From contig NZ_JAJMLZ010000008.1 in assembly GCF_022227765.1 (NCBI RefSeq), positions 124,001 through 188,000 on the forward strand: a stretch of 64,000 bases of DNA. Direction: 5' to 3'. The DNA comes from Ectothiorhodospira shaposhnikovii (GTDB taxonomy: Bacteria > Pseudomonadota > Gammaproteobacteria > Ectothiorhodospirales > Ectothiorhodospiraceae). The notes under the pieces were generated by a model, which had not been told where the DNA came from, did not search any database, and saw nothing but the letters and a program-made list of their open reading frames with translations. The position numbers and the translations under genes are program-made. Below are positions 1-64,000 of this stretch, piece after piece. The first letter of the stretch is position 1, and each line of letters begins with the position of its first letter.

Positions 1-3000
1 ACGCTGGGCCATGTCGGCACGGGTCTGGGCCGCCACGGCGTCCACATCCACCACCTCGTGATCCAGTCCCAACAACCCCTTGAGCTGATGCCAGAATTCC
101 AGTCGTTCCTCGGCAGAACGCACCAGTTCCTCGGACACCAGCACCCGGGTCAGGCGGTTCTTGGCATCCACGGCCCAGACATAGGGGAAGCGACCTTCCC
201 GCTCGTCCTCGGACAGCTTCAGGAACTCAGCCATGGGGACCATGTCGTCGTTCCAGGTCTCCACCGGCGCCTTGCGGAAGTGCTTGCGGAAGCGACCTTC
301 GGTCAGGGCGAAGTCGGCAAAGGTCATGGGCAGTTCCATGGTGGCCTCGCCGCCGTCCTCTTCCTGATACTTCAGGGTGTAGGTGGGCCAGTCCTGATCG
401 ATGGCCGGGTTGCCTTCCAGGGTGCAGCACTCACGGAAGGTCACGCCCTTGTCCGGGTTGTAGCGGAACAACGGATAGGCACGGGACTCCACCGCCAGCT
501 TGGACTGGGCGAAGGCCACATCGTCACCCACCCCATGCTCCGGCGGACACACGGCATAGACGTTGAACAGGGCCGGACGACGGGCGTTGAGGCCCTCGAT
601 GAAGCTCTCCAGCAGGTGGGTCACATGGGAGATGGCACCCTGCATCACGTAGCTGGTACGGTGGGCCAGGCCGATCAGGCTGATCTCCTTGCGGATCTCC
701 TCCTTGCCCTTCCAGGCCTTGCCGTAGGGAGCCATGTCGGACACCTGGCTGATGAAGCCGGAGGTACAGGCCTGGCCGCCGGTGTTGGAGTACACCTGGG
801 TATCCACCACCAGCACCTTGATGGGCATGCCGGACATCAGGGCGCGGGACAGGTTCTGGAAGCCGATGTCGTACATGGCGCCGTCACCACCGATCCCCAC
901 CACCGGCGGGCAGAGGTGGAATTCCTCGTCGCTGAACTGCTCCCAGTTGAACTGGGCGAAGAAGGGCTCATGCTCCACCGGGTTGTAGGTACCGGCCAGC
1001 TCCAGCTCCGCCATGCGGATGGCCTTGAAGCCCTCTGCCATCTTGGCCATGTGACCTTCGAAGATGCCCATGGCCATGGACGGGGTGTCCTGGAACAGAT
1101 GGCTGGCCCAGGGGAACGGATACGGGCTGTAGGGGAAGGTGGAACCCCACACGGAGGTGCAGCCGGTGGCGTTGATGACACCCATCTCGGTACGGCCACG
1201 ACCGGAAGGCCCTTCCAGATAACGCCAGCGCAGGTCCTTGAGCTTGGCCAGCACGCCGGTGATCCACTGCAGCCAGTCCGGATCGACGGTGTGGCTGCCG
1301 CCGGCATCCAGGGCGGTGGACAGGCGGGCCAGGGTCAGATCCTTGTCGGCATGCTCGCCGATCACCTGGTTGACGGCCTGGACATTGGACAGATCCATGC
1401 CTTCGGCCAGCTTCAGGCGCACATGCTGTTCCAGCCGGCCGATGAGATCATCCAGCTTCTTGAGCTGAGCCTTGACGCGGGGCTGCATCAGGGCGGTCAC
1501 GGTGGCCGTGAACAGATGCACGGTGGTCTTTTCGCCGCAACCCAGGCAGGCGGAATCGCCGCAGTTCAGGGAACCGTAGGCCTTTTTGTCCAGCAGCAGG
1601 GTTTCCAGGGCGCCGATGCCCTCGTCCAGATCCTCGATGCGGATGTAGTCCGGACGGGTGGTGGGCAGATCCATCCAGAAATCCCAGTTGCGGCGCATGG
1701 TGTCCACGCTTTCCGGGGTCTGGGGGGTCACCACCAGGGCCTGGTCCTCACAGATGCGCACGCATTCCATGCAGCCCTTGCAGGTGTAGGGGTTGAGGGT
1801 CAAGGAGAACAGACCGCCGCTACCCTTGGCACGCTTTTCCATGGCGCTGAAGAAGGGACGGGTGGCGGCGAACTGGAAGTCGCCGATGGACTCCTTGAGC
1901 CAGCCCAGTTCCTTTTCCAGACGGCTCTTGTCATCACCCTGCAGGTCGGTTTCGGCCAGCAGATGGGTGATGGCAAAGTCCAGCTCGGCGCGCACGTCGG
2001 CACCGTCGCCGGCCTGGGTCAGGGCATTGCGCAGACGTTTTTCCAGGTCACGCACGGCACGGCGCAGGTGACGGGTGGGCTTGCCGCCGATCTCGATACG
2101 GCGCACGGCGGTTTCGAACACCTCGCCCAGGGTGTGGACCAGGCCGGGGATGGCGCTGTCGGGGCAAACGGTGTAGCAGTCGCCGCAGGCAGTGCACTTC
2201 TCCGGCAGCCACTCCGGATAATCGAAGCGGATCTGGGTCATGTCGCGGAAGATGCCGGTGGAGGCCGGGATCAGGGACATGCCGATGAAGGGGTCCACCA
2301 GATTGTCATTACCCTGGCCGGAGAGATAGAAGCTGCCGGTCTGCTCCCAGAAGCGATGGATGTCGCCGGAGGCACTCAGAGACTGAGGCATGCGCTTGAG
2401 CATCACCGGCATTTCCGGTGCACTGCGATCCGCCAGGGCCGGCAGGTTGTCGGTGGTGGGCTGCTTCTCGGTGACTTCCACCAGTTCCTCGAAACCACGC
2501 CGCACCACGCGCAGGTTATCCTGCACCACACGGGCGCCCTTGCTGCCGAACTTCTCCTGCAACTGCTCTTCGATGGCCTTGAACAGGGTCTGCTCGGTGA
2601 GGTTCTTGCGCTGCATCACCGGGGAAGCGGCGAAGAAGGCACCCTGGAAGGCGATGCCCTGCATGCGGAACTGCAGATCGGCGTTGGAGGCTTCGTCGCG
2701 AGCGATCTTGAAGGCGTCCAGATAGAAGACGCGGATCTCGTTGTCACGGATATAGCGCTGGGCGGCCGGCGGGAAACTGCGCCATACCGCTTCCGGGTTC
2801 TCCAGGGAAGACTGGATGATGAACACGCCACCCTTGTTCAGACCGGACAGGGGATCGGAGTGATCGAACACATTGGGATCGGGGGACAGCACCACGTCCA
2901 CCTGCTTGAGCTCGTTGCTGATGCGGATGGGCTCCGGCGCCGCGGCGAGGTAGTAGGTGGTGGGCTGCCCCTTTTTCTCGGAACCGTACTTGGGGTTGGC

Positions 3001-4572
3001 CTTGATGTGAAAGTCCAGCAGGTCGAACAGGGTCATGGCCAGGTTCTTGCCGGTGGTCATGGCACCCCAGCCGCCCACGGAGTGCAGGCGCACGGCGATG
3101 GCGCCCTCGGGCATCAGGCTCGGATTCTCGGAACCCCGCAGGGCCATGCTCTTGATGTTGGGATAGGCCTCCAGCAGGGCCTGCTGGTGCAGTTCCTGCT
3201 TGGGACTGGCGGCCTGGTCGCGGATGAAATCCACCGACAGATAGAAGAAGGTGCGCTTGCCGCCCTCGGGCAGCATGTTCTCCACGGCGGCGATCAGCCC
3301 TTCGGGCTGCAGGTCGCGGGAACCCAGGCCGAAGGCACCGGAGTACAGGCGAGGAATGTCGCCGTTGCGATCAAAGGCCGGATAGTCGGGATACGGCAGG
3401 GCCTCGCCCTTGCCGGCCAGACCGTTCTCGATGGCCTTGCCCAGGGCGGCGCGGGTCTCGCGCATCAGCGGCAGGTCTTCCGCCAGAGGCTGGTCGGTGC
3501 GCTCCAGCACGGCCACGCCCTTGCGGCCCTTGAGCAGGGCGGCCAGCAGATTGCCGGGGAAGGGACGGAACATGGTGATGTTCACCACGCCCAGCTTGAT
3601 GCCCCGGGTTTCGCGCAGGTAATCGGCCACGGCCTCGGCGGTGGCCACCATGCTGCCCTGCCCCACGATCAGGTACTCGGCATCGTCGGTGCGATAGCCG
3701 GAGGCACGGGCATAGCGACGGCCGGTGAGCTGATAGAACTCTTCCATGCACTGATCGGTGAGTTCGGCCACATGGTCGTAGAAGTAGGGCCGCTGGGCCG
3801 CCACCTGCTGCATGTAGGCGTCCTGGTTCTGCAGGGCACCGGACACCATGGGGTTGTCCACGTCCCAGGTGGCCGGGATGCGGCGTCGCTTCTCGCCGAA
3901 GATCATCTTCTGGGCCGGGGTCGGGCACTCGATCATGTCATCGGGACGGCCCAGGAACTCGGCGATCAGTTCCCGTTCCGGTACCTTCATGGACTCGATC
4001 AGGTGGGTGGTGAGGAAGCCGTCCTGACCGACGATCCCGGGGTTCAGAGCCAGCTCGGCCACCTTGTGGGCGATGATGTTCAGGTCCGCCGCTTCCTGGG
4101 CATTCTTGGCGAATACCTGGAAGAAGCCGGTGTCGTCCACGCAGTGGTAGTCATCGTGGGAGGCGTGCACGTTCAGCGCCGCCTTGGTGATGGCACGGCA
4201 ACCGATATTAAGGATATAGGGTAGACGCTTGCCGGCGGCGGCGTACAGGGACTCGTGCATGAAGGCCACGCCCTGGGCCGAGGAGAAGTTGATCGCCCGC
4301 ATGCCGGTCATGGCCAGACCGGCGGTGACGGCAGCGGCGGCATGCTCGGATTCCGGCTCGATGAACACCAGGGAACGGCCGGAGATGTTGATGTGCCCCT
4401 TGGACACCTCTTCCGCCCACATCTCGCCCATCTGGGTGGACGGGGTGATGGGGTAGGCCCCCGCCGCATCGGAAGACTCACGCTCGCAATAGATGACGGC
4501 GGTATTGCCGTCCAGGGCCGCGCGGGTACCCTGATACTTGAAGCCCTGCGATGACTTGCGCTTGAACAGCAT
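1..4572 (-). CDS. nifJ: Pyruvate:ferredoxin (flavodoxin) oxidoreductase, oversized, C-terminus beyond window
   Basis: This gene oxidatively decarboxylates pyruvate (or a related 2-oxoacid) to acyl-CoA and passes electrons to ferredoxin or flavodoxin in the cytoplasm. The frame is open through the left edge: 1524 codons are visible and the end is missing. The start ATG at 4572 has AGGAGAG about 8 nt upstream. An N-terminal POR domain leads to 4Fe-4S cluster CTACGDCYTVCP (about residue 792), a second cluster CKGCMECVRICE (about 929), the CGDSACLGCGEKT cluster segment, then the TPP motif GDGAMYDIG (about 1225) and VYSNTGGQ. Classical NifJ has about 1170-1200 residues. Here about 137 residues separate the two clusters, and about 100 extra residues lie between CLGCGEKT and INATGC. 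It follows the RnfB-like gene on the same strand. The substrate could be another 2-oxoacid. Confidence 0.92.
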   Translation of the reverse strand, partial: MLFKRKSSQGFKYQGTRAALDGNTAVIYCERESSDAAGAYPITPSTQMGEMWAEEVSKGHINISGRSLVFIEPESEHAAAAVTAGLAMTGMRAINFSSAQGVAFMHESLYAAAGKRLPYILNIGCRAITKAALNVHASHDDYHCVDDTGFFQVFAKNAQEAADLNIIAHKVAELALNPGIVGQDGFLTTHLIESMKVPERELIAEFLGRPDDMIECPTPAQKMIFGEKRRRIPATWDVDNPMVSGALQNQDAYMQQVAAQRPYFYDHVAELTDQCMEEFYQLTGRRYARASGYRTDDAEYLIVGQGSMVATAEAVADYLRETRGIKLGVVNITMFRPFPGNLLAALLKGRKGVAVLERTDQPLAEDLPLMRETRAALGKAIENGLAGKGEALPYPDYPAFDRNGDIPRLYSGAFGLGSRDLQPEGLIAAVENMLPEGGKRTFFYLSVDFIRDQAASPKQELHQQALLEAYPNIKSMALRGSENPSLMPEGAIAVRLHSVGGWGAMTTGKNLAMTLFDLLDFHIKANPKYGSEKKGQPTTYYLAAAPEPIRISNELKQVDVVLSPDPNVFDHSDPLSGLNKGGVFIIQSSLENPEAVWRSFPPAAQRYIRDNEIRVFYLDAFKIARDEASNADLQFRMQGIAFQGAFFAASPVMQRKNLTEQTLFKAIEEQLQEKFGSKGARVVQDNLRVVRRGFEELVEVTEKQPTTDNLPALADRSAPEMPVMLKRMPQSLSASGDIHRFWEQTGSFYLSGQGNDNLVDPFIGMSLIPASTGIFRDMTQIRFDYPEWLPEKCTACGDCYTVCPDSAIPGLVHTLGEVFETAVRRIEIGGKPTRHLRRAVRDLEKRLRNALTQAGDGADVRAELDFAITHLLAETDLQGDDKSRLEKELGWLKESIGDFQFAATRPFFSAMEKRAKGSGGLFSLTLNPYTCKGCMECVRICEDQALVVTPQTPESVDTMRRNWDFWMDLPTTRPDYIRIEDLDEGIGALETLLLDKKAYGSLNCGDSACLGCGEKTTVHLFTATVTALMQPRVKAQLKKLDDLIGRLEQHVRLKLAEGMDLSNVQAVNQVIGEHADKDLTLARLSTALDAGGSHTVDPDWLQWITGVLAKLKDLRWRYLEGPSGRGRTEMGVINATGCTSVWGSTFPYSPYPFPWASHLFQDTPSMAMGIFEGHMAKMAEGFKAIRMAELELAGTYNPVEHEPFFAQFNWEQFSDEEFHLCPPVVGIGGDGAMYDIGFQNLSRALMSGMPIKVLVVDTQVYSNTGGQACTSGFISQVSDMAPYGKAWKGKEEIRKEISLIGLAHRTSYVMQGAISHVTHLLESFIEGLNARRPALFNVYAVCPPEHGVGDDVAFAQSKLAVESRAYPLFRYNPDKGVTFRECCTLEGNPAIDQDWPTYTLKYQEEDGGEATMELPMTFADFALTEGRFRKHFRKAPVETWNDDMVPMAEFLKLSEDEREGRFPYVWAVDAKNRLTRVLVSEELVRSAEERLEFWHQLKGLLGLDHEVVDVDAVAAQTRADMAQR

Positions 4573-4703
4573 GTCGTTTCTCTCCTGCCGGCTCGCTGGC
4601 CGTCACGTTTTTGTAATCGGTATCTGCGCCTTCCATGCGGGGATGCCAAAGGGCCGGTCGACGCCATGTCGACCGGCGAGCCCTGGTGCTGCCGTGCGTG
4701 CGG

Positions 4704-5606
4704 TCAGACGCGCGGCAGGGGCTCCATGCGAGGCAGTGGTTCCTTGCGGGTGACTTTGCGGGCGCCCGAACCCTTGCGGGGCGCCTGCCCTTCCAGCCAG
4801 ACAATGGCCCCCGTGGGGCAGCGCTGGATGGCCACGGGGGAGGCCAGGGCATTCTTGGTGTAATCAATGACGGCCAGGTTGGACTCCATCCGGATCAGCC
4901 CCTCCGGCGCATCGGCGGCGCAGCGACCGCAGGCGGTGCAGACCACCTGGCAGTGGGCCATGGCCTCGTCCTGAGGATCCTGGTTGAGGCAGGCCACCCA
5001 AAGCCGATGACTTTCCGGCTGCAGGGTAAATAGATTCTTGGGGCAGACATCCACACAGTCATTGCAACCGGTACAGCGCACCGGATCCACCACCGGCAGG
5101 CCGTAGCGGTCCAGGCGGATGGCATCGAAATCACAGACCACCTCGCAATCACCCAGCCCCAGGCAACCCCAGGTGCAGCCCTTGCCGCCGCCGGAAACCA
5201 GGGCGGCGGCACGACAGGACTTGAGGCCCTGATAACGGGCACGGGTGGCGGCCACGTGGGAACCACCGGCGCAGGCCAGGCGGGCAATCTGCCGCTCGTG
5301 GCTGCCCAGGGCCACACCCAGCATGTCGGCAATCTGCTGGTTCATGTCGGTGGAGTTCACCGTGCAGCGGGCCGGCTCCAGACGGCCCTCCAGCAGGGCC
5401 TCGGCAAACGGGCGACAGCCGGCCACGCCGCAGGCACCGCAGTTGGCGCGCGGCAACAGGTCTTCCAGCTGGTCGATGCGCGGGTCCTCGAAGACGTAGA
5501 GCCGTCGATTGGCAATGGCCAGAATGCCGGCCAGGAGTATGCCCAGACCAGCCATGAAACCGCTTGCCAGCGCTATTTGCAGGATCGGAGAAGTCACGGT
5601 GAACAC
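4704..5606 (-). CDS. RnfB-like membrane-anchored polyferredoxin
   Basis: This is a probable electron carrier at the inner membrane. An N-terminal hydrophobic helix is followed by the RnfB-type cluster CGACGVAGCRPFAEA. A central segment holds CTWGCLGLGDCEVVC, then ferredoxin motif CTGCNDCVDVCP. A last motif, CTACGRCAADAP, has Ala where the fourth cysteine is expected. A basic tail follows. The frame stays open up to a TTG at 5684. I chose GTG 5606 (GTG 5597 is also possible) because RnfB proteins begin directly with the membrane helix, as the residues after this start do. It lies 131 bp upstream of the PFOR gene on the same strand, so the two may form an operon in which this protein exchanges electrons with the PFOR or its ferredoxin. 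No other rnf genes are visible, so it is a paralogue and not part of a complete Rnf complex. Confidence 0.85.
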   Translation of the reverse strand: MFTVTSPILQIALASGFMAGLGILLAGILAIANRRLYVFEDPRIDQLEDLLPRANCGACGVAGCRPFAEALLEGRLEPARCTVNSTDMNQQIADMLGVALGSHERQIARLACAGGSHVAATRARYQGLKSCRAAALVSGGGKGCTWGCLGLGDCEVVCDFDAIRLDRYGLPVVDPVRCTGCNDCVDVCPKNLFTLQPESHRLWVACLNQDPQDEAMAHCQVVCTACGRCAADAPEGLIRMESNLAVIDYTKNALASPVAIQRCPTGAIVWLEGQAPRKGSGARKVTRKEPLPRMEPLPRV

Positions 5607-5950
5607 ATTTCTTAGTGAATAACCAGGCTTTTGTGCAGTGAACAATTGATGACAAAACGTACCTTGCGCCGCTGACGGGGTCAAGCGGATTAAAGACCAA
5701 AGGCGATGAAAAATCGCTTTTTCGGCAGGGGATTTGCGAATTCACAAGGGTTACAGGGATATTCCGGAACCAGTCATGAGCGCCATAAACTCAGTTTCTA
5801 CAGGGAGATAGAGCGTGACCGGTTCTCATTCGCCCGTGCCGCCCCCAGATTCGGACAGTCAGCCGCCGTCGCCGGGCACGGGCCGCGAACTCACATGACG
5901 CGCAGAAAAATTGTCTACATCCGACCCCGCCGGGCGACCGGGTGGCGGCG
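5607..5950. other. Intergenic region with no convincing gene
   Basis: This 344-bp stretch separates the RnfB-like gene from the DUF1841 gene. It holds a short hairpin with a T-run (5703-5722). A 27-codon reading frame begins at GTG 5815 behind a purine-rich stretch, but its composition is unlike a known protein and I do not call it a gene. The promoter of the RnfB-like/PFOR pair probably lies between 5610 and 5700. Confidence 0.5.
5703..5722 (+). terminator. Small hairpin followed by T-run
   Basis: GCGAT and ATCGC pair around a GAAAA loop and are followed by TTTTT, which is intrinsic-terminator geometry on the plus strand. No plus-strand gene ends nearby. It may instead act at the 3' end of the minus-strand DUF1841 transcript, where the U-tract would be poorer. 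Confidence 0.3.
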
Positions 5951-6388
5951 TCATACCCCCTGGGTGGAGACGCGGCGAAGGCATTCCAGATAGGCGGCCT
6001 CATCAGGCGGCCGCCCCGACCGCTGGGCCTCCCACAACGCCTGTCCCAGGCAGTCCATCATGGCGTGCTCCGCCTCCAGGGGACCGAGCCGGGGCAGCAG
6101 GCGCTCGTAGGCCGCGCGAACCCCGTGGGGGCGATCCGTGGCCACTTGATCCCGGATGGCCAGATGCATGCCCATGTGCAGAAAGGGATTGACCGCACCC
6201 TGCTCCGGCGTGAACTCTGCCGCCAAGGCGGCTTCCGGCGCCTCCAGCATGGCCTGATACTCCGGATGATCCCGAACCACCCTGGCGATTTGCTGTTCCA
6301 ACGGCTGCAAGGGTTCCCCGGCCCGGGATTTTCTCCAGGCCTGGCAATACATCTGTCTGAGCTGCTCTCGGCTCTGGCTGGCAAACAT
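5951..6388 (-). CDS. DUF1841 family protein
   Basis: This 145-residue soluble protein has the conserved DUF1841 pattern: an N-terminal helix rich in Arg and Gln, then AWRKSRAGEPLQPLEQQIA, the segment VVRDHPEYQAML, NPFLHMGMHLAIRDQVATDR, and a C-terminal helix ending in EAYLECLRR-like residues. The family is widespread in beta- and gammaproteobacteria and has no established function. No signal peptide or membrane segment is visible. It stands alone between the redox genes and the divergent YfiR operon, so the context does not suggest a role. Confidence 0.85.
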   Translation of the reverse strand: MFASQSREQLRQMYCQAWRKSRAGEPLQPLEQQIARVVRDHPEYQAMLEAPEAALAAEFTPEQGAVNPFLHMGMHLAIRDQVATDRPHGVRAAYERLLPRLGPLEAEHAMMDCLGQALWEAQRSGRPPDEAAYLECLRRVSTQGV

Positions 6389-6582
6389 GGCTGGAATCCG
6401 GTGTAAGTAAGGAGGGGGTCAAGCCTATCGCCCCGACCGAGAGCAGACAAGCAAGCCGCCTTAGCCTACACTCATGACGGCTGCCGCACTCGATAACACT
6501 TGGCGAGGCGGGCCTTTTCAACCCTGATCCTGGACGATGCACACGGAGAGACATGCGGTCACACAAGGGTGAGGCGCGGCAG

Positions 6583-7104
6583 ATGGGAATACTCACCCGG
6601 TCGCTGTGCCTTCTGTGTTTCTTTTTTTGCCTACCCATACCCGGCACGTCAGCCCCCCCGTCCGAGTACCAGCTCAAGGCCGCCTTTCTTTACAACTTTG
6701 CCCTGTTCACCGAATGGCCCGACCAGGTCGGAGACACCCTTTACCTCTGCATCCATGGCCGCGACCCCTTCGGTGAGGACCTGGCCAAGCTCGATCACAG
6801 ACAGGTGGGGACACGCACGATCCTCACCCGCCACACCCTGACGCTGAACGAAGTTCAAAGCTGCCACATGGTGTTCATCAGCAATACCGCCATCGGCCAA
6901 CTTTCCCGGATACTGGAAGCCTTGGAAGGCATACCCGTGCTGACGGTGGCCGATACCCCGGGCGCCATGCGTCAGGGCGTGGCGCTCAACATGGTCAGGC
7001 AGCATAACCGGATTGCCTTTGAAGCCAATCTGACGGCGGCACGGGCACAAGGCCTGAACCTGAGTTCCAGGCTGCTTCGCCTGGCGACGGAGGTGGAACA
7101 ATGA
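6583..7104 (+). CDS. YfiR/DUF4154 family periplasmic regulator
   Basis: This is a secreted YfiR-type protein. In the Pseudomonas YfiBNR system, YfiR is a periplasmic repressor of a membrane diguanylate cyclase. The N-terminus is a signal peptide (basic start, [12 protein letters not shown] core, cleavage near GTSA). The mature part opens with the family hallmark [18 protein letters not shown] and ends with [21 protein letters not shown] chose ATG 6583 because GAGG lies about 8 nt upstream and the signal peptide begins there; ATG 6553 in the same frame is possible. The stop overlaps the start of the histidine kinase in an ATGA, so the two are translationally coupled. I infer that it senses a periplasmic state and passes it to the kinase CHASE8 domain. 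Confidence 0.85.
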
Positions 7105-9467
7105 AACCCACCTCATCGACCGGCAACCGCCCTCTTACCCTGGCGGAACGGCTGCGCCGCATCAATGGTGCGGCCCTGGGAATCTCAATCACGATCATGG
7201 TCGTGATCACCATCCTCGGCGCCCTGACCGTCAATCTCCTCAGTCTGGTGGATGCCAACCGCGTCCAGACCCGGGTTCTGGCGGAAAACGCCGCCGCCAG
7301 CCTGTTGTTCGGTGACGAAAAGGCCGCGCTTGACCTGCTGGCCTCCCTGCGCCACTCCCCCGATGCTCGGGCGGCAGTGATCTACGACGGGGATGGCCGT
7401 CCCTTCGCCCGCTATCAGTCCACCACCGCTATCCGGATCAATGATCAGGTCAGGCTGCGGGAATACACGGACTATGGGCTGACCACGGTCAGGCTGACCC
7501 AACCAATTACGATGGAAGGCAGAACGCTGGGGGCGATTCAGATCGCCATCGGCCTGCGATCACTCTATGCGCAGATGCTGGTGCTGATCCTGATCACCGC
7601 ACTGGCCGCCGCGCTTGCCCTGCTGGCCAGCCGAATGCTGATGACCCGCCTGGGAACGCTGGTGATCCGGCCGGTTGCGGATCTGACCGAACTGATGGGA
7701 CGTGTCACCCAGGACGCGGACCTCGGTGTTCGGGCCGAACAATATGACATCCTTGAAATCAGCACCCTGGCCCAGGGTTTCAACGGCATGCTGGAAGAAA
7801 TTCAGGAGCGGGACCAGAGGCTTGGCCGGCAAAAGGAATATCTGGAAGAAGAAGTGGCGGCCCGAACCTTCGAGTTGCTCCAGGCCAAGGAAGCGGCCGA
7901 GGCGGCCAATCGGGCAAAAGGCGAGTTTCTGGCCACCATGAGCCATGAGATCAGAACCCCGATGAACGGGGTGCTGGGCCTGACCGAGCTGCTGCTTAAC
8001 ACACCACTGGATGCCAGGCAACGCCGCTATGCTGAAACCGCCATCCAGGCCAGTCGCCAGCTACTGAGCATTATTGACGACATCCTGGACTTCTCCAAGG
8101 CCGAATCCGGCCACATGCATCTGGAGTTGCTGGACTTCGAACTCACCGCGCTGGTCCGGGATTGCGTGAAGCTGTTCCATGAATCGGCAGCAGGGAAAGG
8201 CCTGAAACTGTCGATGGACTTCTCTCCAGCGGATCGGCCGCTATGGTTTCAGGGCGATCCATTAAGGCTGCGACAAGTGGTGACCAATCTGCTGAGCAAT
8301 GCCATCAAGTTCACCCATCAGGGCGAGGTTCAGGTCCGTGTCGAGGTCGACAGGGTATCCGGTCAGGCGGACACGATTGTTCTCATGGTGAAGGATACCG
8401 GCATCGGGATCGCAGCCGAGGCCAGGGAAAAGGTCTTCGATCGGTTCGCCCAGGCGGATGGATCGACCACGCGGCGTTACGGGGGCACCGGCCTGGGACT
8501 CGCCATCAGCAACCGTCTGGTGGAGCTCATGGGGGGCAGCCTCAGCATGCAAAGCACCCCTGGACAAGGCTCGACATTTATTGTCCACTTGAAGCTGCAG
8601 GCAAGCGACGGGCCCGCCGTCTCGGAACACCTCCCCGATGGGATAGCGCCGGCTCGGGACAGTCACGACATCGGGACGCTGGCTGGTCGCATCCTGCTGG
8701 TGGAAGACAACCCGGTCAATCAGCTGGTCGCCGGCAGCATGCTGGAACAACTGGGACTCAGGTACAGCATTGCCAATAATGGAAAAGAGGCGCTGTCCAT
8801 GCTGGATGCAATCAAGGCGGATCTGATCCTGATGGATTGCCGGATGCCGGTGATGGACGGCTATCAGGCCACCGCGGCGATACGCCGGGGACGGGTATCG
8901 GGTTACCGGGATGTACCCATCATCGCACTAACCGCCAACACGTCGAAGCAGGAGCAGCAGCACTGCCTGGCCGCAGGCATGCAGGCCTGCCTGTCAAAAC
9001 CCCATACCCTCCGGCAACTCCACGACATCCTGCAACCATGGCTTCCCGCCGGCGGCGGCCCTGCCATGGGCGGCGCGGAGGCAGCACTTTCCCCGGAGTC
9101 GCCTGATGACGGTCCTCTCCTTGACCCGCGGACCCTTGCCGAACTGCGGAGCCTGAATGAATCCACGGGCCATCATCTGCTCATCAAGGTGTTTCAGGCC
9201 TTTCTGGACACCGCCCCCTCGCTGGCAGAACAGATCAAGACCGCCGTGGCGGCGGAAGATGCCGAGTCGTTACGCCGCGCCGCACACGCATTGAAATCCA
9301 GCTCGGGCAATGTCGGCGCCATGCGCCTTGCAAACATCTGCCGACAACTGGAGGCCTGCGCCCGCGACCAGCGCATGGATGCCGCGGGCAGACTGCTGGG
9401 AGAGTTCCAGCCGCTCTCGCACGCGACTCTGGATGAGATCAGTCATCGTATCCGGGCGGCAACATGA
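7101..9467 (+). CDS. CHASE8-HAMP hybrid histidine kinase with REC and HPt domains
   Basis: This 788-residue inner-membrane hybrid sensor kinase has TM1 at about residues 25-48, a periplasmic CHASE8-like domain ([19 protein letters not shown] and following) to about 155, TM2 at 158-178, HAMP and a coiled coil to 270. HisKA follows with the phosphorylatable His in [13 protein letters not shown] (about 282). The HATPase has the N-box [16 protein letters not shown] and [10 protein letters not shown]. The receiver carries [14 protein letters not shown] (about 577), and the HPt has [11 protein letters not shown] (His about 728). All phosphorelay residues look intact. It overlaps both neighbours by ATGA. 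The natural output is the REC-GGDEF-EAL protein encoded next, so the relay probably runs kinase to REC to HPt to that regulator. The signal is unknown but likely comes through YfiR and the TonB receptor. Confidence 0.93.
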
Positions 9468-11554
9468 ACGAGATGCCTCGGATTCTCCTGGCTGATGATG
9501 ACATCACTGCACTCATGCTGATGGGTGCCGCCCTGGAAAAGGCCGGCTTCACCACGTTCAGCGTGCAGGATGGGGCGGAGGCCCTGGCCGCGTTTGAACA
9601 GACACGCTGCGACATGGTGCTACTGGATGTGGACATGCCCCGCATGGACGGCTTCCAGGTCTGTATCCACCTGCGTCGGCAGGCCGGTGATGAGTTGCCG
9701 ATCGTCATGGTCACCGGCATGGACGACCTGGACTCCATCGCACGGGCCTTCGAGGCGGGTGCTACGGACTTCCTTTCCAAGCCCATCCACTGGAACCTCA
9801 TCGGACACCGGGTGAAATACCTGTGGCGTGCCCATCTGACACGCCTTGCCCTGCATCGGGCCAATGCCCGCAACGCGGCCATCCTGAGCGCGTTGCCGGA
9901 CATCATGTTCCGTCTCACCAATGACGGCATGGTACTGGACAGGCTGGCCGGTCAGGATGACCATACCCACCCCCAGCCCGGCACCCACCTGCAACACAAT
10001 CTGCCCACCGAGGTTACCCAGGCCTATCTGGACGCGGTCAGGCAGGTGCGCGCGGAAGGGGGATTGCAACATATCGAATACACGCTCCCGGGGAAGGATC
10101 AGTCCTCCCGCTACTTCGAAACCCGGATCGTGCTCATCGACAGCCAGGAAACGCTCTGTCTGGTTCGTGACATCACGGCGCGCAAGGAAGCCGACTCCGA
10201 GATATACCGGCTGGCCTACTTCGATACCCTGACAGGGCTGGCAAACCGCCAACATCTCATGGAAAGACTGGAGGGCGAGATTCGCCGCGCCAGCGGCAAC
10301 CACAGTCAGCTTGGGGTGCTGTTCCTGGACCTGGATGGATTCAAGCACATCAACGACACCCTCGGCCACGCCACCGGTGACATGCTGCTGCAACATGCCT
10401 CCCAGCGCCTGCGACTGGGCGTCCGCCCCACTGATACGGTATCCCGCCCATCGCATGAATCCCGGGGGATGAATCTGGCGCGCCTCGGCGGTGACGAATT
10501 TACCGTGATCATTCCGGACATGATCCACCCCGAAGATGCCCTGACGGTGGCCCATCGGATACAGGAACTCATGCGCCAGCCCTTCTTCATCACGGGACGG
10601 GAAATGGTGCTGACCGCCAGCATCGGTATCGCCGTGTATCCGGATGATGGCGAGGATGCCGATACCCTGATCAAGCATGCGGATACCGCCATGTATCATG
10701 CCAAGTATCTGGGACGAGACAACATTCAGTTTTACAGCCCGTCCCTCACGCATCAGGCCATGCGGCGTCTGAACATGGAAACGGCACTGCGTCGCGCCCT
10801 GGAAGCCCAGGAGTTTTATCTCGTCTATCAGCCTCAACTGGACTTGAGCACGGGGCGGATCCTGTCGGTGGAAGCCCTGATCCGCTGGGCACATCCCCAG
10901 CAGGGCATGATCTCGCCGATGGAATTCATTCCCCTGGCTGAAAGCAATGGGCTGATCATCCCCATCGGTGAGTGGGTGTTGAGAACGGCATGCCGGGAAG
11001 TCGCGCACTGGCATGCCCGGGGACATCCCCTGCGGGTTGCGGTCAATCTTTCCCCGGCACAGTTCAGACACGGCGTCCTGACGGACATCGTTCGGGATAT
11101 CCTTCAGGACACCGGCCTGAAGGCCGCTCATCTGGAAATGGAAATCACGGAAAGCACCCTGATGGACGAAAGCGCCACCACCCTGCAGACCCTGCGCGAT
11201 CTACATGAAATGGGCCTGAAGATTTCCCTGGATGATTTCGGCACCGGCTATTCATCCATGAGCTACCTCAAGCGACTCCCCCTGCATAATCTCAAGGTGG
11301 ATCGCAGTTTCGTCAGCGGCCTGCCCCATGACACGGAGAGCCTGGCCATCATAAAAGCCATCATTTCCCTGGGGGAAAGCCTGGGTTTCACGGTGACCGC
11401 CGAGGGAGTCGAAACCCTGGCGCAGGCGGAAATACTGAAACAGCAATCCTGCCATGCCCTGCAGGGATATTATTTCAGCCAACCCGTATCGTCGGATCGG
11501 ATTCTTGCACTACTGGACAAGCACAAGAAAAACGACGGGCCGGCCTCGATCTGA
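9464..11554 (+). CDS. Response regulator with GGDEF and EAL domains
   Basis: This 696-residue cytoplasmic regulator makes and/or degrades cyclic di-GMP. The REC domain (residues 1-120) has DDD acidic residues and the phospho-acceptor in [16 protein letters not shown]-like linker follows (about 140-245). The GGDEF domain has an intact LARLGGDEF motif (about 342). The EAL domain has SVEALIRW (about 469), [21 protein letters not shown] and AEGVET, so catalytic metal ligands are retained. Both activities therefore appear possible. The start overlaps the kinase stop in an ATGA, which strongly suggests the two are cognate. The TonB-dependent receptor begins about 50 bp downstream on the same strand. 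Confidence 0.93.
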
Positions 11555-11607
11555 GACAAGCCGCAATCCGAGGCCGACAGCGGCATCATTCACCGAGTGA
11601 GCGCATC

Positions 11608-13665
11608 ATGGACAGACCGGCAAACCCAAGACGAATGCCCTCCATGGTACTCCCCGTCTTGATGCTCGGCTGTGTCCTGCCGCCCTCCCAGGCCGCGGCC
11701 ATCGAACACTTTCTGGAACTGTCCCTGGAAGATCTCCTCCAGCAGGAAGTCATCTCCGTCAGCCGTCGATCCCAGCGTCTGTCCGATGTCGCCGCCGCCG
11801 TGCATGTCATCACGGCCGAAGACATCCGCCGCTCGGGAGCCCGTTCCCTACCGGAAGCACTGCGACTGTCCCCGGGGGTGGACGTTGCTCGCGTCAGCGA
11901 GGATCGCTGGGCCGTTTCCATTCGCAGTCACACGGAGTATCTGTCCAACAAGCTCATGGTGCTGGTGGATGGACGCAACGCCTACAGCCCGAGTTTCTCC
12001 GGCGTACTGTGGAATACCCTGCAGATCCCTCTTGAAAACATCGACCGCATTGAAGTCATCCGAGGCCCCGGAGGCGCGGTCTGGGGCGTGAATGCCGTCA
12101 ACGGGGTCATCAATATCATCACCCGCTCCTCACACGCCGCTCACGGCACCCTGGTCAGCGCGGGCTTCGGCAACGATACCGGTCCGTTCGCCCTGTTGAG
12201 GCAGGGCGGCCCCTGGGGAGAAGACCGGAGTTTCAACGTGTATCTGCAAACCCGGGAGGGCCGCGACTCCCTGACCGAGACCGGCGATGATCACCATGAT
12301 CGGTCGGATCATCTGTCCGCCGGTTTCCGCCTGGATGGAGGACAGACAGGCGACAATTGGATGATGGCGGGGAGTCTGTTTCGAGCCGACTCGGATGGTA
12401 TCGGCGTTGTCCGTGACCCGCTCTCCCCACCCACCTACCGGCGGGTGGAAACCATCACCGACCGCTTCTCCGGCGTGGATCTGCAGGGGGAGCTGATCCG
12501 GCAGACCTCGGAACATTCAGAGATCAGGTTCAATGCCTCCTGGAGTTACTCCGACGTGGAGGCGATCATGCTGGCGGATCAGCAACAGCACATCGTCGAC
12601 CTGGAGTTCCAGCAGCGCCTGGATGTTCCCGACCGGCATGCCATCACCTGGGGGGCCGGCTATCGCTGGTACGACGACAGCATCTCCGGCGGTCTGACCA
12701 CCCGCTTTGATCGGCCCCGGGAAACACTCCATATCGCCAGCCTGTTTGCACAAAATGAAATCCTGCTGAATCAGGGGCTGCGCCTGAGTCTGGGCGGCCG
12801 CCTTGATCACAACAGCTACACGAGCACGGAATTCCAGCCGACGATCCGCATGTTGTGGAACGTGACACCCCGGCACAGTCTCTGGACATCCCTGTCCCGT
12901 GCCAAACGCATCCCATCCCGGGGCGAGCGCACGGCGGACTATATCCTGACGGTGGCCCGTCCGGGTCAGTTCCGGCTCGATCGACCGGTGGATGACGCCC
13001 TGGCAAACCTGCCGATACAGGGTGAGGTGCGCGGCAACGATGCCTACGGCTCGGAACGTCTGACGGCCTTCGAAGCAGGTTACCGCGGCCACCCCTCTCC
13101 CGGTCTCTACCTGGATCTGACCGCTTTCGTGCATCGCTATGACAATCTCAGGTCAGCAACGACGGTGACGGACCCTGACATGCTGTTGATGGGTGAAAAC
13201 GATGCCTATCTGATCGCCCCCACCCAATTCATCAATCGCGGAGAACTCACCGTCACGGGGGTGGAACTATCGGGTGACTGGCGTGCCGGTGAAGCCCTGC
13301 GTTTCCAGCTTGCCTACAGCTTCAACGATATCGGTGAATTCACCGGCGGCGATCGCCTGTTTTCCAGCTTCATCCCCAGGCATATCGCATCCTTGCGCAG
13401 CGCATGGAACATCGGTCACCAGATGGACATGGACCTCTGGATCAGGCACGTGGACAGGCGCCACCAGCCTTTTCTCCCCCCCCTGGACGCGTATACCACG
13501 ATGGACCTGAGACTGGCCTGGCGACCGGAGAGGCAACTGGAACTGGCCCTGGTAGCCCAGAATCTGCTGGATTCCGAACGCACGGAATATTATTCCCTGA
13601 CCCCCACCTTCCTGCCGACCCAGACCCGTCGCGGTTTCTATGGACAAATCAGGCTGAGTTTCTGA
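11608..13665 (+). CDS. TonB-dependent outer membrane receptor
   Basis: This 685-residue outer-membrane beta-barrel receptor takes up a ligand using TonB energy or acts as a surface sensor. An N-terminal export signal ends near PSQAAA. The following stretch, LSLEDLLQQEVISVSRRSQR, is typical of receptors linked to YfiR-type proteins. The plug domain contains VHVITAEDIRRSGARSLPEA, IRGPGGAVWGVNAVNGVINI and related motifs. The barrel ends with phenylalanine (RRGFYGQIRLSF), as expected for BAM-inserted porins. ATG 11608 is used; ATG 11635 is an alternative. It is the last gene of the YfiR/kinase/regulator cluster, so its ligand may be the signal. The substrate cannot be read from sequence. Confidence 0.9.
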   Translation: MDRPANPRRMPSMVLPVLMLGCVLPPSQAAAIEHFLELSLEDLLQQEVISVSRRSQRLSDVAAAVHVITAEDIRRSGARSLPEALRLSPGVDVARVSEDRWAVSIRSHTEYLSNKLMVLVDGRNAYSPSFSGVLWNTLQIPLENIDRIEVIRGPGGAVWGVNAVNGVINIITRSSHAAHGTLVSAGFGNDTGPFALLRQGGPWGEDRSFNVYLQTREGRDSLTETGDDHHDRSDHLSAGFRLDGGQTGDNWMMAGSLFRADSDGIGVVRDPLSPPTYRRVETITDRFSGVDLQGELIRQTSEHSEIRFNASWSYSDVEAIMLADQQQHIVDLEFQQRLDVPDRHAITWGAGYRWYDDSISGGLTTRFDRPRETLHIASLFAQNEILLNQGLRLSLGGRLDHNSYTSTEFQPTIRMLWNVTPRHSLWTSLSRAKRIPSRGERTADYILTVARPGQFRLDRPVDDALANLPIQGEVRGNDAYGSERLTAFEAGYRGHPSPGLYLDLTAFVHRYDNLRSATTVTDPDMLLMGENDAYLIAPTQFINRGELTVTGVELSGDWRAGEALRFQLAYSFNDIGEFTGGDRLFSSFIPRHIASLRSAWNIGHQMDMDLWIRHVDRRHQPFLPPLDAYTTMDLRLAWRPERQLELALVAQNLLDSERTEYYSLTPTFLPTQTRRGFYGQIRLSF

Positions 13666-13725
13666 GTTCAAACAGGCCCAGTGGCCCGATTCTCCGGGAC
13701 ACTCCCGCGAAATACCGCATCGCCA

Positions 13726-13743
13726 CTCCCGCGAAAGCGGGAG
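13726..13743. repeat. Short palindrome of the CTCCCGC-GAAA-GCGGGAG type
   Basis: A perfect 7-bp stem closes a GAAA tetraloop, about 60 bp downstream of the TonB receptor gene. It resembles the widespread dispersed palindromes built on TCCCGC...GCGGGA, of which a longer copy lies at 25104-25129. It may stabilise the 3' end of the receptor transcript; no T-run follows. Confidence 0.5.
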
Positions 13744-13943
13744 CCCAGGACTGATAACCACGCCACAAAACCCCATCCCTTCAAAACAACGTCAAAAAAA
13801 AAGAACCCCCCTGTCATCCCTGAGTTCTAGCTTCCGACTCATGACACTGAACCCATGGGGTCATGTCATCCGTCGGATCGCGAATAACCGACGGTCATCC
13901 GAAAACACGCCAGAACTTTTATTATTTCAGGGAGGCAAGACCC

Positions 13944-15779
13944 GTGATCCTGCGCAAGAAATCCACCCGCCCAGCGGCGGCGGCCGCCATGCTCCTGACC
14001 GCCATGTGGCTGGCTACGCCGGCCCATGCCACCCAGGTCCGCAATGTCATCGTCCTCATCCCGGACGGCATGTCCCAGTCCGTCGTCACCCTGGGACGCC
14101 TGTATCGAGGAGAAAACCTCGCCCTGGACGAGATCGCCAGCGGCATGGTCAATACCAGCATGGCCAACTCGATCATCACCGGCTCCGCCGCCGCCGGCAC
14201 GGCCTTCTCCACCGGTTACAAGACCACTGAACCCTTCATCGGGCTGGCCCCGCGCCCGGACGACGCCATCAGCAACTACACCCTGCCGATGGACGTGCCC
14301 GGGGCGTCGGAAGCCGATCGCTGGGACTGGCTGGCCTATCGCCCCCTGGCCACGGTGCTCGAGGGCGCCAAACTCAAGGGCAAGTCCACCGGCCTGGTGG
14401 CCACCAGCCGCATCAGCCATGCCACCCCGGCTGCCTTCGGGGCGCATGTGGACAACCGCAATAACGAAAACGAGATCACCCGTCACCTGGTCTATCAGAA
14501 TCTGGACGTGGCCTTCGGTGGCGGCAGCCGCCACCTACTGCCCAACAGCGCCGGCGGCAGCCGCACCGATGGGGAAAACCTTAGGCAGGTCCTGCTGGAT
14601 CGTGGCTATGCGTATGTGGAAACCGCCCAGGAACTGGCCACCGTGCGCACCACACCGGTATGGGGCATGTTTGCCTCCAGTCACATGATGCCCGACCTGG
14701 ACCGGCGCTACCTGCTTGAAAACGGCCATCGTTACCCCGGCAATGCCGCCGAGCAGGCTCAGGCCGAGCCGTCCCTGGCCGAGATGACCGCCAAGGCCAT
14801 CGAACTGCTCTCCCAGAATCGCTCCGGCTTCTTCCTCATGGTGGAAGGCAGTCAGGTAGACTGGGCCGGCCATGCCACCGATCCGGCCTACAAGCTGCAG
14901 GACTTCCTGGCCTTTGACGATGCGGTACGGGTCGCCCTGGACTTCGCCGAGAAAGACCGCCAGACCATGATCATTGTGGTCCCCGACCATAATACCGGCG
15001 CCCTCACCCTGGGCAATTTCGCCACTTCCAGCAACTACACCAGCACCTCCGTGGAAAAGGTGATCGACCCGCTCAAGGGCATGAAGGTGACGGCAGGCTT
15101 CATTGCCGCTCAGTTGCCCCGCAACCCGGGCAATGACGACATCCGTCAAGCGGTACAGAACTACTGGGGCATTAGCCTGACCGAAGACGATGCGAACGCC
15201 ATCCGCAGTGCCGCCGCCAGCGTCGGCATGACCTATGCCATCGGCCGCGTGGTGAGTGAGCGCCACACCATTTTCGGCTGGAGCACCCATGGTCACACCG
15301 GTGAAGACGTTCCCCTGTGGAGCTTCGGCCCCGGCGCCCCCAGAGGTTACCTGGACAACACGGAAATCGCCCAGGCGGTGGCCAAGGCCTTCGGCCTGAA
15401 CCTGTCCCTGACCCACCCCGCCGGCCTCAATCAGCGTCTCTTCGTGGATGTGCACGAACACTTCCCCGAGGCCGTGGTTGACCGCTCCAATCCGCAGAAG
15501 CCGGTCATCCGCATGGGGGAATGGCACATGTCCTCCGGCACCGACCTGCTCTACCGGAATGACCAGAGCTGCCAGATGGAGGGCTTGGCGGTCTATGTGC
15601 CCCGGGCGGCCAACAATCAGGGCCGCGCCTTCGTTCCGGCCCAGGCCATCGAGCTGATGCAAAACTCCAATCAGTGGCAGCGCCACTGCGGCAGTCACCT
15701 GCCGAACCTGGGTCAGAGCATCCGCGACCGGGTTCAGGAAAGACTGTCTGAAAGACTGGGAGACCGCTTCCCCCGCTGA
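13944..15779 (+). CDS. Secreted alkaline phosphatase (PhoA superfamily)
   Basis: This exported phosphomonoesterase scavenges phosphate. I chose GTG 13944 because a perfect GGAGG lies 8 nt upstream and the protein then starts with a signal peptide (RKKSTRPAAAAAMLL..., cleavage after ATPAHA), giving 611 residues; the frame is open further upstream. Alkaline phosphatase landmarks are VIVLIPDGMS, the nucleophile region ITGSAAAGTAFSTGYKT, EGSQVDWAGHATDP, VVPDHNTG and STHGHTGEDVPLWSFGPGA, which carry the metal-binding Asp and His residues. The usual Asp before the nucleophilic Ser is Gly here. A CTGTCAT heptamer at 13811 resembles half a Pho box but has no good partner, so PhoB control is uncertain. 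UshA and the choice-of-anchor I protein are other likely phosphate-scavenging genes in the window. Confidence 0.9.
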   Translation: MILRKKSTRPAAAAAMLLTAMWLATPAHATQVRNVIVLIPDGMSQSVVTLGRLYRGENLALDEIASGMVNTSMANSIITGSAAAGTAFSTGYKTTEPFIGLAPRPDDAISNYTLPMDVPGASEADRWDWLAYRPLATVLEGAKLKGKSTGLVATSRISHATPAAFGAHVDNRNNENEITRHLVYQNLDVAFGGGSRHLLPNSAGGSRTDGENLRQVLLDRGYAYVETAQELATVRTTPVWGMFASSHMMPDLDRRYLLENGHRYPGNAAEQAQAEPSLAEMTAKAIELLSQNRSGFFLMVEGSQVDWAGHATDPAYKLQDFLAFDDAVRVALDFAEKDRQTMIIVVPDHNTGALTLGNFATSSNYTSTSVEKVIDPLKGMKVTAGFIAAQLPRNPGNDDIRQAVQNYWGISLTEDDANAIRSAAASVGMTYAIGRVVSERHTIFGWSTHGHTGEDVPLWSFGPGAPRGYLDNTEIAQAVAKAFGLNLSLTHPAGLNQRLFVDVHEHFPEAVVDRSNPQKPVIRMGEWHMSSGTDLLYRNDQSCQMEGLAVYVPRAANNQGRAFVPAQAIELMQNSNQWQRHCGSHLPNLGQSIRDRVQERLSERLGDRFPR

Positions 15780-15799
15780 GCCCCCGAGTCTCATTGCGC

Positions 15800-15828
15800 G
15801 CCTTCTCCGCCGTCACGGCGGAGAAGGC
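15800..15828. terminator. Perfect 14-bp inverted repeat between convergent genes
   Basis: GCCTTCTCCGCCGT and its exact complement flank a single base, midway between the alkaline phosphatase stop (15779) and the SiaD stop (15836). The position and symmetry suit a bidirectional transcription stop. No clear U-tract follows on either strand, so it may work as a Rho-assisted or RNA-stabilising hairpin. Confidence 0.5.
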
Positions 15829-15835
15829 CTGGCTG

Positions 15836-16612
15836 TTATGGAAGGCCCCGAATACAGTCTGCCACCACCTCGATACGATCCCGACCACTATGCTTGGCCC
15901 TGTAGAGGGCGTCATCGGCGCAAATGTAGAGCCGATCAAAGGAAGTACCGGCCGAGGCAAGGGCAATACCGAAGGAAGCCGTCACCCGAAGTCCGGGATG
16001 ACCATCCCGGCGCACGGCACGAATGGCATCGGCAATGCAACCTGCGCAGCCCAGCGCCTTACCGGCGATCTGCCCGGGCAAAATCACCGCGAACTCTTCG
16101 CCCCCCAGTCGGCCGCACAGGCCATCCTCGGGAGCGAGGGTGCGCATGGCCCCGGCCACATCCCTTAGAATCTGGTCACCCACCGGATGTCCATAGCGGT
16201 CGTTGACCTGCTTGAAATGGTCGATATCCATCAGAATCAAGGCCATTGCCTGGACCGCCAGCAAGGCTTCCGCCTCGTCAATGAGGGTCTCCCGATTAAG
16301 CAGGCCGGTGAGGCCGTCGTGCCGGTTCCGGTAGGCCAAGCCGCGGGTCAGCTCGGTGAGGCGCTGATTGGCCCGGCTCAGCTCCCGCTCCGTGCGATCG
16401 GCATGGTTGATGAGACGACGCATGTCCCTGATGACCCGGTCGAACTCCCGGATCAGCGCCTCCAGAGCGCGCCGATGATCCTGATGATTACCGTTGTCAA
16501 GGGCTTGGCAAGCAGTCTCCAGGGCTCGGATTTCGGACTCAAAGAGATCCGGCGGCTTCCCTCGCCCGTCCCGGCCACCATCCGCAAAATCTGCAGGGGT
16601 TCCGATGCTCAT
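15836..16612 (-). CDS. siaD: SiaD-like diguanylate cyclase
   Basis: This 258-residue cytoplasmic GGDEF protein synthesises cyclic di-GMP. An N-terminal helical/coiled-coil segment (about residues 25-95, ending near TERELSRANQRLTELTRGL) precedes a GGDEF domain with RHDGLTGLLNR, MDIDHFKQVNDRYGHPVGD and the active-site motif RLGGEEF. It overlaps the upstream siaC by an ATGA and ends the five-gene minus-strand run. In Pseudomonas aeruginosa, unphosphorylated SiaC binds and activates SiaD. The conserved gene order and size argue for the same control here. Confidence 0.9.
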   Translation of the reverse strand: MSIGTPADFADGGRDGRGKPPDLFESEIRALETACQALDNGNHQDHRRALEALIREFDRVIRDMRRLINHADRTERELSRANQRLTELTRGLAYRNRHDGLTGLLNRETLIDEAEALLAVQAMALILMDIDHFKQVNDRYGHPVGDQILRDVAGAMRTLAPEDGLCGRLGGEEFAVILPGQIAGKALGCAGCIADAIRAVRRDGHPGLRVTASFGIALASAGTSFDRLYICADDALYRAKHSGRDRIEVVADCIRGLP

Positions 16613-17001
16613 GAAGTCTCTATCGGGAGAGTCCGAAAGTGGATCTCAGGAAAGTCATCCGCCAGCTCCTGGCCAAACTCCAGCATGGTGTCGTCCTCGG
16701 CGTCGTGGTACCAGTCCAAGGTAATCTGGTTGCCGAGCTTGGCAGCGGCGTTGAGTTCGTCCACCAGATTGAACAGCATCTTGGTGCTGGAGCTGTTGAA
16801 ATACCGGAGCTCGATGATCACCTGTACCTCACCCTCTTCCAGGGAGCCCAGGAAATCCCGGGTACGTTGCAGGATCTCGTGATAGAAGCCGACCGCACTT
16901 TCGGGATAGGACTCCCCCCGAATGCATAGACGGCGAGCGGCAAAATCGAAGTCCACTTCGGGGGTATTGGGGGAAGGCGGAATATAGAGTCTGGTTTCCA
17001 T
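16609..17001 (-). CDS. siaC: SiaC family regulatory phosphoprotein (DUF1987)
   Basis: This 130-residue protein matches the SiaC/DUF1987 family. It opens with a short strand ending in PEVDFDF, then IRGESYPESAVGFYHEIL, VIIELRYFNSSSTKMLFNLV and the tail TLDWYHDAEDDTMLEFG. The Ser-Ser-Ser-Thr stretch matches the region that holds the phosphorylated residue in the Pseudomonas protein. SiaC is phosphorylated by SiaB, dephosphorylated by SiaA and, when unphosphorylated, switches on the SiaD cyclase. The start ATG has AGGAG about 7 nt upstream. The gene lies 24 bp after siaB and overlaps siaD. Confidence 0.92.
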   Translation of the reverse strand: METRLYIPPSPNTPEVDFDFAARRLCIRGESYPESAVGFYHEILQRTRDFLGSLEEGEVQVIIELRYFNSSSTKMLFNLVDELNAAAKLGNQITLDWYHDAEDDTMLEFGQELADDFPEIHFRTLPIETS

Positions 17002-17025
17002 GAAGTCGCTCCTGCGAATCGGACC

Positions 17026-17595
17026 TTAGAGGGTAGCCTTGAGGGTGAACAGCACATCCCCGCAAGGATTGGTTTCCAGGGCATATTCGATGGGTCCGCT
17101 GCTGTCACGCGCGATGGTCAGAAGCCCAAGCCCCGCCCCCTTGCTGTGCTCCGGTGCTTCCCGGCGCAGCTGCTCCCGGTACGATTGCCGTATCTGGTCC
17201 ACGGACATGACTCGCAAGGCCTCCAGCTCCTGGCGCAGCTGCTGTGCCCACTCAGGGGTCACCGGGTTCTTGCAGATAATGAGAAAGTGCCCCGACTCCT
17301 GCGTGATACACACCGAGCCGGCCCGCATCTCATGCGTCCGGTCCGACTCAAGGGTCAGCTGATCGCTGGAGTAATGGACGATGTTCTGCGCCATTTCGAT
17401 GAAGATGGAAAAGATCTTGCGGCGCAGACTACCCGGAGTCTCGGAACATTCCAGCCGCAGGCGCACCGCATCACCGATGGCGTTAATGATGTTCTGGGAG
17501 AAATAGCCGACGTAATAAAACACCAGCCCCTGGTTCCGAGTGATGCACGCCTGGCGATCGTGACAGGGAGAAAGATACTGATTCATGTGGGTCAT
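17026..17595 (-). CDS. siaB: SiaB family protein kinase
   Basis: This cytoplasmic GHKL-type serine/threonine kinase of about 189 residues phosphorylates SiaC. After an N-terminal helix, the N-box-like IFIEMAQNIVHYSSD and the glycine-rich lid KGAGLGLLTIARDSS mark the ATP site. I chose ATG 17595 (ATG 17586 is also possible) because it falls 5 nt after the siaA stop; the frame is open further upstream but would then lie inside siaA. The family also carries the DUF6272 label. It sits in the expected order siaA-siaB-siaC-siaD. Confidence 0.88.
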   Translation of the reverse strand: MTHMNQYLSPCHDRQACITRNQGLVFYYVGYFSQNIINAIGDAVRLRLECSETPGSLRRKIFSIFIEMAQNIVHYSSDQLTLESDRTHEMRAGSVCITQESGHFLIICKNPVTPEWAQQLRQELEALRVMSVDQIRQSYREQLRREAPEHSKGAGLGLLTIARDSSGPIEYALETNPCGDVLFTLKATL

Positions 17596-17599
17596 CCGC

Positions 17600-18877
17600 T
17601 CAGACACCAGGCCACAACAAGGCGAGTAAGGTGAGGTCATCCCGCAGCACCTGTCGGCCGCGATATTCGTTGAAGGCTTGCATGAAGACATGCTTCTGAC
17701 CGGACATGTCCAGTGCGCGAGTCTCCAACAGAGTCTGGACAAGCCGTTTCTTGCCGAAGGCAATCCGTCGACGACCACCGATCTGGTCGATCACCCCATC
17801 GCTGGCCAGATAGAGACGCTGCCCGGGGGCCATGTCCAGCCGCTGGTTGCGCCACTCGTGATCCACCGGTGTAGCCGCGTAGCCCACCCCGCGACGCTCG
17901 GAGCGGATCACCTCGCCATGCCCCCCGCCTTCCGGGCGGATACGGATCAATGGCATCCGCGCCCCCGCATGCAGAACATGACCGGCGTCGGGAAACCCGC
18001 GCACTATGAGCCCCTCCAGGCCGTCATCAGAGTTGTCCGGATGCTCCGAACTCCGGGAAGATGCGCTATGCTGGCTCAAGGTCTGCTTGATGTAACGGTT
18101 CATGGAGGCCAGGAGCAGCGCCGGATCATCATGGCCATGGCTTGCTATGGCCCGTTCCAGGGCGGCCCCCGCAATCAGGGTCATGAAGGCACCGGGCACG
18201 CCGTGGCCCGTGCAGTCGAACACGGCGACAAGAAAGCCATCCGCCAGGTTGAAGCACTGAAAGATATCGCCGCCCACCGTGTCCCTGGGCTGCCACAGCA
18301 CCCAATGGGCATTTGGAAAGCGGTCCGCCAGGGCCTGGCGGGAAGACTTGAGCAGGGAGGACTGAATCAGGCTGGCGTAATCGATACTGTCCACCAGCTG
18401 GCGGTGCTGCCGGGCCTGTAGATCGTTCATGGCCTGCATCAGGTCCAGAACATGCCCCACGCCCCGATAGCAACCATCCTCCACCAGGATGAACCCATCC
18501 GCGAACACCTTCTCTCCCGTTTGTACCGCCAGGGCAGTCAGGGTGTCGATGGAGGTATCCACGTCCACCACCAGGGGATTCTTGTCCATGAAGGCGATGC
18601 AGCTCTGGCGGCTGTAGAGTTCAGGGTAATAGGGCTTGGCCATCATGTTATGAAACAGGCTGCGATTGATCAGCCCCATGGGACGCTCTCCATGCACCAC
18701 CGGCAGATTCTGTAGCTGGCGCTTGAGGCTGAAGATCTGGGCAATCTGCTCGTTGGTATGGCCCGGGGTTACGGGATCCACGTGAATCAGCAGATCCTGG
18801 GCAGACCCGATGAAATGGCGGGAAAGGGCCGAGGGAAGATTGTCCCCATCCTGACACTGAACGGGTGAAGCGGTCAT
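17600..18877 (-). CDS. siaA: SiaA-like PP2C (SpoIIE) phosphatase with N-terminal CBS-like module
   Basis: This 425-residue protein phosphatase probably dephosphorylates SiaC. The C-terminal SpoIIE/PP2C domain (about 190-425) shows WQPRDTVGGDIFQCF, FDCTGHGVPGAFMTLIAG and, near the end, LYLASDGVIDQIG. Known SiaA proteins are membrane sensors with a periplasmic domain and HAMP. Here no membrane segment is visible. Instead residues 30-170 look like a CBS-pair region (LQNLPVVHGERPMGLINR, then FMDKNPLVVDVDTSIDTL) that parallels the central part of the preceding EAL-CBS-GGDEF protein. The start overlaps that gene's stop by ATGA. I infer a soluble variant that reads an intracellular ligand or partner. 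Confidence 0.85.
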   Translation of the reverse strand: MTASPVQCQDGDNLPSALSRHFIGSAQDLLIHVDPVTPGHTNEQIAQIFSLKRQLQNLPVVHGERPMGLINRSLFHNMMAKPYYPELYSRQSCIAFMDKNPLVVDVDTSIDTLTALAVQTGEKVFADGFILVEDGCYRGVGHVLDLMQAMNDLQARQHRQLVDSIDYASLIQSSLLKSSRQALADRFPNAHWVLWQPRDTVGGDIFQCFNLADGFLVAVFDCTGHGVPGAFMTLIAGAALERAIASHGHDDPALLLASMNRYIKQTLSQHSASSRSSEHPDNSDDGLEGLIVRGFPDAGHVLHAGARMPLIRIRPEGGGHGEVIRSERRGVGYAATPVDHEWRNQRLDMAPGQRLYLASDGVIDQIGGRRRIAFGKKRLVQTLLETRALDMSGQKHVFMQAFNEYRGRQVLRDDLTLLALLWPGV

Positions 18878-20670
18878 GGCTGCACCAACGATTCCGATCG
18901 GCAGGCGGATTCGATGGCGAATCCGGTCATGGTGTCACCCCTTGCCATGCGCCTGTCCAGAAACAGGGTATTGCCTGCCTCTTCCTTGGCCCGGCACTTG
19001 ACCTCGGAAGCGCGCTGAGAGATCTCCAGATGGGAACGGAAGCCACCCGGACACACCTGAACGGCCCCGATGGATAGACTCAGCAACGGGAAAAATCGCT
19101 CCTCACCCCGCCGGTCCAGAGTATGGATTCCTCCCATGCGTCGCTCCGCTTCATCGTAGAAACCCGTGACGGAAACCGCAAAACGGTCCAGCACCTCCCT
19201 GCACTGACGGCGCCATTGGTCCCCGGTCAGCACCAGGATGAAATCGTCTCCCCCCACATGCCCCAGGAAGTCCTCGGTTTCCTCCTGCACGGACCGCAAT
19301 ATGTCTCCCAGTGCACAGATGACCTGATCCCCCCGGGCATAACCATAGTAATCGTTGAAGGGCTTGAAGTTATCCAGATCACAATAGGCCACCACAAAGG
19401 GCACGCCCAGCTCGATGAGGCGATCCACGTGCTCATTGACAGGGACGCTGCCGGGAAGCTGTGTCAGGGGATTGGCATAGCGCGCATAACGTACCTGCAG
19501 GGCGGTGATCCGGCGCAACAACTCCAACAGTCGACCGACACCCACGTATTGGCCCTCTCCGTCGATGATGATGAACTCATCATCGACGGTATCCCGAGCG
19601 GTCAGGGTTTCACTCAACTGCTCAAGGGGTTGGTCCTGACAAACCAGCAGCGGGTCCCGTTTCATGAAGAAACGGATGGGGCTGCGATCATGGAGTTCAC
19701 GGCTGAATCGCTGTGAATAAAGCGCAAGAATGTCGTGGCGACGGATGATGCCCACGGGACGGCCATCGTGAATGACCGGCAGACAATGCAGGCCGGGCTC
19801 CGCCTGGAAGCGACTGACCGTGTTCCCCAAGGGCTGCTCGGGAGATGTGGTCGGATTGGTTTGGGCCAGCACCGCCACAGTCTCGCCCCGGTGTCGCAAC
19901 CGGGATACTTCGCCTCCCCGGGACCGGACCAGACAATGCAGCTCCCGCGGCGGATTGGCGGCCGGTCTGGCAAAGTGATACCCCTGCCCATAGGGAATCT
20001 CCAGGTTGCGCACCACCTCATACTCGGCCTCAGTCTCAATGCCTTCGGCAATCAGACGGGTCCCCAGGCTGTGGGCAATCTCCCGGATGGAATGCAGGAA
20101 ATGGCGCTTGACCGGATCGTTATGCACATTCTGCACAAAGTGCATGTCGATCTTCACGTAATCCGGTCGCAGCTCCGACCAATGTCGCAGACAGCTGTAA
20201 CCTGCTCCCAGGTCATCCAGGGCAATGGCGAACCCCATTTCCCGGTAATGCCGCACCGCCTCGCGCATGATGTCGTACTCATGGATGGGCTGCTGCTCGG
20301 TGAGTTCGATCACCACCTGCTCGGCGGCGATACCGTTCTCCTGCAGGAGTTGCAGCGTCATGCCGTGAACCGCATTGCGGTCCGCCAGGACATCCGGATT
20401 GACATTCAGAAAAAGGCGCCCCGGAAGTCCCAGCTCGGCAAAGCGCGCCAGAATTACCCGACGACAGAGCAGATCCAGTTCAAACAAGCAGCCCGCGCGG
20501 GCTGCTTCGGCCAGCAACTTCTGCGGGGCATGCAAGGGGCTGTCGGAGGGGCCGCGAATCAGGCCTTCATAACCCATGATCCCACCGGGATGGAGGGCCA
20601 CGACCGGCTGGAACAAGGCGTGCAGTTCACCACGGGCAAGGATGCATTCTATGGTCTGACAGGTAGTCAC
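18874..20670 (-). CDS. EAL-CBS-GGDEF signalling protein
   Basis: This 598-residue cytoplasmic protein has domains in the order EAL (about 1-245), CBS pair (about 270-405) and GGDEF (about 420-590). EAL residues are largely kept: MGYEGLIRG for EAL, LNVNPDVL, VIELTEQQ, ALDDLGAGYS, VKID and AEGIET. The GGDEF motif reads HVGGDDF, with Asp in place of the usual Glu, so cyclase activity is doubtful. The CBS region contains LPVIHDGRPVGIIRR and FMKRDPLLVCQDQPLEQL. It overlaps siaA by ATGA and is the first gene of that operon. It is not part of the described siaABCD set, so it may feed phosphodiesterase activity or CBS-ligand sensing into the switch. Confidence 0.9.
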   Translation of the reverse strand: MTTCQTIECILARGELHALFQPVVALHPGGIMGYEGLIRGPSDSPLHAPQKLLAEAARAGCLFELDLLCRRVILARFAELGLPGRLFLNVNPDVLADRNAVHGMTLQLLQENGIAAEQVVIELTEQQPIHEYDIMREAVRHYREMGFAIALDDLGAGYSCLRHWSELRPDYVKIDMHFVQNVHNDPVKRHFLHSIREIAHSLGTRLIAEGIETEAEYEVVRNLEIPYGQGYHFARPAANPPRELHCLVRSRGGEVSRLRHRGETVAVLAQTNPTTSPEQPLGNTVSRFQAEPGLHCLPVIHDGRPVGIIRRHDILALYSQRFSRELHDRSPIRFFMKRDPLLVCQDQPLEQLSETLTARDTVDDEFIIIDGEGQYVGVGRLLELLRRITALQVRYARYANPLTQLPGSVPVNEHVDRLIELGVPFVVAYCDLDNFKPFNDYYGYARGDQVICALGDILRSVQEETEDFLGHVGGDDFILVLTGDQWRRQCREVLDRFAVSVTGFYDEAERRMGGIHTLDRRGEERFFPLLSLSIGAVQVCPGGFRSHLEISQRASEVKCRAKEEAGNTLFLDRRMARGDTMTGFAIESACRSESLVQP

Positions 20671-20737
20671 GGTGCAGATCCGGAACGAGGGAGGTTCGCC
20701 CGATCCCGGGGCGCAATAAGTACGTCACTTTAATCGG

Positions 20738-22903
20738 TCACTGTGACACGCCGTTGACAGGCCACCTGGCCGGCAGCGGCAAGGGCCGACCCACGATGTC
20801 CGACAGGGGAGCCGGCCGACCGAACAGATAACCCTGCATCATCGGACATCCCAGGCTGCGCAGGTAATCCATCTGCACCTGGGTCTCCACCCCTTCCGTA
20901 ACCACCCCCATCTGCAATCCCTTGGCCATGGACACGATGGCATTCACCAGACAGGCCTCATCTTCACGGGCGCTGATCCCCTGGGTAAAACTACGATCGA
21001 TCTTCAGGGTATGCACCGGCAGTTTCTGTAGGTAGCTCAGGGACGAATAGCCGGTACCAAAGTCATCAATGGCGATCCGTATCCCCTGGCGACTCAGGGC
21101 GGCGAGTTTCTCCACCGTGGCATGGGCATCACTCATCAGCAGGCTCTCGGTAATTTCCAACTCCAGTAGATGGGGTGGAAAACGGGTGTCCGCCAACGTC
21201 TCGCTGATGCGTGCCACAAAATCATCGTGCTCGACCACGATGGCCGAGAGATTCACCGCCAGCCTCATGTCGGTGCAGCCCCTTTGGCGATGCTGCCCCA
21301 CTTCTTCCAGGGCCGAACGCAGCGTCAGATGATCCAGGTCGATGATCAGACGGGTTTCCTCCGCCAGTGGGATGAAATCCGCGGGTCCGAGCATACCGTG
21401 AACGGGATGGGGCCAACGCACCAGCGCCTCGACACCGGCCAATCGACCTTGATCCGCATCCACCTGGGGCTGGTAGAGAATCTGAAACTCACGCCGCTCC
21501 AGCGCCCGGCGAAAATCCTGTTCCAGCCGCAGGGGCTGGGCATCGCAACCCATCTCGGGATCGAAAACACGGAACCCGTTCCTGCGGGAACGTTTTTCCC
21601 GATACATGGCAATGTCGGCATGCTTGATCAGTTCATCCAACCCTTGTCCCTGCTCCGGATACAGGGCGATACCGATGCTGGCTCCCACATAGAGTTCGTG
21701 ACCACCGATCTGGAAGGGGCGACTCAGACAATCCAGGATCTTTTGCGCTACCTGCCCGGCGGCATCGGCATCCTGCACCTCCGGCAGCAACAGGGTGAAT
21801 TCATCACCACCGAAGCGGGACAAGGTATCGCCCTCGCGGATGGAAGCCAGCAAACGCTGGCTCACTGCCTGCAGCAGTCGATCACCCAGGGTATGCCCCA
21901 GGGAGTCATTGATGATCTTGAAGCGGTTGAGGTCGATGAACATGACGGCCAGCCGCACCCCCTTGCGCCTGGCCTGGGCAATGGCCAGGCTGACCCGATC
22001 CTTGAACAGAGCCCGATTGGGCAGGCGGGTGAGCAGGTCGTGATAGGCCTGAAAGGTGATGAAGGCCTCGGACTCCTTGCGCTCGGTGATATCCCGGGCG
22101 GTCCCGTAAATGGAGTGGGCCATGTCACCGAAGGGGCCATGCTCCAGGGCCTCCTGCTGGGGCCAGACCGCCACCTCGAAATGCCGTCGGCCGTGGACCC
22201 TGCCGGAAGGGCGCAGCATCAATTCCACGGAACGGACATCCCGGTGCCGGCGCATCACCTGACCCAGGAAATAATGCGCCTTTTCCTGGTCTTCCTCGTC
22301 CACCAGAGACAATAGCGGGCATCCCAGCAGGGCTTCGCGCTCGTAGCCCAGCAGATCCGTCACCCGGGAATTGATGAAACTGAAATGTCCCGCCTCGTCC
22401 AGAATGAAGACGATATCGGGAGAATTGTTCACGATCAGCCGGTGCAGGCGTTCCGAACGCTCCAGGCGCCCTCGCATGCAGCGGTTCATTTCCTCCAGAT
22501 GCTTTCGACGCAGGGCATTGTGGACGGTCGCCAACAGCTCTTCCGAGACATAGGGTTTCTTCAGGTAATCATAGGCACCATCCCGAAGCGCCCCCGTCAT
22601 GTCCTGGATCGAACTGTTGGCACTGACCACCACCGTGATGCAGGGTAGCTGCTCGGCGGCCATGAAGCGCAGCACATCCCGCCCCCCCACCTCGGGCATG
22701 CCCAGATCCAGCAACACCAGGTCATAGCTGCGCTCCCGCAGCTTTTCCATGGCCTCCCGCCCGCCTCCCGCCGTGTCCGCCCGAAAACCATGCAGTTCCA
22801 GCAGTGAGCGCAGACTCGACAACAGACGAAGATCGTCATCCACCAGCAGAATGCGGGCGGAGGCAGGGTCTTGCGGTTCGTGAAAAGGCGGTGCTGAATT
22901 CAT
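20738..22903 (-). CDS. REC-PAS-GGDEF-EAL response regulator
   Basis: This 721-residue cyclic-di-GMP enzyme is controlled by phosphorylation. The receiver (15-130) has LLVDDDLRLL and the acceptor in LVLLDLGMPEVGG. A PAS domain follows (about 150-270: HRLIVNNSPDIVFILDEAG). The GGDEF domain has an intact RFGGDEF (about 363) and the EAL domain an intact GVEALVRW (about 491), with [21 protein letters not shown] and TEGVET. Both activities are plausible. Its start lies 32 nt after the stop of the HDOD histidine kinase on the same strand, so that kinase is the likely phosphodonor. The SiaABCD-type operon begins 67 nt further on. Confidence 0.92.
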   Translation of the reverse strand: MNSAPPFHEPQDPASARILLVDDDLRLLSSLRSLLELHGFRADTAGGGREAMEKLRERSYDLVLLDLGMPEVGGRDVLRFMAAEQLPCITVVVSANSSIQDMTGALRDGAYDYLKKPYVSEELLATVHNALRRKHLEEMNRCMRGRLERSERLHRLIVNNSPDIVFILDEAGHFSFINSRVTDLLGYEREALLGCPLLSLVDEEDQEKAHYFLGQVMRRHRDVRSVELMLRPSGRVHGRRHFEVAVWPQQEALEHGPFGDMAHSIYGTARDITERKESEAFITFQAYHDLLTRLPNRALFKDRVSLAIAQARRKGVRLAVMFIDLNRFKIINDSLGHTLGDRLLQAVSQRLLASIREGDTLSRFGGDEFTLLLPEVQDADAAGQVAQKILDCLSRPFQIGGHELYVGASIGIALYPEQGQGLDELIKHADIAMYREKRSRRNGFRVFDPEMGCDAQPLRLEQDFRRALERREFQILYQPQVDADQGRLAGVEALVRWPHPVHGMLGPADFIPLAEETRLIIDLDHLTLRSALEEVGQHRQRGCTDMRLAVNLSAIVVEHDDFVARISETLADTRFPPHLLELEITESLLMSDAHATVEKLAALSRQGIRIAIDDFGTGYSSLSYLQKLPVHTLKIDRSFTQGISAREDEACLVNAIVSMAKGLQMGVVTEGVETQVQMDYLRSLGCPMMQGYLFGRPAPLSDIVGRPLPLPARWPVNGVSQ

Positions 22904-22935
22904 CTGTCGGGGTCCGGGAAATGTTCATGGTCGCA

Positions 22936-24984
22936 TCATCCCTGACCATCGAGCGGAAACAGAATCTGGAAGCGGGTACCCTGCGTGCCGCTGGCACAGA
23001 CAATGCTCCCGCCCATCTCGTCGATCAGGCGCCGGGTGATGCTCAGACCCAGGCCGGAATGCCCTTCCCCCTTGGTGGAGGTCACCGGAGAGAACAGCCG
23101 CGACTGGATCGAGTCCGGAATGCCGGGACCATCATCCTGGACTGTCAGCTCCGCGTATGGACAGCCGTTGAGATTCACCGGAGCGCGGGTCCCAAGCAGG
23201 ATTTCCCCGCCCTCTCCCAATGCCTCAATGGCGTTTTTCAACAGATTGGTCAGGATCTGGCGCAGGTGATCGGCGTGACCGAGGGTACCCGCTTCACCCG
23301 CGGCCAGACTCAGGGACAGCCGTATCCCGCGGGTCTGACATAGGGAATTACTGAAAATCTCGGCCACCTGTTGCACCAGTGGATCCAGAGGCAAGTCCTC
23401 GGCCCTGCCCGGCGCCGGCACGTCCTTCATTCGCAGCAGGATCCGTCCCACCCGGTCGATCTCCTCACGGATCAGATCCAGATCCTGCTGCAACTCATGG
23501 GTCTCTCCCAGCTTGATGCGCAGCATGGCCAGATAGTTCTGGATGATGGTCAGGGGATTGCCCGCTTCATGGATGATTTCATGGACATGCTTCTGCAGAT
23601 CGGATCCATCAACCCCGGGAGGTTGCAGATCATCGGCCAGTAACCGGGCGATTTCCCCTGCCAGGGCCAACACAAAACCGCGGCGCCCTTCCAGGCGGGC
23701 CGACTGGGCGCCGGGGACACCCAGCACCAGCACGCCGACCACGTTACGATCCCCGCCGACAAGGGGCAACAGCCAGAGCAGATCGGCATGACAGGCCCTG
23801 AAGAGCTGACGATCCACCACGGGAAGGCTTTCCTCTTCCGAACGGGACAATACCCGCGGGCGGCGATCAAGGCTCGTATCGATCACGGCACTCCTGCCAC
23901 GCTCCAGGGGCAACACGAAGGCGGCGTCATCGGCGGGATCCATCCATGCACTCATGAGGCCCTGACGGGCATCCATGAGAAACAGCAGGCTGTGTTCCAC
24001 CCCCAGGGTCATGAACAGGACCTTTTGCACGGCCTGGCAGCCATGCCTGACATCCCGCACCCGACTCAACTCCGCCTGCACCCTGTCAAGTTGACCCAGG
24101 TCGCTCAGACACTCGCCCAACCGCCGCTCGGCGTGGCGATCGGACATCGTCCGGTCCTGACCATCAAGATCGATTTCCAGGGCCGCCGCCAGACGCCGGA
24201 CATCTCCCTGCACCCCGGCCCTCAGTTCAGTGCTCAAGCCCTCGTTGAGCCCGAACAGGATGTCGGCGGCCTCCAGAGCACCATCACGGAGGTTCTCGCC
24301 CGCCCCCAGCCCATGGGCCAGATTCACCAACTTCACCAGGTGATGGGCATCCCGCACCTGCAGCGCCGGTTCCAGATGATAGCGAACCGCATCGGCCAGC
24401 AAGGGGCTCAGTCCCCATTGCTCCATCAGACCGGCCGCCAGCTCGCAATGGCTACCGCCGTAGGTGGCCTGTTCCCGGCGGATCAGGTCCTGATCGTTCT
24501 CTGCCGCTTCCAGAAGTGCGGGATAACGGGCCTCATCCAGAGTCAATCGGGCCAGACGTCCCAGATTGACCAACAGGCCGCACAGATAGGCCTCTTCCGG
24601 ACGGGGGTAACGGGTCAGGGCGGCCAGGGCCTGGGCCAGGGCGGCGGTGACCAGGGTGCCACGCCAGGATTCCTTCAGGAAACGACGGTGACGACGGCCA
24701 AATTCATCGAACACCTGCTTCATTGCCGCCGTCATGACCACGTTCTTCACCGTGCGCTGTCCCAGGATCATGACGGCGCGATCCAGGGAATGGCAGCCTC
24801 CGGCCCTGGCATAGTGGGCGGAATTGGCGACCGCCACCAGGCGTGCGGTCATGGCCGGGTCCTGCAGGATGATCTCGCCCAAACTGCGCAGATCGGCCTG
24901 CTCGTCCTGAATCGCATCCAGAATGTTCAGCAGAACCTGCGGCAGGCTCGGCATCGTCTCCATCAGCAAATTTTCCTGGGCCAT
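22936..24984 (-). CDS. HDOD-GAF histidine kinase
   Basis: This 682-residue soluble sensor has an N-terminal HDOD domain (about 1-200: PSLPQVLLNILDAI, LQDPAMTARLVAVANSA). GAF-like residues follow at about 310-450, then a histidine kinase core with the putative phospho-His in IIHEAGNPLTIIQNYLAML (about 475) and an HATPase with LLKNAIEALGEGG, DDGPGIP and GEGHSGLGLSITRRL. There is no membrane segment. The REC-PAS-GGDEF-EAL gene begins 32 nt downstream, which suggests a two-component pair. Similar HDOD-kinase proteins occur in many Proteobacteria, but their signals are unknown. Confidence 0.88.
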   Translation of the reverse strand: MAQENLLMETMPSLPQVLLNILDAIQDEQADLRSLGEIILQDPAMTARLVAVANSAHYARAGGCHSLDRAVMILGQRTVKNVVMTAAMKQVFDEFGRRHRRFLKESWRGTLVTAALAQALAALTRYPRPEEAYLCGLLVNLGRLARLTLDEARYPALLEAAENDQDLIRREQATYGGSHCELAAGLMEQWGLSPLLADAVRYHLEPALQVRDAHHLVKLVNLAHGLGAGENLRDGALEAADILFGLNEGLSTELRAGVQGDVRRLAAALEIDLDGQDRTMSDRHAERRLGECLSDLGQLDRVQAELSRVRDVRHGCQAVQKVLFMTLGVEHSLLFLMDARQGLMSAWMDPADDAAFVLPLERGRSAVIDTSLDRRPRVLSRSEEESLPVVDRQLFRACHADLLWLLPLVGGDRNVVGVLVLGVPGAQSARLEGRRGFVLALAGEIARLLADDLQPPGVDGSDLQKHVHEIIHEAGNPLTIIQNYLAMLRIKLGETHELQQDLDLIREEIDRVGRILLRMKDVPAPGRAEDLPLDPLVQQVAEIFSNSLCQTRGIRLSLSLAAGEAGTLGHADHLRQILTNLLKNAIEALGEGGEILLGTRAPVNLNGCPYAELTVQDDGPGIPDSIQSRLFSPVTSTKGEGHSGLGLSITRRLIDEMGGSIVCASGTQGTRFQILFPLDGQG

Positions 24985-25103
24985 GACTATCCAATGGCCC
25001 GACGGGTCGTTACGCGCATACCGCTGGCTCTCCCCCTGGTGGCAAACGCCCCCGGTCGGACCGGCCGACCGATGAATGATAACGTCAAGAAAGCTTCCCC
25101 ACC

Positions 25104-25129
25104 GTCATTCCCGCCCGCGCGGGAATGAC
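25104..25129. repeat. dRS3-like palindrome (ATTCCC-N8-GGGAAT core)
   Basis: A perfect 11-bp inverted repeat (GTCATTCCCGC with its complement) surrounds a 4-nt loop. Its core fits the ATTCCC-N8-GGGAAT pattern of dispersed palindromes known from Neisseria and found in many other bacteria. It lies between the divergent HDOD kinase and MinD-like genes, about 18 bp upstream of a predicted promoter. Confidence 0.65.
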
Positions 25130-25146
25130 TTGATCAGAGGAGAATA

Positions 25147-25175
25147 CTTAAACTCTGTTTGATCACAAATATAGT
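25147..25175 (+). promoter_or_regulatory. Predicted sigma70-type promoter for the MinD/FlhG-like gene
   Basis: CTTAAA (25147) and TATAGT (25170) are separated by 17 bp in an AT-rich stretch and would give a leader of about 12 nt before ATG 25195. The -10 is good; the -35 is weak. Confidence 0.35.
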
Positions 25176-25194
25176 GTGGATTTTGAGATAAAGT

Positions 25195-26343
25195 ATGTTC
25201 CTCGACAAACCTCACGCCAAGGCCGCTCAAGCGCCGGCGCACCCCCGATCGGCAAACAAAGCGGAGTACCGGCGCCCCCAGGTCATCGCCATTACCAGCG
25301 GCAAGGGCGGCGTGGGCAAATCCAGCATCGCGGTCAACCTGGGCTTGTGTCTTTGCATGCGCGGACACAGCGTCTGCATCCTGGACGCGGATACAGGGCT
25401 TGCCAATGTCAGCCTCCTGCTGGGACTGAGGCCGGAATACAGCCTGGAGCACGTACTCTCGGGCAAGCACACCATTGAAGCGGTCATCCAGAAAGGCCCC
25501 CATGGTCTGAAGTTGATCCCCGGTGCCCATGGCATCTCCGAGTGCGTGGACCTGGATATCCACCAAAAACAGCACCTGGCCCGGGAGCTGGCCCGCATCG
25601 AGGACGAGTTCGACTACCTGCTGCTGGATACCGCGGCGGGCATTTCCGAGACCACCCTTTCGTTCATCGGTGCCGCTCACCGCATGCTGCTGGTGCTGAC
25701 CCCGGAGCCCACCTCCCTGACGGACGCCTATTCCCTGCTGCGTCTGGCCCTGCGGCAGGGCGACGTGAACTGCCAAGTTCTGGTCAACATGGTCGGTGAT
25801 GTGCATGAGGCCCGCAATGTCTTTCAGCGCTTCAGTGGCGCGGTTGAGAAATACCTCAAGGCCCGAGTCAACTTTCTGAGCTTCATCCAGCGGGATGAGA
25901 GCCTGCGCAACGCCGTACTGCTACAGTATCCCGTGGCCCTGTTCCCCGAGCATGACCCTTCCCACAGGACATTCCAGCGCATGGCCGATGCCCTGGAAAA
26001 TGCACCGCCGGTCGAGACTCCCGGCCGTCGGTTCAGCCAGTGCTGGCTTGATACCAGGGCGCCTGACAAGGTACCGGATGAGACTGAAACACCCCGGGAT
26101 GAACCCGATACAATGCCGTCGGCAGAATCCCCATCACCCCCGACTCCACGCTCGGAGGCCCTTTTCAGCCGAGACGATACCGTCACGATGCGTGAGCATG
26201 AACTGCCCTTGCCGACCCGTCGCCATGGCTACGATGAAGCCCGCTTTGGTCCGCAGGAACAGCTGGCCGATCAGCTCAGACAACTGGGACAACAAGGCAT
26301 CGGCCTCATGGAACGACTCAAGCGTCTGCAGAAAGCGCCTTAG
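25195..26343 (+). CDS. MinD/ParA family ATPase, FlhG-like
   Basis: This 382-residue ATPase resembles FlhG/FleN, which counts and places flagella and modulates FlhF or FleQ. After a polar N-terminus of about 30 residues comes the deviant Walker A SGKGGVGKSSIAVNLG, then ILDADTGLANVSLLLG (switch I), LLLDTAAGISETTL (Walker B region) and LVLTPEPTSLTDAYSLL. The core ends near residue 270. About 110 further residues are rich in Pro, Glu and Ser with a final amphipathic helix (LADQLRQLGQQGIGLMERL). No flagellar genes are visible nearby; the neighbours are cyclic-di-GMP genes and citrate synthase. It may be a paralogue serving pili, chemosensory arrays or another polar system. Confidence 0.82.
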   Translation: MFLDKPHAKAAQAPAHPRSANKAEYRRPQVIAITSGKGGVGKSSIAVNLGLCLCMRGHSVCILDADTGLANVSLLLGLRPEYSLEHVLSGKHTIEAVIQKGPHGLKLIPGAHGISECVDLDIHQKQHLARELARIEDEFDYLLLDTAAGISETTLSFIGAAHRMLLVLTPEPTSLTDAYSLLRLALRQGDVNCQVLVNMVGDVHEARNVFQRFSGAVEKYLKARVNFLSFIQRDESLRNAVLLQYPVALFPEHDPSHRTFQRMADALENAPPVETPGRRFSQCWLDTRAPDKVPDETETPRDEPDTMPSAESPSPPTPRSEALFSRDDTVTMREHELPLPTRRHGYDEARFGPQEQLADQLRQLGQQGIGLMERLKRLQKAP

Positions 26344-26359
26344 GTACCTGCATGACCCA

Positions 26360-26389
26360 TTGCACTGTGATGCCCGCATTGCATATCTT
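26360..26389 (+). promoter_or_regulatory. Predicted sigma70-type promoter for citrate synthase
   Basis: TTGCAC (26360) and TATCTT (26384) are spaced 18 bp apart, about 57 bp upstream of the gltA start. The match is moderate. Confidence 0.4.
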
Positions 26390-26445
26390 GAGTCTTTTAC
26401 GGCTCGGCCGTCACTTTGTCCCTCACCCGCCCTGGAGGTCCTTCC

Positions 26446-27768
26446 ATGACCAGCCCTAACCCATCCACATCCCGAGGCAACGCCACCCTGACACTGGATG
26501 GGCAGACCATCAGCCTCCCCGTGGTGGAAGGCAGCGAGGGCGAGCGCGCCATCGACATCTCCAACCTGCGCGGCCAGACCAACCACATCACCCTGGACCC
26601 CGGCTACGGCAATACCGGCAGCTGTGAGAGCGGCATCACCTTCATCGACGGCGATAAGGGCATCCTGCGCTACCGCGGCATCCCCATTGAGGAGTTTGCC
26701 GACAGTCCCTCCTTCATCGAAGTGGCCATGCTGCTGATCAACGGCACCCTGCCCACGGCCGAGGAATACGCCTCCTTCTCGGCGGATCTGACCCGCTTCG
26801 CCAACATCGACGAGGGCATGAAGTATCACTTCCAGGGTTTCCCCCGGGCCGCGCCGCCCATGGCCATCCTGTCCGCCATGATCAACGCCCTCTCTTGCTT
26901 CTATCCGGAACTGCACGAACTCGAAGACGAGCAGCAGTTCCGCCAGGCCTCGGCCCGCCTCATCAGCAAGGTGCGCACCATCGCCGCCTACGCCTACCGG
27001 CATTCCAAGGGCCTGCCCTACATGTATCCCCATCCGGCGATGCGGTACGTGCCCAATTTCCTGCACATGATGTTCTCCCAGCCCTACGAGCAGTACGTCT
27101 GTCCGGAAATCGTCAGCAAGGCCCTGAACCTGATCCTGATCCTGCACGCGGACCATGAGCAGAACTGCTCCACCTCCACCGTGCGCATGGTGGGCTCAAG
27201 CGGCGCCAATCTGTTCGCCTCCTGTGCCGCCGGGGTCTGTGCCCTGTGGGGACCGCTGCACGGCGGCGCCAATGTGGAAGTGCTCAACATGCTGGAGCAG
27301 ATCCACCAGGGCAACATCACGCCGGAGGAATACGTCAAGCTGGCCAAGGACAAGGACAGCAAGGTGCGGCTGATGGGCTTTGGTCACCGGGTCTACAAGA
27401 ACTTCGATCCCCGCGCCCAGATGCTGCAGAAGATCGCCCAGGAACTGGTGCCGGTACTCAACCGCAACGATCCCCTGCTGGACATTGCCCGTCGGTTGGA
27501 GGAGATCGCCCTGTCGGACCCCTACTTCGTGGATCGCAAGCTTTACCCCAATGTGGACTTCTACAGCGGCATCATCCTGCGGGCCATGGGCATACCCACC
27601 AACATGTTCACGGTGATCTTCGCCATCGGACGGCTACCCGGCTGGATCGCCCACTGGTGGGAACAGCACCAGGCGCCGGGTAGCCGGATTGCGCGGCCGC
27701 GGCAGATCTACACGGGGACCACAAACGCCCATTACCTGCCCATGGAAGAGCGCAACAAAGCGGACTGA
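26446..27768 (+). CDS. gltA: Citrate synthase (type II)
   Basis: This enzyme condenses acetyl-CoA with oxaloacetate in the first step of the TCA cycle. The 440-residue length and motifs fit the hexameric type II form of Gram-negative bacteria: GYGNTGSCESGITFIDGDKG, LRYRGIPIEE, the active-site stretch LHADHEQNCSTSTVR, GPLHGGANVEVL and GFGHRVYKNFDPRA, with the C-terminal MFTVIFAIGRLPGWIAHW. ATG 26446 is preceded by GGAGG about 7 nt upstream; an upstream in-frame start lacks such a site. It is monocistronic, with DUF2939 convergent just downstream. It would use acetyl-CoA from the PFOR at the left edge. Confidence 0.96.
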   Translation: MTSPNPSTSRGNATLTLDGQTISLPVVEGSEGERAIDISNLRGQTNHITLDPGYGNTGSCESGITFIDGDKGILRYRGIPIEEFADSPSFIEVAMLLINGTLPTAEEYASFSADLTRFANIDEGMKYHFQGFPRAAPPMAILSAMINALSCFYPELHELEDEQQFRQASARLISKVRTIAAYAYRHSKGLPYMYPHPAMRYVPNFLHMMFSQPYEQYVCPEIVSKALNLILILHADHEQNCSTSTVRMVGSSGANLFASCAAGVCALWGPLHGGANVEVLNMLEQIHQGNITPEEYVKLAKDKDSKVRLMGFGHRVYKNFDPRAQMLQKIAQELVPVLNRNDPLLDIARRLEEIALSDPYFVDRKLYPNVDFYSGIILRAMGIPTNMFTVIFAIGRLPGWIAHWWEQHQAPGSRIARPRQIYTGTTNAHYLPMEERNKAD

Positions 27769-27784
27769 GGCCGTCCCCGCCTCC

Positions 27785-28324
27785 CTAGGGCCGGACCTCG
27801 GCAGCCCAGGGGAGGCCAAGGGAAGCCAGTTTCCACGAAAAATTCCCCTGTCGATGCAGGATCAGATCCACTTGCTGAACCGGATCACGCTCGCTTTCGA
27901 TGGTGACCACAAACCGGTCCAGACCCGCATACCCCATGCGGATGCGGGTCTCGCCCTGGGAAGTAAAGCTCATGCCGCGACCATCCGGCTCGGGGATGTA
28001 TCCCTCCATGATGGTGGCTATCCCGGCCGGAGAAACCACGGCATCCACCAGCGGCTTGAGCAGCGCACCCGCCACCGCCACACCGAGCCCGCCGAACGGG
28101 TTGTCCCGGCGAAAATCCGCCAGTTCCTGGGCCAGAACCTCATTGAGGCTCTGACGCACATCTTCCCTCAGGGCCGGAAAGTCCACATGGCGGGCCAGCC
28201 TGTCCGCATCCCGGGCTTCCACTGCCGCCTGCATCTGGGAAGCCGTGTAGTAAGGCGCATAGTAATACCAGCCGCCCAGCGCAAGCAGGCCGGCAATGAC
28301 CAGGGGTTTGACAAGCATTTTCAT
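27785..28324 (-). CDS. DUF2939 domain membrane-anchored protein
   Basis: This 179-residue protein has one N-terminal membrane helix (KPLVIAGLLALGGWYYYAPY), followed by the DUF2939 hallmark YTASQMQAAVEARDADRLARHVDFPALREDV and a C-terminal strand-rich part. The family is common in Proteobacteria and has no known role. The start ATG 28324 has GGAGG close upstream. Immediately beyond this ribosome site begins the palindromic element at 28338-28665, so the natural promoter has probably been displaced or replaced by the element. Confidence 0.85.
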   Translation of the reverse strand: MKMLVKPLVIAGLLALGGWYYYAPYYTASQMQAAVEARDADRLARHVDFPALREDVRQSLNEVLAQELADFRRDNPFGGLGVAVAGALLKPLVDAVVSPAGIATIMEGYIPEPDGRGMSFTSQGETRIRMGYAGLDRFVVTIESERDPVQQVDLILHRQGNFSWKLASLGLPWAAEVRP

Positions 28325-28337
28325 AGAACCTCCGCAA

Positions 28338-28665
28338 GGAAACCCGCGATTTCAATCGCGGGAGGAATTGCGGTTGGGCGAAGCGCACCCTGTGGTAAAA
28401 TCAAGCCACTTGCGTTCAAGTCGCTGTGCATGGCTCCCAATCCAATGGTGCGCACCGGGGTTCCCGGTGGCCGGCATCCCAGGTTACCGCAAAGCGGTGG
28501 GAGCACAGGATCTGTAGCCGTTCTCCACCGAGGCGCTAATATCGGCGGATTGGCGAGACTGCCGTCTCGCCAAGGGCTGCTGTAAACCGGCCTAATGTCG
28601 GGGATAGGCATTGTCTCGTCCTACGATAAAGCCTGCGACTTCAGTCGCGGGTTGTTTACAGAAGA
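28338..28665 (-). mobile_element. IS200/IS605-like palindrome-bounded remnant lacking tnpA and tnpB
   Basis: A block of about 330 bp without a gene is bounded by two related hairpins. The one at 28343-28362 (CCCGCGATT/AATCGCGGG) is perfect. The one at 28632-28651 (CCTGCGACT/AGTCGCGGG) has one wobble pair. A third perfect 9-bp stem with TGCC loop lies inside (28551-28572). Subterminal hairpins of this CGCGA-TTCA type are characteristic of IS200/IS605 elements, whose ends are processed as single strands. Without transposase genes this would be a palindrome-associated (PATE-type) derivative, possibly including the structured 3' RNA region of a lost tnpB. Family assignment is from memory of such ends and is an inference; exact boundaries are not visible. 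Confidence 0.5.
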
Positions 28666-28735
28666 ATGACCATAAAAACTGAACTGAAATGGCCACGAAT
28701 CCTTGGCTAAGGCCCGCCATCGACGGGCAGGAGCG

Positions 28736-28770
28736 AAAAAATAGCCGATATCCTAGCGGAATCGGCGGCT
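28736..28770 (-). terminator. Intrinsic terminator of the Wadjet-type operon
   Basis: Read on the minus strand, GCCGAT and ATCGGC pair around an 11-nt loop and are followed by ATTTTTT. It lies about 70 nt beyond the jetD stop, the expected place for the end of the four-gene transcript. Confidence 0.55.
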
Positions 28771-28839
28771 TCAGACATGCCATTCGACGGGCCGCGAACA
28801 TTGCTCTCTCGAAGCCACGAGAAGCCGGGGCTGGATGAA

Positions 28840-29736
28840 TCAACGGTCCGGGGCGGAAGATGGCGCCAGTGATACCACCATCAGCTGGGCACCAAACCAC
28901 TGCTGGCGCAGGCCGCGCTGCTGCCCAAGCATGAGGGCCAGGTAATCGGCCAGCGGATGCCCCGAGGGCAGGCGTGCCGCATGGTCACGCAAGATTGCCT
29001 GGCAGGGTTGCTGCTCTGCGGGCAGATGCCCGGCGGTGGCCCGCTCGGCCAGCCAGGCGATAGGCGGCAGCAAAAGATCGGTCGCGCCACTACTCAGGGC
29101 ATGGCGGACACCCGCCGCATCGAAGTCGCCGAAGTAGACATGCGCCCTGCCCGTGCTGGCCCAGGCCTGGGCCAGCCTGCCAAAGCCGCCACCATAATGA
29201 CTGTCGCCGCGATAGAGCACCAGTGGACGGGACCAACGCTCCAGCCCGGGAAGGTCGGGTTGCAGATCGTAGAAGCTGTCCAGGTTCTCCACCTGAACGA
29301 GGACATCGAAGGCGGACAGATCGATATGGCGCCAGTCGAGATCCTGGATGTCCCGGGGCGCCGGAGTGATGCCGGGCCGGGATTCTCCGGCTGGCAGGCT
29401 GACCAGCACACGGTGGTGGCGCGGGCTTTCCCGCAGGCCCTTCTCTTCGAGATTGCCATGACGGGCCTGTTCGGCAGTGGTCAGGCCGCCAAGATCGACC
29501 GCAAGGGTCGGCAAACTCGATGCCTCAAGGATCGTATCGATCTGCGCCAGCAGGTCTTGGTCGAAGCGAAAGGTGCGGCCGGCGCAGCGCATGCCCAATT
29601 CCACGTCATGCGCATGGCACCAGGCCTCGATCTCCGCCATAACCTTGCCACCGCGGGACTTGTCGACGCGGGTTTCCTGGCGCAGCTTCCTGCGCACATC
29701 ACGCAACAGCCGGTAGGCACTCGCTGAAAGGCTCAT
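28840..29736 (-). CDS. jetD: JetD/MksG-like Toprim nuclease of a Wadjet system
   Basis: This is the nuclease subunit of a plasmid-restricting condensin. An N-terminal DUF3322-type helical region (residues 1-130, starting SLSASAYRLLRDVRRKL) precedes a topoisomerase VI-like Toprim (DUF2220). It has the catalytic Glu in VQVENLDSFYDL (E150), the YRGDSHYGGGF segment, and the acidic pair in YFGDFDAAGV (D204, D206). I chose ATG 29736, which overlaps the preceding stop in an ATGA; longer frames would run through the neighbour. At 298 residues it is short for the family, with the missing length probably in the N-terminal arm. JetD cleaves plasmid DNA brought to it by the SMC complex. Confidence 0.88.
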   Translation of the reverse strand: MSLSASAYRLLRDVRRKLRQETRVDKSRGGKVMAEIEAWCHAHDVELGMRCAGRTFRFDQDLLAQIDTILEASSLPTLAVDLGGLTTAEQARHGNLEEKGLRESPRHHRVLVSLPAGESRPGITPAPRDIQDLDWRHIDLSAFDVLVQVENLDSFYDLQPDLPGLERWSRPLVLYRGDSHYGGGFGRLAQAWASTGRAHVYFGDFDAAGVRHALSSGATDLLLPPIAWLAERATAGHLPAEQQPCQAILRDHAARLPSGHPLADYLALMLGQQRGLRQQWFGAQLMVVSLAPSSAPDR

Positions 29737-30980
29737 GCGGGTAGCGCCAGCCGTAAGTGCACATCGTGAATCAGGCGCAGATGGTTGAAGGGGCTGGCCT
29801 CGGTCTCCACCCGGTGCAGCCGGAAGGCACGCTGCTCGCTTCGCGGCAGCGCCTGATACTCGGCAATCACCTGGAAGAGCCAGAGTTCCTCGTCCCAGTC
29901 CAGATCGCTCCCCTGCAGATACTCCAGGGCGCTCACCCCCTCGCCGTCCTGATCCACCACCGCCAGATAGAATCCCTCCACATCTTCCTTGAGGGCCTGC
30001 CGGCGAGCGGCCACCCGGGTGTCCTCCGGCCACTCGGCGGCACCGGCGGCGGTGACCGGTTCCGGGCGCGACACCGACCGTGGCAGGCAGTGCAGCAGTT
30101 CGGTGATCAGGCGTGCGTCGGCATCGTGATCCAGGGCAACCGCCCCGGCGGGCCTGATGGGTGCCGCCCGGTTGATCAGTTCGGGCACCTCGCTGCGTCG
30201 AGCGTAGTTTCCAGGCACGAAGCCTGGGTGCTCGCGCAGGAAACCCACCATGCCGGCCACCAGCCGACTGCGCGACTGCTGCTGACGGAACCGCGCCATC
30301 AATTCGATCAGCCGCCGCTGCACCTCCCGCAGGCTGGTGTAATGGTGGGTGAGTTGCTGCTGCAGGCCGCTGACCAGCAGTTTGCGCAGGGCACCGTCGC
30401 TGCCCACCAGTTCGATCAGTTCGTCGAACTTGATCAGCTCCAGGCCGTCCAGCAGGCGCACGATCTGTTTCTGGGCGCGCTCGTTCTCGCGGATCTTGTC
30501 GCCCAGGCGACTGACGAAACCGAAGTCACTGTTGAGGCGCCGCCACAGGCTGTCGATGGCGTCGGCGAAACGACCGTTCAGGTCATCCACCTCCTGGCGC
30601 AGGCGCAGAAGCTGCTGTTCCTGGCGCCAATATTCGCCGGCGTCGCGGGCCTCGCGGTAGCTCTGCACCAGACTGCGCATCAGCTCCAGAGTCTCGGCCA
30701 CATCGGCATTGACGTGACGGCGGGTCTCGTCGGCCAGCATCTCGGCGATCAGCTCGCGCACCTTGGGGGCCAGCTTCACCCCGCCCTGTTCGTCGGGGCG
30801 CCACAGGATCCGCGCACCCAGCAGACGGTTCAGGGCCTGGGTGCTCAGACCTTCCAGCGGTACCTCGTCGCGGGCGTAGCCCGCCATCAGCGTCTCGGCG
30901 TGCCTGCCCAGCAGCCCCAGGCGGTCAATACCCAGGCTGATCAGCCGACTCTCCAGGGCATGAGGATCACCGCTGCTCAT
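29733..30980 (-). CDS. jetA: JetA/MksF-like kleisin subunit
   Basis: This 415-residue protein fits the MukF/MksF/JetA kleisin role, bridging the SMC heads and the MukE-like subunit. An N-terminal winged-helix-like part (about 1-80, containing LSTQALNRLLGARILWRP) is followed by long helices (VAETLELMRSLVQSYREARD and YWRQEQQLLRLRQEVDDLNG). A helical middle and an acidic C-terminal domain come after. Sequence conservation in kleisins is low, so the call leans on size, helical pattern and context. ATGA overlaps join it to the genes on both sides. Confidence 0.78.
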   Translation of the reverse strand: MSSGDPHALESRLISLGIDRLGLLGRHAETLMAGYARDEVPLEGLSTQALNRLLGARILWRPDEQGGVKLAPKVRELIAEMLADETRRHVNADVAETLELMRSLVQSYREARDAGEYWRQEQQLLRLRQEVDDLNGRFADAIDSLWRRLNSDFGFVSRLGDKIRENERAQKQIVRLLDGLELIKFDELIELVGSDGALRKLLVSGLQQQLTHHYTSLREVQRRLIELMARFRQQQSRSRLVAGMVGFLREHPGFVPGNYARRSEVPELINRAAPIRPAGAVALDHDADARLITELLHCLPRSVSRPEPVTAAGAAEWPEDTRVAARRQALKEDVEGFYLAVVDQDGEGVSALEYLQGSDLDWDEELWLFQVIAEYQALPRSEQRAFRLHRVETEASPFNHLRLIHDVHLRLALPA

Positions 30981-31603
30981 AGCAGACTCTGCTGACTGGA
31001 CGAGGACTGATCCTTAATGGGCAGATGCTCCTCGTCGCGGATGAAGCGTACCAGATCAATCAGGTAGTCGATCTTGCCGGTCACCACGTAGTACTGCCGG
31101 TCGGCATGGGGCTGCAGCAGGTAGCCATGCTCCTTGAGACGCTTGAAGACCTGCTTGAGCTGGGCATCCAGCTGGTCACTCTGGGAGCCGAAAAAGGGAT
31201 CGGAGGCCAGCCGATCCAGGCGATCCCGCAGGCCCTGGTGATCCTCGCAGCGGGAGCTGAAGTCGGCGGGCTTGAGTACGTCCCCGGGGGCCGCCAGACC
31301 GTCGCGACCCAATGTCTCCTGCACCAGCTGCAGCCACTCCAGCATCGGCAGCAGGCTGCCCACCGTGTCGCTGAGTTGCCGGGAAAGCTGCTCACGGGCG
31401 GCCTCATCGATCCGCAGCCAGGCCAGGAAATACACATTCCCATCGGTGTTGGTGGCCAAACGACGATTGAGCGGACGCAGGTAGGCGTCGATCTGCTCAC
31501 GGACCGTCTCATCCTGAAGGTGGCGGAAGGCGGTTTCATCGCTCACCGCGCAGAGGAATTCGCCGGCCAGCAGACGCTCCAGCAGCGGGCCCTGTTCGAT
31601 CAT
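30977..31603 (-). CDS. jetB: JetB/MksE-like subunit
   Basis: This 208-residue protein sits where the MukE/MksE/JetB subunit is expected. It has winged-helix-like character, with LLERLLAGEFLCAVSDETAF at the N-terminus, a central helical region and FKRLKEHGYLLQPHADRQYYVV near residue 165, a typical strand-turn-strand wing. The charged Ser/Gln-rich tail may be flexible. Both ends overlap neighbouring genes by ATGA (SMC start side and kleisin side), indicating obligate co-translation. MukE-like proteins bind the kleisin and DNA. Confidence 0.78.
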   Translation of the reverse strand: MIEQGPLLERLLAGEFLCAVSDETAFRHLQDETVREQIDAYLRPLNRRLATNTDGNVYFLAWLRIDEAAREQLSRQLSDTVGSLLPMLEWLQLVQETLGRDGLAAPGDVLKPADFSSRCEDHQGLRDRLDRLASDPFFGSQSDQLDAQLKQVFKRLKEHGYLLQPHADRQYYVVTGKIDYLIDLVRFIRDEEHLPIKDQSSSSQQSLL

Positions 31604-34600
31604 GGGGACACCTCCTCGGCGCGCGCCTGCAGACGCTGGGCCAGGCGGCTCAGACGCGGTTCGATGCGTTTGAGACGGCGTTTGCCGGGATCCGACTCAT
31701 CGCGGTCAATCAGGTAGCGGTTGTGGAACAGCAGCAGCACGTCCGACTCCGGGTTGGGGAAGGCACCGACGATATGGATATCGTTGTTGTCGCAGGCGTC
31801 GAAGATCTTCTCCACGTTGTGATAGGCCAGGGTGCCGATCTCGTCGATGGGCCAGTGAACGGCCACCTGAGCCTGGCCGCGCAACAGGCGAGTGAAGGCC
31901 AGCAGGAACTTGCACAGGATCAGGTAAGCCATGCCGTGACTGGAGGACTCCAGCAACTGGCGGTCACTCTTGATCACCAGGTCCGTGCCGCCTTCACTCA
32001 GGTGCAGTTCCAGGCGCAGCAGGCTCTCGAAGCTGTACTGCTGATCACTGCGCAGCAACTCCACCACGTCGGCCAGGGCATCCAGATAGTCGTCTCCGGG
32101 CAGCGGCTGGCCCGAATCACGCCACTCCCGGTAGCGATGGTTGAAGCGCTTGAGCGGCTCCCAGAACCCCAGCTCGTCGATGGTGGACTGGATCTTCACC
32201 TCGGCGCGACCAATGCCCTCCAGCTTGAGGTCATCGGCCACCTCGTCGGAGAGGCGTCGGCTCTGAGCGTTGATGCGTCGGTTGAGGTCGCGGAACACGG
32301 TGAAGAACTTGTCCAGGTCGTCGCCCATGTTGCGTCCTTCCTGCTGGAGCTGCTCCTGTCGGCTCTCGAGCAGTTGGAGCATGCCGGCCAGCACACCGAG
32401 CATGCGACGGGGGCCGGTGTCGTCGAGCCGGGCGCGCTCTGCAGCCAGGGTCTCGTGAAAATCCGCACTGGCACCCTTGATCAGGTCAGACTCCATGTTC
32501 TGACAGCCCTGACGCAGCGCGTCCTGGGTGCGGGTGTGATCCGCCAGCGCCTGACGGACACGTTCGATGCGCTCGCCGACATCCCCCGGAGCCTCGCCCT
32601 GGGAGGCCGGTGCCGGCTCCAGGTGCAAGGCGTCAAGCCGGGTGAGCAGTGGTGCAAGGGTCTCGACCAGTTGCCGTTCAGCACCGCGCCGCTTCTCAAG
32701 ATCGGCAACCGCTGCCCCATGTGCCTTTCGGGCCGTCTCGAACTGCTGCTTGAGCTGTTCCCGTTCGCGCACGACACTCTGGTGCTCGCGGCCCAACTCG
32801 GTCTGCCGGGTCAGCAGATGCGGCTTGCGCTCGCCCCAGTCCACCCGCATGAAACGCGCGTAGGCTTCGAGTTCCTCACGACGGCCCTCCGTCTGACGAA
32901 TGCGTTGCGCCAGCGCCTTTGAGCGTGAGCGGGTCTCGTTGAGACTGGCGGTGTCCACGCCCTGCTCGGCCAGTTCACGTTCGAAGGCGGCCTCGAGTTC
33001 CTCGCGCTGACGACGGTTTTCGTTCTTGAACTCGGCCAACTGGCGCCGGTGCTGGGCGATCTGCTCATCGAAACCGGCGAAACGCCCGCGGAATTCGTCG
33101 TTGAGTGCCTGGCGCTGGGCGTGGTGGCTTTCGGCCAGCGCCTGCAGGGCCTGTTCCCGCTCCTCATTCAGTGCCTGCTGCAGGCTCTCCTGTTCCTTGA
33201 GGGCCTCGCGGCAGGCGGCCCGCCGGGCCTGACGGGCCGCCTCGTGGCGCTGGTGGCACTGGTTGCGCGCCTGCAGGGCATAGTTCACGTCTTCAGCGGC
33301 GCGGCGGTGGGCGGCGCGGGCACGATCGAGCCGTGCGGAGGCCTCCTTTACCTTGTCATGGCGGGCCTTGAGGGCTTTCTCGGCAGAGTCTTCGGCCTTA
33401 CCCGCCTGATCCAGCGCCTGCTGGGCAGTCTCGATCTCGGCCAGCAAGGTGGCCTCATCCCAGGCGTGATCAGGCAGGGGGATGGCAGCGAGATCCACCA
33501 CCAAGCCATAAAGATCGTCGCTGGCAGCGTCGTTGAACTGCGGGGCCAGGTCGCGACGATCAAGCAGTTCCGGGGCGATCACCTTGCCAAGGCTCTGCTC
33601 CCAACCCGGGCGTTGGTGGCGCAGAAAATGGCGCAGGCTACCCTGGGCGGGATCACGCTGGATCAGCAACCCATCAAGGCGCCGTTCGGCCCGGGAGCGC
33701 TGCTGACGGGCAAGCTCCAGATCCTGCTCGGCATGATCCCGTTCACGCTTGCACGCTTCGAGTTCGCCGCGAATCGCCTCCACCGCGGCGGCGGCCGCTC
33801 CCTGTTCGCTCTGGGCCTGGTCGACCCGGGCCTGGACCTGCTGGGCCTCGTGGACCTCCTCGGTCGTCTGGCCGTCATGGGCCAGTTGGGCCTTGAGCTC
33901 GGCAAGCCGGTTGGCCCCCTCATCCAGGCGGCTGCGGTAGCCATCATCCACTGCCCTTCGGCGTTCCTGATGGTCGGCCTCCAGGCGTTGTTCCTGTTCA
34001 CTCCGGGCCTCGCGACAGGCTTCCTTCTCCTTGTCGAGGGCGTCGATGCGGGCCTGAGCCTCATCGCCGCGGCGTTCGAGCAGATCGCCAAGCTCCACCA
34101 GCCGGGCATTCAGGCGTGCCCTGCTCTCCTGCGCCGCCTGCTGCATCAACTCCAGATGATCACGTAGTTGCTGCAACGCTTCACGCCAATGGGGCAGTGC
34201 CTCAAGGTCGCGCTCAAGCCCGGGCATATCGGCTGCCTTGAAGGCCTCAAACTGGCGTTGCAGGTCGTCGAGCACGCGTCGAGTCTGATCCAGTTCGCTG
34301 TCCAGTTCGCTGATGCGGTCGTTGAGGGCACCGCGGGCCTCCTCATGGGCGTCTTCGCGGGCCTGGAACTCACGCCGAAGCGCATTGAGCTGAGCCTCAA
34401 GGTCAGCGCCTGCGCGCTCGGCACCCTGGAGGTCTGCCTTGAGCCTGGGCTGTAGCCGAGACAGTGCAGCCTCCAGATCGGCCATCTCGCGGTCGAGGCG
34501 CTGCAGGTCTTCCAGGGCCCGTTGCAGGGGGGCGAGACGCATGGACTGGCGCATGCGAGCGATCCATTCCCGGGCCTTGGTATTGCGGATACGGGTCACC

Positions 34601-35265
34601 GGCAGCTCGACGCCATCTTCCTCGAAGATGGCCGCCAGCATGGTCTTGAGGGTGTCCATCTTGCCCTCCTTGGCGTGCACCGCCGAGACCAGCTTCTCCA
34701 TGTGGCGGATGCGATGCCCGGTACCCACCAGGCTGAAGCGGGCCGCCATCTGGCGCAGGCGCAGCGATTCGCGGCTGTTGCCGTATTGCTGGGTGAAATC
34801 GTTCTGGATCACCGCGCGGTATTCGGAACTCGCACCGAGTTTCTGCGATACCTCGATGCCCTGGCGGCGCAGGCCGGTGGCCCACTGGACGTAATCCAGC
34901 GCGGTCACACCCCCCTCGCTCACGACCAGATAATCCTCGGGGCGATAGGGAGCACCGACGAAGCGATATTCCACCCCACCCTCGCTCTTGCGGGTGAGGA
35001 CCGCTTGACAGACATCACCCGCCTCGCGACGGTACTCATAGACCAGGTAGCTATTGCGGTGCGGCAGGTAGAAAAGGTCGAACTTGAGCCGCGTCCGGGG
35101 CACCACCTTGTTGGGCAACTCGCCGTAGAACACCGGCACCAGCCGCTGCAGGGTCGTCTTGCCCGAGGCATTGGTGCCGCAGATATTGGTGTGACCATCC
35201 ACATCCAGCTCGACCACCCCTTCGAGATGGCCATGAATCATCACGATGCGTAGCAGGTGCGCCAT
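31600..35265 (-). CDS. jetC: JetC/MksB-like SMC ATPase of a Wadjet system
   Basis: This 1221-residue SMC-type motor extrudes DNA loops. The N-terminal head has Walker A GTNASGKTT (residues 30-38) in a DGHTNICGTN context typical of MukB/MksB relatives. Long charged coiled coils fill about 240-980. The C-terminal head has the signature-like SSSHGMAYLILCKFLLAFTR and Walker B VAVHWPIDEIGTL (about 1141), followed by HIVGAFPNPESDVLLLF. I chose ATG 35265 with AAGGA 7 nt upstream; ATG 35289 is the alternative. It is first in the operon and overlaps the next gene by ATGA. The four genes are ordered SMC, MukE-like, MukF-like, nuclease, whereas jetABCD and mksFEB(G) loci usually begin with the kleisin. 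Confidence 0.88.
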   Translation of the reverse strand: MAHLLRIVMIHGHLEGVVELDVDGHTNICGTNASGKTTLQRLVPVFYGELPNKVVPRTRLKFDLFYLPHRNSYLVYEYRREAGDVCQAVLTRKSEGGVEYRFVGAPYRPEDYLVVSEGGVTALDYVQWATGLRRQGIEVSQKLGASSEYRAVIQNDFTQQYGNSRESLRLRQMAARFSLVGTGHRIRHMEKLVSAVHAKEGKMDTLKTMLAAIFEEDGVELPVTRIRNTKAREWIARMRQSMRLAPLQRALEDLQRLDREMADLEAALSRLQPRLKADLQGAERAGADLEAQLNALRREFQAREDAHEEARGALNDRISELDSELDQTRRVLDDLQRQFEAFKAADMPGLERDLEALPHWREALQQLRDHLELMQQAAQESRARLNARLVELGDLLERRGDEAQARIDALDKEKEACREARSEQEQRLEADHQERRRAVDDGYRSRLDEGANRLAELKAQLAHDGQTTEEVHEAQQVQARVDQAQSEQGAAAAAVEAIRGELEACKRERDHAEQDLELARQQRSRAERRLDGLLIQRDPAQGSLRHFLRHQRPGWEQSLGKVIAPELLDRRDLAPQFNDAASDDLYGLVVDLAAIPLPDHAWDEATLLAEIETAQQALDQAGKAEDSAEKALKARHDKVKEASARLDRARAAHRRAAEDVNYALQARNQCHQRHEAARQARRAACREALKEQESLQQALNEEREQALQALAESHHAQRQALNDEFRGRFAGFDEQIAQHRRQLAEFKNENRRQREELEAAFERELAEQGVDTASLNETRSRSKALAQRIRQTEGRREELEAYARFMRVDWGERKPHLLTRQTELGREHQSVVREREQLKQQFETARKAHGAAVADLEKRRGAERQLVETLAPLLTRLDALHLEPAPASQGEAPGDVGERIERVRQALADHTRTQDALRQGCQNMESDLIKGASADFHETLAAERARLDDTGPRRMLGVLAGMLQLLESRQEQLQQEGRNMGDDLDKFFTVFRDLNRRINAQSRRLSDEVADDLKLEGIGRAEVKIQSTIDELGFWEPLKRFNHRYREWRDSGQPLPGDDYLDALADVVELLRSDQQYSFESLLRLELHLSEGGTDLVIKSDRQLLESSSHGMAYLILCKFLLAFTRLLRGQAQVAVHWPIDEIGTLAYHNVEKIFDACDNNDIHIVGAFPNPESDVLLLFHNRYLIDRDESDPGKRRLKRIEPRLSRLAQRLQARAEEVSP

Positions 35266-35687
35266 GTTGCGTCCTTGATCCCCTAACATCCGGAATGCCT
35301 ATTTTGCCTGTTCTTGGAGTCCAACCCATCATGTTCAATCCCGCATAAGGGATCAAGCACGGCGGCCACTGCAAACTTCTTTCTCATCAACCGTTTACTC
35401 GGGCATGCAGTCGACTCTCAGACAGCACGATGAGCGGTTCGACCATCACCAGGGCTCGGTTTTGTTGTCGTGACAGCGGGCGCCGCCCCCTGTCATTGTT
35501 TCGTCCGAGGAGCTTCATGCCTCCATCACTTCGCTGTCATACCCTGACGCTAGCATTGCATCCGGTGACTTTACGGAGAGGCTGCCATGCGACATATCCC
35601 GTGCAGAGAGCCCCTTCGTGTCTCGACCTTAGCCTTGGCACACTGACTTTATCATTGAAGGGACTAGACCTAGGGGGTTGATTTCCA
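35266..35687. other. Divergent intergenic region between jetC and the UshA-like gene
   Basis: No gene is recognisable in these 422 bp. They must hold both divergent promoters. Two exact CTGTCAT heptamers on the plus strand (35490-35496 and 35534-35540) start 44 bp apart, four times the 11-bp Pho-box period, but neither has a good adjacent repeat. Confidence 0.4.
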
Positions 35688-37448
35688 ATGAGAAAGGTGA
35701 TTTTCACTCTACTCCTGACGGGCCTACCCATCTGGCTGATCGGGTGCAACTCGTCAAATTCTTCGAGCAATGACCAAGATACGGTTCCACGCGCCACTCT
35801 CACCTTGCTACACACGAACGACATTCATGCCCGTCTCGAACCTGTTTCCGCGACGTTTGACGGCGACCCCGAACATGGTGGCGTGGCCCGCGTGAAAACC
35901 GTGGTCAACCAGGTCCGTTCCGAAGTCGGTGACGACAACGTGCTGCTCGTGGATGCCGGCGACTACTCGCAGGGAACGATCTTCTGGAACGCCTGGAAGA
36001 CCTCCGATGCGATCATGTTCCTGAACGACATCGGGTACGACGCCATCACGCTGGGCAATCACGAATTCAATCTGGGTCCGGCTAACTTGGCGGCCCGCCT
36101 TGAGGGGCTGCCCGTGACCATCGCGGGTGTGGACTATGCCACCGAAGCAGCTGCAATGCCTGTGGTGGTGACCAACCTGGATCTTTCCGGTGTTCCTGAA
36201 CTGGATGCTCGCGTTCAGCCCAGCGCGATTGTGGACAAGGCGGGAGTCCGGATCGGCATCGTTGGTCTGATCACCGACACGACACAGAACATTTCCAGCC
36301 CGGGATCCGACGTGGTGTTCCTTGATTACGTCGACAGCGTGCAAGCAGAGGTCAACCGGTTACACAACGACGGTGTTCGGCACATCGTATTGCTCTCACA
36401 CGTCAACTACACCGATGACCTTCGTCTTGCCGGACAGCTCTCTGGCGTCGACATCATCGTATCTGGCCATGACCATGTGTTGCTGGGAGACGAAAACGAT
36501 TTGCCGGAGTGGACGCATCGCCATATCCGGGGTCCCTACCCGGCAGTGGTCGAAGACCTCGACGGCAACACGACACTCGTGGTCAGCGCATGGGAGTGGA
36601 CACGGGCTGTTGGGCGTCTTGATGTGGAATTCGATGACCGCGGTCGGGTCGTCAACTGGTCCGGTGGCCCGATCATGACTGAACTGAGTATCGCGGAGGA
36701 ACCCGACCTGGCGCAGAAGGTGGCGGATTACCGGGTCCCTGTGAATGCGTTTGCCGATGTGATCATCGGCTCCTCTGGGATGGTCTTCGACGGTAACCGT
36801 AACCGCATGCGCTACGAGGAAATGCCCTTGGGCAACCTGGTGACCGACACCATGCTGAACTTCGATCAGATCGCACCCCTGAACGTCGACGCAGCCCTCG
36901 CCAACGGGGGCGGCATCAGGGCCTCGATCGATTCGGGAGATGTCAGTTACGGCGACGCGCTCTCGGTCTTGCCATTCGGCAACTCACTGGTTGTAATGGA
37001 TGTCACTGGAGAGGAGCTGGTGGCCGCACTCGACAACGGACTGACCCATGCCTACGACGCCGGCGAAAACCGTATTCGCTCAACCGGTGCCTGGCCTCAA
37101 GTCGCGGGCATGACGGTCACCTACTGCCTGGCAACGGTTGCGGACATTCAGGCCGACCCGGCGGTTCTGCCTCCGGCCTCGTGCGCGGATTCACTGCGTG
37201 ATGGCGGCGTGGTGACACGTGTGGAGATCGGTGGTGAGGAGGTTACCCTCGATCAGACCTACCGCATCGTAACCAATAACTTCCTGGCGAGCGGTGGCGA
37301 TTTCTATGAATCCCTCGCACAGGCCTGCAAACGCTCCGGTAATTTCTGCGAGGACACCTTCTTTCTGATGCTTGATGCCTTCATCGCTGAATTTGAGAAC
37401 CATTCCCCGGTCACCCGGGCAGTTGAGGGTCGCCTCGTGGCGGAGTGA
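35688..37448 (+). CDS. 5'-nucleotidase / UshA-family metallophosphoesterase lipoprotein
   Basis: This 586-residue exported hydrolase releases phosphate from nucleotides or UDP-sugars. A lipoprotein signal ends in WLIGC (Cys about 20), followed by an Asn/Ser linker. The metallophosphatase domain shows LLHTNDIHARLEP, DAGDYSQGT, ITLGNHEFNLG, LLSHVNYTDD and VSGHDHVLLG, which supply the two-metal ligands. The C-terminal 5'-nucleotidase domain has NLVTDTMLNF, ANGGGIRASIDSG, LPFGNSLVVMDVTG and TNNFLASGGDFY. It is monocistronic with its own terminator. The base composition is slightly less GC-rich than its neighbours. With the alkaline phosphatase and choice-of-anchor I genes it suggests a phosphate-scavenging set. 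Confidence 0.92.
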   Translation: MRKVIFTLLLTGLPIWLIGCNSSNSSSNDQDTVPRATLTLLHTNDIHARLEPVSATFDGDPEHGGVARVKTVVNQVRSEVGDDNVLLVDAGDYSQGTIFWNAWKTSDAIMFLNDIGYDAITLGNHEFNLGPANLAARLEGLPVTIAGVDYATEAAAMPVVVTNLDLSGVPELDARVQPSAIVDKAGVRIGIVGLITDTTQNISSPGSDVVFLDYVDSVQAEVNRLHNDGVRHIVLLSHVNYTDDLRLAGQLSGVDIIVSGHDHVLLGDENDLPEWTHRHIRGPYPAVVEDLDGNTTLVVSAWEWTRAVGRLDVEFDDRGRVVNWSGGPIMTELSIAEEPDLAQKVADYRVPVNAFADVIIGSSGMVFDGNRNRMRYEEMPLGNLVTDTMLNFDQIAPLNVDAALANGGGIRASIDSGDVSYGDALSVLPFGNSLVVMDVTGEELVAALDNGLTHAYDAGENRIRSTGAWPQVAGMTVTYCLATVADIQADPAVLPPASCADSLRDGGVVTRVEIGGEEVTLDQTYRIVTNNFLASGGDFYESLAQACKRSGNFCEDTFFLMLDAFIAEFENHSPVTRAVEGRLVAE

Positions 37449-37472
37449 GTAGTTTCGACTGTATCAGAGTCG

Positions 37473-37498
37473 AATGGGGCACCTGATGGTGCCCCATT
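37473..37498 (+). terminator. Rho-independent terminator after the UshA-like gene
   Basis: AATGGGGCACC and its perfect complement surround a TGAT loop 24 nt beyond the stop codon, giving an 11-bp GC-rich stem. The following GCCTTTAAAA is a short, imperfect U-tract. Confidence 0.7.
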
Positions 37499-37555
37499 GC
37501 CTTTAAAATCCCAGCAGCTGTCTGCCCGGGCCCCACTGACCACACCATCCATGGA

Positions 37556-37645
37556 TCAGCCCTTGCGCTTAGGGCAATCCTTGCAGTGTTTGCGATCTTT
37601 GTCTTTGTACTTCTTGCAACATTTGGGCTTCTTATTTTTTGACAT
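37556..37645 (-). CDS. 29-residue Cys/Lys-rich small protein
   Basis: This short reading frame is easily missed. It starts at ATG 37645 and encodes 29 residues, of which 12 are Lys and 4 Cys. The pattern is MSKNKKPKCCKKYKDK, then a DRKHCKDCPKRKG end. CC and CxxC pairs could bind a metal, and the high charge suggests nucleic-acid or membrane-surface contact. A purine-rich GAGGGCGAGAG precedes the start. It lies 47 nt downstream of fabV on the same strand and may be co-transcribed. I recall similarly small K/C-rich proteins ending in CPKR-like motifs in other gammaproteobacteria, but I know of no function. Confidence 0.65.
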   Translation of the reverse strand: MSKNKKPKCCKKYKDKDRKHCKDCPKRKG

Positions 37646-37692
37646 CGCTCTCGCCCTCATCGCCGCTGCGTGTGGGCCGGCACAGTGGCGGG

Positions 37693-38883
37693 TCAGACCA
37701 GCCCACGGATCTCCACGTCCGGATTGACGTCGGCATCGTAGTCCACGCCCTCGACGTCGAAGCCGAACAGACGCAGGAACTCGTGCTTATAGCCGGCCAG
37801 ATCGGTCAGCTGATAGATATTGTCGTCCTCGACCTGGCCCCACAGCGCCTCGACCCGCGCCTGTACCTCCGGATCCAGCTCTTTGTAGTCGACCCGGATG
37901 CGACCTTCGTCGTCCAGCACCGGGGCGCTGCCGTACAGGCTTTCGCGGAACAGGGTGTCGATCTGCTCGATCACGCCCTCGTGGGTGCCCTTCTCCTTCA
38001 TGACCCGGAACAGCAGCGCCAGGTAAAGGGGCATGACGGGGATGGCCGCACTGGCTTGGGTCACCACCGCCTTGAGCACGGTCACCCGGGCATCGCCGCC
38101 GCGCGCGGCCAGCTGCCGGCGGAGGTCCAGTACCCGCCGGTCCAGATCCTTCTTGGCGGCGCCGATGGTGCCGTTCCAGTAGATGTCGTGGGTCACCTTT
38201 TCGCCGAGGTAGGTAAAGGCGGTGGTCTGGGCGCCCTCGGCCAGCAGGCCGGCGGCGTCCAGGGCATCGATCCACATCTGCCAGTCCTCGCCACCCATCA
38301 CGGCCACGGTGCTGTCGATCTCCTCCTGGCTGGCCGGTTCGATGGTGAAATCCTTCACCACTTCCTTGTCGGTGTCCAAACCACGTTGGGTGACGGTCTT
38401 GCCGATGGGCTTGAGGGTGGAGCTGAAGATCTCGCCGGTCTTGGGATGGGTGCGGCGCGGCGCGGCGACGCTGTAGACCACCAGGTCCACCTGGCCCAGG
38501 TCCTGCTTGATGGTCTCCAGGGTCTTGGCCTTGATCTCGTCGGAGAAGGCATCGCCGTTGATGCTCTTGGCGTACAGCCCCTCGGCCTCGGCAAACTTGT
38601 GGAAGGCGGCGGAATTGTACCAGCCGGCGGTACCAGGCTTCTTCTCGCTGCCTGGACGCTCGAAGAACACCCCCAAGGTCGCGGCGCCGGAGCCGAAGGC
38701 AGCGGTAATCCGCGCAGCCAGGCCGTAGCCGGTGGAGGCCCCGATCACCAGGACCCGCTTCGGCCCAGCGGCGACCGGGCCCTGCGCCTTGACGTAGTCG
38801 ATCTGCTGCTTGACGTTGGCCTCACAGCCCAGGGGATGGGTGGTAACGCACATAAAGCCGCGGACACGGGGTTTGATGATCAT
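37693..38883 (-). CDS. fabV: Trans-2-enoyl-[ACP] reductase FabV
   Basis: This enzyme reduces the enoyl-ACP double bond with NAD(P)H in the last step of each fatty-acid elongation cycle; FabV enzymes are typically resistant to triclosan. The 396-residue sequence begins [20 protein letters not shown] and has the NAD-binding [16 protein letters not shown], the FabV-specific [18 protein letters not shown], and the Tyr-x8-Lys active-site stretch [37 protein letters not shown] follows, and a C-terminal domain ends in [18 protein letters not shown]. It is close to the family's usual length. AGGAG lies about 12 nt upstream of the ATG. No FabI is visible in the window. Confidence 0.96.
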
Positions 38884-39171
38884 TGCGGGTTTCTACTCCT
38901 GGTTGTTCGCCACGGAGGTGACGGCTTGGGCTCAACGGCGCCGAGCGGGGCGCCAAGGCTGTCGATTCTAATCCAGCTCCGCCCTAATTGAGAGGTTTTG
39001 GGGAAAGAGGCATCGAACTGCCGGCGTCCCCCGACCCAAGAGAGGTGCCTGGGACCCGGCGGCGGTATGAGTCCGGGCGCGGGGCACCGTGACCCTGCCC
39101 CTCCCGGTTCCTTCATCCTCGCACCCATGGTATATGCTTCCAAGTGTTGCCACCGCACGAGGAAGGACCCC

Positions 39172-41802
39172 TTGCCACAGAGCACAATTCCACCCACCAG
39201 CCACCCCTCGACGGATGGCGCACCCCCCCCGGAACCCATGGTTTCCCCCGCCCCGACCGTGATCGTGGGCATCGGCGCCTCGGCCGGCGGCCTGGAGGCC
39301 CTTGAGCACTTTCTCACACCCGTGCCGGCAGACTGTCCGCTGGCCTTCGTGGTGGTACAACACCGACTCCCCGATCACGGCGGCCTGCTTCCGGAACTCC
39401 TGCAAAAGGCCACGCCATTGCCGGTAAGGGAGGCACAGGATCACATGCCGGTGCGGCCGGGCGAGGTCTATGTCATCCCGCCGGGCAAGAACCTATCCGT
39501 GCAGCACGGACAGCTGCACCTGCTGGAGCCACCCGCCGGACGGGGCACCAAGCTACCCATCGATTTTTTTCTGCATTCCCTGGCCACGGATAAACAGGCC
39601 CGTAGCGTTGGCGTGATCCTCTCCGGTAGCGGCTGTGACGGCACCTTGGGACTGCGGGCCGTTCGCGAGCACGGTGGCATCACTCTGGCGCAGAGTCCGG
39701 AGGAGGCTCGCTTCCCCGACATGCCACGCAGCGTGATCGACGCCGGCGTGGTGGACCTGGTCCTGCCGGCCAGTGCCATGTTTGAGCGCATCACCCACTT
39801 CCTGGGGCGACATCATCAGGGTGACTCGGCGCCATGGCATCCCCGCGATGGGAACCTGGGCATCGGACTGGAGGAGATCATCGTTATTCTGCGCGCACGT
39901 ACCGGCCATGACTTCACCCACTACAAAACCAAAACGCTGTGCCGGCGCATCGAACGGCGCATGGGCCTGCACCAACTGGACAGTCTGCCGGGCTATATCC
40001 AGTACCTCAGGAACAACCCCCAGGAGGTGGACCTGCTATTCCAGGAACTGCTCATCGGGGTCACCCACTTTTTCCGGGATCCCCCTGCCTGGGAGGCCCT
40101 GATCAAGCAGGCCCTGATCCCCATGATCCAAAGAGCCGGCCCCTTAAGTACCTTGAGGGCCTGGGTAGCGGGGTGCTCCACGGGCGAGGAGGCCTATTCT
40201 CTGGCCATTGCCTTTCGCGAGGCACTGGAAACGGTTGCCCCCACCGGCCAGGTGACCTTGCAGATCTTCGCCACGGATCTCAATGAACAGGCCATCGAGC
40301 GTGCCCGAAGGGGGATCTTTCCGGCCGGCATCGCCGCCGATGTCTCCGAACCGCGTCTCAACAAGTATTTCCAACGGGACGACAGCGGCTACCGGGTCAA
40401 TCGGGCGATCCGTGAGACCGTGGTGTTTGCCACCCAAAACGTGATCATGGACCCGCCATACACCAAACTGGACCTGCTGATCTGCCGCAATGTGCTGATC
40501 TACCTGGATGGCGAACTGCAGAATCGATTGTTGCGACTTTTCCACTACAGCCTCCGACCCGGCGGCATCCTGTTGCTGGGGAATGCCGAAGGCACCGGCC
40601 GCGTCGGTGACCTGTTCCTGCCGGTGGACCAGGACGTGCATCTGTTCCGCCGGGGCGAGGCGCGCCCCAGCCTCGCCGATGCACCCTTCAAGGACTTTCT
40701 CTCCCTGACTCGGGACAGTCATAAACCCTTGGCCTATCCCTCCATCCCCACCGCAACGACGGACAGCAGTCTGCAGGCACAGGCAGAGCGCTTGATACTG
40801 GACGCCCTCGCGCCCCCCGCGGTGCTGATCAATGCCGATGGCGATATCCTCTACATCTTCGGCCGTACCGGGGATTTCCTCGAGCCCGCCGCCGGTAAGG
40901 CCAACTGGAACATCCACGTCATGGCCCGTGGCGCACTCGCCCAGGAACTGGCCATGGCCATCCCTCAAGCCGCCAGCCAAGGGGCCGGCATGACACGTAT
41001 TGTCTTCCAGAACCCCGATCAGGGTCAGGCTCGTGTCATTCGCCTGACCCTCCAACCGATTCAGGCGCCGCGGGAACTGGCCGGCATGCTACTGATCGCC
41101 TTTCTGGAATTGCCTCCGGCGCTTTACCGGGATCAGGCCCATGACCCCGTTCACGGCGAAAGCCGGCGGATTCGGGAGTTGCAGCACGCCCTTCAGCAGA
41201 CCCGGGATGAACTGCGCCTGACACGAAAATCCATGCAGAGTTCTCAGGAGGAACTCCGGTCGGCCAATGAAGAGCTTCAATCCACCAACGAGGAACTGAC
41301 CACTTCCAAGGAAGAAATGCAGTCCCTGAACGAGGAACTGCAGACCATGAACGCGCAGTTACAAGCCAAGCTGGAGGAACTCACCGAAGCCAATAGCGAT
41401 ATGAACAACCTGTTTAACAGCACCGACGTTGCCACGATATTCCTGAGCAGCAACCTGACCATCCGACGCTTCACCAGTCCGGCCCAGCAGATCTTCAAGT
41501 TGCTCCCCGGCGACGTGGGGAGACCGCTGAGCGACATCGTCACCGACCTGGACTACCCCGACCTGTTTGAAAACGCCCGGGAAGTCTTGCAAACGCTGAC
41601 GTTCTCACTGGAAGAAATCCCCACCCGCGACGGCCGCTGGTATCAGGTGAAGATCATGCCCTATCGCACCCTGGATGACGTGATTGCCGGTGTCGTGATC
41701 AGTTTCTCGGACATCACCAAGGCCAAAACACTGGAATCAAGACTCCGGGCTCTGACGTCGTGCTCGGGCACCAACGAAGAGGCCGGCAAACATGAGCACT
41801 GA
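39172..41802 (+). CDS. CheB-CheR-PAS fusion protein
   Basis: This chemosensory-type fusion has a CheB methylesterase domain with the catalytic Ser in GIGASAGGLEAL, His in VVQHRLPDHGG and Asp in LSGSGCDGTLGLRA. A CheR methyltransferase follows with the N-terminal helices GHDFTHYKTKTLCRRIERRM, the SAM site AGCSTGEEAYSLAIAF and CRNVLIYLD. A heptad coiled coil (about 41160-41400; QEELRSANEELQSTNEEL) leads to a PAS domain (NLTIRRFTSPAQQIFKLLPG). There is no receiver domain. The frame is open from 38998; I prefer TTG 39172 with GGAAGGA upstream, and ATG 39127 and 39238 are alternatives. It overlaps the following PAS-GGDEF-EAL gene by 11 nt, suggesting that cyclic-di-GMP output replaces a kinase output. 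Confidence 0.88.
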   Translation: MPQSTIPPTSHPSTDGAPPPEPMVSPAPTVIVGIGASAGGLEALEHFLTPVPADCPLAFVVVQHRLPDHGGLLPELLQKATPLPVREAQDHMPVRPGEVYVIPPGKNLSVQHGQLHLLEPPAGRGTKLPIDFFLHSLATDKQARSVGVILSGSGCDGTLGLRAVREHGGITLAQSPEEARFPDMPRSVIDAGVVDLVLPASAMFERITHFLGRHHQGDSAPWHPRDGNLGIGLEEIIVILRARTGHDFTHYKTKTLCRRIERRMGLHQLDSLPGYIQYLRNNPQEVDLLFQELLIGVTHFFRDPPAWEALIKQALIPMIQRAGPLSTLRAWVAGCSTGEEAYSLAIAFREALETVAPTGQVTLQIFATDLNEQAIERARRGIFPAGIAADVSEPRLNKYFQRDDSGYRVNRAIRETVVFATQNVIMDPPYTKLDLLICRNVLIYLDGELQNRLLRLFHYSLRPGGILLLGNAEGTGRVGDLFLPVDQDVHLFRRGEARPSLADAPFKDFLSLTRDSHKPLAYPSIPTATTDSSLQAQAERLILDALAPPAVLINADGDILYIFGRTGDFLEPAAGKANWNIHVMARGALAQELAMAIPQAASQGAGMTRIVFQNPDQGQARVIRLTLQPIQAPRELAGMLLIAFLELPPALYRDQAHDPVHGESRRIRELQHALQQTRDELRLTRKSMQSSQEELRSANEELQSTNEELTTSKEEMQSLNEELQTMNAQLQAKLEELTEANSDMNNLFNSTDVATIFLSSNLTIRRFTSPAQQIFKLLPGDVGRPLSDIVTDLDYPDLFENAREVLQTLTFSLEEIPTRDGRWYQVKIMPYRTLDDVIAGVVISFSDITKAKTLESRLRALTSCSGTNEEAGKHEH

Positions 41803-44002
41803 CATCTCCGGAGATGCCGATGAGTTGCGACGCAAGGCAGAGGAGGTGCTCGCACAAAGACAGCCTCCAGCGGACCCGACTCTCGACCAAGCCAGTCTCA
41901 AGGCCCTGATTCACGAGCTAAGGGTGCACCAGATCGAACTGGAGATGCAAAACGAAGCCCTGCAACAGGCCTGGAAAGAGGCGGAGCGCACCCGGGATCT
42001 GTTTGAGCAACTCTATGACCATGCCCCGGTGGCCTATTTCAGCCTGGATCCGGAGGGGACGATCCTCAACACCAATCTGGCCGCGTCCCAACTGCTGGGC
42101 ATCCCCCGTGAGCAACTGGTCGGACGCCGGCTTGGGCTGTTCGTCACCCAGGACCAGCGCGGCGCACTCATTGACCTGCTGCGCCGAGCCTTTGCCGGTG
42201 AGTTCACCCAGCGCCGGGAAGTGACCATTCACCCCGTGGGCGGGGGCCAACGGGTGCTCCAGATCGAGGCCGGGATCCACCCCGTCGAAGCCACCCACTG
42301 TCTGCTGACCGGCACGGATGTGACCGCCATGGCGGAAGCCCGTCGGACCCTGGCCGTGGCGGCCTCCGTCTATGAGGCCCTGGATGAGGCCGTGATGATC
42401 TCCGACGATCGCCGGCGGATCGTGTCGGTCAATCCCGCCTTTACCCGCCTGACCGGTTACACCACCCACGAGACCTGCGAACAGACCACCGATCTCATTC
42501 GCGCCCACCAGGAGCCGGAGGGCTTTGATGCGCATCTTGACCGCACTTTGAGCACGATCGGCCATTGGCAGGGAGAAATCGGGCATCGTCACAAGAATGG
42601 CGTGCATTACACCGCTTGGACCACGATCCACTTGCTCAAGGACGAACAGGGCCACCCGCTGCGATACATCACCGTATTCCGGGACATTACCGAACAGCGC
42701 CGCGCCGAAGAAGCCATCTGGCGTCAGGCCAACTATGACTCGCTCACGGGCCTGCCCAACCGATTGCTGTTTCAGGACCGACTGCGCCAGGGAATCGCGC
42801 GGGTACGGCGTCACGGCCACTTTCTGGCCCTGCTTTTCCTCGATCTGGACAAGTTCAAGGAGGTCAATGACCGCTTTGGCCATGACGTCGGTGATGCCCT
42901 GCTGGTGGAAGTCGCCCAGCGCCTCAGCCGGAGCATGCGCAAGAGCGATACCCTGGCCCGTCTCAGCGGTGATGAATTCACGGTGATCGTGGAGGATCTG
43001 GCCGGTGATGCCGGTGCGGATGATTTGGCCGGCAAGATCCTCACAGCCATGGAGCAACCCTTTGTCGTGGAGGGCCACACACTCAGCCTGTCCACCAGTA
43101 TCGGCATTGCCCTTTGCCCCACCGACGGCATCGAGATCAGGGATCTGCTCAGGGCCGCGGACCAGGCCATGTACGCCGCCAAGCAGGAGGGAGGACACCG
43201 TCTGAAGCATTACTCAGGCAAGGGTAATGCTGCCCTGGCGCTTCGCAATGCCTTGATGATCGATCTGCCTCGGGCCCTGGAGCGGGGCCAGTTCTCCCTG
43301 CATTTCCAACCCATTGTCGAGCTGGCAACGACCCGAACCGCCATGATCGAGGCGCTGCTGCGGTGGGATCACCCCGAACTCGGCATACTCCATGCCAGGC
43401 AGTTCCTGGGTCTGGCCCAGGAATGCGGCCTGTTACACCGGATCGATCAGTGGGTATTCAAGGAGTCCCTGGCCGTCATCAAGCAATTCAACGCCGGCCG
43501 TGGCGCCCCCCCCTTGCAAGTGGCCATCAATGAGTCGGCTCAATGCCTGGGGGATGTCCAGGGCGTGGATGAATGGAAAGCACAGTTACGTTCCTTTGGC
43601 GTGGCACCGGAATGCGTGGTCATCGAGATCACCGAGCGTCTGCTGCAGGAAGACGGCCAGCGGATTTACGACTGGATCACTCAGGTTCACGACAGCGGAA
43701 TGAAGATTGCCCTGAGCCAGTTCGGCATCAGCCGCACGGGCATCCCCTGTCTGCAGCGCTATCCCATCGACCTGCTGAAGATTGACCAGGGCTTCGTGCA
43801 GAACATGCCCCATCACGCGACGGATCGAACCATCGTGAATACCATGATCAGCATGGCCCATCGCTTGGGTCTGCGGGTGATCGCCGAGGGGGTGGAAACA
43901 CCCGAGCAACGGGACCTGTTGATCGCGGCGGGATGTGACTACGGCCAGGGTCATCTCTTTGGCGAGCCGCGGCCCCACAGACAACTCGCTGCCTTTTCCT
44001 GA
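41792..44002 (+). CDS. PAS-PAS-GGDEF-EAL protein with degenerate EAL domain
   Basis: This 736-residue protein is translated in overlap with the CheB-CheR gene. An N-terminal helix (LIHELRVHQIELEMQNEALQ) and two PAS domains (about 70-180 and 190-310) precede GGDEF and EAL domains. The GGDEF motif reads RLSGDEF (about 392), a variant found in some active cyclases. The EAL domain keeps IEALLRW (about 520), IEITER and AEGVET. However, the metal-binding [13 protein letters not shown] stretch is replaced by ALSQFGISRTGIPCL (about 641), so both key Asp residues are lost. I infer cyclase activity or cyclic-di-GMP sensing without phosphodiesterase activity. Confidence 0.9.
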   Translation: MSTDISGDADELRRKAEEVLAQRQPPADPTLDQASLKALIHELRVHQIELEMQNEALQQAWKEAERTRDLFEQLYDHAPVAYFSLDPEGTILNTNLAASQLLGIPREQLVGRRLGLFVTQDQRGALIDLLRRAFAGEFTQRREVTIHPVGGGQRVLQIEAGIHPVEATHCLLTGTDVTAMAEARRTLAVAASVYEALDEAVMISDDRRRIVSVNPAFTRLTGYTTHETCEQTTDLIRAHQEPEGFDAHLDRTLSTIGHWQGEIGHRHKNGVHYTAWTTIHLLKDEQGHPLRYITVFRDITEQRRAEEAIWRQANYDSLTGLPNRLLFQDRLRQGIARVRRHGHFLALLFLDLDKFKEVNDRFGHDVGDALLVEVAQRLSRSMRKSDTLARLSGDEFTVIVEDLAGDAGADDLAGKILTAMEQPFVVEGHTLSLSTSIGIALCPTDGIEIRDLLRAADQAMYAAKQEGGHRLKHYSGKGNAALALRNALMIDLPRALERGQFSLHFQPIVELATTRTAMIEALLRWDHPELGILHARQFLGLAQECGLLHRIDQWVFKESLAVIKQFNAGRGAPPLQVAINESAQCLGDVQGVDEWKAQLRSFGVAPECVVIEITERLLQEDGQRIYDWITQVHDSGMKIALSQFGISRTGIPCLQRYPIDLLKIDQGFVQNMPHHATDRTIVNTMISMAHRLGLRVIAEGVETPEQRDLLIAAGCDYGQGHLFGEPRPHRQLAAFS

Positions 44003-44090
44003 GCGGCACTGGGTCGACATCGGCCGCGGTTTCGAACATATCGCGCTGACGGTGATCTTCCTGAACATCGCACACACGCACTTCGCACGG
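43998..44090 (+). pseudogene. Fragment of a nitroreductase-like gene
   Basis: About 30 codons read ERHWVDIGRGFEHIAL and then FLNIAHTHFA. They align with the C-terminal part of the intact nitroreductase at 48510-49505 (KRHWVDLGRSFERVAL ... LGIAHAHVN). Nothing upstream or downstream in frame belongs to that family, so this is a relic of a paralogue or of a partial duplication. It starts inside the last codons of the GGDEF-EAL gene, which may mean that gene's 3' end was reshaped at the same junction. The rest of the gap to 44269 holds nothing I recognise. Confidence 0.55.
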
Positions 44091-44269
44091 AACGACAGCC
44101 ATCGCTGGAACAAAGAGATAGCCCGGACATGGAGAAGAACGCCGGGTGCCACTGCGGATAGTGGCGTGGTGCTCATCTTGCTTGGATTAGCCATGATGCT
44201 ATTCATAGGCCCGATGCCCGTTGAGCATCATCACGGCTGAAAGCGATCAATCGCATTCTCGCCCTCCAC

Positions 44270-45598
44270 CTACAGATTGGACTGTGGAGGTGGTTCGGGC
44301 GGCGTTAGGCGGGTGGCAAGAACTTGTGTAATGTGGAAGTGTTCCACCGCGACGACTTCGAAGCGGTAACCAGCATGCTCGACGGCGTCGGCGCGGCGAG
44401 GAATCTTGCGCAGCTTCCACATCAGGAACCCGGCCAACGTTTCGAAATTCTCGTCTTCTTCGAAGCGTTCGATCTGAAGCACCGAGCAGACCTCATCCAC
44501 CGGGGTGAGGCCATTGATGAGCCAGGAGTCGCCGTCGCGACGGACAATCATGCGTTCTTCCACGGCCCAATTGCTCGCGGCCATGACGGTATCCATCACG
44601 TCGCGTAACGTGATCAGCCCCACGACCATCGAGTACTCGTTGATGATCAGGGCGAAATCCTGGCCGGCGCCCTGAAACGCCTCCAGCGCTTCGAGCAGGG
44701 TCAGCGTATCGGGAAAAACCAACAGGTCCCGCCGGATCGTCTCGGGGGTGAGGGCCATGGGTTCACCCGCCAGCAGACGGGAGAGCAGATCGTGTGTCTC
44801 GACATAGCCCACGGGGCGATCGAGCGACTTTTCGCACACCGGAAAGCGGCGCCGCGGATGCTTGCGCATCAGTTCCGACAGCCGCTCCGGCAGGGCTTGC
44901 TGGTCCAGCCAAACAATGTCGTCGCGACTCGTCATCGACGAGGTAACCAATCGCTGATCCAGTGCAAACACCTTTGAAATCAATGTCTGCTCTTCAATGA
45001 GCACCTCGCCGGACTGCGCCGCGGCCTCGGTCATCGCGATGATTTCGTCCGCGGTGACGGCTTCCTTTTGCGTGAGTTGGATCCCCAGGCGTCGAATGAT
45101 GGCCGTCGCGAGACCGTCGATCGCCCATGCGACCGGACGCAGTACCCAGATCAGTATGCGCATCGGCCGGGCAGTGTACGCCGCAACGCCCTCGGGAGCT
45201 GACAATGCAATGCGCTTGGGGATCAAGTCAGAGAACAGAACAAAGGCCAGCGTGACCAGCAAGAAGGCTGCAATTGAGGCCACAAGACTGGTCTGGAGTT
45301 CAAAGCCGCCAGACAGACGCCACGGCTCGGCGCCGCCCATCAGCGACTGAAACCAAGGCGCCAAGACCGCCTCTGCAAGCATCCCTCCGAGCACGCCAAG
45401 AACATTCACACCAACAAGGATGACCGTGAAGAAGCGACCCGGCTGCTCCCGTAGCTGCAACGCAAGACGCGCGTGCCAATCACCTTGACGTACGCGCATC
45501 TCCAAGCGCGTCCGCCGAGCCGCCGCAAACGCGATCTCCGAGAACGACAAGAACGCCCCTGCCGCCACCAATAGCACCAACCAGAACATGCCGTGCAT
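44270..45598 (-). CDS. paeA: PaeA/YtfL-type CNNM/CorC-family membrane protein
   Basis: This 442-residue inner-membrane protein is of the hemolysin/CorC class. In E. coli the close relative YtfL (PaeA) exports cadaverine and putrescine. The N-terminal DUF21 domain has about four membrane segments (LVLLVAAGAFLSFSEIAFAAARR, FFTVILVGVNVLGVLGGMLAEA, FLLVTLAFVLFSDLIPKRIAL and a fourth). A cytoplasmic CBS pair has VTSSMTSRDDIVWLDQ and FALIINEYSMVVGLITLRDVM, and a CorC/HlyC C-terminal domain has LAGFLMWKLRKIPRRADAVEHAG. Segment-by-segment similarity to E. coli YtfL recalled from memory supports the assignment. It is monocistronic. Confidence 0.85.
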   Translation of the reverse strand: MHGMFWLVLLVAAGAFLSFSEIAFAAARRTRLEMRVRQGDWHARLALQLREQPGRFFTVILVGVNVLGVLGGMLAEAVLAPWFQSLMGGAEPWRLSGGFELQTSLVASIAAFLLVTLAFVLFSDLIPKRIALSAPEGVAAYTARPMRILIWVLRPVAWAIDGLATAIIRRLGIQLTQKEAVTADEIIAMTEAAAQSGEVLIEEQTLISKVFALDQRLVTSSMTSRDDIVWLDQQALPERLSELMRKHPRRRFPVCEKSLDRPVGYVETHDLLSRLLAGEPMALTPETIRRDLLVFPDTLTLLEALEAFQGAGQDFALIINEYSMVVGLITLRDVMDTVMAASNWAVEERMIVRRDGDSWLINGLTPVDEVCSVLQIERFEEDENFETLAGFLMWKLRKIPRRADAVEHAGYRFEVVAVEHFHITQVLATRLTPPEPPPQSNL

Positions 45599-45615
45599 TG
45601 CGAATCTCTCCGGAA

Positions 45616-45768
45616 ATAGGGGCCCTTGAGCAAGGGCGCGAGGAAGATACCCGGCGCATGCTTGCCCGACAGATCGTCAAGAAGTACGGTGCAATTCCCA
45701 CTTGGGCACAGACCCGACTCGACCAGACCAATACCGAGCCACTAAAAACCTGGGCATATGCCATCACC
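45616..45768 (+). pseudogene. C-terminal remnant of an Rpn-type nuclease gene
   Basis: The frame reads ALEQGREEDTRRMLARQIVKK, then YGAIPTWAQTRLDQTNTEPL and KTWAYAI. This resembles the repetitive C-terminal end (DUF4351-like) of Rpn/PD-(D/E)XK transposase-like proteins. The catalytic part is absent. A mid-gene fragment of the same kind of protein lies at 50976-51294, so these relics may derive from separate copies. Confidence 0.5.
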
Positions 45769-45826
45769 CATCAACACGGCAATCACAACCGTTCCCTCAT
45801 GCCTACCCAAACCTGCTCATAAGTGT

Positions 45827-46075
45827 CTAAATGCGGGCATGCAGTCGTGCCAGTTTTGCCTTGGCCTTGTTCCGGTTGCTGGAACCTTTTTGCTTGCGCG
45901 AGCGGCTGCCGTAGAGTCGGGCGCTGAACACGGTGATGATCTCCAGCACATCCTTCGCCAAATCCTCCTCAAAGGTCGTATCTTCACCCTGGTTGAGAAT
46001 CACCACCTCGACCTCCCTGGCTTCGCAGATGGCAAAGACCCACTCGGCCCCGAAGCGCAAAAGCTGGACACGCGG
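45827..46075 (-). pseudogene. IS607-type remnant: serine recombinase tail joined to a TnpB piece
   Basis: On the minus strand the frame contains the C-terminal part of an IS607-family serine recombinase (VVILNQGEDTTFEEDLAKDV and LEIITVFSARLYGSRSRK). It then runs directly into RNKAKAKLARLHARI, which is characteristic of an internal TnpB segment, before a stop at 45827. The recombinase catalytic domain and most of TnpB are missing. An internal deletion has fused the two ORFs. Confidence 0.6.
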
Positions 46076-46189
46076 GCATAGGCCACGGTGCGCGGCGCTG
46101 GACGCATCCCGGAGGAGAGCGTAGGCTGCCGGAAGAATGCCAGGAGTCATACCGACGTTACCGCAATCGCCGACACGGAGGCACCCCAA

Positions 46190-46858
46190 ATGCCAGTTCG
46201 ACCGAATGTCGTCGTTTTCGATGTGTTAGAAACCCTGCTTGACCTTGATCCACTGGCGGAACGCTTCAAAAAGGTAGGCCAACCGGCAGCCATGCTGGGT
46301 CCGTGGTTCATGCGATTCCAACGCGATGCCATGGCACTGAGCCTTGCCGGCGATGCCGCCCCCTTCGAGCCGGTTGCCCGTCAGGCCCTGCGGACCGAGT
46401 CGCGGCAGACCCTCAGCGAAGCCGATATCGACTACATCCTCGCGGGCTTCGCCTCGCTGCCCACCTTCGATGACGCTGCACCGGCCCTCCGCACTTTGTC
46501 GGAGGCAGGGATCACCGTCGGCTGCCTTACGGTCGGCAGCCCGGATAACACGCGATCGTTCCTTGAGGGTGCCGGACTGCTTCAGTGTGTTGATCACGTG
46601 ATCACCGCGCAAGCGGCCGGCATGTGGAAGCCTCACCCGAGAATCTACCACTTCGCCGCGGAGCAGATGCGAACACCGATAGGCCGCATGGCGCTCGTTG
46701 CCGTGCATGCCTGGGACTGCCACGGCGCCAAGCGGGCCGGCGCGCTTGCCGGCTGGTGTGCCCGCCTTGAACTTCAACCTGGCGACGTTTTCCTGCCCGC
46801 CGACGTCACCGGCAAGACCCTTACCGAGGTGGCGGAAAAATTGGTGGCATTAAAGTAA
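46190..46858 (+). CDS. HAD-superfamily hydrolase, haloacid dehalogenase type II-like
   Basis: This 222-residue cytoplasmic hydrolase begins with the HAD nucleophile motif VVVFDVLETLLDLDPL. Motif II is close to GCLTVGSPDNTRSFLEGAGL, motif III Lys is in AGMWKPHPRIYHFAAEQM, and motif IV lies near LVAVHAWDCHGAKRAGALAG. The final stretch (ADVTGKTLTEVAEKLV) is typical of (S)-2-haloacid dehalogenase-like proteins. ATG 46190 has GGAGG 8 nt upstream. It sits between the IS607 relic and the Gly/Met-rich periplasmic gene. The substrate could be a haloacid or a phosphate ester. Confidence 0.85.
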   Translation: MPVRPNVVVFDVLETLLDLDPLAERFKKVGQPAAMLGPWFMRFQRDAMALSLAGDAAPFEPVARQALRTESRQTLSEADIDYILAGFASLPTFDDAAPALRTLSEAGITVGCLTVGSPDNTRSFLEGAGLLQCVDHVITAQAAGMWKPHPRIYHFAAEQMRTPIGRMALVAVHAWDCHGAKRAGALAGWCARLELQPGDVFLPADVTGKTLTEVAEKLVALK

Positions 46859-46898
46859 GGGGAGCCTTTCCGCATGGGCTTGTGCAGATCTTTCTCAG

Positions 46899-47246
46899 TC
46901 AGTTATCCCAGCGACCGCCAGGCCCCATGCCGTTACCCGGACCCATGCCCCCTGCACCGGGCCCCATGCCGCCGCCGGGTCCCATGCGCCCCCCTTGGCC
47001 CGGGGGGGCGTCCGGCAATTCAATGCCCCTTTCCTCGGCCCTGGCCTTCATGCGGTCATGATGTTCCTCCCGAATTTGGGCCCGTTCCTCGGGGGTGGTT
47101 GCGGCCCGCATCCGGGCACGATATTCGTTTCGTTCCTCCTGGGTCATGAGCTGGCTGCCGTAGATGGGGAGCTCCGGTGTCGTCTGGGCCGCACCGAAGC
47201 CGGGCAGCAGGACGAGGGTCAATCCAAGGATGAGTGACTTGTTCAT
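46899..47246 (-). CDS. Small periplasmic protein with Gly-Met-Pro repeat tail
   Basis: This 115-residue secreted protein has a signal peptide (NKSLILGLTLVLLPGFGAAQ) and a conserved helical part beginning LPIYGSQLMTQEERNEYRAR with TTPEERAQIREEHHDRMKAR. The low-complexity tail contains repeated GGMGPG-type units. Its start at ATG 47246 has a full AAGGAGG 7 nt upstream. The helical core resembles hypothetical periplasmic proteins of halophilic gammaproteobacteria, with a Spy/CpxP-like look (Met, Arg, Glu-rich LTQEER helix), but I cannot assign a function. The Met-rich tail could bind copper or silver; this is speculative. Confidence 0.75.
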   Translation of the reverse strand: MNKSLILGLTLVLLPGFGAAQTTPELPIYGSQLMTQEERNEYRARMRAATTPEERAQIREEHHDRMKARAEERGIELPDAPPGQGGRMGPGGGMGPGAGGMGPGNGMGPGGRWDN

Positions 47247-47649
47247 GAAACAGCCTCCTTGTGAAGTGAGCAGGTGTTCCCGCAATCTTCGCTCAGGCGA
47301 AGGTTGCCACAGGCGATGTGGTATTACCGGGGGTGAGCCGTCCTGAGCAGGATGTAGCACGCCTGCGGGTCCCGCATCCGGGAACTGCGTCGCGTTTCGT
47401 AAATGATTCGTATCGGGGAAAAATGGTCATTCGGGAAGGGAGATGGATTCACCGATCCATTGATCGGAAACGTCGAGGTCTTTGGGATAGCTTCCGAAGG
47501 TTCCCCGTGCCATCAGCAAACATAGTGCCCCATCCGATATGGGGAAGAGTCTGCAGTCGGTCATTAGCGGCCACTCCTCCCAAGCCCCGCGCGTCGCTTG
47601 CGTCCGCCTGCAGGATCCTTGGCTCTCAACACGTTTGCCCTGCCACGGC
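47247..47649. other. Region without a recognisable gene
   Basis: This is the 5' region of the Gly-Met-rich protein gene and nearby sequence. Frames here are short or biased by composition, and none resembles a known family. It belongs to the decayed zone that continues into the membrane-protein fragment. Confidence 0.4.
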
Positions 47650-47868
47650 TGAGCCCCAGCAGCCTTGCCTGTTTGCCGTCGGCGCAGCCAGATATCCCAG
47701 CCCACCGCGCCGGCGGCAGCCAGCAGCGACAAACTGACCCCGCGGTGGCGGCGGAACCCGTGCACGACCGCCAGCGCCGTCAGCACCGCGAACAGTGCGA
47801 TCGCCCCGACCCAGATGCCTTCGTCGAGCGGGAGGCCGATTCCGAGAACCGCGAGCAGCCCCAGCCCT
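47650..47868 (-). pseudogene. Fragment of a small integral membrane protein
   Basis: Read on the minus strand, about 70 codons give a convincing membrane profile (LGLLAVLGIGLPLDEGIW, ALFAVLTALAVVHGFRRH, VSLSLLAAAGAVGWDIWLRR) with GC-rich third positions. There is an in-frame stop just upstream and no start. The pattern of hydrophobic helices with a GFRRHR loop recalls MerC-type proteins, but the match is weak. Confidence 0.35.
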
Positions 47869-48204
47869 GCCCCTCATCCTGAGCGGCCGGTCGGAATACG
47901 ATTCCGGGCACGTCCAAAGCACCCCACGAATCAAAGTTGATCGCGGTTTCAACTGCCCAATTTATCCCGCGCTTCCGTCATAACGCCCGCATTCACGGCT
48001 GGTTTTGAGCCCAGCGAAAAACCAGTCCGCCTATATGCGCTTGTGACCAGAACAGGATTGAGCGGCATGCGCTCGAAAGCACCGGCGAGTCATCCTCTTT
48101 TGCCAAGCACTCGGCAGCGACAACGGCTATCTTTGGTATCAGGCCGACACGGTGAACGTGTCTCGTGCCGCCGCCCCTACCCACATCCTCCAGGAGCCAG
48201 CCCC
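47869..48204. other. Intergenic region upstream of the DUF4389 gene
   Basis: No gene or clear repeat is visible in these 336 bp. They should contain the promoter of the DUF4389/nitroreductase pair. Confidence 0.4.
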
Positions 48205-48492
48205 ATGAACTCGCCGCCCCATACCGTGCCGCCCCCGCCGAAGAACCTTTGGTTTCATGGTCTCATCATGCTGATCCTGGTGCTCCTGGTGAATCTCGCC
48301 CAAACCGTGCTCGGTATTTGCGCCATCCTCCAGTTCTTCTGGATGCTGTTCACCAACGAGCGCAACGCGGGTATCGCCTGGTTCGGCCAAGGCATCGCCC
48401 ATTGGCTGGCGGTCACCGCCCGTTTTCTGACCGGCGAGTCTGACGAACGCCCGTTTCCATGGACAAGCTGGTCAGGGCCACACACCGACTGA
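48205..48492 (+). CDS. DUF4389 domain membrane protein
   Basis: This 95-residue inner-membrane protein has a Pro-rich N-terminus and one or two hydrophobic helices (LIMLILVLLVNLAQTVLGIC and ILQFFWMLFTNERN), followed by the family pattern NAGIAWFGQGIAHWLAVTARFLT and a DERPFPW motif. These are typical of DUF4389 proteins, which are common in gammaproteobacteria and uncharacterised. ATG 48205 has AGGAG about 8 nt upstream; longer in-frame starts lack a site. The nitroreductase gene starts 18 nt downstream, so they may be co-transcribed. Confidence 0.85.
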   Translation: MNSPPHTVPPPPKNLWFHGLIMLILVLLVNLAQTVLGICAILQFFWMLFTNERNAGIAWFGQGIAHWLAVTARFLTGESDERPFPWTSWSGPHTD

Positions 48493-48509
48493 GGGGAGCC
48501 CCTGCGACG

Positions 48510-49505
48510 ATGAACCACCTTGCCCGGGAATTGATCTCGTTCGCCGTGCGTGCCCCGTCAGGCCATAACACCCAACCGTGGCAGTTTTCGGTGGATCGAG
48601 ACATCATCAGGATCTACCCCGACCTGTCCCGGCACCTGTCCGTCGTCGACCCGGACAATCACGCGCTGTTCATCAGCCTGGGTTGCGCGCTCGAAAACCT
48701 GAGCATTGCGGCCGCACATCAAGGGCTTTCAGCCCGAACTGACTACTTTCCTCCCGACGAGCCCAAGGAATGCCTGCGGGTTCGTCTGTGTGAGGGGGCT
48801 CAGGAGAATGTGGAGGCACTGTTCCGGGCGATTCCCGCCCGGCAGTCGAACCGCGGAATTTACGATGGTCGCGCGATCAATGAATCGGATCTTGAAAGGC
48901 TTCTGGAGGCCAATCCTTGCGAATCAGTGATGGTGCGATCCTTCCGGGTCGGTCATCCGGATATCGAACCGATCATCGGTTTTGTCCGGGAGGGCAACAT
49001 CGCCCAGTTCAACGAACCGGCCTTCGTTAGGGAACTCGTGTCGTGGATCCGGTTTTCCCGGCGAGAGGCATCGGAGCAAAGGGATGGCCTGACCGCACAA
49101 GCTTTGGGGTTTCCTGCGATTCCCCGCTGGCTTGGATACTGGATCATGACGAAGCGGGTCAAACCGGAAAGTGAGGCCGCCCGGCAGGAGAAGGCCATCC
49201 GCAGTGCCTCCGCGCTGCTGCTCTTTATCGTCCGGGATCACGACAAGCGTCACTGGGTTGACCTGGGCCGCAGTTTCGAACGGGTGGCGCTGGTTGCGAC
49301 CTCCCTGGGCATCGCCCACGCTCATGTCAACATGCCCTGCGAAGTCGAGCCGATTCGCGGGCGGCTCGCCGCTCACCTGGCACTGAATAGCGGGGAACAA
49401 CCCCTGTTGCTGATACGCCTGGGCTACACGAGAAAGCGACCGCCACCCTCCCCTCGACGGCCAATTGACCAAGTGATCATGACACCAGGCAGAGCCTGGG
49501 ACTAA
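48510..49505 (+). CDS. Nitroreductase family protein (Acg-like)
   Basis: This flavin-dependent nitroreductase-fold protein of 331 residues has the FMN-binding start LISFAVRAPSGHNTQPWQFS. Further motifs are DPDNHALFISLGCALENL, ARQSNRGIYDGR, a central lid region, KRHWVDLGRSFERVALVATS, GIAHAHVNMPCEV and the C-terminal LLLIRLGY. The size and widely spaced motifs match the Acg/Rv3131-type subgroup, not the 200-residue NfsB type. ATG 48510 fits the family start; an upstream in-frame ATG would overlap the DUF4389 gene. The physiological substrate is unknown. Confidence 0.85.
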   Translation: MNHLARELISFAVRAPSGHNTQPWQFSVDRDIIRIYPDLSRHLSVVDPDNHALFISLGCALENLSIAAAHQGLSARTDYFPPDEPKECLRVRLCEGAQENVEALFRAIPARQSNRGIYDGRAINESDLERLLEANPCESVMVRSFRVGHPDIEPIIGFVREGNIAQFNEPAFVRELVSWIRFSRREASEQRDGLTAQALGFPAIPRWLGYWIMTKRVKPESEAARQEKAIRSASALLLFIVRDHDKRHWVDLGRSFERVALVATSLGIAHAHVNMPCEVEPIRGRLAAHLALNSGEQPLLLIRLGYTRKRPPPSPRRPIDQVIMTPGRAWD

Positions 49506-49702
49506 ACCCAGCGACACCGGCAAACTCAGTCTTGCCTTAGCACCAGTGGTTTCCAGGACGGTCCGCTTGGGGCACCACTGGAGACCTTCATCCGCAGAGA
49601 CCGGATGTCCGGTTCGGGTCGGCAAAAGCCAGATATTCGCAGGCACCAGATCACATGGTACGCCGTTTGATAGACGCAATTACGTTTCGTGACAACATCG
49701 AC

Positions 49703-49777
49703 CATGGGTCATGGGTCATGGGTCATGGGTCATGGGTCATGGGTCATGGGTCATGGGTCATGGGTCATGGGTCATGG
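49703..49777. repeat. Ten-copy 7-bp tandem repeat (CATGGGT)
   Basis: Ten perfect head-to-tail CATGGGT units (49703-49772) are followed by a partial CATGG. The unit is not a multiple of three and is perfectly homogeneous, so copy number is likely unstable by slippage. It lies between the nitroreductase gene and the Xre/RES toxin-antitoxin operon, ending 57 bp before a consensus TATAAT. Nothing recognisable occupies the remaining gap 49506-49702. Confidence 0.95.
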
Positions 49778-49833
49778 TTTACACCACATGGTGCGCTTCG
49801 CGAACCAGAAAGACAGACAGATCATTTGAGCGC

Positions 49834-49860
49834 TATAATTAAAAGAACGATCAAGTGTTC
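49834..49860 (+). promoter_or_regulatory. Predicted -10 box and possible operator of the Xre-RES operon
   Basis: A consensus TATAAT (49834-49839) lies 57 nt upstream of the antitoxin start. GAAC and GTTC half-sites (49845-49848, 49857-49860) just downstream could be an operator for the autorepressing antitoxin. No good -35 is seen. Confidence 0.4.
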
Positions 49861-49895
49861 CATAACGAAACAGGCCATTTCCCAGGAGGTGCCCC

Positions 49896-50279
49896 ATGCA
49901 GACGATGACGACGGAGCAACGCCAGACACTGGCTGCCGCCGGTTTGCGGGCTTATCCAAACATTGCCCGGGCATGGGGGCTCAAGGAGCAGGAGGCAGCG
50001 CGACTGCTGGGGGTCTCCGGCCCAACCTATCGACGCTGGAAGCGTGACCCGGAACGGGTACAGGCGGATGTGAACCTGCTGGAGCGTCTCTCCCTGATTC
50101 TCGGCATCTACAAAGCGCTGCATATCCTGCTGCCAAGGCCCGAATCCGCGCATGGCTGGGTGAGACGACCGAACACCAACCCCCGCTTTGGCGGACACCC
50201 CCCCCTTGAACGCATGCTTGGGGGGCATGTAGCAGACCTGGTGGCTGTGCGGGAGCATCTGGATGCCGCCCGAGGCTGA
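49896..50279 (+). CDS. Xre/MbcA/ParS-type antitoxin (DUF2384)
   Basis: This 127-residue antitoxin binds and inhibits the RES toxin and probably represses the operon. An N-terminal HTH-like part (IARAWGLKEQEAARLLGVSGPTYRRWK) is followed by the toxin-binding DUF2384 domain (LLERLSLILGIYKALHILLP and NTNPRFGGHPPLERMLGG). AGGAGG lies a few bases upstream of the ATG. The 3' end overlaps the toxin gene by 17 nt, the usual arrangement. Confidence 0.9.
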   Translation: MQTMTTEQRQTLAAAGLRAYPNIARAWGLKEQEAARLLGVSGPTYRRWKRDPERVQADVNLLERLSLILGIYKALHILLPRPESAHGWVRRPNTNPRFGGHPPLERMLGGHVADLVAVREHLDAARG

Positions 50280-50964
50280 TCTTCTCGCCCAGTTTTCAGA
50301 GGTGGAGGTGCATTGGCCCAAGAGCTACCGGATCGTACCTTCCCGTTTCCCACCCATAGACCTCTTCGAGGGTGTTGCCGGACAAGCCGGCGATCTGGTG
50401 GCCCTCAGTGAGCTTGAGGGCCTGACCTCGAATCGCCTGCGCGAGGCGGCCGGCGAGATCCATCTGGTACCCGAACAGGATCGCCGATTCGGACCCGGCT
50501 ACACGCCGGTCATGGCCGCCTTTACCTACCCGGCCGAGAGCCGTTTTTCCGATGGGGCCTACGGCGTGTATTACTGCGCCCGAGATGAGCACACCGCGGT
50601 GGCCGAAACCCGTCATCATCGCGAGCGTTTCCTCCGTGAATCGTCGGAACCCTCGATCAACCTGGAAATGCGGGTTTATCTGGCAGAGTTGCGGGCGCCG
50701 CTGCTCGACCTCTGCGCCCCCACTGGCACTCCCTACCTCGACCCCCACGATTGGCGGCCTTCGCAGCATCTGGGACTTCAGGCCCGACAAGCAGGTCGTT
50801 ACGGATTCATCTATCCCAGTGTAAGGGATGCCGAGGGCGGTCTGTGTGCGGGTGTCCTGAGACCACCCGCCCTGGGGCCAACCCGTCAGGGCAGGCACCT
50901 GCAATATCGATGGGATGGCGAAAGGATCACCGACATCATTGAACTGAGGGCAACGGGATATTGA
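50263..50964 (+). CDS. RES-domain NAD+-degrading toxin
   Basis: This 233-residue RES toxin (MbcT/ParT class) cleaves or phosphorylates NAD+ when free of antitoxin. Family residues are the early Arg in SYRIVPSRFPP, the segment RFSDGAYGVYYCARDEHTAVAETRHHRERF (quoted only in part by families), YLDPHDWRPSQHLGLQARQ and GFIYPSVRDAEGGLCAGV. The protein is full length and appears intact. It overlaps the antitoxin gene and follows it in the canonical order. Confidence 0.9.
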   Translation: MPPEADLLAQFSEVEVHWPKSYRIVPSRFPPIDLFEGVAGQAGDLVALSELEGLTSNRLREAAGEIHLVPEQDRRFGPGYTPVMAAFTYPAESRFSDGAYGVYYCARDEHTAVAETRHHRERFLRESSEPSINLEMRVYLAELRAPLLDLCAPTGTPYLDPHDWRPSQHLGLQARQAGRYGFIYPSVRDAEGGLCAGVLRPPALGPTRQGRHLQYRWDGERITDIIELRATGY

Positions 50965-50975
50965 CCTCGGGCCAA

Positions 50976-51294
50976 TGATTCAGCCCTGGAGAAGGTCAGC
51001 GGCTCCTATGTGACCGACGAACTGCGTGATCGCGAGGATGACATCATCTGGCGCATCCGCTGGGGAAAGGACTGGCTGTATGTGTACCTGCTGCTGGAAT
51101 TTCAAAGCAGCGTGGACCGGTTCATGGCGGTGCGCATCATGAGCCATGAACTATGTGGGACTGCTCTACCAGGACCTGATCCGCCAGAACAAACTGACGC
51201 CCAGCGGCAAGCTGCCGCCTGTCCTGCCGGTGGTGCTCTACAATGGAGAGGAACGCTGGCGCCAGGAGGGGCTATCGATCATGTCGTCGAGGTA
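50976..51294 (+). pseudogene. Frameshifted fragment of an Rpn family nuclease
   Basis: One frame encodes SYVTDELRDREDDIIWRIRW and LYVYLLLEFQSSVDRFMAVR, hallmarks of Rpn (recombination-promoting PD-(D/E)XK) proteins. Near 51150 the reading continues in another frame as NYVGLLYQDLIRQNKLTP and PVLPVVLYNGEERW, stopping at 51294. The N-terminus and the rest are missing. Its end abuts a broken HEPN gene on the opposite strand, marking a recombination junction near 51285. Confidence 0.7.
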
Positions 51295-51327
51295 GAAACG
51301 CCATTCGCGCTGCCTGGCATCAGACAT
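51238..51327 (-). pseudogene. Truncated HEPN (DUF86-like) toxin gene
   Basis: ATG 51327 begins MSDARQREWRFYLDDMID, the usual start of a HEPN partner of MNT antitoxins. After about 18 codons the frame enters the reverse complement of the Rpn relic and stops at 51238. The RNase motif (R-x4-6-H) is lost. Its start overlaps the end of the MNT gene, as in intact HEPN-MNT pairs. Confidence 0.65.
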
Positions 51328-51610
51328 TGACTCGCTCCTGTTCAATGTAGGGGCGAAGCTCCGGCCGCAGGGCCTTTTCTGTGACCAGGTCGACCGGGCA
51401 GCCAAACATGTCCTCCAGGTAGAACTGCACGCCGAAGTAACGTTTGGAGGTGGCAGGGCCGTCGAAGGCCACCAACACATCGATATCGCTGCCACTGCTC
51501 GCCGTATTACGGGCAGTGGAGCCGAACAGGGCCAGTCGGGTCACGCCGAAACGGGCCTGCAACTCAGGCTTGCTGCGGCTTAGCAGGTCAAGGGCACGCT
51601 GTCTGTCCAT
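51320..51610 (-). CDS. MNT-type nucleotidyltransferase antitoxin, orphan
   Basis: This 96-residue minimal nucleotidyltransferase has the signature LALFGSTARNTASSGSDIDVLVAF, with the GS and DxD residues that bind nucleotide and metal. The C-terminal segment is YFGVQFYLEDMFGCPVDLV. Such MntA proteins AMPylate and silence a HEPN toxin encoded next to them. Here the toxin gene is truncated after 18 codons, so the antitoxin has lost its partner. The protein itself looks intact. Confidence 0.82.
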   Translation of the reverse strand: MDRQRALDLLSRSKPELQARFGVTRLALFGSTARNTASSGSDIDVLVAFDGPATSKRYFGVQFYLEDMFGCPVDLVTEKALRPELRPYIEQERVNV

Positions 51611-52053
51611 CGCTCAGCCTCCAGAGGGGGATTCGTCGTCCGGGCTTTCGCGCACCCGAAATCACTGGGCGGACGAGGGCCGTTCAAAACCACCCGGCAA
51701 TATAACATCTGCCATCTGCGCAAACGCATCGGTGAAGGCCGAGGGCATAATCCGGAAAAACCCTCGGCCTGCAGCCAGAATCCGTGTGAGAAAAGGAGGG
51801 TGGAATAATCTGGGAAACAACAGGCGGGGAAGCCGTATTCATGATCCTCGATGCTCGCGATGACTCGGTAGTTGCCCACCCGGTAGCGCCATAGGTCTCC
51901 CAGCTGGCCGGTCAGCGGCTTCCCGATTTGCCGGGGATCCTCCAACGGTTGCAGACGATGACGCAGAAAGTCCCGGATGCGCTTGGCATCTGCATGACCG
52001 ATCTTCTTCAGCTGCTTCAGGGTGTCGTCGGTGAGCTCAATCCGCCAGGCCAA
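51580..52053 (-). pseudogene. RelE/ParE-type toxin with replaced C-terminus
   Basis: Residues 1-72 are a good RelE-type toxin: MAWRIELTDDTLKQLKKIG, DAKRIRDFLRHRLQP, IGKPLTGQLGDLWRYRVGNY and RVIASIEDHE. The expected last strand, with its basic and Tyr residues (usually a VGHRREVY-like end), is absent. From about 51838 the frame continues into unrelated sequence up to a stop at 51580. The catalytic C-terminal residues are therefore lost and the toxin is probably inactive. It overlaps the antitoxin gene by 17 nt. Confidence 0.75.
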
Positions 52054-52261
52054 GATCGCGCTCCACGTCCTCGAGGCTGTGCGTCTTCATCTCCCCGCGT
52101 CGAACTTGGGTCAAGGCCTTCTCGGCCATGTAGATGTCCTCCAGGTCGTCCAAGTGTTCCAGGATGGCCTCGCGGGCGTAGTAGCTCTTGGTGCGACCGG
52201 TGGCCTTGGCCAGCGCCTCAAGGCGTTGCTCAATTTCAGGAGGGAGGCGTACTGCCAGCAT
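52037..52261 (-). CDS. RelB/RHH-type antitoxin
   Basis: This 74-residue ribbon-helix-helix antitoxin starts with the strand LAVRLPPEIEQRLEALAKA, then GRTKSYYAREAILEHLDDLE, a standard RHH fold. The acidic C-terminal arm (SLEDVERDLGL) wraps the toxin. ATG 52261 begins directly with the RHH strand; longer frames extend upstream without support. It precedes and overlaps the damaged RelE gene. Confidence 0.85.
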   Translation of the reverse strand: MLAVRLPPEIEQRLEALAKATGRTKSYYAREAILEHLDDLEDIYMAEKALTQVRRGEMKTHSLEDVERDLGLAD

Positions 52262-52362
52262 GGGGACGTTCCTATGAGGGTAGATGTCATACAAGTATAG
52301 CGCATGGGTGGGTCAGCTAACCCCGGGGGTAGCTGGTTCAGGCAGGACCGGGCGGGTCAAGC

Positions 52363-52677
52363 TCACCCTTGATCTGTATCATGACTGAGCAGAACGTATT
52401 TTTCGAGGTTACCTCTAAAGCGTTGTTGGGGTTGGCACGATGGCTGGATCAGCGGCGTGACCCGGAGGCGCTTGTAGATCATCACGAAGCCCTGACCATC
52501 CCAGTACAGGGCCTTGAGCTTGTCGCCGGCCCGGTTGCGGAAGACGAACAGCTCGCCGCTGAGCGGATCCCGCTCCAGCACCTCAACAATCTCGATACAC
52601 AGGCCATCGAAGGCCTTGCGGAAATCCACCGGCGCCACTGCCAGGTGGATGGCCATCCCCGTGGGCCAGCCGATCAT
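52363..52677 (-). pseudogene. IS66 TnpB (ORF2) fragment
   Basis: From ATG 52677 the frame gives the IS66 accessory protein TnpB: HLAVAPVDFRKAFDGLCIEI, LSGELFVFRNRAGDKLKALY and WDGQGFVMIYKRL. It then diverges into unrelated residues after about 70 codons. The start overlaps the stop of the TnpA-type ORF in an ATGA, as in complete IS66 elements. Confidence 0.75.
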
Positions 52678-53050
52678 GCCTCCAGCACCTGCATGGCCCG
52701 TTTCAAGGTCTGCGCGCAGAACCCCGGATACAGTTCCAACCATCGGCCATTGCCCAGCGCCACGACCACCGGTCCAACCCCGGGTTGCAGCGACAGGGCC
52801 ACGGGATCGGGCTTGTCCTCCACCGTGCGGACCGCCAAAAACCGCTGCGGCACGGCTGTCGGCTTCGAAGGCGCGCGCCCTGGCTCAGCCTCGCCCAGCA
52901 CCCACTCCGGGTATCGCGCCGCCCATTGCGATAACTGGGCGTGACCCCATGCTGACGGGCGAAGGCCGCCTTGCTCTGGCCTGAGGCCGCCCACTGCTGG
53001 ACCAGATCCTTCCAGAAAGCACGCTTGCGCTGTCGGACACCTCTGCTCAT
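52674..53050 (-). pseudogene. IS66 TnpA (ORF1) with frameshift
   Basis: The start reads SRGVRQRKRAFWKDLVQQWA and FARQHGVTP in one frame. It continues after about 52940 as QLSQWAARYPEWVLGE and a C-terminal half with VVVALGNGRWLELYPGF in another, ending at 52674. This split is a frameshift in the IS66 accessory HTH protein. Confidence 0.7.
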
Positions 53051-53060
53051 CCGCCACATC

Positions 53061-53466
53061 CCCTTATTGCTTGAGATCGTACCGGTGACGATGGAGGATC
53101 AGTGGGGACTATGGAATACGGGGGCTACCGGGCAGGTACTCCCGCCCTGGGTACCCACATGCTGGAGACTGAGCGCGGGCGCTCCACAACAGCATAGCGG
53201 TAGGAGGCGCCAGGTGACGAAGGTCGGCACTCGGCCCATAGCGGACGGTCTGTGGAAGTGTAGAGAGACTCCAGTCGTACTCACAGCTGCCACTCGAAAT
53301 ACCCCGGATGCGATGGGATTGAAGACCACAGATCAAGCCCCCTGCGGGATGAACTGTGACTTGATGATTGCGTATGTCGACCAGCGCCGGGGCGGTCGGG
53401 TGATCCACTGGTCAACTTACCATCCGGTACCGCGTTATTTCGGGCGCATACCCCGCAGTCCCAACA
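53061..53466. other. Region without a recognisable gene between IS66 remnant and higA
   Basis: None of the six frames resembles a known family in these 400 bp. GC-rich inverted segments occur around 53125-53150, but I cannot assign a structured RNA. It may be the decayed remainder of the IS66 insertion or of whatever it replaced. Confidence 0.4.
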
Positions 53467-53742
53467 CTAAGCCGCCTTGCCGTGGCGCTCACGCCAAAGA
53501 TCGTAATCGAGTTGCATTCCCGCCCAGACTTCGGCACGTCCGCCTCGCTCCACACCCAGCCAGCGCTCGATGCGCAAAGCCATCTTTGGTGAAATACCCG
53601 CGTGACCGTGAAGCACACGGGACAGCGCTGCCCGCGTGACGCCCAGTTCGCGAGCCGCGGCCGCCACCGAAAGCCCCAGCGCTGGCAACACGTCATCTCG
53701 CAGGATTTCTCCGGGGTGCGGTGGATTGTGCATCGTCATCAT
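53467..53742 (-). CDS. higA: HigA family antitoxin
   Basis: This 91-residue Xre-type antitoxin opens with the HigA signature NPPHPGEILRDDVLPALGLS, then the helix-turn-helix AAARELGVTRAALSRVLHGHAGIS, MALRIERWLGV and WAGMQLDYDLWR. It binds the HigB toxin and the operon promoter. It starts 9 nt after the higB stop, the standard toxin-first order. Confidence 0.93.
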   Translation of the reverse strand: MMTMHNPPHPGEILRDDVLPALGLSVAAAARELGVTRAALSRVLHGHAGISPKMALRIERWLGVERGGRAEVWAGMQLDYDLWRERHGKAA

Positions 53743-53750
53743 GACCCTCC

Positions 53751-54029
53751 TCAGTGGTAGTCCTGATAATCGACCAGGATTGCATCACCGTTATCGAACT
53801 TGAAGGTCAGCCGCCAATTGCCGCTGACCGAAACGGACCAATGCTCCGACAGGTTGCCTCTGAGTGGGTGCAAAGCCCAGCCCGGCAGATTCATGTCCTC
53901 CGGGGTGCTAGCCCGATTCAGCACAGCGAGTTGACGGGACAGTTTGGCAGCATGCCCACTCTGGATACCCACCTTGGACCCAGTCTCGAAGAATTTTTGA
54001 AGGCCTTTGTGCCGGAAGCTCTTGATCAC
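53751..54029 (-). CDS. higB: HigB family toxin (RelE superfamily)
   Basis: This 92-residue ribosome-dependent mRNA endonuclease begins IKSFRHKGLQKFFETGSKVG, followed by HAAKLSRQLAVLNRA, MNLPGWALHPLRGNLSEHWS and VSVSGNWRLTFKFDNGDA, ending VDYQDYH. GTG 54029 gives the usual HigB length and a GGAG close upstream; a longer frame reaches 54065. It appears intact. Confidence 0.92.
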   Translation of the reverse strand: MIKSFRHKGLQKFFETGSKVGIQSGHAAKLSRQLAVLNRASTPEDMNLPGWALHPLRGNLSEHWSVSVSGNWRLTFKFDNGDAILVDYQDYH

Positions 54030-54038
54030 GCTCCTGAT

Positions 54039-54065
54039 CGTATAGCATCGGTATACGCCATGCAA
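54039..54065 (-). promoter_or_regulatory. Possible higBA promoter
   Basis: On the minus strand TTGCAT and TATACG are separated by a short 15-bp spacer, just upstream of the higB start. It is a weak candidate. The rest of the gap to 54305 holds no gene I recognise. Confidence 0.3.
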
Positions 54066-54305
54066 TGACGTCCATCACTTGACGCACCAAGTTTCATCCA
54101 CACCTGATTCCGACTGCTGAGACCAACTTTGTGAAACCCGTAAAACCTTCACCCTTCAACCTCGAAGGCCTTCCCGAAGCGCTCCCCATGTGGATCAGGC
54201 TGGTTCGGCGTGTCCGTTAGAGAATCGACTTCAGCCGCTCAGATCCAAGCCCTCCGATGTCCGCTCAGGGCCGAAATCAGGCATCCATATCGGGAAGTCG
54301 AAACA

Positions 54306-54800
54306 ATGACTCTGAAAGATTCAGCAGCGTGGTGGACAAAGGTGGCAGCCATTAGCGTACTCATCGGATTGGTGATTGAGCGCTTCTTAGCGGGTGGGCT
54401 ACCAGGTTGGCCGAGTCCAGCTATCCCCCTCGCCCAGTTACTGGTGGTCTTCGGTGGCTGCATCACGCTGGCGCACTACGCCCTACTTCGCCGCAAAGGT
54501 GTGACCTGCACTGAGCCGCAGGACCCGGTTCGGCTGGTTCGCAGCGGTGGTCTGTTCCCTTCCACGCGCCACCCAATGTATCTTGGGGACGCCGTCACCT
54601 GTGTTGGCCTGGTCATGCTTGCACCCAGCGTTGCCGCTGGACTGATATTCCCAGCCGTTTCTTCACCGAGAGGGAGGGAAGGATGTCAAGACAGCCGACC
54701 AGTGCTCTTCACCCGTCCAATTGCTGTGCGGATCGAAATCCACCTGGGTGCTGGATCACCTCAAAATCCACACTCATTGGTCCACTGCCCTGGTGCTTGA
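54306..54800 (+). pseudogene. Truncated isoprenylcysteine methyltransferase-like membrane protein
   Basis: From ATG 54306 the frame encodes three hydrophobic segments (VAAISVLIGLVIERFLAGG, LLVVFGGCITLAHYALL) and the motif STRHPMYLGDAVTCVG, typical of the ICMT/PEMT-like small membrane methyltransferases. After APSVAAGLIFPAV (about 54660) the remaining residues are unrelated and run antisense into the 3' end of the large helicase gene. The C-terminal catalytic helices are lost. A deletion or insertion at this point probably brought the helicase gene in. Confidence 0.65.
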
Positions 54801-57800
54801 GATACCGCACCGACCCGTAATAGGTGAATGGCGCGGCCTTCCCCTGCTCCAGCTTGTTTTCCCGGATAAAGAGATGGATACCGATGCCCATCTCCTCATG
54901 ATGGAGGATCTCCCGGCCCCGCTTGCTCTGGGGCGTTGTCTGATTCTGGGTCTGCCAGTGGAACCGGGTGTCGTCCACCCAATGGTCCAGATAGCGATGA
55001 TCGGCCGCCTTGCCCTGCTTGTTCAGCGTCACCAACAGCACATGGACCTTTTGGTCTCCAAGCACCACATGACCAGTGTTCCAACTGCCCGGATTGAACT
55101 CCGCGTTGAAAAGGCCGGGTATCTCCTCTCGGGCAAACCGCTCCCCCACCACCATCGATAACGGATCCAGCACGCCCTTGAGTCGGGCAAAGGTGCGGAA
55201 CTGCTCCTGCAGCTCCGGCGTGACCACGATGTCCTCATAATCCGGATTGTTGGCCCGGAGCCGGTACTGCCCGTTGGGATCCTTGAGCACCTTGCGCAGC
55301 AGGTACTGGTTGTCGCCCGCCCCATCCTGGCGCTCAATGGCCAGGATGTCGCCGGTGATCCGGCCCGCACTCTCGGCACTGGCCAGTTCCAGCAGCAGAT
55401 AGTCCCCATCCTCCACCGGCTGCTTGCCGCCGTTCATGGAGTTGCCGGAGGCGCGGGCGATGAAGTGCCGACCGGGATCCAGGCGGCCGTAGCCTTCCAG
55501 CGGCAGACTGCGGTATTCCTCACAATCGGCGGTGCCCGTCTTGAAGTGGCCGCAGGCGATCTTGAGGTTGGGGAAATACGGCAGCGAGACCTGTTCCGGC
55601 CTGCGGCTGGACAAGGCCGTGACCGTGGCGCCACCCAGACCCTGCCTGACCTCATAGGTGGCCAACCGGTAATCCACCCCTTCCTGTACCAGGGCTGTCA
55701 GAGTGGCAATGTGGTCTGGAGCCACCGTCGTGACGCCGATGAAACGATCTCCCTCAAGGGTGAAAAAAGACCCTCCGGCCCAGGCCGACACCGGATTCTT
55801 TCGCCAATAGCCCAACCAGTCATCCGGTGGTTCGGTGAGGTTCTGATAGGCGTCCGGCAGGTCGGCCAGCAGCGGGCGTCGACGCTGCAACACCTGCCAG
55901 GAGCGGGTAGCAAGATCCGTCAGGGTGGGCGCCTCCCGCCAGCCATCCAACTCCTGGAAGGCCTCCAGCAGGACCATCTTGAAGCTCTTGGTCATAGCGG
56001 TGGTCTCCAGTTCCCGGAGCAAATCCACCTGCCGCTCAATCACCGCCCGCTCCTCGGCCTGAAGATTGGGATCCAGGGCAGCGATCAGCCCGAACCAGTG
56101 ACCATACTGGCGACGCACGGCCTGCAGGCTGGCACCGGCGCGGTAGAACTCGGTCAGGGTCGGCCGACGGCCGAGGGTGTCGCGCAGGATGTGGTACTGA
56201 TCCTGAAGGTCGTTGCCGCCCAGGGATTTGAGAAAATCGATGAACCGCAGATCGTAGTTGACGTAACAGCCCGTGGGCAGATCCAGGCTCTCGTTTTCCA
56301 GATCGCGGGCAAACCGGGCCAGATCATCATGGGTCATGGTCCGGTTCATCAACGCCATGGGCTTGTGCAGAAAGCTCTGGTGATTGGCCACAAAATCCAG
56401 CACCACCAGTCTCTCCTTCGCCTCGGCCTTCCGCAGGCCCCGACCCAGTTGCTGCAGGAACAGGATGCGGGATTCGGTGGGGCGCAGCATCATCACGGTG
56501 TCGATGGCCGGCAGGTCCACCCCCTCGTTGAACAGGTCCACGCAGAACAGCACCTGCAACTGGCCGTTGGCCAATTGTTCCAGCGCCTCACCCCGGGACA
56601 GCCTGGAATCGGCATAGACCGCCGCCGCCCTGACGCCCTGCCGAACAAATTGATCGGCCATGTAATCGGCGTGGCGGATGGAGATGCAAAAGGCCAGGGT
56701 GCGCCGCTGCGCCCGTTCCCGCCAGGTGTTCAGGGCATGACGGGCACGAGCCAGGGTCGCCAGCCGGTTGCCCAGCAGGTCCGGGTCGAAACGCCCATTG
56801 CGCCAGGGGATGCTCTGGTAGTCCACGTCCTCGTCGAAAACGCCGTAGTAGTGGAACGGCACCAGCAGATCCTCGTTCACCCCGGTGAACAGATCACTCT
56901 CGAACACCAGATTGTCATCGCACAAGGAAAGGATGCTGGCGTTGTCGGTGCGGTCGGGGGTGGCGGTGAGGCCCAGCAGGAAGGCGGGCGCAAAGTGGTT
57001 TAGCAGGCGGTGATAGGTGGGCGCGGCGGCGTGGTGAAATTCGTCCACGACGATGTAATCGAAATGCCCCGGCCCAAAGCGCTCCAGGTGATCCACCCGG
57101 CCCAGGGTCTGGATGGAGGCGCAGAGGATATCCACCCGGGCGTCCCGCTGGCGGCCGTGATAGAAGCCGATCCGAGTGCTGGGGCGGATGCGGGCAAAGG
57201 TGGCGGCGGCCTGGTTGAGGATCTCTTCACGATGGGCCACGAACAGGATCCGGCGGGCGCCCATCTGCTGCGTGTCGAAGGCGGCGAGCCAGGTCTTGCC
57301 CAGGCCGGTGGCCATGACCACCAGACCACGCCGGTAGCCGTCCAGGCGTGTCTGCGCCAGTGCCTCCAGGGCCTGCGCCTGGATGTGCGAGGGCGTAGGC
57401 GGCGGCTCCGACTCGGTGCTGCCCGGCTCCCATGAACGCTCCGGCGGGATGCGGCGGGCTTCGTAGGCGTCGATCCACTCATCCGACAGCGGCACGGTGG
57501 CCGGATCACTGAACAGGGCCTGGAAGCGCGCCCGGGTTTCCAGAAAGCCCTTGTCACCCGGATAGTTGATCCGGTAGTTCCATTCCAGCCCCTGCTGCAG
57601 GGCCTGGCGGCTGATGTTGCTGGAGCCGATGAAGGCGCAGCCCCAGTGGGCATCGCTATCCTGCGAACCGGCAAACAGGTAGGCCTTCAGGTGAAAACTG
57701 CCGCCCCGGCTCTGGTAAACCCGCACCTGCGCCCCCTGCTCCTGAAGCAGCATGAGGGCCCGCAGCGCCTGGGGATCGGTGATGTCCAGGTAATCGCTGG

Positions 57801-58578
57801 TGAGGATGCGGATACGCGCGGGACGGCGGCCGGCCGCCTCGCGGTCCAGCGCCGCCTGCAGATCAGGCAGCAACAGGCGCAGGCCGGTGTGCTTGATGAA
57901 GGCCACCGCCATGTCGATGGCATCGGCCCGGTGAATGCTGCTGCACAGATGAGGCAGGAAGGGGTTGTCGTCACCACCGGTAATGAGTTGACGGGTGGCC
58001 TTGTGCAGTAGACAGTTCAGCCACTGCTCCTCCCGATCCGGGCGTCGATCCTCGGTGAGCCAGCATTCCAGCCCGGCCAGTCCGGGGAGTTCCTGAGTCC
58101 AGACGCGGATCTGGTCTTCATTGGCATCGGTGAAGTGTCGGCCGTTGTGATCACGCTCACCCGTGCCCCGCTTGAAGCTGCAGTAGAGGACGCCACCGGG
58201 CTTCAGGGCCTGCCACAGTGCCTGGAAGTTGCTGGGCATCTCGGCGACGGGCACATGCAGCAGGCTGGCGCAGGCCCAGATGCCGTCATACCGTTCGACC
58301 TCTTCCACCTCATCGAACCGCTGCACGGGCACCGGCTGGTCGAGCAGTTGTGAGGCATGCTCCGCCAGCGCCGCGCTGGCATCAAAGGCACTGACCTGAT
58401 AGCCCCGCTGCTGGAAGGCCAGGGCGTCGCGCCCGGCACCGCAACCGGCATCCAGCACCCGTGCACCGGCCCGCAAATGGCGCAGAAAGCACTGGTACAG
58501 GGGCTCCATGTCCACGTGCAGGGTGTCGGCGATGAACTGGCCGGCGTGCTGGTTGTAGTAATGGGTGGTGTCGTTCAC
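54709..58578 (-). CDS. Methyltransferase-PLD nuclease-SF2 helicase-S24-DUF3427 fusion protein
   Basis: This is one 1289-residue polypeptide. Residues 1-195: class I SAM methyltransferase (VLDAGCGAGRDALAF; no DNA-methylase NPPY/DPPY motif seen). About 200-385: PLD-type nuclease with HxK in GSFHLKAYLF and IGSSNIS. About 400-760: SF2 helicase with Walker A MATGLGKTWLA, motif II VVDEFHHA, TATPDR and motif VI QQLGRGLRKAE. About 1040-1110: S24/LexA-like segment with the putative Ser in RASGNSMNGGKQPVEDGDYL and a Lys in LLRKVLKD. The C-terminus is the DUF3427 tail (GIHLFIRENKLEQGKAAPF). PLD-helicase-DUF3427 proteins are known from defence-rich loci; the N-terminal methyltransferase is an addition to that plan. 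I infer a nucleic-acid-restricting or stress-triggered role. Confidence 0.85.
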   Translation of the reverse strand: MNDTTHYYNQHAGQFIADTLHVDMEPLYQCFLRHLRAGARVLDAGCGAGRDALAFQQRGYQVSAFDASAALAEHASQLLDQPVPVQRFDEVEEVERYDGIWACASLLHVPVAEMPSNFQALWQALKPGGVLYCSFKRGTGERDHNGRHFTDANEDQIRVWTQELPGLAGLECWLTEDRRPDREEQWLNCLLHKATRQLITGGDDNPFLPHLCSSIHRADAIDMAVAFIKHTGLRLLLPDLQAALDREAAGRRPARIRILTSDYLDITDPQALRALMLLQEQGAQVRVYQSRGGSFHLKAYLFAGSQDSDAHWGCAFIGSSNISRQALQQGLEWNYRINYPGDKGFLETRARFQALFSDPATVPLSDEWIDAYEARRIPPERSWEPGSTESEPPPTPSHIQAQALEALAQTRLDGYRRGLVVMATGLGKTWLAAFDTQQMGARRILFVAHREEILNQAAATFARIRPSTRIGFYHGRQRDARVDILCASIQTLGRVDHLERFGPGHFDYIVVDEFHHAAAPTYHRLLNHFAPAFLLGLTATPDRTDNASILSLCDDNLVFESDLFTGVNEDLLVPFHYYGVFDEDVDYQSIPWRNGRFDPDLLGNRLATLARARHALNTWRERAQRRTLAFCISIRHADYMADQFVRQGVRAAAVYADSRLSRGEALEQLANGQLQVLFCVDLFNEGVDLPAIDTVMMLRPTESRILFLQQLGRGLRKAEAKERLVVLDFVANHQSFLHKPMALMNRTMTHDDLARFARDLENESLDLPTGCYVNYDLRFIDFLKSLGGNDLQDQYHILRDTLGRRPTLTEFYRAGASLQAVRRQYGHWFGLIAALDPNLQAEERAVIERQVDLLRELETTAMTKSFKMVLLEAFQELDGWREAPTLTDLATRSWQVLQRRRPLLADLPDAYQNLTEPPDDWLGYWRKNPVSAWAGGSFFTLEGDRFIGVTTVAPDHIATLTALVQEGVDYRLATYEVRQGLGGATVTALSSRRPEQVSLPYFPNLKIACGHFKTGTADCEEYRSLPLEGYGRLDPGRHFIARASGNSMNGGKQPVEDGDYLLLELASAESAGRITGDILAIERQDGAGDNQYLLRKVLKDPNGQYRLRANNPDYEDIVVTPELQEQFRTFARLKGVLDPLSMVVGERFAREEIPGLFNAEFNPGSWNTGHVVLGDQKVHVLLVTLNKQGKAADHRYLDHWVDDTRFHWQTQNQTTPQSKRGREILHHEEMGIGIHLFIRENKLEQGKAAPFTYYGSVRYLKHQGSGPMSVDFEVIQHPGGFRSAQQLDG

Positions 58579-58798
58579 GTCCCTGGTGCCATGAATGGAT
58601 TCAGCAGTGCAGCCTGTCGCGCATTGACCACAGACCCAACTCTTGAACGGGCTTGCTCATCGGTCAACCCTTTTACCGAATCCCAGGCTGGGTGCAAGCC
58701 TTGAGCAAAAGATATCACGATCCGCCCGGAAGCCGGTCAACTCGCATTTTGCGGCACTGATTCCGGTAACACGGCACCTCAGCAGCCTGATTCAGGAC

Positions 58799-58833
58799 CA
58801 AAAAAAGCCGCCCAGAGCATCCCGTAAGCGGCT
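58799..58833 (-). terminator. Rho-independent terminator downstream of tRNA-Arg
   Basis: On the minus strand AGCCGC pairs with GCGGCT around a 16-nt loop and is followed by six or more U residues. It lies about 20 nt beyond the tRNA 3' end. Confidence 0.75.
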
Positions 58834-58852
58834 GTTTTTACTATCTATTTTA

Positions 58853-58929
58853 TGGCGCGCCCGACTGGATTCGAACCAGTGACCCCTGCCTTCGGAGGGC
58901 AGTACTCTATCCAGCTGAGCTACGGGCGC
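58853..58929 (-). tRNA. tRNA-Arg (anticodon CCG)
   Basis: The 77-nt cloverleaf includes an encoded CCA. The acceptor stem GCGCCCG pairs with CGGGCGC. The D-arm contains AGCTCAGCTGGATAGAG. The anticodon stem CTGCC/GGCAG encloses the loop CTCCGAA with anticodon CCG. The T-arm GGTTCGAATCC is standard. It closely resembles E. coli tRNA-Arg(CCG). The 3' end faces the accessory zone at lower coordinates, the orientation in which integrating elements use tRNA genes as attachment sites. Confidence 0.97.
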
Positions 58930-59103
58930 GTGAAAAAGGATGTTAGCACGTTTCAGGGCGAATGTGCGCTGGGAAACGTCGCCTGCCGATGCGGGAAATT
59001 TCGACTGCGGCAAGGTGGCGCAGGATAGCCTAAACCGTGCCAGGTTCCAAGGGGGTGGCCAGAGAGAAGGGGAGATCCGCGCTGGATCCCCCCAGGTACG
59101 GAA

Positions 59104-60786
59104 TCACCGGGCGGCGGGAACCACGTCGATGGCAAAGACCGTCGTTGTACCGCTGACTTCGTTGCCCACCAGCAGCAGTGCCCGGCCCTCGGCATCCGGG
59201 CTGTCGGCAGCCGGGATGAAATGCAGGCCTTCGGCACCCAGATCGGTGGTGGTCAGGGCCTCCGGCGTATTGGGCAGACTGAAGTCCCGGTTGTTGATGT
59301 ATTGGACGAAAACGGTCTGCTCCGGCTCGGTGATGTCATAGACCATCACCCCGCCCATGCGCTCCAACCCGACAAAGGCATAGACCCGACCATCCACCTC
59401 GCCAATGGCAATCCCTTCCGGCTCCGGCCCCTTGTCGTCGGAACGGGTATCGAAGCTGTTGTTTTCGCTGTTGTTGGAATTGAAATCGTCGGGATACCGC
59501 GCCGCGGTGGTTTCCTCCATCTGCGATCCGGTGTCGTACACCTTGACCAGTCCCGTCTCGGTCACCCGGAAGATCGACATGGAGCGCGCACCAAAGGCGT
59601 AGAGGGTGTCATAGACGCAATCCTGACGCACGTTGGTTGCCTTGCTGGACGGATCGCAGTTATTGCTCACTCCCAGGGTGGAGGTCACCCGCAGGCGTCC
59701 CAGCTGTTCATTTTGCTGCAGCTCCGCCGCGTTGGGGAAAGCTGCCGGGTCGAGCTGCAGCTGACCCACCCTGAACTCCTCGGTCCAACCGCCATAGTCC
59801 CGGGCATCCCCCTCGTTCGCCGTCACGATATAGGTATGGCCCCCGGTTTCGTAAAACCGGATGGTATCCGGCTGATAGATGCCCAGGACGGGCCAGTGAC
59901 GGATATTGATACCGCCGTCACGGTCGCTGGCATCAAAACCGTTACCGGCCCATTCACCGCTTTCCGACCAGTCCTTGAACCCCAGAGGGAAGATGTCCGT
60001 GACCGTCGCCGTGGCAATGTCCACCACGGCGATGGCATTGTTCTCCTGCAAGGACACATAGGCCGTGCTTGAGTCGGCACTGACTTCCACCCACTCCGGC
60101 TCGAAGTCCTGGGCAGCGGTGGCGCCGGGGCCGAAGATCCTCACACCGTCGGCGCGAAGTTCGTCCTCGCGGCCATTCCAAGCCCTGAAATCCGCCGTGC
60201 GCACAGTGGCCACATCCGCGCCGTCACCCAGATCGATGATGGACACGGACCCCTCGGGATCGATCGTATAGTCATCGTTGGGCTCACCTTCGTTGGCCAC
60301 CAGCACATGACGGCCATCGGGAGAAAAGGTCAACGCATCCGGCAAGGCGCCCACTTCCAACACATTCAGCCGAGTGCCGTCGGTATCGAACAGGGCAACC
60401 GATCCATTGTCGGTGCGCACATTGGCCTCCACGGCCACGGCGACAATGCCGTTTTTCACCGCCACACTATTGGCGTCGGCACCGATATCCGAGACATCGA
60501 TGGAAAACAGCAGGGCCGGATTGGCCGGATCGTTCATGTCCAGCACGTCCACTTGGCCGCTGGCGGCATTGATCACGAAGGCGCGACGGCTTTGTGGATC
60601 ATAGGTCACGATCTCGGCTGCACTGCGGGCATATTCTCCACTTTGATACTGGCCGAGCACCGACAGCTCTACCGTGCCATGACCCGGCTGATCATCTGCA
60701 GTATTGGACGATGAGTCACAACCGGAAATCAGCATGGTAGAGCCCATGATCGTCGCCAGGGCAGAAGCTAACAGGGTGCGTTGCAT
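59104..60786 (-). CDS. Choice-of-anchor I family lipoprotein, predicted Pho regulon member
   Basis: This 560-residue exported protein has a lipoprotein signal (LISGC, Cys about 23) and a beta-propeller-like body: YDPQSRRAFVINAASGQVDV, VGALPDALTFSPDGRHVLVA, NEGEPNDDY, EGSVSIIDLGDG, YVSLQENNAIAVVDIATA, IVTANEGDARDYGGW and KGPEPEGIAIGEV. This pattern is that of the choice-of-anchor I (mesenchyme-specific glycoprotein-like/phytase-like propeller) family. Some relatives are alkaline phosphatases. Upstream lies a strong Pho box (60851-60868), so it is probably induced by phosphate limitation and may be an extracellular phosphatase or phosphoesterase. Confidence 0.85.
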   Translation of the reverse strand: MQRTLLASALATIMGSTMLISGCDSSSNTADDQPGHGTVELSVLGQYQSGEYARSAAEIVTYDPQSRRAFVINAASGQVDVLDMNDPANPALLFSIDVSDIGADANSVAVKNGIVAVAVEANVRTDNGSVALFDTDGTRLNVLEVGALPDALTFSPDGRHVLVANEGEPNDDYTIDPEGSVSIIDLGDGADVATVRTADFRAWNGREDELRADGVRIFGPGATAAQDFEPEWVEVSADSSTAYVSLQENNAIAVVDIATATVTDIFPLGFKDWSESGEWAGNGFDASDRDGGINIRHWPVLGIYQPDTIRFYETGGHTYIVTANEGDARDYGGWTEEFRVGQLQLDPAAFPNAAELQQNEQLGRLRVTSTLGVSNNCDPSSKATNVRQDCVYDTLYAFGARSMSIFRVTETGLVKVYDTGSQMEETTAARYPDDFNSNNSENNSFDTRSDDKGPEPEGIAIGEVDGRVYAFVGLERMGGVMVYDITEPEQTVFVQYINNRDFSLPNTPEALTTTDLGAEGLHFIPAADSPDAEGRALLLVGNEVSGTTTVFAIDVVPAAR

Positions 60787-60850
60787 GGTCGGTATCTCCT
60801 CAAAAAATGAGGAGTGTCTTTCCTCATCGTTAAAGACAGATCAATAAAGG

Positions 60851-60868
60851 ATGAAAATCGAATGACAG
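60851..60868 (-). promoter_or_regulatory. Pho box upstream of the choice-of-anchor I gene
   Basis: On the minus strand CTGTCAT-TCGA-TTTTCAT matches the PhoB consensus (two 7-bp repeats with 4-bp spacer): the first repeat is perfect and the second matches five of seven. It ends 64 bp upstream of the start codon, a suitable position for a PhoB-activated promoter. Confidence 0.6.
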
Positions 60869-61225
60869 GCGCGGATATACCCAGGAATATGCACAGCATG
60901 GGAAATACCTGATGCAGCGACATGACAACCCTAAGCTCTGCTCGGGTAGAACCGTAAACGAAATTAAAAAACTTTAAAATCAATCAATTAAAGACCTGGT
61001 CATTTCATGACCAATTCAGCCGCCCCCTGCTCTCATGCGCTCTTGACCCGGTTTCCGACATCCTCTCCACAGACTTATCCACAGCTTTTGTGGATAGTCG
61101 GCATTTTCCCTCTGACGCCGAGCAGTTAGCCGCTTCGCGGGAGAATTCCCATGAGCTGCCGCCGGTAAGTGGGATATCGGCACGCACGGCTTCCGATCCG
61201 GGCTGGAAATTGAGATAGTTCCCGG
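60869..61225. other. Divergent intergenic region before mtgA
   Basis: This 357-bp AT-richer stretch (especially 60960-61010) has no gene. It should contain the mtgA promoter and upstream elements of the choice-of-anchor I gene. Confidence 0.45.
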
Positions 61226-61969
61226 GTGCGAAAATACCCGTCCAAACCCCGTCGCCGGTCCCTGTGGGGGCGCTTGCTGCGCTGGCTCCTGGCGAGCCTG
61301 GCGGCGCTGGTGCTGCTCAGCGCCCTGATCGTGGGCAGCCTGCGGTGGGTGGATCCCCCCACCACCGCCTTCATGCTGCAGCATCAGTGGTCTTCCCGCC
61401 CCGCCATCGGCACCATCCCGGTCAACCACGAGTGGGTGCCCCGGCAGCAAATTTCCGCCCATGCGGCCCTGGCCATGATCGCCGCGGAGGATCAGCGTTT
61501 TCTGGATCACCGGGGATTCGACTTTCGCTCCATCCGTGCCGCCATCGACGAATACCGGGACGGGGGGCGTCTGCGTGGCGCCAGCACCCTGTCCCAGCAG
61601 GTGGCCAAGAACGTGTTCCTGTGGCCCGAGCGCAGCATGACCCGCAAGGTGACCGAGGCCTACCTGACCGTTCTGATCGAGGCCCTCTGGCCCAAGGAAC
61701 GCATCCTGGAGGTGTATCTGAACGTGGCCCAGTTCGGACCCAACGTCTATGGGGTGGGGGCTGCCAGCAGGATCTATTTCGACAAACCGGCGGCGGAGCT
61801 CACGGCCGGGGAAGCGGCACTGCTGGCGGCAGTACTGCCCGGACCGGTGCGATACCGGGTGGCCGCCCCCTCGGATTACGTCCGTGCCCGGCAGGCCTGG
61901 ATAGAACGCCAGATGGGGTATCTGGGCGGCACCGGCTTTCTGCAGGAGGTCTGGGACACCGCACCCTGA
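61226..61969 (+). CDS. mtgA: Monofunctional peptidoglycan transglycosylase
   Basis: This inner-membrane glycosyltransferase (GT51) polymerises lipid II into glycan strands. The 247-residue protein has a basic N-terminus, one membrane helix (LLASLAALVLLSALIVGS) and all GT51 motifs: IAAEDQRFLDHRGFD with the catalytic Glu, GASTLSQQVAKNVFL, RKVTEAYLTVLIEALWPKER, ILEVYLNVAQFGPNVYGV and AALLAAVLPGP. There is no transpeptidase domain. GTG 61226 is the chosen start. It ends 12 nt from the convergent DUF3634 gene. Confidence 0.95.
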   Translation: MRKYPSKPRRRSLWGRLLRWLLASLAALVLLSALIVGSLRWVDPPTTAFMLQHQWSSRPAIGTIPVNHEWVPRQQISAHAALAMIAAEDQRFLDHRGFDFRSIRAAIDEYRDGGRLRGASTLSQQVAKNVFLWPERSMTRKVTEAYLTVLIEALWPKERILEVYLNVAQFGPNVYGVGAASRIYFDKPAAELTAGEAALLAAVLPGPVRYRVAAPSDYVRARQAWIERQMGYLGGTGFLQEVWDTAP

Positions 61970-61981
61970 GCCGAAACGGTC

Positions 61982-62314
61982 TTACCCGGCGGCCCGATGA
62001 CCACCGCCACCGCCGCCGTCCGTGGGCGGTGTCCAGACATTGCGAAAGGGCTGGTGTACATGGGCCGGGATCTCCCGGGAGAAGCGCAGTTGCACCCCGT
62101 GGGCGGTCCGGACGCCGCTGATGCGCCCTTGGGTGAGACGATACATTCGCGCCACCTCATCGCAGCCACGCAGGAAACCGGGTGGCGCGGTCCCCCGCAA
62201 GGTCCGCGCCCTGCCCTTCTCCAGCGTGATGACGAAGGCGGTACGGGCATGCCATAGCAGCAGTACCAAGCCCAACAACAGGATCAACAGCATCACGGCA
62301 AGGGTCAGCAGCAT
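61982..62314 (-). CDS. DUF3634 family small membrane protein
   Basis: This 110-residue protein begins with one membrane helix (LLTLAVMLLILLLGLVLLLW), followed by the DUF3634 pattern AFVITLEKGRARTLRGTAPP, GFLRGCDEVARMYRLTQGRI and RFSREIPAHVHQPFRNVW, with a Gly-rich end. I chose ATG 62314 because the membrane helix starts there; a longer frame begins inside dinB. It follows dinB by 34 nt on the same strand. Function is unknown. Confidence 0.85.
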   Translation of the reverse strand: MLLTLAVMLLILLLGLVLLLWHARTAFVITLEKGRARTLRGTAPPGFLRGCDEVARMYRLTQGRISGVRTAHGVQLRFSREIPAHVHQPFRNVWTPPTDGGGGGGHRAAG

Positions 62315-62348
62315 CGTTTTCTCGTTCGGTCGTATTGGCTCAACATCA

Positions 62349-63488
62349 TCAGAGCGGCAGTTCCATCTGCATGCCCCCGTCGGCCGGCGCATCCCCGTCA
62401 CCGAAACTCAGTCCCGACACACGCACTCCCAGCAAGCGAAGCCGCTGCTCCAGGGGCACCCGGCGCAGGCATTCCCCTGCCGCCCGGCGGATATCCATCG
62501 CCGCGAACACCGGACGCGCCAGGGTAATGTCACGGGTAAGGGTGCGGAAGTCCTCGTAGCGAAGCTTGATACCCACCGTGCGGCCCCGGCAGCCCTTGCG
62601 GGCCAGATCCTGGGATACCCGCATGCACAGGGCGGTGAAGATCTCCGACAGCTCGGCCCGGTCCTGACGAGGATGCAGATCCCGCTCGAAGGTCGTCTCC
62701 CTGCTGACCGAACGGGGTACCGAAACGGTTTCCACCGGCCGATCATCGATGCCCCGTGCCGCCTGATGCAACCAGGCCCCGTAGGTGGGGCCGAACTGCT
62801 CCCGCAACAGACCGGGGCCGCAGGCGGCCAGATCTCCCACCGTGAGGATACCCAGGGCTTCCAGCCGGGCGGCGGCCTTGGGTCCGATGCCGTTGACCTT
62901 TCCCACCGGCAGAGGCCAGATACGGGTCGGCACATCATCCGTGGTCAACAGGGTGAGACCATCCGGTTTGTCCAGTTCGGAACAGAGCTTGGCCAGAAGC
63001 TTGTTGGGGGCGATGCCGATGGAGCAGGTCAGGCCGGTAGCATCACGCACGGCCTGCTTGAGCCGCTGCCCCAGAGGTCCGGATGCGCCGGGAACGTGGG
63101 TGAGGTCGATATAGATCTCGTCGATGCCCCGGTCCTCGATGCAGGGGGCGATGGCGGCCACCGCCGTCTTGAAGCGACGGGAATAGTCCCGGTAGGCCTC
63201 GAAGTCAGGCGGCAACAGGATGGCTTCAGGGGCTTTCCGGGCCGCCTTCATCAGCCCCATGCCCGAAGACACACCCAGCGCCCGGGCCTCGTAGGTGGCC
63301 GTGGTGATCACTCCGCGTCCGGCATATTCTCCCAACCGCGCGGCGACGGCCTGCCCGGGTTCCCCCAAGGCGCGACGACGGCCGCCGATCACCACGGGCC
63401 GGCCACGCAGCTCCGGGTGACGCAGCAGTTCCACGGAAGCATAGAAGGCATCCATGTCCAGATGGGCGATGCGTCGGGACAGTGTCAT
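62349..63488 (-). CDS. dinB: DNA polymerase IV (Y-family)
   Basis: This translesion polymerase of 379 residues has the Y-family palm start IAHLDMDAFYASVELLRHPE, steric and nucleotide contacts in VITTATYEARALGVSSGM, and the catalytic acidic pair in RGIDEIYIDLTHVPG. Next is SIGIAPNKLLAKLCSELDKP, then the helix-hairpin-helix thumb (KVNGIGPKAAARLEALGILT) and the little-finger domain. The C-terminus ends QMELPL, close to the beta-clamp binding consensus QLxLF/QMELPL-like. No clear LexA site was found upstream. Confidence 0.95.
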   Translation of the reverse strand: MTLSRRIAHLDMDAFYASVELLRHPELRGRPVVIGGRRRALGEPGQAVAARLGEYAGRGVITTATYEARALGVSSGMGLMKAARKAPEAILLPPDFEAYRDYSRRFKTAVAAIAPCIEDRGIDEIYIDLTHVPGASGPLGQRLKQAVRDATGLTCSIGIAPNKLLAKLCSELDKPDGLTLLTTDDVPTRIWPLPVGKVNGIGPKAAARLEALGILTVGDLAACGPGLLREQFGPTYGAWLHQAARGIDDRPVETVSVPRSVSRETTFERDLHPRQDRAELSEIFTALCMRVSQDLARKGCRGRTVGIKLRYEDFRTLTRDITLARPVFAAMDIRRAAGECLRRVPLEQRLRLLGVRVSGLSFGDGDAPADGGMQMELPL

Positions 63489-63564
63489 GGAGGCTGAAGA
63501 TAGCCGATTACCCCCGGAACGTCTGCACCCGACCGCATCGCTGCTTTCCGGCGGGCAGGGAGAA

Positions 63565-64000
63565 CTACTCGGCCGGCGTCGCGGCGATGGCCTGGGTCAC
63601 GACGTTGAAAGCATCTTCACCCTCTCGGGTGGTGACACCGTCCAGCCAGTCTTTCAGGATATCAGGATTGTCTTGCAGCCAGACGCGTGCCGCCACCTTG
63701 GGGTCCACGTCCCGGTTCATGATCTGATCCATGAGATGGTTTTCCATCTCCAGGGTGAAGGACAGCTGACTCAGCAGACGCCCCACGTTGGGACACTGCT
63801 CGGCGTAGCCGGTACGTACGTTGGTGTGTACCGTGGCGGCACCGAAATCCGGACCGAAATACGCCTCTCCACCTTCCAGGTAGGCGATGTCAAAGCGCGT
63901 GTTCATGGGATGGGGCTCCCAGGCCAGAAAGACGATCCATTCCTCACGGGAGGTGCTGTGACGCACTTCCCCCAGCATACCGGCTTCACTGGACTCCATG
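63565..64000 (-). CDS. Choline/glycine betaine ABC transporter substrate-binding protein, partial
   Basis: Only the C-terminal 144 residues lie inside the window; the frame is open at the right edge. The sequence EWIVFLAWEPHPMNTRFDIA carries the Trp and aromatic residues of OpuAC/ProX-fold proteins. GEAYFGPDFGAATVHTNVR, GYAEQCPNVGRLLSQLSFTL and DWLDGVTTREG are typical of ChoX-like periplasmic choline or betaine binders. Uptake of osmoprotectant precursors fits a halophilic or halotolerant host. The permease and ATPase genes would lie beyond the window. Confidence 0.88.
   Translation of the reverse strand, partial: MESSEAGMLGEVRHSTSREEWIVFLAWEPHPMNTRFDIAYLEGGEAYFGPDFGAATVHTNVRTGYAEQCPNVGRLLSQLSFTLEMENHLMDQIMNRDVDPKVAARVWLQDNPDILKDWLDGVTTREGEDAFNVVTQAIAATPAE

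What the first reader, a model, noticed from the sequence alone, without database searches (positions are those of the whole stretch)
28840..35265. Wadjet/MksBEFG-type operon in the order SMC, MukE-like, MukF-like, nuclease
Four minus-strand genes joined by three ATGA overlaps encode a complete SMC-kleisin-nuclease system. Described jetABCD and mksFEB(G) loci start with the kleisin and place the SMC third; here the SMC is first and the kleisin third. JetD is also short (298 residues) yet keeps the Toprim E150, D204 and D206. It may be a distinct subtype.
Basis: partly seen in the sequence, partly recalled or inferred. Interest (0 to 1): 0.66.

Follow-up and report, generated by a model that had tools for sequence, protein, structure and literature searches.

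The report
SMC complex armed with short nuclease
A bacterium carries a four-gene machine that probably reels in circular foreign DNA and cuts it; it belongs to a little-described branch of a known group of such machines, and several of its relatives have lost the cutting part but kept the motor.

Summary
Four minus-strand genes joined by ATGA overlaps encode an SMC ATPase, a KITE subunit, a kleisin-like protein and a 298-residue TopoVI-A/JetD-type Toprim nuclease with E150, D204 and D206 intact. The order is a family trait, not a local oddity: SMC-KITE-kleisin-nuclease in 77 of 95 distinct loci surveyed, and in three further plasmids and a phage. Wadjet type I, type II-like, MukFEB and MksFEB loci read here begin with the kleisin.

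Profiles and trees put it outside Wadjet I and II; type III was tested by profile only. The SMC groups with MksB; an AU test rejects grouping with type I JetC (p=0.001). The genome also has Smc, ScpA and a type I Wadjet.

Most telling: twelve loci lack the nuclease while the three motor genes stay under purifying selection. A similar short nuclease follows mksB in one of four MksFEB loci. Most likely this is a Wadjet-like system against circular DNA on an MksBEF-type core that also has a nuclease-independent use. Function is inferred. PMC7617805 surveyed this group; its operon list could not be opened.

The parts
31600..35265 (-). SMC ATPase (MksB/JetC position), 1221 aa
   Evidence: Pfam DUF3584 PF12128 761 bits over residues 8-1187; ATP-site motifs conserved in 17 homologues; groups with MksB
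35155..35178 (-). Walker A, GTNASGKT, SMC residues 30-37
   Evidence: invariant G30, N32, G35, K36, T37
31840..31845 (-). Walker B D1141-E1142 of the SMC
   Evidence: invariant
30977..31603 (-). KITE subunit, MksE/JetB-like, 208 aa
   Evidence: Pfam MksE PF21980 33.3 bits, cut-off 27; hhalign to MksE 2.4e-6 over 55 columns and to JetB 6.9e-6 over 171 columns
29733..30980 (-). kleisin-like subunit, MksF/MukF-like, 415 aa (weak assignment)
   Evidence: no Pfam family over cut-off (weak unrelated matches only); low-confidence model (pLDDT 64) whose five best Foldseek rows are MukBEF/MukF chains at E 0.02-0.08, TM 0.16-0.26; hhalign to MksF 1.7e-3
28840..29736 (-). Toprim nuclease, MksG/JetD-like, 298 aa, DUF7281
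   Evidence: Pfam PF23947 47 bits; model pLDDT 91.5; VIA-align Z 11.0 to C. glutamicum MksG, 10.9 to TopoVI-A, 9.1 to JetD over residues 103-291
29287..29289 (-). catalytic Glu E150 of the nuclease
   Evidence: invariant; aligned to the JetD 'ENE' Glu by hhalign
29119..29127 (-). DxD metal site D204-F205-D206 of the nuclease
   Evidence: Asp pair invariant; aligned to JetD DxD
31600..31603 (-). ATGA overlap SMC/KITE
30977..30980 (-). ATGA overlap KITE/kleisin
29733..29736 (-). ATGA overlap kleisin/nuclease
35272..35276 (-). AAGGA ribosome-binding box before the SMC start at 35265
   Evidence: read from sequence

Best explanation
This is an accessory SMC complex on the MksB side of the broad Mks/Wadjet group, armed with a short TopoVI-A-type nuclease and encoded in the order SMC-KITE-kleisin-nuclease. 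By analogy with Wadjet, the motor would load on DNA and extrude loops; on a small closed circle it runs out of DNA and triggers the nuclease, while the large chromosome is spared. Shown here: gene content, order, active-site conservation, fold of the nuclease half, placement of the SMC, and continued purifying selection on the motor genes in lineages without the nuclease. Inferred: kleisin role, loop extrusion, nuclease triggering, plasmid restriction. Persistence of the motor without the nuclease suggests a second role, probably DNA organisation.
For: Full-length SMC family match. Toprim residues nearly invariant in 81 homologues; MksG, TopoVI-A and JetD are among the best folds. hhalign links SMC to MksB (7e-26) and nuclease to JetD (2e-6). 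Same order in 77 of 95 distinct loci, 78 with an ORF-calling artefact. The genome has Smc and ScpA, and 5 of 10 genomes of the genus carry the operon, as expected of an accessory system. 39 of 43 plasmid records with an SMC match exceed 100 kb (13 of the 43 hold one short fragment). Motor genes have pairwise dN/dS 0.02-0.13 with or without the nuclease.
Against: No experiment on this family is known to me. The kleisin assignment is weak. PADLOC profiles hardly match. Many loci of related genomes share flanks, as a stable chromosomal gene would; defence-island context was not tested. Nuclease loss in several lineages argues that defence is not the only, or not always the main, selected function. 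The nuclease N-terminal 100 residues have no identified fold, so docking on the motor is unknown.
Confidence: 0.7

Rival explanations
1. It is chiefly a second chromosome-organising condensin, like P. aeruginosa MksBEF; the nuclease is an auxiliary part that can be dropped.
For: The SMC groups with MksB. Twelve loci with downstream sequence at hand lack the nuclease while the motor genes stay conserved. Single-linkage flank clusters of 32 loci upstream and 25 downstream. PMC7485682 (passages, some from the abstract) reports MksBEF acting in chromosome segregation in P. aeruginosa.
Against: Active-site residues intact in nearly all nuclease genes found. Patchy presence: 5 of 10 genomes of the genus, 91 of 201 genomes of one related family. 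Presence on plasmids and in a phage.
Confidence: 0.2
2. It is an ordinary member of Wadjet type I, II or III.
For: Same four kinds of subunit; JetD is a structural relative; among 14 family nucleases 3 match JetD2 weakly (best 5e-5) and 2 JetD1 (best 1.2e-4).
Against: PADLOC scores of the window proteins are weak; the AU test rejects SMC grouping with type I JetC, p=0.001; no DUF3322 match; different order.
Confidence: 0.03
3. It defends mainly against phages rather than plasmids, sensing replicating or circularised phage DNA.
For: General kinship with SMC-based defence; one copy lies beside Tn7-like transposition genes and one in a phage genome.
Against: Described Wadjet/MksBEFG systems act on plasmids (PMC10586767, PMC10123090, passages). 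No specific evidence here.
Confidence: 0.06

Closest known systems
MksBEF condensin (P. aeruginosa type) and its armed form in L204
   Same: SMC closest to MksB in profile comparison and tree; in L204 a 277-residue nuclease-like ORF follows mksB and aligns with this family's nuclease over 214 columns (E 5e-5) but not with JetD (0.12)
   Different: SMC about 1220 aa against 917-943 in the four MksB read here; order SMC-KITE-kleisin-nuclease instead of FEB(G); three of the four MksB loci showed no convincing nuclease motif nearby
MksBEFG of C. glutamicum / Wadjet JetABCD
   Same: four co-directional genes; Toprim fold and E...DxD site align with MksG/JetD
   Different: nuclease 298 against 382-426 aa in the 13 type I-like JetD read here, no DUF3322 match; order differs; SMC in another branch
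Bacteroidota MksEB-type loci (L217, L219, L220)
   Same: SMC of L219 and L220 is sister to this family in the tree
   Different: KITE before SMC; no nuclease found near L219 and L220, L217 is cut inside the SMC; the kleisin there was not recognised
Topoisomerase VI A subunit / Spo11
   Same: Toprim half, Z 10.9 and 8.9
   Different: part of a topoisomerase or recombination complex, not of an SMC operon

Membership tests
Wadjet type I | PADLOC JetA1/B1/C1/D1 profile matches | tested here: not met
   JetC1 20.6 bits on residues 1-42 only, JetB1 15.3, JetA and JetD1 none for the window proteins; in the family one JetC1 model matches 8 of 17 SMCs (best 2.4e-5) and JetD1 2 of 14 nucleases (best 1.2e-4). 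Canonical JetD score 427-655 bits in the 9 of 10 proteins that matched (the tenth, a 222-aa frame, did not match)
Wadjet type I | order kleisin-KITE-SMC-nuclease | tested here: not met
   order is SMC-KITE-kleisin-nuclease
Wadjet type I | SMC in the JetC clade | tested here: not met
   AU p=0.001, SH p=0.007 against family plus type I JetC
Wadjet type I | JetD with DUF3322 plus DUF2220 | tested here: not met
   DUF7281 only for P0004; no DUF3322 or JetD_C in 14 members; one further member, L215, matches JetD_C below cut-off (16.1 bits)
Wadjet types II and III | PADLOC type II/III profiles | tested here: not met
   JetC3 25.7 and JetC2 17.1 bits on stretches away from the ATP-binding ends, JetD3 11.3; 3 of 14 nucleases match JetD2 (best 5e-5). 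No type III reference locus was found in 398 genomes, controls silent too, so type III is absent from the tree
MksBEF | SMC groups with MksB | tested here: met
   98.5/98; with Bacteroidota added 94.1/94 and 93.6/96
MksBEF | MksE-family KITE | tested here: inconclusive
   passes the Pfam cut-off (33.3 over 27), but the type I JetB of the same genome passes higher (66.5 bits), so the match does not separate the two
MksBEF | MksF-type kleisin | tested here: inconclusive
   hhalign E 1.7e-3, probability 16%; weak MukF rows from a low-confidence model
MksBEF | order FEB | tested here: not met
   BEF order with nuclease; nuclease presence does not decide, as L204 has FEB plus a short nuclease-like ORF
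Broad Mks/Wadjet group as in PMC7617805 | co-directional MksB >890 aa with Walker motifs, MksF 400-1200 aa, MksE 150-800 aa, optional flanking MksG | tested here: met
   1221, 415 and 208 aa, Walker motifs present, flanking Toprim nuclease; size and layout only, that paper's profiles were not available
Broad Mks/Wadjet group | restriction of circular plasmids | not testable with these tools
   needs an experiment

The most novel reading that the evidence does not exclude
The MksB side of the group has its own short nuclease (DUF7281), separate from the JetD of Wadjet, present both in this family and after mksB in L204. P. aeruginosa-type MksBEF condensins would then be disarmed descendants of such complexes, and the same disarming is visible several times over in Halomonas relatives: natural switches from defence to chromosome organisation.
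Probability: 0.33. Interest if true: 0.77.

Novelty: new variant of a known kind. Interest (0 to 1): 0.57.

Why it matters
How defence SMC complexes and housekeeping condensins turn into one another is unresolved; [quoted passage not shown] Here are closely related armed and disarmed loci, such as Chromohalobacter sarecensis against C. canadensis, or Onishia L089/L098 against L073/L092, in which that can be tested directly. The profiles of PADLOC 2.0.0 match this family only weakly.

Tried and rejected
A role as the only condensin was rejected: the genome has Smc (1134 bits) and ScpA. Plain Wadjet membership was rejected on profiles and tree. LmuB and other SMC-like profiles also match family SMCs weakly (best 2e-9), which I take as coiled coil without testing. 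Viral searches found little: no relative in viral contigs with three queries, the third with very specific patterns, and one phage record of 50,697. JetD2 gave 1 of 299 genomes; JetD3 none of 398 with silent controls, which says nothing on absence. P0004 found no plasmid by tblastn, though divergent nucleases are there. Foldseek gave no nuclease or kleisin match at E<=0.001. A promoter scan found none, terminators at chance. Not tested: whether nuclease-free genomes hold a copy elsewhere; empty sites in congeners; defence-island context. My own nuclease profile missed the L204 gene; Pfam found it below cut-off (20.6 against 27), so diverged nucleases elsewhere may be missed too. Petrushenko 2011 is not held and may describe related MksB families.
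Full report
Observation. The four reading frames, their coordinates and the three ATGA overlaps are as reported. The SMC start at 35265 has an AAGGA box. The operon is 65.3% GC in a 62.0% GC window. The nearest named records are Ectothiorhodospira, with SMC identity 85-90%, so the window is probably from that genus.

Identity of the parts. The SMC matches Pfam DUF3584 at 761 bits over residues 8-1187; the second protein passes the Pfam MksE cut-off (33.3 over 27); the third has no family over its cut-off; the fourth matches DUF7281. The MksE match does not separate MksE from JetB: the type I JetB of the same genome scores 66.5 bits, and it was that gene, not the window's, that rang in a genome search with the MksE family. 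All 14 nucleases scanned match DUF7281; 2 also match the TopoVI-A/Spo11 Toprim family and 3 match DUF2399 weakly. The nuclease model has mean pLDDT 91.5. Its residues 103-291 align best with C. glutamicum MksG (8b7f, Z 11.0), TopoVI-A (1d3y, 10.9, tied) and, lower, P. aeruginosa JetD (7til, 9.1) and Spo11 (8urq, 8.9); this is a second look at Foldseek's list, and Foldseek itself gave no match at E<=0.001. In a profile alignment E150 meets the JetD 'ENE' Glu and D204/D206 the JetD DxD. PMC10123090 (passages) names MksG E236 and D279 as the metal site and mutated them; that these are the same positions is my inference. The Tyr proposed as nucleophile there (Y258) has a possible counterpart in Y175, which is Phe or Leu in 3 of 14 homologues, so it is not strictly required. 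The kleisin model is poor (pLDDT 64); its five best Foldseek rows are MukBEF/MukF chains, with E 0.02-0.08 and TM-scores of 0.16-0.26.

Survey. 98 loci were scanned with profiles of the four proteins. Three pairs are the same record fetched twice (L048/L053, L050/L095, L051/L054; equal contig lengths), leaving 95. The order SMC-KITE-kleisin-nuclease was found in 80 of 98, that is 77 of 95. One more, L060, is out of order only because an overlapping ORF start was called. Sixteen lacked a nuclease hit: four of these (L056, L061, L097, L113) end in the kleisin or 143 bases past it, L061 with the start of a nuclease gene, and twelve do not. One, L047, is an SMC fragment. The profiles were built partly from these loci, so hits among those are expected. 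Four of the 95 are plasmids (L034-L037). Of further plasmid loci, L216, L218 and L221 have all four genes in the same order with the Glu and Asp pair in place; L215 is in order but its SMC gene is interrupted by an IS element. L216 has Ser at G209. A Dolichospermum phage (PP438435, 209 kb) holds the complete set. The Bacteroidota relatives L217, L219 and L220 have the KITE gene before the SMC gene; an unassigned ORF of about 396 aa lies upstream in L217 and L220. No nuclease was found within 3 kb of L219 and L220; L217 is cut inside the SMC.

Distribution. The SMC is in 5 of 10 genomes of the genus (own included) and in 0 of the other 37 of the family. PF12128 passes the cut-off in 10 of 369 genomes of the class, own included, one of them an SMC fragment. 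A match to the window SMC is in 91 of 201 genomes of the family of G408; six of these are distant (25-28% identity) and one is a fragment. G408 is unnamed; its locus L041 shares flanks with Vreelandella and Halomonas loci. 420 stretches in genome contigs encode a relative, of which the best 80 were kept. In plasmids 43 of 72,556 records match; 39 exceed 100 kb, and 13 hold only the stretch matching SMC residues 4-214.

Placement. PADLOC JetC hits of the window SMC are 10-26 bits, partly on coiled coil. hhalign gives SMC against MksB 7e-26, type I JetC 3e-12 and MukB 2e-5. A maximum-likelihood tree of SMC heads (42 sequences; four close Ectothiorhodospira rows left out, MukB with its N-terminal head only) puts the family with four MksB at 98.5/98, apart from 15 type I-like JetC, one type II-like JetC, MukB and Smc. 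With two Bacteroidota and four more members added and eight rows dropped, the family plus Bacteroidota has 91.5/98 and 92.4/97 under two models, and these plus MksB 94.1/94 and 93.6/96. The family by itself is less sure, at 81.5/86 and 75.4/93. AU tests reject the family with type I JetC (p=0.001), family plus Bacteroidota with type I JetC (0.016), and family within the Wadjet I/II-MukB group (0.028); family plus MksB without Bacteroidota is not rejected (0.053). The SH test rejects only the first. Type III is not in the tree.

A nuclease on the MksB side. On re-checking, L204, an MksFEB locus, proved to have a 277-residue ORF overlapping the end of mksB. It matches DUF7281 below the cut-off (20.6 against 27 bits), has VEN and DYD motifs, and aligns with this family's nucleases over 214 columns (E 5e-5) but not with type I JetD (0.12). 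My family profile had missed it. No such ORF was seen within 3 kb of L201 and L203; the one motif match near L202 (ending ISDEDSVS) is not a Toprim-like one in my reading. So the MksB branch is not uniformly nuclease-free. This lowers the reading that the nuclease was recruited after the split from MksB, and raises the reading that MksBEF condensins lost a short nuclease; lateral transfer is not excluded.

The host already has other SMC complexes: Smc, ScpA and a complete type I Wadjet in order A-B-C-D on contig C39 (L163; JetD1 503 bits).

Loss of the nuclease. Twelve loci with downstream sequence lack a nuclease hit: Chromohalobacter L072, L075, L086, L132 (armed relative L100), Onishia L073 and L092 (armed L089, L098), Halomonas litopenaei L087 (armed L093), H. 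caseinilytica L122 (armed H. elongata L123), Rheinheimera/Arsukibacterium L128 and L129 (armed L126, L127, L130, L131), and the unnamed L039 and L040. L072, L073 and L092 keep stumps of about 20-57 residues; L132 and L122 gave one marginal tblastn match each, that of L122 on the other strand. L073 and L092 share a junction; L075 and L086 share the same gene after the kleisin. That makes at least five lineages, counted by genus and armed relatives and not by a formal reconstruction. Pairwise dN/dS of the motor genes is 0.021-0.134 in the twelve pairs with a disarmed partner and 0.018-0.085 in the four armed pairs (KITE not computed in one); the nuclease has 0.111-0.235 in those four. Pairs share members, and part of the divergence may predate the loss. 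Whether these genomes hold a nuclease elsewhere was not tested.

Literature. [quoted passage not shown] PMC7617805 (passages) surveyed the whole group by iterated profiles with the nuclease optional, and notes several members lacking it; its Data S1 was not readable here and may contain this family. [quoted passage not shown] Eight searches of the held library listed no paper on DUF7281 and none whose title or abstract start describes this family; besides those named, only passages of PMC8565338 and PMC12153180 were opened.

Verdict. A confirmed finding: a new variant of a known kind. Its most useful feature is the set of armed and disarmed relatives.

Noticed in passing
L163 3263-9855 (own genome, contig C39): A complete canonical type I Wadjet, order A-B-C-D, in the same genome as the window system.
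   Followed up: partly
L204 1174-6567: An MksFEB operon followed by a short DUF7281-like nuclease ORF overlapping the end of mksB.
   Followed up: partly
L214 5968-12323 (PP438435.1): A 209-kb Dolichospermum phage carries all four genes in the same order, annotated as hypothetical.
   Followed up: partly
L215 1-14733 (plasmid NZ_OR497351.1): A copy lies beside Tn7-like transposition genes and a WYL-domain gene; its SMC gene is interrupted by an IS256-type element.
   Followed up: no
L038 8989-9654 and 12 other plasmid records: The same SMC N-terminal stretch (query 4-214, 32.6%) recurs in Enterobacterales plasmids; in L038 it is followed by an IS630-type transposase.
   Followed up: no
L217, L220: Records labelled Bacteroides and Parabacteroides plasmids; L220 carries ribosomal protein and gcvT genes and may be misassigned chromosome.
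   Followed up: no
L101 13539-14198; L115 14176-14460: Shortened nuclease genes, one with Tyr at D204; L115 also has shortened SMC and KITE frames and may hold sequencing errors.
   Followed up: no
window 27785-28324: A DUF2939 protein gene on the same strand downstream of the operon.
   Followed up: no
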